From a virus: 27,229 nucleotides of DNA. Positions 1 to 27,229 of the stretch are shown here, piece by piece (position 1 is the stretch's first letter; each line of letters opens with the position of its first letter). The position numbers were made by a program, and so were the translations under genes. The notes below the pieces were generated by a model. That model had not been told where the DNA came from, ran no database searches, and saw nothing but the letters and a program-made list of their open reading frames with translations. The stretch covers positions 1 through 27,229 of the IMG/VR virus record IMGVR_UViG_3300017963_000669; one strand, written 5' to 3'.

Positions 1-2
1 AG

Positions 3-176
3 CATTATCCTGTTGATCGCTGCACGACGATGAACTTCGGGCGCGGCTTTCTGTGCAATTGTGGCCGTACCGTTGTCGGCACAAACAGACTTCAGGAACA
101 TTTCGGGAAATCACTGGAAGAACTGGAGGCCGATCTCAATGCCCGGAGAGAATCTGCACAAACTGTCGAAGTCTGA
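3..176 (+). CDS. C-terminal part of an unknown small Cys-containing protein (5' end outside window)
   Basis: The frame is open from the window edge to a TGA at 174-176 and gives 57 residues containing the stretch FLCNCGRTVVGTNRLQEHFG followed by an acidic/basic helical tail. Three cysteines (CT..., then C-N-C) and a histidine could bind a metal, but this is a guess. An in-frame ATG at 30 could be an internal start giving 48 residues, though no good Shine-Dalgarno sequence precedes it. The 3' end overlaps the next gene by 38 nt in another frame. I do not recognise the family; composition looks coding and the position just upstream of the terminase genes is usual for small phage genes. Confidence 0.45.
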   Translation, partial: HYPVDRCTTMNFGRGFLCNCGRTVVGTNRLQEHFGKSLEELEADLNARRESAQTVEV

Positions 177-426
177 GCTGGATCAGCTTCGCGGCATCGT
201 TCGCAAGGTGTACGGCAAGGAAGAAGGGCTCACTGACGCGATGGTGAAGGAGTTCCTGACGGATCGGGAGTGCGACAAGCTGATCGATTCCTTGCTGCCG
301 TCCACGGTGGAGAAGCTGAAGGAAATGGGCGAGTCGCGTGGCTTCCTGTCCGAGAAGAAGTTCTTCCTGCCGACCCGGATCGTTGGCATAAACGGCAAGC
401 CTCTGCACAAAGAGGACGATGCCTGA
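139..426 (+). CDS. Small protein upstream of terL, possible small terminase
   Basis: A 95-residue, highly charged and mainly helical protein. The open frame runs back to a GTG at 61, but the ATG at 139 is chosen because GGAGG sits at 125-129 with a 9-nt spacer. Its stop overlaps the terL start by 8 nt, so the two are probably translationally coupled. Small terminase subunits of podoviruses are about this size and often precede terL, so that role is plausible by position. I see no clear helix-turn-helix or other diagnostic motif, so function is inferred only from context. The C-terminal third (FFLPTRIVGINGKPL) is less charged and may form a beta hairpin. Confidence 0.65.
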   Translation: MPGENLHKLSKSELDQLRGIVRKVYGKEEGLTDAMVKEFLTDRECDKLIDSLLPSTVEKLKEMGESRGFLSEKKFFLPTRIVGINGKPLHKEDDA

Positions 427-1954
427 TTTTCATTACAAACCAGACGGCGCGACCCTTCGTGAGTTTATGAAGGATGATTCGTTCTGGCGCGGCATCCGTG
501 GCCCGGTGGGTTCTGGTAAATCGGTCGCCTCCTGTGTCGAAGTGTTCCGGCGAGCTTTGCAACAGCAGCCGAATGAGAAGGGCATACGACGCAGCAGGTG
601 GGCCGTCATTCGTAACACCGGGCCGCAGCTCAAGACCACCACGATCAAGACCTGGCTGGATTGGTTTCCCGAAGACGAGTTTGGCCCTTTCCGTTGGGGC
701 GTGCCGTTCACCCATCACATCATGGTGGGCGACATCGACCTCGAGGTTATCTTCCTTGCGCTGGATTCCGAGGAAGATATTCGCAAATTGCTGTCCTTAG
801 AACTCACTGGAATATGGGCAAACGAAGCAAGAGAAATGCCGAAGTCTATTATCGACGCCTGTACCATGCGTGTCGGTCGGTTTCCTTCCATGCGCGAAGG
901 TGGGCCAAGCTGGTACGGGATGATCTGCGACACCAACGCTCCTGAAGACGATCACTGGTGGCCGATCATGGCCGGCGATGCGCCGCTGCCAGAGGATTTC
1001 ACCGAACAGCAGGCATTGATGCTCAGGAAGCCCGAAGGCTGGAAATTCTTCAACCAGCCCGCGGCGATGGTGGAAATCAAGAACGAGGATGGTGATGTCA
1101 CTGGCTACGAGATCAGCGACCTTGCCGAAAACCGCAAGAACCTGACGCCGGATTACTACAAGAAGATCATCACCGGCAAGACGAAGGACTGGATCGACGT
1201 CTACGTGATGAACCGCCTCGGGACGGTCAGCGAAGGCAAGATCATCTACCCGAACTTCAACGATCAGGTACACAAATCCAAGGACATCATTCCGGTTGCG
1301 CCAGGTCGGCCCATTTATGTCGGCCTCGATTTCGGATTCAGCCCCGCCGCTGTGTTCGCGCAGCGTTTCTACGGTGGTCGCTGGAACATTCTGGCCGAGC
1401 TGGTGCCTGAAGACATCTCGACCCCGGCCTTTGCGCGGGAAGTCAAGGCCAAGATCAAGGAACTGATGGTCGATGACCGGCAGGAAGTCCGTATCTTTGG
1501 CGATCCGGCTGGCGATCAGCGCACACCGGGGCGCGAGGACACCAAGACCGCGTTCCAGATCATGCGCGCCGGGGGCATTCGGGCCAAGCCAGCGCACAGC
1601 AACGATCCGGCCATACGCATCGAGGCCGTGAAGCAGGTCATTGACCGTATGGTGGACGGTAAGCCAGCTCTGCTGGTCAGCCCTGAGTGTCGGAACCTTC
1701 TGAAAGGCTTTATCGCCGGGTACTGCCGCCGCCGCATCAATGCGCGTGGACCGGCGCGGTACGAGGATCGACCCGCCAAGAACAAGTATTCTCACCCTCA
1801 CGATGCCCTGCAATACCTGATGTTGGGTGCTGGTGAGGGCCGGGATTTGACCAAAAGCGCATCGCCAAGCGCGCCAAAAGCCAAGGCTAAGACCAAATGG
1901 AACGTGTTCGGGAAGAAAAAACGCGCGAGGACTACGCGACGCTCGACTATCTAG
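419..1954 (+). CDS. terL: Terminase large subunit (ATPase plus nuclease)
   Basis: The DNA-packaging motor protein, 511 residues, which pumps DNA into the prohead and cuts the concatemer. Walker A is at residues 28-35 (GPVGSGKS). A Walker B-like segment is at 131-139 (GIWANEARE), with the catalytic acid probably E136 and an Asn where Asp is common. The RNase H-like nuclease domain shows VGLDFGFSPAAVF (301-313, D304), IFGDPAGDQR (359-368, D362) and YSHPHDALQYLMLG (457-470, D462), the expected metal-binding acids. The last 30 residues are Lys/Arg-rich. The start ATG at 419 overlaps the upstream gene by 8 nt. Length is normal for the family. Here it precedes the portal, unlike T7 where the terminase lies at the far end of the late block. 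Confidence 0.97.
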   Translation: MPDFHYKPDGATLREFMKDDSFWRGIRGPVGSGKSVASCVEVFRRALQQQPNEKGIRRSRWAVIRNTGPQLKTTTIKTWLDWFPEDEFGPFRWGVPFTHHIMVGDIDLEVIFLALDSEEDIRKLLSLELTGIWANEAREMPKSIIDACTMRVGRFPSMREGGPSWYGMICDTNAPEDDHWWPIMAGDAPLPEDFTEQQALMLRKPEGWKFFNQPAAMVEIKNEDGDVTGYEISDLAENRKNLTPDYYKKIITGKTKDWIDVYVMNRLGTVSEGKIIYPNFNDQVHKSKDIIPVAPGRPIYVGLDFGFSPAAVFAQRFYGGRWNILAELVPEDISTPAFAREVKAKIKELMVDDRQEVRIFGDPAGDQRTPGREDTKTAFQIMRAGGIRAKPAHSNDPAIRIEAVKQVIDRMVDGKPALLVSPECRNLLKGFIAGYCRRRINARGPARYEDRPAKNKYSHPHDALQYLMLGAGEGRDLTKSASPSAPKAKAKTKWNVFGKKKRARTTRRSTI

Positions 1955-2460
1955 TGTGCTTCGTTGACCGTGACGATCGCAACTGGTGGGATTATGTGTT
2001 CCGTACCCGCGAAGGCTTCCGGCATTGCTTCGCGCTTCAGTGGTGTGAGTGGTCGAAACGCTGGCTGATGGTGGATTGGCGCCAGTCCCGCACTGATTTC
2101 ACGGTGTTCTTCGACTTCGAGATCGAATTGATCCTGCGGCGAATGCACGAAACAAAAGGGACGGTGGTGAAGTTCACCGGCCCGAAGCGGCCTGACGATG
2201 CGGGTGGCCTCATCACCTATTGCAGCAACATCCTCAGTCGATTCCTCGGCCTCGGCAACCCGGTAATACTGACACCATACGGTTTATATCGTAGACTCGT
2301 CGCATCTGGTGGTGAGGTCGTCTTTTCATGGAGGGACGTAGCCCATGAGCAGCAAGCCCAAACAGTCGGCCCAATCGAAGGAACTGGAACGCATTCAGAT
2401 CGAACGCGAGAAGCAGCTCCGGGTCGAGAATGCGCGCCAAACCACCAAGGCGTTCAGTGA
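1897..2460 (+). CDS. Conserved-looking small phage protein of unknown function
   Basis: Up to 187 residues. The core (about residues 25-140) is rich in Trp and aromatic residues (NWWDYVF, GFRHCFALQWCEWSKRWLMVDW, FFDFEIELILRR) and looks like a folded domain with a conserved cysteine. Proteins of this aromatic type occur near terL in related podoviruses; I know no function. It overlaps the terL end by 58 nt. GTG at 1954, overlapping the terL stop, is an alternative start that would give 168 residues. The last 39 codons run through the well-supported start of the next gene and their composition (Gln, Thr, Gly, Arg) is unlike the core, so the true C-terminus deserves checking. Confidence 0.7.
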   Translation: MERVREEKTREDYATLDYLVCFVDRDDRNWWDYVFRTREGFRHCFALQWCEWSKRWLMVDWRQSRTDFTVFFDFEIELILRRMHETKGTVVKFTGPKRPDDAGGLITYCSNILSRFLGLGNPVILTPYGLYRRLVASGGEVVFSWRDVAHEQQAQTVGPIEGTGTHSDRTREAAPGRECAPNHQGVQ

Positions 2461-2734
2461 CAACATCGCCTTTCGCAAGAAACTCCGAGGTATTTTTTCC
2501 CTGCTATCGGCTGGCTTTGCCGGTTTTCCGCGTGGCCTTGGCGCTGGCGGCGGCAGGCAATTTGGTGGTCGTAGCACATCTGGCGGTGGCGGTAGCGGTT
2601 ATGCAGGTGGCCTGGGTAGTGGCAGCACACGGCCCGGAAGCTACGGCGGCAGCGGCAGCGGTGGCGGTGGCGGTGGCGGTGGTAGCCCTGCTCCACGTAG
2701 GCCGTCAGTACCGAAGGGTGGGGTTTACCGATGA
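2345..2734 (+). CDS. Gly-rich protein preceding the portal
   Basis: A 129-residue protein. Residues 1-45 are charged and helical (KELERIQIEREKQLRVENAR), 46-65 are hydrophobic (GIFSLLSAGFAGF), and 66-118 are almost entirely Gly/Ser with long glycine runs, ending in a basic Pro-rich tail. The start is well supported: GGAGGG at 2330-2335 with a 9-nt spacer to ATG 2345. It ends in an ATGA overlap with the portal gene. T7 has a small gly-rich virion assembly protein (gp7.3) just before its portal, so a structural or tail-assembly role is a reasonable analogy, not a homology claim. The GGT/GGC repeats would be prone to replication slippage. Confidence 0.75.
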   Translation: MSSKPKQSAQSKELERIQIEREKQLRVENARQTTKAFSDNIAFRKKLRGIFSLLSAGFAGFPRGLGAGGGRQFGGRSTSGGGGSGYAGGLGSGSTRPGSYGGSGSGGGGGGGGSPAPRRPSVPKGGVYR

Positions 2735-4287
2735 AGCTCTCTGGCCCTGAACTGCTGAAGCGTTTCTCCAAGGCCAAGTCAGCGCGATCAAACTGGGAAG
2801 ATTTGTGGCAGGACATCTACGATCTGGTGCTTCCTGCGCGTGAAGGTTTTTACGAAACGACCCCCGGCGAGGAAAGAACCGAGGAAATCTTTGACGAGAC
2901 TGCGCTGGTTTCGCTCGCTGATTTCGTTTCCCGCATCCATCAAGGCGTCATTCCAGCGCACTTGATGTGGTTCAGGCTGGAGCCGGGTCCAGAAGTGCCG
3001 CCGCAGCAGCGGGCAGAACTGCAAGAGCAGCTTGATCTGGTTGGCAAGTTCATCTGGGAAGCCATCGTGAACTCCAACTTCGTCAATGAGGCTCAGGAAG
3101 TTCTGACCGATATTGCGATCGGCTGGTCAACGCTCATCATCGACGACGGTGTTGATGGCAAGCTGTTGAGCTTCAAGTGCGTCCCGCAATGCCAAACCTT
3201 CTGGGACACAGGCGGCCCCAACAAGGAGGTTGACGGCGTGTTCCGGGTGCGCCACAAGGTTCGCATCAAGGACATCAAGCTCATCTGGCCGGACGCCAAG
3301 ATCAGCGATGCGCTTCAGGGCAAGGCCGATGGCGATCCCGAAGCAACGACCAATCTGGTCGAGGCCAGCTACCGCGATTGGAGCCGCAAGGAAACGCCGC
3401 GCTACTGCTATCAGGTGGTTGCCGGTGAAGACAAGTCGCTGGTGATCGATAACTACGAGGAAGGTCTGGGCTCGCGCCCGTATGTGACACCACGCTGGTC
3501 GGTTGCGGCCGGTGAGGTCTATGGCCGCGGCCCGTTGGTGTCGGCGCTGCCGGCGATCCGCACCACGAACCTCGTCACCGAAATGATTCTTGAGAACTCG
3601 CAGATGGCGATTTCTGGAATCTGGCAGGTGGACGACGATGGCACGATCAACGTGGATAACGTCGAGATTGTTCCCGGTGCTGTGTATGCGCGCCCCACTG
3701 ACAGTCGCGGCCTCGAGCGCACTGATAGCCCAAGCAATTTCAATGTGGCCGACATCGTACTGAGCAACCAGCAGGAGAACATTCGCAAGGCCCTGTTCGC
3801 TCAGAATCTTGGCCCATTGGATCAGACGCCGCGTTCTGCTACGGAGATCCAAGCCCGAATGCAGGACTTGGCCGAACAGACCGCAGGGCCGTCAGGACGA
3901 TTGAAAGTCGAATGGCTGGACAAAATGATCCAGCGCATCGTGTGGCTGTTGACCCGCCGTGGCGTATTGGAAATGCCGCGTGTCGATGGCCGCCAGGTCC
4001 GTATCGTTGCCAAATCACCGCTTGCCCGCGCACAGAAGTTTGAAGAAATCGAGCGCATCCGTGGCTTTGCCGGTGACGTTGTGACGATGTTGGGGCCGCA
4101 GGCCAGCCAGCTTTACATCGATCAGGACGAGCTGGTTGACGAACTGCAAATGAAGTGGGAAGTGCCGCAAAAGATGGTACGCGATCAAGCCAACCGAGAG
4201 AGGATGATGCAGGGCATGGCTGAAGCGGCTCAGGAACAGGGAATTGTACCGGGCGGTCTGCCTGCTCAAGCTGAAATTGGGCAATGA
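2731..4287 (+). CDS. Portal protein (head-to-tail connector)
   Basis: Twelve copies of this protein normally form the ring through which DNA enters and leaves the head. At 518 residues it has the usual size for podovirus connectors. The N-terminus (ELLKRFSKAKSARSNWEDLW, then IYDLVLPAREGFY) and the segment SLADFVSRIHQGVIPAHLMWFRL are typical of the T7 gp8/Bbp21-type head-tail connecting protein. A later conserved-looking segment is TPRSATEIQARMQDLAEQ (about residues 365-382), followed by the helical C-terminal part (EIERIRGFAGDVVTMLGPQAS). The start overlaps the upstream stop as ATGA and the 3' end overlaps the next gene as ATGA, indicating coupled translation. Confidence 0.93.
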   Translation: MKLSGPELLKRFSKAKSARSNWEDLWQDIYDLVLPAREGFYETTPGEERTEEIFDETALVSLADFVSRIHQGVIPAHLMWFRLEPGPEVPPQQRAELQEQLDLVGKFIWEAIVNSNFVNEAQEVLTDIAIGWSTLIIDDGVDGKLLSFKCVPQCQTFWDTGGPNKEVDGVFRVRHKVRIKDIKLIWPDAKISDALQGKADGDPEATTNLVEASYRDWSRKETPRYCYQVVAGEDKSLVIDNYEEGLGSRPYVTPRWSVAAGEVYGRGPLVSALPAIRTTNLVTEMILENSQMAISGIWQVDDDGTINVDNVEIVPGAVYARPTDSRGLERTDSPSNFNVADIVLSNQQENIRKALFAQNLGPLDQTPRSATEIQARMQDLAEQTAGPSGRLKVEWLDKMIQRIVWLLTRRGVLEMPRVDGRQVRIVAKSPLARAQKFEEIERIRGFAGDVVTMLGPQASQLYIDQDELVDELQMKWEVPQKMVRDQANRERMMQGMAEAAQEQGIVPGGLPAQAEIGQ

Positions 4288-4595
4288 GTGAAGACGGAAT
4301 CGGGAAATCCAAACGACCACCGAAGAAAACACCACGAGCAAAAGCAAAGCAGTATCTAGGGCCGGATGGCTTGCGCCGGCCACCGAAGGTTGAGCGCGAG
4401 CTCAATGAGTCCTTTGCCATTGTGTTTTCAAGCGCAGCAGGCAAGAAGACGCTCGACTACCTGAAGTCGATCACGACGAACCGGGTGCTGGAACCGGGTT
4501 TGCCGGAAAATACCTACTCGTATCAGGAAGGAGCCCGTTGGCTGATGGGCGTAATATCAACACGAATCAAAGACGGTGAGGAAAAGAAACCATGA
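4284..4595 (+). CDS. Bbp19-like small phage protein
   Basis: A 103-residue protein with a basic N-terminus (KSKRPPKKTPRAKAKQY) followed by the pattern F-x-x-V-F-S-S-x-x-G-K-K-T-L-D-Y-L near residue 50 and Y-x-Y-Q-E-G-A-R-W-L-M near residue 80. This arrangement, found between portal and scaffold, matches the Bbp19-type family of podoviruses; the molecular role is not known to me. ATGA overlaps at both ends bind it into the portal-scaffold operon. GAGG about 15 nt before its stop probably serves the scaffold gene. Confidence in the gene is high, in the family assignment moderate. Confidence 0.8.
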   Translation: MSEDGIGKSKRPPKKTPRAKAKQYLGPDGLRRPPKVERELNESFAIVFSSAAGKKTLDYLKSITTNRVLEPGLPENTYSYQEGARWLMGVISTRIKDGEEKKP

Positions 4596-5437
4596 AATAT
4601 TTACTGTGGCTCTTGTGGCTGGTTGTTCCACGTGAAACAGAAGGGGGCGAAGGTGACAGCGGTGGAGAGGGCGATGCTGGCGGTGATCCTGCTGGTGATG
4701 GTGATGGCGGTGGCGACGGTGACGGCGCAGCTGGTGAGCGCAAACCGCTTGGGGGGTCTGACCCGGAAGGCAAACCGGACTGGCTGGCTGACAAGTTTTG
4801 GAATCCTGACCTCAAAGCGCCGCGAACCGAAGTCCTTGCCAAATCCTTCAACGAGCTCGAGGGCAAACTCCGCACCAAGACGGAAGAACTGAAGGAAGAA
4901 GTGCTTGCGGATTTGCGCGCACAGGCCCCGGAGAAATACGAAGTCAATCTGTCCGAGGATCTGAAGCTGCCGGAAAACGTCGAGTTCAATCTGACCGACG
5001 AAGACCCGCTGGTGGGCTGGTTCTCAGGTTTCGCCAAAGACATTGGACTCACTCAGGAGCAGTTCGACAAGGCGATCAACGAGTACGTTGGCATCGAGAT
5101 CGGCAACATGCCGGACATGGAAGCGGAGATCGGCAAGCTGGGCGACCACGGCCAGGATCGACTGCTGCGCGTCCACAACTGGCTTGAAACAAGGCTTTCA
5201 GAGGATGAGCTGTCTTCGATGAGCTCGCTACTGAACTCAGCGGAGCAGATCGCCGCATTGGAGAAGCTGATGAAAGCGTCCGGCCCCAACGACTTTGACG
5301 GCGATTCTGGCGACGAGCCGTTGACGCTGGAAGAACTGCGCGAGATGCAAAACGACACGCGTTACTGGCAGGACAAAGACCCGGCGTTCATCAAGAAAGT
5401 CGAGGCTGGCTACCAGAGGCTTTACAAAAACCAGTAA
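4592..5437 (+). CDS. Scaffolding protein with hydrophobic N-terminal leader
   Basis: An acidic 281-residue protein between portal and coat, the scaffold position. Order: a hydrophobic leader (residues 1-13, MKYLLWLLWLVVP), a Gly/Asp-rich unstructured stretch (17-50), and a helical body. The C-terminal end (MQNDTRYWQDKDPAFIKKVE) is the tail typical of T7 gp9-like scaffolds. No ATG, GTG or TTG occurs in frame between the leader and the body except a TTG at codon 8, so the leader appears to be translated. The start overlaps the previous stop (ATGA) with GAGG upstream. Such a leader is unexpected on a soluble scaffold. Codons 11-16 coincide with an exact parS sequence (4624-4639). Confidence 0.88.
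   Translation: MKYLLWLLWLVVPRETEGGEGDSGGEGDAGGDPAGDGDGGGDGDGAAGERKPLGGSDPEGKPDWLADKFWNPDLKAPRTEVLAKSFNELEGKLRTKTEELKEEVLADLRAQAPEKYEVNLSEDLKLPENVEFNLTDEDPLVGWFSGFAKDIGLTQEQFDKAINEYVGIEIGNMPDMEAEIGKLGDHGQDRLLRVHNWLETRLSEDELSSMSSLLNSAEQIAALEKLMKASGPNDFDGDSGDEPLTLEELREMQNDTRYWQDKDPAFIKKVEAGYQRLYKNQ
4624..4639 (+). other. Exact match to the bacterial parS centromere consensus
   Basis: The 16 bases TGTTCCACGTGAAACA match the consensus TGTTNCACGTGAAACA at every defined position. This is the site that chromosomal ParB/Spo0J proteins bind in most bacteria. It is nearly palindromic around CACGTG and lies inside the scaffold gene, where it is read as V-P-R-E-T. I found no second copy and no other CACGTG in the window. 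Under equal base frequencies, about 0.00005 exact matches on either strand would be expected in 27 kb. The match is certain; that it is bound by host ParB or by the phage ParB-like protein is inference. Confidence 0.85.
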
Positions 5438-5450
5438 ATCGACATATAGT
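5421..5450 (+). promoter_or_regulatory. Sigma70-like promoter for the coat transcription unit
   Basis: TTTACA at 5421-5426 and TATAGT at 5445-5450 are each one base from the sigma70 consensus, with an 18-nt spacer, so transcription would begin near 5457. The -35 lies in the last scaffold codons and the -10 just after the stop, at the start of the longest + strand intergenic gap (126 nt). Together with the terminator at 6748-6784 it would give coat and the next gene their own message. Confidence 0.5.
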
Positions 5451-5511
5451 TCGGGTCGAAGGCCGCTACGCAGCGCCTCGGCCCGGACTTCCGGCACAAC
5501 CGATTCAGGCG

Positions 5512-5555
5512 CCAAGTAGAGATAACCTGTAACCCTAGTTGTCATCTTTACTTGG
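5512..5555 (+). promoter_or_regulatory. Strong hairpin covering the coat ribosome-binding site
   Basis: CCAAGTAGAGATAAC (5512-5526) can pair with GTCATCTTTACTTGG (5541-5555): 13 Watson-Crick pairs, one G-U and one mismatch, with a 14-nt loop. The 3' arm includes the first two G of the GGAG Shine-Dalgarno sequence (5554-5557) that serves the coat ATG at 5564. It could hold translation in check, or be a processing site or 5' mRNA stabiliser, as hairpins around T7 capsid messages are. A smaller hairpin (CGCT/AGCG, 5464-5475) lies upstream in the same leader. Confidence 0.65.
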
Positions 5556-5563
5556 AGAAAACG

Positions 5564-6433
5564 ATGTTCTTGCTTCGTTTCATCCTGAGCCTCATCTTCC
5601 CGATGACTCAGGACAATTCGATCGACACCGCCTTCACCAAGCAGTTTGAGTCCGAAGTCCACCTTGCGTATCAGCGCATGGGCTCCAAGTTGCTCAACAC
5701 TGTTCGGCGCAAGACGAATGTCGTCGGCAAGTCCACCACTTTCCAGATCATCGGTAAAGGTTACGCAGGCACCAAGACCCGAGGCGGTCAGGTTCCGATC
5801 CTCAATCTCGTTCACACGAACGTCGAATGTACGCTGGCAGATCGCTATGCCGGTGAGTTCATCGACAAGCTGGACGAGCTCAAGATCGAGCATGACGAGC
5901 GAGCAGCCGTAACGGCCAGCATCGCCGGCGCTTTGGGTCGCGCATCCGATCAGGACATCATGGATGTCACCGATACGTTCACGCAGGAAACTTCAGCAAC
6001 GGGCGTCGTTACGCAGCCCAAGATTGAGGAAGCCTACGAGTATTTCGGTAACAACGATGTGCCGGATGATGGTGGGCGTTTCCTTGCTGTTGCTCCGCAA
6101 GGGTGGACTGACCTTATGGGTCTTACGACCTTCGCGTCTCTGGACTATGTACCGGAGTCGGATCTGCCTTTCCCGAAGGTAGGGTTCAGCGCGAAGAACT
6201 GGTTCTCGTTTAACATCTTCTCGTTCAGTGGTATCACGCTGACTGGCGGCACTGTCCGTCAGAACGTCGCGTACCACAAGAGCGCGGTCGGCCACGCAAG
6301 CGGTCAGGATGTGGCGATGGACATCACCTGGCAGGGCAAAGAGCAGGCGCATCTCGCGGTCGGCTCGATGTCCATGAATGCCGTAATCATCGATGACGTC
6401 GGTGGCTACCGCATTCGCTCGACGGAGACTTAA
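5564..6433 (+). CDS. Major capsid (coat) protein with a 13-residue hydrophobic extension
   Basis: The shell protein of the head, 289 residues from ATG 5564. The body begins at Met14 (MTQDNSIDTAFTKQFESEV), the usual start for Bbp17-like podovirus coat proteins. Further typical segments are GSKLLNTVRRKTNVVGKSTTF (about 40-60), the acidic helix EFIDKLDELKIEHDERAAV and a beta-rich C-terminal half. The start is set by GGAG at 5554-5557; the in-frame ATG at 5603 (Met14) has no such site. Translation should therefore add the leader MFLLRFILSLIFP, which is unusual for a coat protein. A TTG at 5552 overlaps the ribosome site and is unlikely. The gene has its own promoter and leader RNA. Confidence 0.92.
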   Translation: MFLLRFILSLIFPMTQDNSIDTAFTKQFESEVHLAYQRMGSKLLNTVRRKTNVVGKSTTFQIIGKGYAGTKTRGGQVPILNLVHTNVECTLADRYAGEFIDKLDELKIEHDERAAVTASIAGALGRASDQDIMDVTDTFTQETSATGVVTQPKIEEAYEYFGNNDVPDDGGRFLAVAPQGWTDLMGLTTFASLDYVPESDLPFPKVGFSAKNWFSFNIFSFSGITLTGGTVRQNVAYHKSAVGHASGQDVAMDITWQGKEQAHLAVGSMSMNAVIIDDVGGYRIRSTET

Positions 6434-6434
6434 G

Positions 6435-6725
6435 ATGAAAGCAATCTTCGATAAGCTCATCCTCGGTCTGCTTCGATTCTTGCCCTGTGCGTTTGATGCC
6501 ACTGGCATGAACCGCCTTCACTCGGGCACCTGCACGCTCTGGATCTACAAAACGACTGACGCAATCGCAACGGTCGCCGGCTCCGGGTATTTCAATAGCT
6601 TTACGGATCAGCTTAGGAACGGCGATGTCATCATCGTTTCTGACACGAACGTACCGACTATTGATATGTTGACGGTCACTTCCGCGGATAACGCGGCGAC
6701 CGTGACGACCCTGAACGGCACGTAA
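6435..6725 (+). CDS. Small capsid-associated protein with hydrophobic leader
   Basis: A 96-residue protein immediately behind coat. The body from Met25 (MNRLHSGTCTLWIYKTTDAI, then GYFNSF and LRNGDVIIVSDT) is a small beta-rich domain of a type often found next to podovirus coat genes, possibly a head decoration protein. ATG 6435 has GGAG at 6424-6427 and a 7-nt spacer, whereas ATG 6507 (Met25) has none. Translation from 6435 adds 24 residues including the hydrophobic FDKLILGLLRFLP, similar in style to the leaders on scaffold and coat. The intrinsic terminator at 6748 follows. Confidence 0.78.
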   Translation: MKAIFDKLILGLLRFLPCAFDATGMNRLHSGTCTLWIYKTTDAIATVAGSGYFNSFTDQLRNGDVIIVSDTNVPTIDMLTVTSADNAATVTTLNGT

Positions 6726-6739
6726 TCCAAACCGAGGAC

Positions 6740-6744
6740 AGGAG
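6740..6744 (+). promoter_or_regulatory. Possible split ribosome-binding site of the tail adaptor
   Basis: AGGAG lies here, but the adaptor ATG is at 6788 and nothing resembling a Shine-Dalgarno sequence occurs in between. Folding of the hairpin 6748-6778 would bring the site to about 12 nt from the ATG. The hairpin may thus link termination to translation start. This is inferred from spacing only. Confidence 0.35.
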
Positions 6745-6747
6745 TGT

Positions 6748-6784
6748 GGGCCGGGGTTAGCTAGTCTAGCCTCGGCCCCTTTTG
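6748..6784 (+). terminator. Intrinsic terminator between head and tail genes
   Basis: GGGCCGGGGTTAG (6748-6760) pairs with CTAGCCTCGGCCC (6766-6778) over 13 base pairs (two wobble pairs) with a 5-nt loop, followed by CTTTT. This is a textbook Rho-independent terminator, placed after the coat unit as T-phi is placed after T7 gene 10. Since the tail genes downstream show no promoter of their own here, it is probably leaky and lowers their expression relative to coat. Confidence 0.85.
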
Positions 6785-6787
6785 CAT

Positions 6788-7399
6788 ATGGCCGAAGTAG
6801 ATCGAATCGACAATGCGAACAAGGCCTGCCTTGCGGCTGGTGTGAATACCATCATCAGCTTTACTCAAGGTACGCCCGAATCCATTTTCTGCAACGACTG
6901 GTACGAGCTCATCGTTGATTCCGAGCTGTCACTTTACAAGTGGCGCTTTGCGACGAAGACCGTTGACCTCACAACGTCGTTGCTTGTCGGTGAACCGGAT
7001 ACGCGCTACAACACGCGCTACCAGTTGCCGACTGATGTTCTGTCCGTTGATACGGTACTGGTGGGGGAAGACCCTATCGATTACGACCGCTATCAGGACG
7101 AGATTCATACCAACGACACCAGCAATGACACGGTGGTCATCAAGTATCGATTCCGCGCTGATGAAGCCTTGTGGAGTCCGTATTTCAAACTGCTGGTGAT
7201 CTACCGGCTGGCGACCATGCTGTCATTCTCATTGGCCCGCCGCGATGATGTTGCGGCATCAATGAAAAGCCTTGCCGATGAACACTGGCGTAGGGCCAAG
7301 ACCGAAGACGCACAGGCGCAGACCAATCAAAAGGTCAATCTCAGGCGACTTGCTAACGCAAGGGGCGGCTCTCTCGACAAGTTCTGGCGTAGACGCTAA
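6788..7399 (+). CDS. Tail tubular protein A / head-to-tail adaptor (T7 gp11-like)
   Basis: Connects the portal to the tail nozzle. At 203 residues it has the normal size. The N-terminal part (IDNANKACLAAGVNTIISFTQ), the ELSLYKWRFATKTVDL segment, the YQLPTDVLSV stretch and the C-terminal helix with LARRDDVAASMKSLADEHWRRAK are typical of gp11-type adaptors. ATG 6788 is preferred over TTG 6782, giving MAEVDRIDN. There is no adjacent Shine-Dalgarno sequence; the nearest AGGAG is across the terminator hairpin. It overlaps the nozzle gene by one base (TAATG). Confidence 0.9.
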   Translation: MAEVDRIDNANKACLAAGVNTIISFTQGTPESIFCNDWYELIVDSELSLYKWRFATKTVDLTTSLLVGEPDTRYNTRYQLPTDVLSVDTVLVGEDPIDYDRYQDEIHTNDTSNDTVVIKYRFRADEALWSPYFKLLVIYRLATMLSFSLARRDDVAASMKSLADEHWRRAKTEDAQAQTNQKVNLRRLANARGGSLDKFWRRR

Positions 7400-9690
7400 T
7401 GCCTCGCTTCCGCAACTATCAGACAAACTTTTCCGGGGGTTTGCTATCTGAGGGTATGTTGGGCCGGCTCGACCTGGCTCAGTACGAAAACGGTTGCAAG
7501 ATTCTCGACAACTGGTGGCCGAAAGTCACTGGTGGAATGCGGCGCCGACCCGGAACCACTTACCTCAATTCTCAGGAAGGGGCGGTTCGCTTGGAGCCGT
7601 TTATCTTCTCTGAAGATCAGGTGTACCTGTTCCTGTTCTGGAATGATCCACTTAGCTCAACCGATGGCATCAACATTTACGATGCGGATACGGGTGCGCT
7701 GATTCAGTTCCTCGATCTCAGTGGTGTTGCGTGGAGTGACGACATCATCAAGGAACTGTCGATCACGCAAACTGCCGATGTCATGTTCTGCGCGCACAAC
7801 AGTTTCCCGCCAATAATGATTCGTCGGACTGGTGCCACGACGTTTGTGCAGGAATCATTTCAGTTTGAAAGCAAGTATCCGGTGGACGCTGGTGCGTATC
7901 CGCTGGCTATGCCATTTTTCAAATACGCTGACACGGCTATTACAATCCAGACCAACGGCTATCAGGAAGGCGCCTCAGTCACAGTTACGGCCAGCTCGCC
8001 GGTCTTTGAGGATCGGCACTTGAATCGAGCGATCCGCTATCGCGGCAAGCAGCTCTATGTAACAGCCGTTCCCGGTCCACTTCAGCCGCAATCAACCTGT
8101 ACGGCTGTCATTCTTGAGGATTTGGATCGCGGTGCCGTACTTACTTTTGCTGGTACGCCAACAGATATGCCAATGGATTACCTGATCGATGAGATCGTGG
8201 TAGGCCGCACTTCTGGCATCAAGGCCCAGGTCATCGACAAAAGCCCAACCTCAATCACGATTGCGATGATTGCTGGTGTGTTCCCGGCTGGCGCAACTGA
8301 ACAGGTCGAGGGCCTGACCAGCGGAAACATTTGCACGATCACAGCCAACTCGAACGTGAATCCGGTGCCGACGACTGATTGGGATGAGGAAGCCTTCACT
8401 CCGACACATGGGTATCCATCCGTAATCGAGTTCCACTCGCAGCGCCTTTGGCTCGCAGGTAGTTCCTCACTTCCAGCCCATATCTTCGGGTCAAGGGTTG
8501 CTGCGTTTTTTAACTTTGATGTGGGCGATGCTGAAGCTGCTGATTCCATTCAGGCTGTCATTTCCGACAAGCAGGTGAATGAAATCCGTGATGTTGTCAG
8601 TGGCCGTCACTTGCAGATTTTCACTGACGCTGCTGAGTTCTACGCACCACAGTCTGAAGATTTGCCGCTAGAACCTACCACGTTTGATTTGAGAAAGCAG
8701 ACTCGGTATGGCGTCAACGCCACTATTGAGCCGCAGATTTTCGATGAGTCGACGCTATTCGTACAAGCTCAAGGTAATGCAATTCGTGAGTTTATCTGGG
8801 TTGATACCCTGCGCGGTTACTCGTCAGATGCCATCTCACTGATCTCCGAAGAACATCTCAATGATATTCAGGAAGTCGAAGTGCTGTATGGCGGCTATGA
8901 CCGTCCCGAGCAGATCGCTTTCTTTGTCAACGGTGACGGCACGATTACGTGGTATCACGCAGCTCGCGCCGAGCAGATTCGCACATGGGGCAAATGGACA
9001 ACGCAAGGCAATTACAAATCCTTGGCCGTTATTCAGGACAAACTGTATTGCTTGGTTGAGCGCGAGATTGATGGCGATACTGTTTCCATGATCGAACGCT
9101 TTGAGCTTCATCTGACGGTGGACTCTGCAATCACCAAGGTTTCCGCAGGCCTTGTACCCGTGACCGGATTCACGGCTCATGCCTTGCACCTGAAAAATAC
9201 CGAAGTCAACGTGGTGGTGGCTGTTAATGCCAGCAACTCCGGTTCGCTTGGTGGCCCGCAGGTTGCGGATCAGGAACTCGACGCGGATTACTACCTTGGC
9301 AATATCACCATTGGCGAAACAGGTGACAGTGAATTGTCGGGTGTCATTGAGGTTGATCCGGTTGGCAATATGACGGTCGGCCTGCCATATACACAGTTGC
9401 TTGAAACCATGCCGATCGAAATCAAGGACAATCAAGGCGTCACTTCTGGCTTGCCGAAGCGCATCGTATCGGCCGATCTGTACCTTGCTTCGACACTGGC
9501 CGCGCAGTTGCAAGGTAATCGCGTGTTGACGTTCCTTGGCGAAATTGATCTTCAGCAGAGGCCGCTTGCTATTACCGGCCCGCGCAAGTTTTACCTGTAT
9601 GGCTATTACGAAAGACCGACACTGGTAATTCAGAATGAAATTCCGCTACCGTGTGAAGCGTTGGCACTTGGCGCAGAGGTGGAATACTGA
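7399..9690 (+). CDS. Tail tubular protein B / tail nozzle (T7 gp12-like)
   Basis: A 763-residue beta-rich protein forming the end of the short tail. The N-terminus (FRNYQTNFSGGLLSEGMLGRLDLAQYENGCKILDNWWPKVTGGMRRRPGT) is the hallmark of this family: the G-G-L-x-S-E-G-M-x-G-R-x-D-L-A-x-Y segment and the G-G-M-R-R-R-P-G-T motif near residue 46-54. Another characteristic stretch is PSVIEFHSQRLWLAGS near residue 345. The start follows directly from the adaptor stop; the 3' end overlaps the next gene by one base at TGATG. Length is within the usual 700-900 residue range. Confidence 0.93.
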   Translation: MPRFRNYQTNFSGGLLSEGMLGRLDLAQYENGCKILDNWWPKVTGGMRRRPGTTYLNSQEGAVRLEPFIFSEDQVYLFLFWNDPLSSTDGINIYDADTGALIQFLDLSGVAWSDDIIKELSITQTADVMFCAHNSFPPIMIRRTGATTFVQESFQFESKYPVDAGAYPLAMPFFKYADTAITIQTNGYQEGASVTVTASSPVFEDRHLNRAIRYRGKQLYVTAVPGPLQPQSTCTAVILEDLDRGAVLTFAGTPTDMPMDYLIDEIVVGRTSGIKAQVIDKSPTSITIAMIAGVFPAGATEQVEGLTSGNICTITANSNVNPVPTTDWDEEAFTPTHGYPSVIEFHSQRLWLAGSSSLPAHIFGSRVAAFFNFDVGDAEAADSIQAVISDKQVNEIRDVVSGRHLQIFTDAAEFYAPQSEDLPLEPTTFDLRKQTRYGVNATIEPQIFDESTLFVQAQGNAIREFIWVDTLRGYSSDAISLISEEHLNDIQEVEVLYGGYDRPEQIAFFVNGDGTITWYHAARAEQIRTWGKWTTQGNYKSLAVIQDKLYCLVEREIDGDTVSMIERFELHLTVDSAITKVSAGLVPVTGFTAHALHLKNTEVNVVVAVNASNSGSLGGPQVADQELDADYYLGNITIGETGDSELSGVIEVDPVGNMTVGLPYTQLLETMPIEIKDNQGVTSGLPKRIVSADLYLASTLAAQLQGNRVLTFLGEIDLQQRPLAITGPRKFYLYGYYERPTLVIQNEIPLPCEALALGAEVEY

Positions 9691-10280
9691 TGTTTGATCG
9701 ATTTCTTGTTTGGGTGCTGAGTCGCTTCATCCCGCTTGGCGGCAGCGAATACCTGATCTATTACGCCTATGCGGCGGCCGCGGTGGGTACTGCCGTGACG
9801 GTGCAGAATCAGGCGTATGCCAACCGGATGCGCCAGCAGCAGCTCGAGGAAGAACTGCGCTCGCGGGAGCTCGCCGCGCTGGACGAAGAAAACCAGCGGC
9901 TTCAGGCATTACGAGAAGCGAATCAGGACATACTGGTACGGGCCGGTGGCATTGACGCATGGGCCTCGCCGTCACTAATTGCTGCCCGTAATTTCAACTT
10001 CAAGATGGGCATGGAAGACATCGAAAACATTCGCCTCAATTTGCAACAGGCTCGCTCGTCCGTGGCTGCAAGGATCTCGGTGCTAAAGAAAAACACGCGC
10101 GCTACTCAAATTGCCGGGCTCTTTGAGATTGCCAGCATTGGGCTGAACGCAGCTTCGGCTTACGGCCAGCTTGGTAAAACTGGAACCAAGGCAATTCCAA
10201 AAGACGGATCAGGCGGCATCAATCAAAAACTTGGCGTTGGCATTCTTGACACGCCGGGCGGTACGGGAGCACTTAGCTAA
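9690..10280 (+). CDS. Internal virion protein (first ejection protein), T7 gp14-like by position
   Basis: 196 residues. A hydrophobic start (MFDRFLVWVLSRFIPLGG) is followed by an Ala-rich segment (YYAYAAAAVGTAVTV), a long charged coiled-coil (about 50-95), and a second helical region (LQQARSSVAARISVLKKNTRATQIAGLFEIASIG). Size, Ala/Gln-rich helices and position between nozzle and two large virion proteins fit the gp14-type ejection protein, which enters the host envelope. GAGGTGG at 9677-9683 precedes the ATG. The hydrophobic first 15 residues resemble the leaders on scaffold, coat and the gene after coat. It overlaps the next gene at TAATG. Confidence 0.75.
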   Translation: MFDRFLVWVLSRFIPLGGSEYLIYYAYAAAAVGTAVTVQNQAYANRMRQQQLEEELRSRELAALDEENQRLQALREANQDILVRAGGIDAWASPSLIAARNFNFKMGMEDIENIRLNLQQARSSVAARISVLKKNTRATQIAGLFEIASIGLNAASAYGQLGKTGTKAIPKDGSGGINQKLGVGILDTPGGTGALS

Positions 10281-12883
10281 TGGCTCGACTGACACGACAG
10301 ATCGGCATAACCGCACCGCAGGTTCGCTTGCCGCAGTCGCAAAGCGTTGGCCCGGCTATCGTCAAGACGGCCGCTACCCTGGCCGACATCGAATACCAGA
10401 AGATGTCTGACAAGCGCACGCAGGAAGCGCAGGTCGCCGCGGCCAAGCTGGTGTTCGAGCGTGACGACGAAGGCAATCTGGTTGCTCCGTCGCTGCCCTT
10501 TAGTGACAACGGCCTGCTTGCGCCAAGCATCTTTGATCGCAAGTACACGCAGATGGTGGGTCAGCGGTATTTGCAGCAGACGCAGATCGACACGGCCAAG
10601 ACGCTCAATGAGATTGCTATCGAGCATCGCTTTGACCCGACTGCTTTTCAGGAGGTTGCTGAAGGGTACGTCAACAAGGTCACGGAGCTGGCCCCGGACT
10701 TTCTCAAGCCTGACGTCAATAACGCGGCGCAGGTCAAGATGGTGGAGCATTACAACCACATCATCAGGCAGAAGGCCGAACGGGATCACAGCGAGGCTCG
10801 TGGCGTCCATCTGCAATTCATGGATGACCTGAGCGATGAGCTGATTGGCTACATTGAATCCGGCGCCGATGATGAAATCGTGGGTGCAAAGATGCTGGAG
10901 ATCCGCGCTGCCATTGAGCAGGGCGACGAGCTGAACTACTGGCTCGATGATGAAAAGATGATGATGCACGATACGCTCAACAAGCGCATGAGCCTTGCTG
11001 AAATCATCACGCAGATTCAGCGCGTTCCCTTGGGTGACGATGTTGCTCAGGCTGAAATGATTCAGTCATTGAGTGAGTTTGCTAACGGCGATGGCAAGAT
11101 TGTCGTGGTCAACGAGCTGGGCGAGCGTGAAAGAGTGGATGTCACCGACATCTATCCAAATCCTGAAGACCGGGCGGCGATTGCCGAGGTTGCGGCAAAC
11201 ACGCTAAACGCAAAAATGGCGAACTTCGAGAACCTTCAGGATGCGCGGTTGCAGCGTAATTGGGAGAAGTTCTTTAACTGGTACGATCAGCACGCCGTTA
11301 CCCAGGCCGCAGCCGGTCAGCCATTGGATATGGGCCGACTGTCTGAAGAATTTTCCAAAGCACACAACGATGTTATGACCAAGGGTTATGACTCGACGCT
11401 GCGTGAAGCGATCCGCAACATCATGTTGGGTCAGTACACCAGTGGCGGTGATGGCTCGATGTCGAAGTGGAAAGAGCGCTTCTTGGAAGGTTGGGTCAAC
11501 TGGCATGAGCGTTATCAGATCGAACGCGAGAACTTCCTGCAAGGCCGCAACATTGAAGACCTGACGCCTGATGAAATGTCAGACCTTCACGAAATGGTGG
11601 TTGACAGGATTGGTTCTATCCCCGGTGGTCATGTGCAAAGCGAAGCGGCAACCGATGAGGTCAACGAGTTCTATACGGCGCTCACTGGCCGCACATTCGA
11701 CCAAAGTCTATACGAGGATCTGATTGCGAACCCAGACGATCCCCGGTGGGCCGAGCTGAAAAACTGGATGCCATTGATGGGCGAGATTGGTTTGTGGGAT
11801 CGCGGCATGGTCAACGCCATGATTGGCAAGCTGCGTGACCCGGAAACGATGTCGCCTGAAACGCTCAAAAATGTACTGGCGTTGAACCGGATGTTCTGGG
11901 AAGAACCGACGTTTCGTTACAACATGATCGATAGCAATGCCCTCGGTGGCCGCATTGGTCGTGCGCTGGATTACGTTCACCGCACCAAAATGAACCCGAC
12001 GCCGGCAGAGCTGAAGAAAATCCTCGATCAGTTTGCCGACTCAAACTGGTCGCCGCGCAAGGACTGGCTGGCTCGTTCACCTGAAGAACGTGAAACCTTC
12101 CGAAACATGGCGAATGAACGGCTTGAAAAAGTCTTTCAGGCACAGTGGACAAGTGCATGGTGGCCGAGTGGCATACAGGCGCCGGGCCTGTTTACCGAGC
12201 TGGCTGGTATTCCAGAAGAAGTTCGCAGCCTTGTCATTGATTCGGTAATTGCCGAGGCTGGTTTCATTGATACCAACGATCCTGAGACATTCGATACGTT
12301 TATTTACCGGGCCACGCATCGTGCGCTGGCCCAAAGCGGCTGGACGCCGAGCAAGATTGGTTATAGCCCGCAGCGGTATGGCGCGAATTACGATGGCCTG
12401 TTTGGCGGCTTTGATCGTCCTGATTACGCGCTGTCCAAGTACGCGCCTGAATACTACGCTCGCGACAAGAACGGCAACGTTGATCGCACAATGATTCGTT
12501 ACGTTGAAGAAGATGCCCAGGTCGTGCTGAACGCTTACGAGAAGCAAACTGGCAACAAGTTTGTGATTGGTAAGAATGCTGCGTTGATTTACAACGGTGA
12601 AGCCAGCCGTCGGCAGTCAGCCAAGATGAATGACGGCCAGTGGCATCCGATGTACGAGATTGCACTCATAAAAGATGATGGCAATTACGAGACATTGCAG
12701 GAGTACCAGCAGCTTGAAGGCGTGCCGGTGTACTTCAACATGATGGGCAGCATGGTTCGGTACAGGAAAGACGAGCGCAAGATGATGGAGCTGCGCAACC
12801 AGCGCACCGCTGCATTCCGTACCGATTACCAGAACGGCCAACTGAAAGGCGGCCAACGGTTGACGCATGGATCGATTCAATGA
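10280..12883 (+). CDS. Internal virion protein (second ejection protein), T7 gp15-like by position
   Basis: An 867-residue, acidic, mostly helical protein with no domain I can name. The N-terminus is basic and Gln-rich (RLTRQIGITAPQVRLPQSQ), as in many podovirus ejection proteins, followed by a long helical region with repeated Glu/Asp and Trp-containing segments. The C-terminal 250 residues contain aromatic stretches (WTSAWWPSG, GLFGGFDRPDYAL) and a more basic end. Its placement between the gp14-like gene and the 1564-residue gene makes it one of the three inner-core/ejection proteins. Coupled at both ends (TAATG and ATGA). Gene confidence is high, function rests on context. Confidence 0.8.
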   Translation: MARLTRQIGITAPQVRLPQSQSVGPAIVKTAATLADIEYQKMSDKRTQEAQVAAAKLVFERDDEGNLVAPSLPFSDNGLLAPSIFDRKYTQMVGQRYLQQTQIDTAKTLNEIAIEHRFDPTAFQEVAEGYVNKVTELAPDFLKPDVNNAAQVKMVEHYNHIIRQKAERDHSEARGVHLQFMDDLSDELIGYIESGADDEIVGAKMLEIRAAIEQGDELNYWLDDEKMMMHDTLNKRMSLAEIITQIQRVPLGDDVAQAEMIQSLSEFANGDGKIVVVNELGERERVDVTDIYPNPEDRAAIAEVAANTLNAKMANFENLQDARLQRNWEKFFNWYDQHAVTQAAAGQPLDMGRLSEEFSKAHNDVMTKGYDSTLREAIRNIMLGQYTSGGDGSMSKWKERFLEGWVNWHERYQIERENFLQGRNIEDLTPDEMSDLHEMVVDRIGSIPGGHVQSEAATDEVNEFYTALTGRTFDQSLYEDLIANPDDPRWAELKNWMPLMGEIGLWDRGMVNAMIGKLRDPETMSPETLKNVLALNRMFWEEPTFRYNMIDSNALGGRIGRALDYVHRTKMNPTPAELKKILDQFADSNWSPRKDWLARSPEERETFRNMANERLEKVFQAQWTSAWWPSGIQAPGLFTELAGIPEEVRSLVIDSVIAEAGFIDTNDPETFDTFIYRATHRALAQSGWTPSKIGYSPQRYGANYDGLFGGFDRPDYALSKYAPEYYARDKNGNVDRTMIRYVEEDAQVVLNAYEKQTGNKFVIGKNAALIYNGEASRRQSAKMNDGQWHPMYEIALIKDDGNYETLQEYQQLEGVPVYFNMMGSMVRYRKDERKMMELRNQRTAAFRTDYQNGQLKGGQRLTHGSIQ

Positions 12884-15800
12884 GTGGTGATCGCCTCGCA
12901 CAAGCCATTGGATTACCGAACCCGCAGTTTGTAAAACTTGGGGCTACCGGCAATATCAATGATCGCTTGCGCGATGCGTATATGCTCGATACCTCGGCTG
13001 GCCAGCTTACGATGTTTGCGGCCACCGCCAAGGCTTTTGGTGTGCCTATCAATTCTTTGCAGCGAAGGGTTGAGCCTGGCTACTCGCCATTTGACGACGA
13101 TCTGCGTGGCTTTGAGATGCATCTGGACGAGTTTGAAAATTCAACCTCGCCAGAAGAAACAAGGCTCATCAAGCAAATGATCGAGAACAACCTCGATCTG
13201 CGACGCAACCTCGAGGACTACGGCGGCACTCGCTTTCTCACTGGTCTGCTTGACCCGATCAATTTGATTCCGGTCCCTTTTGCTTTGGGCAAGGGATTCG
13301 CTGAAGGCGCAAAGGTAGCCCTGAAACGCGGTACGCCGATCATCGCCGGCACCGAGCTCACGCGCCATGCCATTGACCCGACGAGTACGTGGGGCGAAAC
13401 CACGATGAATACGTTGGGCGGCACACTATTCATGGGCCTGATTGGCGGCGCGGTTGGCAAGATTCCCAAGAACACGATCACGGTCAGCGAGGCCCTGAAC
13501 AAACTCACGCCACCTGCCGGCACCACGATGATGTTCGGCGGTATGCCGTGGGGTATTGGTTCGGCCAAGGGTGCATGGGGCCGGGTCAAGAACGCGATCA
13601 AGTCAACGGCCAGCTCCGGCGAGCCGTCATGGAAAAAAGTCGATCCTGATGATGTTCACATGGAAGTGGACGAGTTTGGCGGCAGCGGCGTTGATCGCAT
13701 TGTGCGAATCATTCACAACGATTCTGGTGAAGAAATCCTGACCGGCGTTGTGCGTGATGGCCGGATTGAAGTAGCTGTTGGTGTTCCAGAGGCCTTGCGT
13801 CGCCGTGGGCTTGCTTCTTATGCAATTCGAGAAGCAGCCATGTACGCCGAAAAGAACGGCCTTACGGTAGCCTCACATGGAACTGTGTCACCGGACGCGA
13901 TTCAGTTGTGGAAGTTCTTTGAATCGCAAGGCGTCAAAGTCAAAGAGAATCCGAACTTCAAGCTGGACTCCGAAGGCAACCGCGTATCGCTGGACGATCA
14001 ACCGCTATTCGAGGCGGTGCAGCAGATCGACCCGGAAGCAAAGCAGATCCCGAAAGAGGTTCGTGACGATCTCAATAGCCTTGAGCGTGATTACAAGCAA
14101 TCCGAGATGGAACTCAAGGTTCTGGATGAGGCGGTCAAGCTCCAGAAAGAGAAGGTCAAGAACGCCCCGGTTGCCGGTGGCGCCAAAACCAAGGCCAAGA
14201 ACGCCCTCGAGGAGTTGCTGAAAACCCAGAACGAAACAGCATGGAAGCTGAAGCGCCAGAAGTCAGCCTTTGATGACCTAAACGTCAAGGCCGCGCAAAT
14301 GCTGGACGAGGCCACCATCAAGGATTGGGACTTGCTGCCGACCGGCTACAACAAGCTGTTGGGCAAGCTGGATCAGTTTCCGTGGTGGACGTTGATGAAG
14401 ACGCCGTTCCGCGAGCTGGCCCCGGACCTTGCCGTGAAGTACCAGATGTTCGCTTTGAAGATGGCTGCAACACCGGGCCTGAACAATGCAGGCAACCGGC
14501 TTGGCTCATCTACTGGCCCAAGCGTTGAAGCGTTGACGATCGAGTACACCGGCAAATGGTTGGCAGCGGCCCGTAAAGCACAGACGATCTACCGCAAGTA
14601 TGCAGGCTATGGCGAAACCAGCAGCCAGGTGAAGCACTTCATGGTGGATCAGGCGCAGCGCGTTCGTTCCACGGTGAATCGCGCCGCTGGCGGCGAGCCC
14701 ATTAAGACAACCTCGGATGGCAAGCTGACCATCGAGGAGTTCAACAAACAGATCAGCATTGCCATTGCTGATAACGGCAAGCACACGATTCCTGAAGTGG
14801 CCGAAGCGGCCGCGGATTACGTTCGTGTTCTGAAAGAGATTGGCGATGAAGGCAAGCGGCTCGAAGTCTTTGCCACGCAGCGCAACATTCTCAGGCGTAT
14901 CGCTAAGAAAGAACAGGCCCTCGCAGAGTTCGATGAAAAGTGGGGCCTCAAGTACAACGTCACTGGCGATCAGGATGTCCAGCTAAATGAAGCTGGACAG
15001 GCCTTGCTTGATGAGTTCAATCGGCTCAATTCTATAATTCTCGGTGACGCTTACACCAATACCAAGCCGACGTTTGTACCAGATCATGTGACTAAGCTGA
15101 AGGATGGGGTCAACGATGTTTACATCGATGATGCCATTACGCCGCGTGACGGTTTGCGTAGCGCAACCGGCGTTGACACACCATCGCGTGTTGAGGTTCT
15201 GAAGAATCCGACGCGAACCAGTCTTGCTCGTTGGGCTGGCAGGGATGTTGAATCAGTACGTTTTGCAGTAGACACGAATGGTGACTTGTACGTCTGGGAT
15301 GCCAACCTGATGCTTCACGAAACCTTCCGTCAGGCCACGGACGTTGGTGCCTACAGCAATACCTTCTTTGACATCACGATTGAGCCAAAGCGGCTATTCG
15401 ATGCCTTTGAGGAATCGCTCAGTTCTCGTTTGTTTGATGGGCAGGAAACCAGCGGTGACATTTTGTACCCGAAGGTATTCGCCAAAGAGATTGAATCAAC
15501 CGCTTACTTTAAGGAAGTCAATCAGAAACTCGGTGCGGCTGCTGACGCAGCACCAGACAAAGATCCTCTGCCGCCGCCGTTGCAGGCAACTCGTGACGCT
15601 ATCGAGCTGGAGAAAATGCAGCTTGAGGAAATGAACGAGAAGTACAAGCTGCAAGAGAATGAAGATTACGTTCATCGGATGTGGGATGCCGAACAGGTAA
15701 TCGCCCAGGCCGACGAACTCAAGACCATGATCCGTGAGTCGTTCCTGCTTGATCCTCTGGAAGCCAAGACTGGCAAGAAGATCGATATTGATGTCCTGAA

Positions 15801-17574
15801 TGCTCGCGTTGAGGAAGCCTATGCCTCGATTTTGCACGATGCAGAAACGGGTGGTGATTCAGCTTATGCCCCGAACTCAACTGAGCGCCGGAACTGGTTG
15901 GAAGCTCGCCTGAAATACCTCGAGGACAACCCGGATGGTCTGCCGTCGAAGCAGGTGTTTACGCAGCAGAAGATCATCGAGCGCAAGCTGGAAAGGATTG
16001 AAGCAGGGCATGGTATTACCGGCGCCAGCGGCCCGTTGATTGCTCGTCGGCTGGATCTCGACGACAAGAAGCTGATCGAAATGGGCCTGACCGAAGGCAA
16101 CGTCGATACGTGGATGAATCACTACGTTATGCGAACGGCCCCGATGATCGAAACTGCTCGCGTCTTCGGTGATCCGAAAGCGCAGAAGGCGATTGACGAT
16201 CTGTTCTACGAGGTTTACGAACGAGCTCAAGCGGAAACCAATCCGGCCAAGCAGGCCAAAATGCTCGAGGAAGCCGAGCGTGCCAAGCAGGCCATGATTG
16301 ATCTGCGTGACATCGTTCATGGCGTATATCAGATCCCCGAACACACTGACGCCATTACTCCTCGCCTGTTACGGATACTTCGCAACTTCAATATCCTCGG
16401 TGCGATGGGTCGCTCAGTGCTGATGGCAATGGGTGATATGGGCAATGTGATCGTGTCGCAGGGCTTTGTTCGTTCTCTGGGCCATGCGGTTGAGTCGTTT
16501 GCTGGCGGTCTGACTGACGGCAACATCAAGATGATAAAGGATGAAGTCGACCTGGCTGGTTCCGTTTCCGAGGTCATTCTCGGTATGCGTTACCACCAAA
16601 TGACTGACTTCGGTGCGGCTGTGGGCTACTCGTCCAAGGCCCCGAAGTGGTTCAACAAGCTCGAGCGCGGTATGTCCAATGCTTCGCAGCGCTTCTTCCT
16701 TTACAACCTGCTTGGTCCGTGGACGGATATGGCGCGGCGATTCTCTGGTGGAATGCTTCAATCGCGTTTGATCGAGAACTCGCGGCTATGGAAGGCCGGC
16801 CAACTTGGCGACGATCAGATCGAGATAATGACTCGGCTTGGCATCAACAAAGAGCAGGCAATCCAGTTCGTCAACGAGTGGGAGGCCAGCGGTGGCCTCA
16901 AGCACAAGTCGATGTTCATTGCCAATACGTCACAGTGGGTCAGTGAGCAGGCTGTTCGCACGTTCCGCGCTGCCATGAACACCGAGATCAATCGAATGGT
17001 TCCGACGCCCGGAGCTGTGGACAAGCCCAAGGCCCTTTTGAAATCCGAATGGTGGAAAGTGATCGGTCAATACCGGGGCTTTTCGATTGCTGCAACTCAT
17101 CGAATCATGGGTGCTGGCATTCACACCAAGGGCAAAACGAAGTGGGCCGGCATGGCCAGCATGGTCGGGATCGCCATGACCGTCGATGCGCTCAAGCGGC
17201 CTGACTACATCCAGATGCCCATCGAGGAGCAGCTGCTTCGCGCTGTTGAGCTCTCTGGCGTAACGGGAATCATTCTCGATTTGAACGATACGATTGAGCG
17301 CGCCAGTGCGGGAACCATTGGTCTCCGGCCAGCTCTCGGCATGGATATTCGTGAGCGCAATCCGAACTGGGCAAACCGCATGGGTACTATTGGTGCGGTT
17401 CCTAACCAGTGGTTGACCCTGATGTACGGTCTGACCTCTGATGAGGCTACGACAAATGACCTTGCTCGCGGTATTCGGTATATGATCCCCTATAACAACT
17501 TGTTGTGGTGGAACGAAGCGTTCAACCGTGGACAGAGGGCCGCTGTTGACACTATTGAGGACTTTCAAGAATGA
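12880..17574 (+). CDS. Giant internal virion protein (third ejection protein) with embedded GNAT-like segment
   Basis: At 1564 residues this is the largest gene in the window and corresponds by position to T7 gp16. I see no lytic transglycosylase motif at the N-terminus. Residues about 120-200 hold two hydrophobic helices (PINLIPVPFALG and GGTLFMGLIGGAVG). Residues about 255-365 resemble a GNAT acetyltransferase fold, with the acetyl-CoA-loop-like VPEALRRRGLASYAI at 302-316. A Lys/Glu coiled-coil spans about 395-480. The C-terminal part contains amphipathic and hydrophobic helices (ILGAMGRSVLMAMGDMGNV) and ends with the RYMIPYNNLLWWNEAFNRG signature common to gp16-like C-termini. The protein is likely packaged and ejected into the cell. 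Coupled by ATGA at both ends. Confidence 0.85.
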   Translation: MSGDRLAQAIGLPNPQFVKLGATGNINDRLRDAYMLDTSAGQLTMFAATAKAFGVPINSLQRRVEPGYSPFDDDLRGFEMHLDEFENSTSPEETRLIKQMIENNLDLRRNLEDYGGTRFLTGLLDPINLIPVPFALGKGFAEGAKVALKRGTPIIAGTELTRHAIDPTSTWGETTMNTLGGTLFMGLIGGAVGKIPKNTITVSEALNKLTPPAGTTMMFGGMPWGIGSAKGAWGRVKNAIKSTASSGEPSWKKVDPDDVHMEVDEFGGSGVDRIVRIIHNDSGEEILTGVVRDGRIEVAVGVPEALRRRGLASYAIREAAMYAEKNGLTVASHGTVSPDAIQLWKFFESQGVKVKENPNFKLDSEGNRVSLDDQPLFEAVQQIDPEAKQIPKEVRDDLNSLERDYKQSEMELKVLDEAVKLQKEKVKNAPVAGGAKTKAKNALEELLKTQNETAWKLKRQKSAFDDLNVKAAQMLDEATIKDWDLLPTGYNKLLGKLDQFPWWTLMKTPFRELAPDLAVKYQMFALKMAATPGLNNAGNRLGSSTGPSVEALTIEYTGKWLAAARKAQTIYRKYAGYGETSSQVKHFMVDQAQRVRSTVNRAAGGEPIKTTSDGKLTIEEFNKQISIAIADNGKHTIPEVAEAAADYVRVLKEIGDEGKRLEVFATQRNILRRIAKKEQALAEFDEKWGLKYNVTGDQDVQLNEAGQALLDEFNRLNSIILGDAYTNTKPTFVPDHVTKLKDGVNDVYIDDAITPRDGLRSATGVDTPSRVEVLKNPTRTSLARWAGRDVESVRFAVDTNGDLYVWDANLMLHETFRQATDVGAYSNTFFDITIEPKRLFDAFEESLSSRLFDGQETSGDILYPKVFAKEIESTAYFKEVNQKLGAAADAAPDKDPLPPPLQATRDAIELEKMQLEEMNEKYKLQENEDYVHRMWDAEQVIAQADELKTMIRESFLLDPLEAKTGKKIDIDVLNARVEEAYASILHDAETGGDSAYAPNSTERRNWLEARLKYLEDNPDGLPSKQVFTQQKIIERKLERIEAGHGITGASGPLIARRLDLDDKKLIEMGLTEGNVDTWMNHYVMRTAPMIETARVFGDPKAQKAIDDLFYEVYERAQAETNPAKQAKMLEEAERAKQAMIDLRDIVHGVYQIPEHTDAITPRLLRILRNFNILGAMGRSVLMAMGDMGNVIVSQGFVRSLGHAVESFAGGLTDGNIKMIKDEVDLAGSVSEVILGMRYHQMTDFGAAVGYSSKAPKWFNKLERGMSNASQRFFLYNLLGPWTDMARRFSGGMLQSRLIENSRLWKAGQLGDDQIEIMTRLGINKEQAIQFVNEWEASGGLKHKSMFIANTSQWVSEQAVRTFRAAMNTEINRMVPTPGAVDKPKALLKSEWWKVIGQYRGFSIAATHRIMGAGIHTKGKTKWAGMASMVGIAMTVDALKRPDYIQMPIEEQLLRAVELSGVTGIILDLNDTIERASAGTIGLRPALGMDIRERNPNWANRMGTIGAVPNQWLTLMYGLTSDEATTNDLARGIRYMIPYNNLLWWNEAFNRGQRAAVDTIEDFQE

Positions 17575-20279
17575 CTCAGATTACGATTCCTAGCGTACCA
17601 ACTGAGGTTGAATACTCAGTTACCGTATCGTCCACCGGCCCATTCACTGTGCCTTTCCCCTTCTTTTCTGAAGAAGATGTGAAAGCAACAGTAACGGATG
17701 CTCTGGCCGTTGTAACTGAGCTCGTTGTGGATACTGATTTCAGTTTCACCACGAAAGACACCCCGGTTGGTCAAGAAGGTAGCGGTTACACTGGCGGCAC
17801 GATTACGCTCAATTCTGCGATCGGCGCCGATGGTGCAACCACGATCAAGATTTACCGTGACACGGTGATTGAGCGAACGGCCAACTACCCGAATACCGGC
17901 CCGTTCAGTATGCCGTTGCTCAATGACGAGCAGAACAAAATGATCGCAATCCTTCAGGAGCTCGCGGTTGACGTCAATCAGGTAGCGGTCAACGAAGCGA
18001 ACATCGCGCAGAACACCACCGATATTGCGACCAATACCAGCGACATCGCAGACAACGCTTTTGCGATTACCAAGGCGGTGCGCGCACCTTCAGCTGATAC
18101 CGCGGCCCAGATGGAACTGCCTGTTGCCAGTGGTCGACTCAACAAGTACCTCAAGTTCAACGGTGCTGGTAACGTCGAGGTGGCTGATGTCACTGGTTCG
18201 GGTACTGTCCTGAGTCGATCTGTCATTTCCAACTTCTTGTGGCCGCAGACGGCGGCTGAGTTGGCTGCCGGTATTACGCCTTCTGATGAGGCTTACCCGC
18301 CGGGCAATGTGCTTCGTTATGGTGCTGTTGCTGACGGTGTGACAGACAACACAACGGCCTTCAACAACGCTATTACTGGTGCTGAGAAAGGCGTTGTTTA
18401 CTTCCCGTATGTTGGTACGTCGTCTTACCGTACTGATCGAATCACGATGGCATCGACGGACAGTGACAAATACATCTTCCTCGAGCCGGGTGTTGTTCTT
18501 GAATGTACGGCGGGGGGTACTGGTATTTTCCGAGGCAATGACGCGGATAACATCAGCATTGTTGGTTACGGTGCAACTTGCCAGATGGCGGGTCAGGCTG
18601 GCGGCTCAAGCAACGTCAACTTCTCAGGTGGTAAAAACATCCTGATTGAAGGCTTGCGAATTATTGATTCTGGCGCATCGAAAGACGGTATCTACATCGG
18701 TGTCGGTGGTGCTGGCGCACCTTGCGAGAACGTCACCATTCGGAAGTGCTACCTGCAAGGTGCCGAACGAAACCAGATCTCAATCGTTGGTGGCGTTCAT
18801 GTGGTTATCGAGGATAACGAGATTGCGGGTGGCGAGGTTGTTAATCCGGGTGCCGGTATCGACATTGAGGCCAACACTTATAACGACATCGATCATATCG
18901 TCATTCGCAACAACTGGATTCACGATTGCTTGAACTACGGCATCATCAATGCTTTCGGTGAGAACGGTATCATCGAAGGCAACCTGATCGAAGACATCGT
19001 GAACGAGGCGCCAATCCTGATTGGTGCTGGCGGTGGATGGGATGAGAATGGTGCATTGCATGATGTTCGTCGGCCGATCTCCGATTACACCTTGGCGACT
19101 GGCGAGGTACACATCAATGCGCCGGATAACCCGCCGACACCGTGGCCAGGTCAGGAACCGCATCCCGGTCAGGTTGCATCGTTCATTACACTCAATGGCA
19201 AGGCGAAGCCTACCGAACATCAGGTGCAAACCTATTTCGTAATCGATTCTTACGATTCGGTTGCCGGTACGGTTGTGCTGTCTACTGCTGAAGATTGGGG
19301 TGTTATCGATTCCCTTTCGGACAAAGGTACGGCAATCCTGTCATCTGATCCTGCGGTGACTGAGCAGTTTCTTATCATTCGCACAGTTGGTTGCGCGTCG
19401 AACTGGACGGTTCGTAACAACAAGATTCGACATACCTCATCGGGTGAATTTGCGATTGTAATTGGTGCTGGTGCGGTTGATTGCATCGTGGCTGAGAACA
19501 CGATCCAGACTGGTCCTGCAACGGGTGGCATCCAATTCATCTACTCAGAAGGTTGCCTGATTACCGGCAACAAAGTGTATGGCGATCAGACAAGCGTCAA
19601 TGCTTTCAACAAGGCTTTGAGCCTATCGAATGGCGCGAGTAACTGCGTCATCAATGACAACTATTTTGTTGGCTACTCGGAAGGTCTGCCACTTTCAGGC
19701 TGTCTCTCGAACAAGTCAATGAACATCGGTGTTATTCAAAACTGCGGTTGGGATGCTGGCTACGCAATCGATATTCGAAATACTCGAAACTTCATTTTGA
19801 ATGGTTGCACAATTCAAAACGATGCCAACGATTTTCCGACAACGTATGGTGTTGGTTTCTATACTACCAGCACGCTGACCTGCGGGATCATCGGTTGCAT
19901 CATTGAGGTTGGTTCGACAGATGCTAATGCGATCCAAGGCCTGAGTGCCTACGAGAGCATGAACATCATCAATGGCAAGCAGACAGGTGCGGTTTGGGCT
20001 TACCCGAATGATCCTGCTGCGGTAATTGGAACGTATCAAGACTTCATGCCGGGTGCGACCTGGGTTGATAGCTCACCGGCCAGTGGTTTGCCGGCGCTTG
20101 GTGCTTTTGACGGCAGCGCATTCCTCACGATCGGTGCGGGCCAGAACAGTAATGCTTACACGCCAACGAACGTCGTGACTGATCGGGCCTACGATGCAAA
20201 CGCAACAACGGTTGATGAGCTGGCCGACGTGCTTGGCACACTGATCGCAGATCTCAAGTCAGCGAAAATCATCAGCTAA
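17571..20279 (+). CDS. Tailspike: T7-type anchor plus pectate-lyase-like beta-helix
   Basis: A 902-residue receptor-binding protein. Residues 1-135 are a T7 fibre-type anchor (EYSVTVSSTGPFTVPFPFF, then GTITLNSAIGADGATTIKIYRDTVIERT) that attaches it to the tail. A short coiled-coil with repeated I/A-x-x-N/T-x-x-D heptads follows (about 135-175). The catalytic-type beta-helix starts near residue 246 with NVLRYGAVADGVTDNTTAFNNAI, the Pectate_lyase_3 signature, and continues with repeated N-x-I and G-I-x-I turns to about 800. Such spikes usually cut host surface polysaccharide. The last 60 residues form a small separate end domain. ATGA overlap with the upstream gene. Confidence 0.9.
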   Translation: MTQITIPSVPTEVEYSVTVSSTGPFTVPFPFFSEEDVKATVTDALAVVTELVVDTDFSFTTKDTPVGQEGSGYTGGTITLNSAIGADGATTIKIYRDTVIERTANYPNTGPFSMPLLNDEQNKMIAILQELAVDVNQVAVNEANIAQNTTDIATNTSDIADNAFAITKAVRAPSADTAAQMELPVASGRLNKYLKFNGAGNVEVADVTGSGTVLSRSVISNFLWPQTAAELAAGITPSDEAYPPGNVLRYGAVADGVTDNTTAFNNAITGAEKGVVYFPYVGTSSYRTDRITMASTDSDKYIFLEPGVVLECTAGGTGIFRGNDADNISIVGYGATCQMAGQAGGSSNVNFSGGKNILIEGLRIIDSGASKDGIYIGVGGAGAPCENVTIRKCYLQGAERNQISIVGGVHVVIEDNEIAGGEVVNPGAGIDIEANTYNDIDHIVIRNNWIHDCLNYGIINAFGENGIIEGNLIEDIVNEAPILIGAGGGWDENGALHDVRRPISDYTLATGEVHINAPDNPPTPWPGQEPHPGQVASFITLNGKAKPTEHQVQTYFVIDSYDSVAGTVVLSTAEDWGVIDSLSDKGTAILSSDPAVTEQFLIIRTVGCASNWTVRNNKIRHTSSGEFAIVIGAGAVDCIVAENTIQTGPATGGIQFIYSEGCLITGNKVYGDQTSVNAFNKALSLSNGASNCVINDNYFVGYSEGLPLSGCLSNKSMNIGVIQNCGWDAGYAIDIRNTRNFILNGCTIQNDANDFPTTYGVGFYTTSTLTCGIIGCIIEVGSTDANAIQGLSAYESMNIINGKQTGAVWAYPNDPAAVIGTYQDFMPGATWVDSSPASGLPALGAFDGSAFLTIGAGQNSNAYTPTNVVTDRAYDANATTVDELADVLGTLIADLKSAKIIS

Positions 20280-20288
20280 GGAACTGAT

Positions 20289-21347
20289 ATGGCACTTACA
20301 GAAATCTACGTCGATCCTTCCATTGCGGCCGATAGCGGCGCCGGCACTATTGGTGATCCTTACGGTGATCTCGAGTACGCAATCGAGCAGGAAACTTTCG
20401 ATACAACCAATGGTACTCGCGTCAATATCAAGGCTGGTACTGATGAAATCATTGCCGCTAATTTGGAAACAGCATTGGCTGATACTTCGGTATCAGCGGC
20501 TTGGGTTCCATCTGAAGATGCGCCGTTAGTTATTCAAGGGTACACATCGGCGGCTGGTGATGGTGGCATTGGCGGAATCTCTGGTGGTGGCGCGGCCCTT
20601 TCGATCTTGAATACGACGCGAGATTTCATCTGGCTTATCGATTTGCATCTTCATAATGTTACTGGTGCAAATCGGATTATCGATCTTGATTCCTATTCGA
20701 CAATTCTTCGTTGTGAAATCAATAATGGTGCTGACACCGGTGTTGTAATTGGCAGTAATTGTGTAATTCAAAGCTGTTACATCCATGACGTAGGTGCAAA
20801 TAACAGACACGGCATTCAAGCCAGTGGCAACAATCGTATTGCTTTTAATTATATTGATTGTGGCGAAGGTACTGATAAAGGTCAGTACGGCATTTTTGCT
20901 ATTGGTACAAGTTGCTCCATAGAAAACAACATTATTATTGCTGCGCCTTCCTACTATGGAATAGGTATTGCTTCGAACGGAAGCATGGTTAACAACAATT
21001 CAATTTTTGCTGTAGCAGGAACAGCAGCAGGTATAAACCTTTCTGCCAATTCATATGTTCCTACAGTAATGAACAATTTGGTTGAAGGGTTCAGCGGCGT
21101 TGGTGGTATCGGCATTGTGTTTTCAGCATCAACGACAGTTGGAGTTCTTGATGGTAATGCTGCTTATAACTGCACCACAGATTTCGATACAGGCACCATT
21201 GATGTATTGATTGAAAACGGCGCCGGGAATGAAAGTTTGTCTGCCTCACCATTTACTAATGCGGCAGCAGGTAACTTCAGTCCGGTTGATACTGGTAGCG
21301 TTAAAGAAGGTTCCATTCCGCAAATCATTGGTGGAGGCTTTGTCTAA
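20289..21347 (+). CDS. Second beta-helix protein, probable accessory tail or surface-binding protein
   Basis: 352 residues of right-handed beta-helix type: repeated short strands such as NTTRDFIWLIDLHLHN, YSTILRCEINNG, SNCVIQSCYIHD, NRIAFNYIDCG and GSMVNNNSIFAV, with stacked Asn. It lacks the T7-type anchor of the preceding spike, so it must attach otherwise or act free. AAGGAAC precedes the ATG. Bases from about 20,640 to 21,200 are visibly richer in A and T than the neighbouring genes, hinting at a different origin. A polysaccharide-binding or depolymerase role is plausible but no catalytic residues can be assigned. Confidence 0.8.
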   Translation: MALTEIYVDPSIAADSGAGTIGDPYGDLEYAIEQETFDTTNGTRVNIKAGTDEIIAANLETALADTSVSAAWVPSEDAPLVIQGYTSAAGDGGIGGISGGGAALSILNTTRDFIWLIDLHLHNVTGANRIIDLDSYSTILRCEINNGADTGVVIGSNCVIQSCYIHDVGANNRHGIQASGNNRIAFNYIDCGEGTDKGQYGIFAIGTSCSIENNIIIAAPSYYGIGIASNGSMVNNNSIFAVAGTAAGINLSANSYVPTVMNNLVEGFSGVGGIGIVFSASTTVGVLDGNAAYNCTTDFDTGTIDVLIENGAGNESLSASPFTNAAAGNFSPVDTGSVKEGSIPQIIGGGFV

Positions 21348-21538
21348 TGGCTGTTGAATTTAAGCGATGGAAAGGTGCGGTTGAGCCAGCGGAAACAAGT
21401 CCATCAGCAAATGAGTTCAAGCGGTGGAAAGGTGCTGTTGAGCCAGCCTACGTTGCTCCGCCAATGTCAGGCGGTGAAGCGAAGACTGGTCCGGGCCTGT
21501 CGTTCGGAGTATTTGGAAAAGTAGGCGCATCGCAATAG
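21347..21538 (+). CDS. Small protein with duplicated EFKRWKGAVEPA motif
   Basis: A 63-residue protein. The 12-residue unit EFKRWKGAVEPA occurs twice (residues 4-15 and 23-34), 19 residues apart, and the remainder is Pro/Gly-rich ending in GLSFGVFGKVGAS. It starts on the last base of the upstream stop (TAATG). Small proteins of this kind occur near tail genes in many phages; the function is unknown to me. The similar 10-residue end motif in the next gene suggests the two interact or share ancestry. Confidence 0.7.
   Translation: MAVEFKRWKGAVEPAETSPSANEFKRWKGAVEPAYVAPPMSGGEAKTGPGLSFGVFGKVGASQ
21356..21448 (+). repeat. Tandem 36-nt coding repeat
   Basis: Copies at 21356-21391 and 21413-21448 have a 57-nt period. 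They encode identical 12-residue units but differ at several third codon positions, so the duplication is not recent and the peptide is held by selection. Confidence 0.85.
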
Positions 21539-21547
21539 GAGAAAGCA

Positions 21548-21829
21548 ATGGCTACGGCAAGACTAACTTTGGGAGTTCTCGGCAAAGGTGGCGCACAGGT
21601 AATGCTGCCGCTGAGTAACGAGCAGGTAACATTCACGACTTCAGCGCAAAGCAGCGCATTCGATGGTAGCGCAGATGTTGTGCGGTTCATTGCTGATGCT
21701 GATGCTTACTTGTTGTTCGGGGCAAATCCAACGGCATTGGCCACGAGCATGTATGTGCCAGCTAATACGGTTGAGTATTTTGCCATTCGTCCAGGCGAGA
21801 AGTTGGCCATCTACGATGGCTCAAGTTAG
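21548..21829 (+). CDS. Small beta-rich phage protein of unknown function
   Basis: 93 residues, with AGGAG just before the ATG. The N-terminus (LTLGVLGKGGAQV) resembles the C-terminal end of the preceding protein (FGVFGKVGAS). The rest alternates hydrophobic and polar residues (QVTFTTSAQSSAF, DAYLLFGANPTAL, YFAIRPGEKLAIYDG), like the small beta-sandwich proteins often found after tail fibre genes. A virion or fibre-associated role is likely from position. I cannot name the family. Confidence 0.7.
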   Translation: MATARLTLGVLGKGGAQVMLPLSNEQVTFTTSAQSSAFDGSADVVRFIADADAYLLFGANPTALATSMYVPANTVEYFAIRPGEKLAIYDGSS

Positions 21830-21842
21830 TACACATTTTTTT
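21803..21842 (+). terminator. Possible attenuator before the lysis region
   Basis: TTGGCCATC and GATGGCTCAA form a stem around the loop TAC (seven pairs, then a bulged C and two more), and seven T follow at 21836-21842. The T run is about 11 nt from the stem, too far for a strong intrinsic terminator, so this is a weak candidate only. Confidence 0.25.
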
Positions 21843-21859
21843 AGCAAGGAAGTTGGCGA

Positions 21860-22174
21860 ATGGCAAAGGAGAATGAAGACGTAAATGCAGTCAAGCGAGC
21901 TCTGGTCATTGCTATTACTTCTGCTTTTCTCGGGGGTGCTGGCGGTCCTGTGCTTTTTCTTAAGTTTACTGATGGTGAGTTCCTTCGGCCTGATCCTTTC
22001 ACTGGTGCAGAAGGTGATGCACTGGCACGACGGATTACCGCTTTAGAGAGGCACATGGAAACCCGATACGATGAGCACGATCGTCGGATTACTACGCTCG
22101 AGGTTCAGTATCAAAACATCATCGGCAACCAAGAGAAGATCATTGCTCGCTTGGATGTATTGAGAGACAAATGA
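21860..22174 (+). CDS. Membrane-anchored coiled-coil protein of the lysis region
   Basis: 104 residues: a short charged N-terminus, one transmembrane segment (about 14-36, ALVIAITSAFLGGAGGPVLFL), then a soluble part with a coiled-coil (ALARRITALERHMETRYDEHDRRITTLEVQYQNIIGNQEKI, about 52-95). The layout suggests an inner-membrane protein with its coil on one side, found near lysis genes of many phages; a holin or lysis-control role is possible. AAGGAAG lies about 10 nt before the ATG. It ends in an overlap with the next ATG. Confidence 0.75.
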   Translation: MAKENEDVNAVKRALVIAITSAFLGGAGGPVLFLKFTDGEFLRPDPFTGAEGDALARRITALERHMETRYDEHDRRITTLEVQYQNIIGNQEKIIARLDVLRDK

Positions 22175-22626
22175 TGAAGACACTGACACTGACGCGCGAA
22201 GCATCTACCCAAACCGAAACGATGGGTCGATTGTTTATCGGTGAAAAGACACTTCATACTGTCGAACAGGAGTGGCGGCCTACCGCGCCGGGCGGTGAAT
22301 CAAATAACTCATGCGTACCGGCAGGCAAGTACCGCCTGATCCCGCACACCCGGCCCAACGGGCAAAAGGTTCTGGCCCTAGTCAATCATGGGCTTGGCGT
22401 GTACCAGTACCAGCAGGATCGTCCTAACAGGGTGGGTCGATACCTTATCCTCATCCATTCCGGTAACACATCGCATGACGTTGTTGGCTGCATCGCCCCG
22501 GGCCTAAGCCGTGCTGACAATTTTGTTGGTTCATCGAGGGATGCTATGCGTTTGCTAATGGAGTACGTTGGCGACGACGAGGCCGAGCTCATCATTCATG
22601 GGAGTAACGACTATGAAGTTTCGTGA
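22171..22626 (+). CDS. DUF5675 family protein, candidate lysis enzyme
   Basis: 151 residues. The pattern of the family is clear: an N-terminal L-x-R-x-A-S-T-x-T-E-T-M-G-R-L-F-I, then EQEWRPTAPGGESNNSCVPAGKYRL, a central LILIHSGNTSHDVVGCIAPG (about 90-109) and the Ser-Arg-Asp-Ala helix. The conserved His (IHSGN) and Cys (VGC) recall L,D-transpeptidase-like folds. Family members often sit beside holin and spanin genes. No other endolysin is visible in the window, so it may be the peptidoglycan enzyme, but this is inferred. Start can be ATG 22171 or ATG 22174; the first gives a stop-overlapping start. Confidence 0.8.
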   Translation: MMKTLTLTREASTQTETMGRLFIGEKTLHTVEQEWRPTAPGGESNNSCVPAGKYRLIPHTRPNGQKVLALVNHGLGVYQYQQDRPNRVGRYLILIHSGNTSHDVVGCIAPGLSRADNFVGSSRDAMRLLMEYVGDDEAELIIHGSNDYEVS

Positions 22627-22996
22627 TCGATTGAAATCCATTTGGATTCGCTTCAAGAACTGGATCGTGGGTGTGCTGGTTTCTCTGGGGCTCATTTCCG
22701 GTACAGTTCTCGCCGCAACCGTCAACTTCACATACACGCCGGCCTCGAGTTATGTTGACGGTACGCCAATGCCGATCACTGATATCAGCTTTACCCGGTT
22801 GTATTGCGACGGATCTCAGGTAGCTGAAGAACAGGGTGCTGATGGTGACTTCTCTGTGATTCTTGGCTTTGGCTCACACGATTGTTACGCAACTCATGTT
22901 GTTGTTGGTGCCGAGATCGAGGAATCAGCGCCTTCGAACACAGTTACAAAAACGGTTGCTTATCCACAGCCAGGTAGCCCGGAGGATCTGCAATGA
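22613..22996 (+). CDS. Exported or membrane-anchored beta-rich protein
   Basis: 127 residues from ATG 22613, chosen because GGGAG at 22600-22604 precedes it. A basic amphipathic N-terminus (KFRDRLKSIWIRFKNW) leads into a hydrophobic segment (IVGVLVSLGLISGTVLA) ending at A-A, like an uncleaved or cleaved signal peptide. The remaining 90 residues look like an Ig or fibronectin-type beta domain (VNFTYTPASSYVDGTPMPI, ISFTRLYCDGS) with two cysteines that could pair in the periplasm. It overlaps the previous gene by 14 nt and the next by ATGA. Function unknown; an envelope role is inferred. Confidence 0.75.
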   Translation: MKFRDRLKSIWIRFKNWIVGVLVSLGLISGTVLAATVNFTYTPASSYVDGTPMPITDISFTRLYCDGSQVAEEQGADGDFSVILGFGSHDCYATHVVVGAEIEESAPSNTVTKTVAYPQPGSPEDLQ

Positions 22997-23175
22997 AAAT
23001 TCAGGGACTCGTTGTTGGTAAGCGTGTGACTGTTGGCATGGCGCTGGCCCAACTCGCCGCGATTGGTGCTCACTATTTTCCGGCCCATGCTGCCCCATTA
23101 GTTTCTGCTGCCGGTGTTCTTACGTTCGTGGTGCAGGTCTGGATCGCAAACAACATGAGCATTACCAGCAAATGA
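22993..23175 (+). CDS. Small membrane protein, holin candidate
   Basis: 60 residues with two hydrophobic segments (about 13-28, TVGMALAQLAAIGAHY, and 34-53, PLVSAAGVLTFVVQVWIANN), short charged ends and a Pro/His turn between. This two-helix layout directly before the spanin genes fits a holin or pinholin. No sequence match to a named holin family is claimed. ATGA overlaps at both sides couple it to its neighbours. Confidence 0.6.
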   Translation: MKIQGLVVGKRVTVGMALAQLAAIGAHYFPAHAAPLVSAAGVLTFVVQVWIANNMSITSK

Positions 23176-23564
23176 AACCTTGGGCTTACGCTGTGATTGT
23201 GGTGGTGGTGCTGGCTGCCTTTGGTGGAACGTATGCCAAGGGCCACAGTGCTGGCTATGATAAGCGTGACAATCAGGTCAAAGCGGAGCTCATTGAAGCA
23301 CAGGAAAAGGTCAGGCTTGAGGAAGAACAGAAGTGGGCCGCGGCGGTGGCTGCTGCTGAAGCACAGGTGAAGACCGAAGTGCAGATCGTGGAGAAGATCA
23401 ATGTCGTTGAGAAAGAGGTTCCCAAGATTGTCGAGCGTGTCAGGATTGAGCGCCCTGAGTGTACTGATTACTTCGGCAATTCTTATGCAGGGGTGCTCAA
23501 CGACCAAGTACGTGCCGCAAATAGTTTACCGGATACCGAATCTCCCGCCGGCCTGGTTGACTGA
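23172..23564 (+). CDS. Rz: Inner-membrane spanin (Rz-like)
   Basis: 130 residues: an N-terminal membrane anchor (about 4-22, WAYAVIVVVVLAAFGGTYA) followed by a long charged coiled-coil rich in Glu, Lys, Ala and Val (about 30-95) reaching into the periplasm, and a short C-terminal tail. This is the layout of i-spanins, which pair with an outer-membrane lipoprotein to fuse the two membranes at lysis. The partner gene begins inside it in the +1 frame, as in lambda. Assignment rests on architecture and position rather than on strong sequence similarity. Confidence 0.82.
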   Translation: MKPWAYAVIVVVVLAAFGGTYAKGHSAGYDKRDNQVKAELIEAQEKVRLEEEQKWAAAVAAAEAQVKTEVQIVEKINVVEKEVPKIVERVRIERPECTDYFGNSYAGVLNDQVRAANSLPDTESPAGLVD

Positions 23565-23712
23565 TTGCAGGCCATTGGATTCATATCCGACAGATGATGC
23601 TGGCCTCATCATTACTCATGGTCAGAACATGGAGTCGGCTGGCATCTGCCGTGACCGACATAACGCATTGGTGAAATACCTCAAGGAACAGAAGGCGAAA
23701 GAGAATGAGTAA
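23401..23712 (+). CDS. Rz1: Outer-membrane lipoprotein spanin (Rz1-like)
   Basis: 103 residues in the +1 frame, starting 229 nt inside the i-spanin gene and running 148 nt past its stop. The N-terminus has a basic n-region (RKRFPR), a hydrophobic core (LSALSVLITSAIL) and a lipobox ending at Cys32 (LMQGC), so it should be lipidated. Mature residues include a short Pro-containing segment (YVPQIVYRIPNLPPAWL) as in many Rz1 proteins. It is longer than lambda Rz1; the C-terminal 50 residues include two further cysteines and a Lys-rich end. It overlaps the next gene by 8 nt. Confidence 0.82.
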   Translation: MSLRKRFPRLSSVSGLSALSVLITSAILMQGCSTTKYVPQIVYRIPNLPPAWLTDCRPLDSYPTDDAGLIITHGQNMESAGICRDRHNALVKYLKEQKAKENE

Positions 23713-24319
23713 GGCACCACTCCAGCAGGAACAAGAGGACATCCTTGAAACATTGGGTGCTGCGCGCAGCTATGTCTGGGATGATTTGAAGTCGCCGGCC
23801 ACAGCAATCAATCCGCCTGGTCAGGCTAGTGATCCCGATGTTGAGGCAGCCAGTGGTTTGCTGTTGTTCGATGCAGGAGGTACGGAGCTGGTGTTTATTC
23901 TTCAGCAGATGCCGCACCAGTGGGCTGAAGGCACAGCGATTATTCCTCATGTTCACTGGCAGAAAACAACGAGTGCGGCTGGCGATGTTTTGTGGCGCTT
24001 ACGGTACAAGCACGCGCCCATTGGTGAAGTGATGGATGCTGCATGGAGTTCAGCGATCGATGTAACTGAGCCTGTTGCCGGCACACCGGATACCGATACG
24101 GCTGACTATCACATGATCTCATCGTTCGGTGAGCTGGACATGACAGGCTACACCATTAGCCATTGCATCCTGTACGAACTGTCGCGTGTTGGTGGTGATG
24201 CTTCGGATACCTACGGTGCTGATGCCCGCTTGCTGGAATTTGATAGCCATATACAGGTTGATAGTCAGGGCAGTATTCAAGAGTTCACCAAACAAGAATG
24301 GCCGTATGATCTCTTATGA
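23705..24319 (+). CDS. Conserved phage protein, probable virion-associated beta-sandwich
   Basis: 204 residues. After a short N-terminus come YVWDDLKSPATAINPPGQASDPDVE, then a run of strands including LVFILQQMPHQWAEGTAIIPHVHWQ and LWRLRYKHAP, and a C-terminal part containing YHMISSFGELDMTGYTISHCILYELSRVGGDASDTY. The H-V-H-W strand, the Q-M-P-H segment and the C-terminal L-x-E-F-D-S-H-I-Q-V-D-S-Q-G-S are seen in a family common in environmental phages whose role is not known to me; a jelly-roll fold is likely. It starts inside the spanin gene's last codons and ends in an ATGA overlap. Confidence 0.8.
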   Translation: MSKAPLQQEQEDILETLGAARSYVWDDLKSPATAINPPGQASDPDVEAASGLLLFDAGGTELVFILQQMPHQWAEGTAIIPHVHWQKTTSAAGDVLWRLRYKHAPIGEVMDAAWSSAIDVTEPVAGTPDTDTADYHMISSFGELDMTGYTISHCILYELSRVGGDASDTYGADARLLEFDSHIQVDSQGSIQEFTKQEWPYDLL

Positions 24320-24612
24320 TTGAGCAGCTTCCTAAAATTGCTGCCGCTGTTGCCGCTGTCGGAAGTATTGGCGGCGGTGCAGTTGCGCTCGACAAGATGC
24401 ACGTTGCTTCAGCAGACTTCGAGAAGTACATCGAACAACAGCAGATTGCCGATGAGCGCGAATACGTTCGGGAACTCAAGGGTGATATTCGTGATGTGAA
24501 GTCTGCCCTTTTGAATCACCCCGGCGATGAGTTTTTGATGGACGAGCTCGCTGAACTTCTTGATGAGCTTTGCGAGCTACGTCCTGATGATCGACTGTGT
24601 GAGGATGAGTAG
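24316..24612 (+). CDS. Small membrane or coiled-coil protein ending the late block
   Basis: 98 residues: a hydrophobic Ala/Val/Gly-rich N-terminus (about 6-26, PKIAAAVAAVGSIGGGAVAL) and a strongly charged helical remainder (FEKYIEQQQIADEREYVRELKGDIRDVKSALL) with a cysteine-containing acidic end. It may be inserted in the inner membrane with a cytoplasmic coil. It is the last + strand gene; its TAG is directly followed by the TAG of the oppositely oriented neighbour, with no base between. Function unknown. Confidence 0.7.
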   Translation: MIEQLPKIAAAVAAVGSIGGGAVALDKMHVASADFEKYIEQQQIADEREYVRELKGDIRDVKSALLNHPGDEFLMDELAELLDELCELRPDDRLCEDE

Positions 24613-24665
24613 CTACTTCTCGCCGTAGGCTTTCTGTTCGCAGCGTTCTAGCGATTCCTCACACA
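24596..24665. repeat. 10-bp inverted repeat spanning the convergent gene junction
   Basis: TGTGTGAGGA (24596-24605) and TCCTCACACA (24656-24665) are perfect inverted copies with 50 nt between them, placed across the point where + and - strand genes meet. They could form a hairpin in transcripts from either side and help end transcription, but no T run follows, and both arms are coding. Confidence 0.5.
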
Positions 24666-25293
24666 CTTCCTTATGTGATTGTCTGAACTCGGCCAGGTCT
24701 TCCGCGGCCTCGAGGCGTCGCTCTAGATCCTCGATTGTTGCGAGTGCGCTGTTCATGCCGACTGCTTTCTTATGGCATTCCAGCTTGGCCTCGTCGTTAG
24801 TCATGCCGTCGAGCTTGAACGTGCGGTACAGGTTTTTGTTCTGACATTTCCAGAACCAACCCAGTTCTCGTTCGCCGGCAGCAAAAGCATCGTCGGCTGC
24901 TTGTTCGTAGTCGCAAGCCTTGGATCGCCAAGGAAACCCGACTGCACCGGACTCACCGTTCTTACCAAAGGCAAGGCCGAAGACCCGGACGCAGGATTCC
25001 GTGTTGTTGTTCGGAACCAGCACGACGTTGCTGCTGTTGTTCTCGACACGATCCCCTTCGACGTTGAGGCTATTGCCCTCGTTACTTGAGTTGGCTGCTG
25101 CTTCGGATGCTGAGTTGGATGCGGCCTCGGATGCGGCGTCAGCATGGGATTCACTGGCGGCTGTGGCCTTGGCCTCAGCCTCGGCTTCCGGGTTCTTTTT
25201 GTACCCGGTAGCGTTGGCATCGTAGACCACGACCATAGCGGCCAGTCCAAAAAACAGGGCTGCAAGCAACCCGTACTTGGTTGATTTCGTCAT
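24613..25293 (-). CDS. Exported Ala/Ser-rich protein with cysteine-rich C-terminal domain
   Basis: 226 residues from the ATG at 25293, chosen because GAGGA lies 7 nt upstream; the longer frame back to 25335 would overlap the ParB gene. A signal peptide (residues 1-28, KYGLLAALFFGLAAMVVVYDANA) is followed by a low-complexity Ala/Ser/Glu stretch (about 33-70), an Asn/Ser-rich link, and a C-terminal domain with six cysteines (ESCVRV, SKAC, WKCQ, LECH, EVCEE, ERCEQ) that may form disulfides. Phages often carry such exported proteins; function unknown. It lies 10 nt downstream of the ParB-like gene and is probably co-transcribed with it. Confidence 0.78.
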   Translation of the reverse strand: MTKSTKYGLLAALFFGLAAMVVVYDANATGYKKNPEAEAEAKATAASESHADAASEAASNSASEAAANSSNEGNSLNVEGDRVENNSSNVVLVPNNNTESCVRVFGLAFGKNGESGAVGFPWRSKACDYEQAADDAFAAGERELGWFWKCQNKNLYRTFKLDGMTNDEAKLECHKKAVGMNSALATIEDLERRLEAAEDLAEFRQSHKEVCEESLERCEQKAYGEK

Positions 25294-25303
25294 GTAATTT
25301 TCC

Positions 25304-26863
25304 TCAGAAGATGAGCCATTCAGGGCGCCAGTCACTCGGCACCTTCTCTTTCAGGATAGCGCGGATCACCTTGGCCGTCGCGTTTACATCGATCGATACA
25401 CCTGTTTCCTTGGCGATGGCAATCAGTGTCTTCTTGTTGGTAATGCCATTCCAAAAAGCGTCGTCGGCCTCCCATGTGCTGACCTCATTCAGCCCGAGTG
25501 CGCGGCCCAGCTCGTCCGTGTTCTCCACATTCTCACAGGCCCAGTTGTAGGCTACCGTGAGGATGATCCAGTCGCGGATCTGCGCTGGCTTGTACTCGTC
25601 CAGCTTCTCGGCCAGTGCCGGGAACTTGACGTCCCAGGTCCAGCCATCCTTGACGCCAAGGCACTCGAGCATTTCCGTGTACCGATCATGGATGTTGATG
25701 AACGCATCGCTGCTGTGCAGGCTGTCATTGTAAGCGTCGCTCAGGTTCTTGCCGCCCGGGCGGAACTGGATGTTGTCAGCTTGCTTGAGTAGCAGCATCA
25801 GTGTGCCGGTCAGTCCGGTGGTGGCGTCGGCCATGACCATGTACTGCTGAACTGCGGCGTGGCGTGTCTCGGCCATGAAGTCATCGAACGCCTTGCTGGT
25901 GGCTGGCTTCTCGATCTTCTTGCCTTGTTCCTCCGGGTTCGTCGCCTCCGGCGCCTTACCCGCCGACTTCTTGCGGGCGTATCCCTTGTGGAACTCGACG
26001 TTGCCTGTGCGCTCGCTGACCGTGTAGATGACTTGACCGCCGTCCTTCTTGGCTACCTTGTCGTAGGCGTACTGTTGGAAGTAATCGACTTGCTGAACCT
26101 TCCAGCCTAGTTCTTCCAGCTTGGCTATCTCGGCATTAATGGCCTCGGTCTGGAGCTCCCAGAACTGGTCGCCATCGGTGAGGTATTCCTCATCGTCCTC
26201 TGCGAACAGGTCACGGATCTTTCCGCCCGTGTACTTCTCGAGGTCGAAGATCGCTGCGCTGGCCGGGTACTTACCTTTCTCGTATAGCCAGTCATTGATC
26301 TGCCAGTCGTTCGGGCGATCATCTTTCTTCAGCTTGTTATAGCGGGCGACGTTTTTGCCGGATGCCACGGCGAGTGCGCGCAGGGTGCGATCCCCGATGT
26401 CGCCTTTTTCAGCGTCGTCGAGAATTTTTTTCGGCAAAGTTCCGATGGCCAGGGTACGTTGCACGCTCTCGGGTGTGAGGCTGAACTGCTCTGCGATCTG
26501 GTCAACTGACACGCCGGACTTGAACAACTGGGCGAATGCTTTGAACAGCTCGATCTCACCCATTGGCGCGCGGTCATAGTTCTCGGACAGTGACAGCGCC
26601 ACCCTCTCGGAATTGGTTAATGCCGAGACATCGAGACAGCGTACCTCGTCAACACCTGCGGAGATCGCACCTGCCACCCTGAGCTGGCCGGCGATGATCT
26701 CGTACTTGCCGTCACCATTCAGTGCAACAGTAGGCGGGTTGATGATGCCTCGATGCTTGATCGAGTTGGCCATCTGAGCGATGTCCTCTTTCGTGTGTTG
26801 TGCCCGCACATTGCTGACTGATTTTTTCAGCAGGTCTGTGCTTACCATGATTTCATTTGTCAT
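25304..26863 (-). CDS. ParB family protein, plasmid-type
   Basis: 519 residues. The N-terminal ParB domain is clear: NVRAQHTKEDIAQMANSIKHRGIINPPTV (18-46), YEIIAGQLRVAGAISAG (54-70) and ENYDRAPMGEIELFKAF (94-110). A helix-turn-helix follows (VSVDQIAEQFSLTPESVQRTLAIGTLP, 118-144). The GERR motif that binds CTP in chromosomal ParB reads GQLR here, with Leu61 in place of an Arg. A long C-terminal part (about 200-519, ending VPSDWRPEWLIF) resembles ParB-like proteins of plasmids and integrative elements. AGAGGA with a 7-nt spacer fixes the ATG at 26863; an upstream TTG is unlikely. No ParA partner is visible. It may act in DNA segregation, replication or regulation. Confidence 0.88.
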   Translation of the reverse strand: MTNEIMVSTDLLKKSVSNVRAQHTKEDIAQMANSIKHRGIINPPTVALNGDGKYEIIAGQLRVAGAISAGVDEVRCLDVSALTNSERVALSLSENYDRAPMGEIELFKAFAQLFKSGVSVDQIAEQFSLTPESVQRTLAIGTLPKKILDDAEKGDIGDRTLRALAVASGKNVARYNKLKKDDRPNDWQINDWLYEKGKYPASAAIFDLEKYTGGKIRDLFAEDDEEYLTDGDQFWELQTEAINAEIAKLEELGWKVQQVDYFQQYAYDKVAKKDGGQVIYTVSERTGNVEFHKGYARKKSAGKAPEATNPEEQGKKIEKPATSKAFDDFMAETRHAAVQQYMVMADATTGLTGTLMLLLKQADNIQFRPGGKNLSDAYNDSLHSSDAFINIHDRYTEMLECLGVKDGWTWDVKFPALAEKLDEYKPAQIRDWIILTVAYNWACENVENTDELGRALGLNEVSTWEADDAFWNGITNKKTLIAIAKETGVSIDVNATAKVIRAILKEKVPSDWRPEWLIF

Positions 26864-26890
26864 GTTTGTTCCTCTTGGTTTCAGATATAA

Positions 26891-26983
26891 CGAAGCCCCG
26901 ACGACACCTGTCACCGCGCTGTTCAATTACTAGGGATTTGTAGTCCTGTTCGTGTACTGAGCTACGTGGCCGCCGGGGCTCCG
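26891..26983 (-). ncRNA. Structured, tRNA-like RNA leader of the ParB gene
   Basis: Read on the - strand, CGGAGCCCCGGCGGC (26983-26969) pairs with GTCGTCGGGGCTTCG (26905-26891): 15 consecutive pairs, three of them G-U, enclosing 63 nt. The G-U pairs favour the - strand as the transcribed one. Inside are GTAGCTCAGT, identical to the common tRNA D-arm start, and GGA-CTACAAA-TCC, a 7-nt loop like an anticodon arm. There is no TTCRA T-loop, the would-be T arm is mostly wobble pairs, and the span is too long for a normal tRNA, so it is not called as one. It lies 28 nt before the ParB ATG. Confidence 0.55.
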
Positions 26984-26988
26984 AGCCT

Positions 26989-27008
26989 ATCGGGAAGCTA
27001 TCCCCGAT
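26989..27008 (-). promoter_or_regulatory. Small perfect hairpin between the Cys-rich gene and the RNA leader
   Basis: ATCGGG and CCCGAT form a 6-bp stem with an 8-nt loop just after the stop of the upstream gene. No T run follows on the - strand. It may separate or protect the ends of neighbouring messages; it could also be chance. Confidence 0.35.
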
Positions 27009-27011
27009 TCT

Positions 27012-27191
27012 TTAATCCCTTGGTCTAGGGAATTTCAGATTGATACTGTCGCATACAGCACAGTACGCTTCTGGGTTTTCGTCGTAGGCATCGAGTGTTC
27101 TGTACTGGACGCAGCCGCCTGCATACTGCTGACCGCAATCCAGACAGATTGCTTCGATGTCCTCAGAAGGGGATGTCGTCATCAAAGTCAT
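27012..27191 (-). CDS. Small protein with two CxxC pairs (zinc-ribbon type)
   Basis: 59 residues from the ATG at 27191, preceded by GGGGAG with a 5-nt spacer. ICLDCGQQY and YCAVCDSI give two C-x-x-C pairs about 27 residues apart, enough for a zinc ribbon. The gene begins inside the last codons of the ssb-like gene in another frame (29-nt overlap), so the two are probably coupled. Other in-frame starts are GTG 27197 and ATG 27182. Phage replication regions often carry such small zinc proteins; the function is unknown. Confidence 0.65.
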   Translation of the reverse strand: MTLMTTSPSEDIEAICLDCGQQYAGGCVQYRTLDAYDENPEAYCAVCDSINLKFPRPRD

Positions 27192-27229
27192 CGTCACTCC
27201 CCGGCTCTCTGTTTACGGCGCGGCTCGCG
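27163..27229 (-). CDS. ssb: C-terminal tail of single-stranded DNA-binding protein (5' part outside window)
   Basis: The frame is open from the window edge to the TGA at 27165-27163 and reads ...REPGSDDDFDDDIPF. An acidic end of the form D-D-D-x-D-D-D-I-P-F is the signature tail of bacterial and phage SSB, which uses the final Ile-Pro-Phe to recruit partner proteins at the replication fork. Only 21 residues lie in the window, so the OB fold cannot be checked. It places the - strand block in the replication region. Confidence 0.75.
   Translation of the reverse strand, partial: ASRAVNREPGSDDDFDDDIPF

Follow-up and report, generated by a model that had tools for sequence, protein, structure and literature searches.

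A candidate host-type parS in the scaffold gene of a podovirus, with counterparts at other places in related phages

The candidate site and its setting

The virus record analysed here, whose 27,229 bases we call the window, carries inside a scaffold-type gene an exact chromosomal-type parS, TGTTCCACGTGAAACA, with 0 mismatches to the consensus TGTTNCACGTGAAACA in a scan of the window (table 1). From sequence comparison, and with a probability of roughly three in four, we put forward that this is a functional parS, kept at the DNA level and read by the chromosomal ParB of the host. The 16-mer has a single exact copy in the whole 27,229-base record; the next-best match to TGTTNCACGTGAAACA, at 6200-6215, has 3 mismatches and is the sole other place at ≤3. 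The initial annotation had described a full fit to the consensus at 15 defined bases, a single occurrence and a chance expectation of 0.00005, all of which we recovered (2 x 27,214 / 4^15 = 0.00005 for the last). The site also supplies the sole CACGTG of the window, for which base composition predicts 7.7, and it is read in frame as GTT GTT CCA CGT GAA ACA (VVPRET), codons 11-16 of its ORF. Two further records with a scaffold protein 100% identical to that of the window (L001 and L002) have the identical site, and the 37,845 bases of L002/G002, nearly the same phage, hold no second site at ≤2 mismatches.

Table 1. Position of the candidate parS and of the genes discussed, in window coordinates.
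Feature	Position	Strand	Remarks
Candidate parS TGTTCCACGTGAAACA	4624..4639	+	Exact consensus match, in frame as (V)VPRET
Scaffold/capsid-assembly gene, 281 aa	4592..5437	+	Site in variable N-terminal part; label from PF05396 and position
103-aa gene, overlaps scaffold start	4284..4595	+	Directly upstream; used as query for relatives
Portal / head-tail connector	2731..4287	+	phrog_332, E 2.6e-77
Major head protein	5564..6433	+	phrog_3437, E 1.2e-47; ATG inside ORF 5552-6433
Terminase large subunit	419..1954	+	phrog_2; query for distant relatives
ParB-like protein, 540 aa from TTG	25304..26926	-	PF02195; ATG 21 codons in is the likelier start

The placement of the site within a scaffold gene, also proposed before, is a fair one, since the ORF matches PF05396 ("Phage T7 capsid assembly protein") at 24.5 bits, below the cut-off of 27.1, and is found between the portal and major head protein genes. 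It additionally matches phrog_3742 and phrog_20392, both of unknown function. Part of the genome is probably missing from the window: in L002/G002, where the gene for the ParB-like protein lies at the left end, ~11 kb separate that gene from the terminase gene. A search of ten early ORFs of G002 at E 0.001 gave no family pointing to integration. The scaffold (4592-4640) and the major head protein (5564-5610) start with similar hydrophobic leaders, MKYLLWLLWLVVP and MFLLRFILSLIFPM, odd in head proteins and perhaps a cleaved or membrane-seeking tag.

Scaffold starts, relocated sites and codons in related phages

The alignment of scaffold 5' regions from related phages, suggested in the initial annotation as a check, did not come out in favour of conservation, and by the refuting condition given there the scaffold gene on its own would have ended the proposal. 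Similarity to the scaffold, the upstream 103-aa gene or the head protein retrieved 23 close records, many of them fragments, and the codon-by-codon comparison covered the starts of 12 distinct close scaffolds, without L008, which is remote. A site at ≤1 mismatch is present in three of the 12, namely the window and its two nearest relatives, L012 and L013, which read GTT CCA CGT GAA AC[AT] and deviate from the consensus at a single, outermost position each. In the remaining nine the homologous codons form no parS. They read CTG CCA CGT GAA GAA in L004, CTG CCA CGC GAA in L006, ATT CCG CGC GAA GAC in L016, TTG CCA CGC GCA in L018 and CTC CCA CGC GAA GGC in L029, and VPRE is absent from the scaffold starts of L003, L005, L007 and L030/L031. 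Within the close family, the scaffold-gene site is restricted to the window's own clade. The idea of a DNA site nevertheless survives this result, since four relatives carry the site elsewhere.

A search of the whole records found a site at ≤2 mismatches in 9 of the 23, representing 7 distinct phages, and the reversed control pattern in 0/23 at the same threshold. The word GTTYCACGTGRAAC is common to all seven. In the four relatives with relocated sites (G004, G011, G012 and G013) the scaffold is without the site, reads otherwise or, in G013, has a start that is not covered. The sites of G004 (GGTTTCACGTGGAACA) and G011 (TGTTTCACGTGGAACA) are inside a long ORF that gave no PHROG match, and are read VSRGT. 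G012 and G013 both carry GGTTCCACGTGGAACA, placed ~1.3 kb and ~1.2 kb, respectively, upstream of the gene for the large terminase subunit; in G013 the site immediately precedes a gene with HELEH. Of the relocated sites, three (L394:622, L395:188 and L396:522) fall within ~640 bases of a contig end. No site at ≤2 mismatches was found in G019, in which the scaffold and ~6 kb upstream of it are covered. An explanation of the window site as a protein motif, given that [VLI]-P-R-E recurs in close scaffolds with varying synonymous bases, was dropped on finding sites elsewhere.

For counting we used the pattern TGTTNCACGTGNAACA, whose second N was introduced after the search of the 23 records. The 18 close records outside the window clade (229,134 bases) have 4 sites at ≤1 mismatch to this pattern, with 0.04 expected under flat composition. 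In 16 pieces drawn from these 18 records (114,359 bases in total) the 4 sites seen at ≤1 mismatch compare with 0 in 60 order-2 simulations, and the 4 seen at ≤2 mismatches with a simulated mean of 0.27 and a largest value of 2; these pieces cover the site-bearing records more fully, and the expectation of 0.04 refers to whole records.

More distant relatives were collected through a terminase alignment, which provided the best 80 of at least 593 confirmed viral loci plus 13 loci in bacterial bins, with terminases mostly 51-60% identical. After exclusion of L402, which is G004 again, 92 distant loci (940 kb) were counted. Twelve of these loci contain a site, in total 4 exact sites and 9 with one mismatch, whereas 150 permuted half-site words averaged 0.02 exact and 0.18 one-mismatch hits in the same loci, with maxima of 2 and 6. 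Nineteen control words that keep CACGTG gave higher means, 0.8 for exact and 1.0 for one-mismatch hits (maxima 7 and 6), possibly since real parS fit some of these words. One of the 13 sites (L466:6484, core CAAGTG) does not look like parS, and 80 of the 92 loci have no site at ≤1 mismatch, though many are fragments. Kin loci inherit their sites by descent, as in the close pairs L431/L439 and L455/L469, and the site counts are therefore not all independent. A second set, comprising 47 of 79 distant records with all viral loci bearing a ≤1-mismatch site put in, was used for the reversed-pattern and PF02195 searches; at ≤2 mismatches the parS pattern is found in 12/47 and the reversed control in 3/47, in a set enriched for site-bearing loci, so that only the 92-locus count is unbiased.

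In 8 of the 12 site-bearing distant loci the site is again in the scaffold gene, either in its N-terminal part (L436, L455, L466 and L469, and with a CACATG core L451 and L471) or in its C-terminal part (L431 and L439). The others have it in the portal gene (L404), a tail-like gene (L485), a minus-strand ORF with a CACATG core (L450) and, on the other strand, an uncharacterised gene whose protein ends in DDIPF (L464). A scaffold match was obtained in 54 of 94 loci, and the site is in the scaffold in 9 of these 54, Hodr counted (with the window-type query in the wrong frame). Two further scaffold sites, in L114 and L329 (VPRET, in the window's letters), were drawn from parS scans and are not independent evidence. 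Of 15 named phages picked from protein hits, 14 are without a site at ≤2 mismatches. The fifteenth is Pelagibacter phage Hodr, the only phage of the 15 whose terminase exceeds 41% identity, and near its scaffold start (L400 5018-5033) it reads TGTTTCAAATGAAACA, both arms kept and the core altered. This core change and the CACATG forms of L450, L451 and L471 may represent decay or a parS dialect. A DNA search against named isolates returned two short matches only, and nothing in the phage collection closely matched the L111 flank. Judging by the titles of the bins and by Hodr, the lineage is apparently largely aquatic, with non-sporulating Gram-negative hosts.

The codons offer a further clue. 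In ORFs ≥100 aa of 93 loci there are eight V[SP]RET peptides, spread over three different proteins (the scaffold, the portal and the product of the L464 gene), and all eight are written GTT [TC]CA CGT GAA AC[AGT]. The probability of parS-fitting codons under each record's codon usage is 0.0055-0.032 for these peptides, and 0.001 for the window. As all V[SP]RET peptides use parS codons, the need appears to be at the level of the DNA and not of the peptide. Taken together with the relocation in relatives, the DNA word, rather than the peptide or the place, seems to be under selection, with the scaffold linker probably just a permissive place, which changes fast and can accommodate V[SP]RET. Over 99 kb, comprising the window plus eight related pieces, 7/9 CACGTG are parS. 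Many 6-base palindromes are strongly avoided in this DNA (GGTACC 0 vs 23.6 expected, CCATGG 1 vs 22.5, GGGCCC 1 vs 19.9), which suggests pressure from host restriction. Avoidance of CACGTG as such in the close family was also considered, and dropped at 9 seen vs 8.8 in the Markov expectation.

Candidate binding proteins and the possible gain for the phage

The bacterial bins with related terminases point to the protein that might read the site. Nine of ten such bins hold exact TGTTNCACGTGNAACA, six of these nine with two or three parS within a few kb, and the window's own 16-mer is found in three (Novosphingobium, Kordiimonadaceae and gammaproteobacterial). We infer that the bins represent hosts and that their sites are chromosomal, though the binning may be wrong. 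The variation among phage sites is mainly at positions 1/16 and 5/12, and fits the parS letters in the bacterial bins; it also fits the P. aeruginosa parS TGTTCCACGTGGAACM (PMC5098823). Read on the opposite strand, GGTTCCACGTGGAACA is P. aeruginosa parS1/parS4, to which ParB binds in vivo; two-mismatch parS variants are unbound in vivo in this species (PMC5098823), and phage sites of the CACATG and AAATGA forms may therefore be non-functional. One parS is described as enough for segregation of the P. aeruginosa chromosome (PMC5098823), and thus one phage site could work. In an alternative scenario, the site would belong to another DNA-binding protein, such as a phage regulator, a methylase or a packaging signal, and would only resemble parS. 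The position of several sites upstream of the terminase or near the scaffold start would suit such a protein, but the gene, place and strand of the sites differ and their variation follows the parS letters of the bins and of P. aeruginosa, which makes this scenario improbable.

A protein of the phage itself was the other candidate. The initial annotation had noted a ParB-family protein with a non-canonical helix-turn-helix, and had listed this protein as a possible reader of the site. The protein is indeed present, and is also encoded by 5/22 further close records (one partial, one broken by stops). Over about its first 210 residues it has a ParB/Noc fold, with ParB, Noc, Spo0J and KorB retrieved in the fold search; the AlphaFold model (mean pLDDT 49) is of fair quality for ~residues 21-210 only. 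A long C-terminal part has no Pfam match. In Caulobacter ParB the contacts to parS are made by G170, K171, S172, R173 and N178 (PMC7383237). At these places the phage protein carries S, L, T, P and R, as aligned by eye over the helix-turn-helix, two of its relatives differ again, and the GERR motif reads GQLR. No ParA of the PF13614 type was found in the 23 close records, partly fragments, with positive controls in 14/14. Among the 47 distant records, many of them fragments, PF02195 was found in none, with controls positive in 10/14 genomes; these negatives include all viral records with a ≤1-mismatch site, such as G040 and G059, ~33 kb each and each with an exact site.

A partition system of the phage's own appears unlikely from the sequence, with no PF13614 ParA found in the close records and the contact residues replaced in the ParB-like protein. 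Recognition of the site by the ParB-like protein itself appears, from its predicted contacts, quite improbable: its presence in the window and several close records and its ParB fold speak for it, but the contact residues and the GERR motif are replaced, no PF13614 accompanies it in the close records and the distant site-bearing phages have no PF02195 match. An exact host-type parS without a ParB able to read it is a description that fits the distant relatives; the window phage encodes a ParB-like protein, of divergent sequence. The host ParB is the likely binder. Of the earlier proposal that the site recruits host ParB, the selection at the DNA level and the host ParB as the likeliest binder thus hold as readings of the sequence, and conservation of the place in the scaffold does not.

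If the host ParB reads the site, it would load there as a CTP clamp and spread along the infecting or replicating phage DNA. The spread ParB would tie this DNA to the host ParA/SMC machinery, and phage genomes could then stay with the segregating host origin regions, with no loss if division precedes lysis. The phi29 system provides the nearest parallel. The genome of phi29 contains the window's 16-mer four times without mismatch, within genes 10 (connector), 15 (endolysin) and 17 and immediately behind gene 16, which encodes the packaging ATPase. The initial annotation knew of no canonical parS described inside a podovirus head gene; the identical 16-mer in the connector gene is a precedent at the level of sequence. 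Phi29 is a lytic podovirus and, like the window phage, has this 16-mer in a head gene; it differs in having four sites, not one, and a spore-forming Gram-positive host, and no link to dormancy was seen here. The work of Meijer et al. 2005 on the entrapment of phi29 in spores by Spo0J reportedly speaks of parS. By analogy with phi29 and Spo0J, for which it has likewise been proposed, the most likely gain for the phage would be retention or positioning, a suggestion to which we give slightly less than an even chance. Entrapment of the phi29 genome in spores by Spo0J is reported (PMC9437464).

Interference with the host is another possible gain. Titration of ParB, or SMC loading on phage DNA, would then disturb host segregation or free host functions. 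Phage replication would presumably turn the single site into many copies, and the parS-like sites of SGI1 destabilise a helper plasmid (PMC10954446), but a decoy with a single site in each genome would be a weak one (phi29 has four), and we consider interference unlikely. SGI1 carries two parS-like sites that bind the ParB of the helper IncC plasmid, with SGI1 stabilised and the plasmid destabilised (PMC10954446). SGI1 resembles the case proposed here as a mobile element that exploits the ParB of another replicon; in contrast, that ParB is of a plasmid and not of a chromosome, the element is integrative and not a virus, and it has two sites.

Other phages bring their own partition systems. In cyanophage Mic1 both ParA and ParB are encoded by the phage, together with a palindrome of its own that differs in sequence from parS, and P1 and N15 are further phages with a ParABS of their own (PMC7156551). 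All three share with the window phage a ParB-binding centromere on phage DNA, in the window phage a candidate only, but here neither a ParA nor a matching ParB was found. Compared with bacterial chromosomal parS, the window site is identical in its letters, and differs in being on a phage, single, within coding DNA and with no parAB beside it. Titles and abstract openings among the literature matches listed, which comprised few subscription papers and no preprints, contain no parS in this phage lineage, and the accessible parts of PMC13190303, PMC12704722 and PMC10294663 no such case.

In a wider and more speculative scenario, for which the odds are somewhat lower than for retention as such, a large podovirus lineage would hide one host centromere, mostly in the scaffold linker. 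The host ParB, via ParA/SMC, would segregate the phage with the host chromosome in slow or deferred infections, amounting to a carrier state based on partition, with no genes for lysogeny. Should host ParB load at the site, lytic-looking phages would join chromosome segregation without a matching partition system of their own, which would bear on the old question of phage persistence in dividing or starved cells.

The parS word in the wider viral collection

In the viral collection, TGTTCCACGTGAAACA is found in at least 120 stretches, versus 58 for the matched control word TGTTCCAGCTGAAACA, and the perfect palindrome in 78 of the 120 any-N matches listed, versus 13/120 for the control. These counts bear on the possibility that chance and ascertainment account for the window site, one parS word having been met among many windows and VPRET having been inherited for protein reasons. 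The 58 stretches with the control word mean that isolated matches are expected somewhere, and most close relatives have no site in the scaffold. Against this, near-perfect sites lie elsewhere in relatives chosen regardless of the site, the codons match in 8/8 peptides across three proteins and the parS word outnumbers its control, and we hold chance to be highly improbable.

Presence of parS on phage contigs seems to reach beyond this lineage, though some of the loci may be misfiled bacterial DNA. A Spo0J-like ParB was found in 0 of the 202 parS loci among the matches listed, on the stretch examined, with a query that detects the ParB-like protein of the window at 2e-17. Several sites are present in 25 of these 202 loci (L036-L155 and L276-L357). 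A parS on a viral contig thereby offers a simple rule for finding candidate phages. At L097:8564 and L152:5988 an exact palindromic parS is located outside ORFs ≥80 aa; the L097 site falls between the matches to portal and scaffold.
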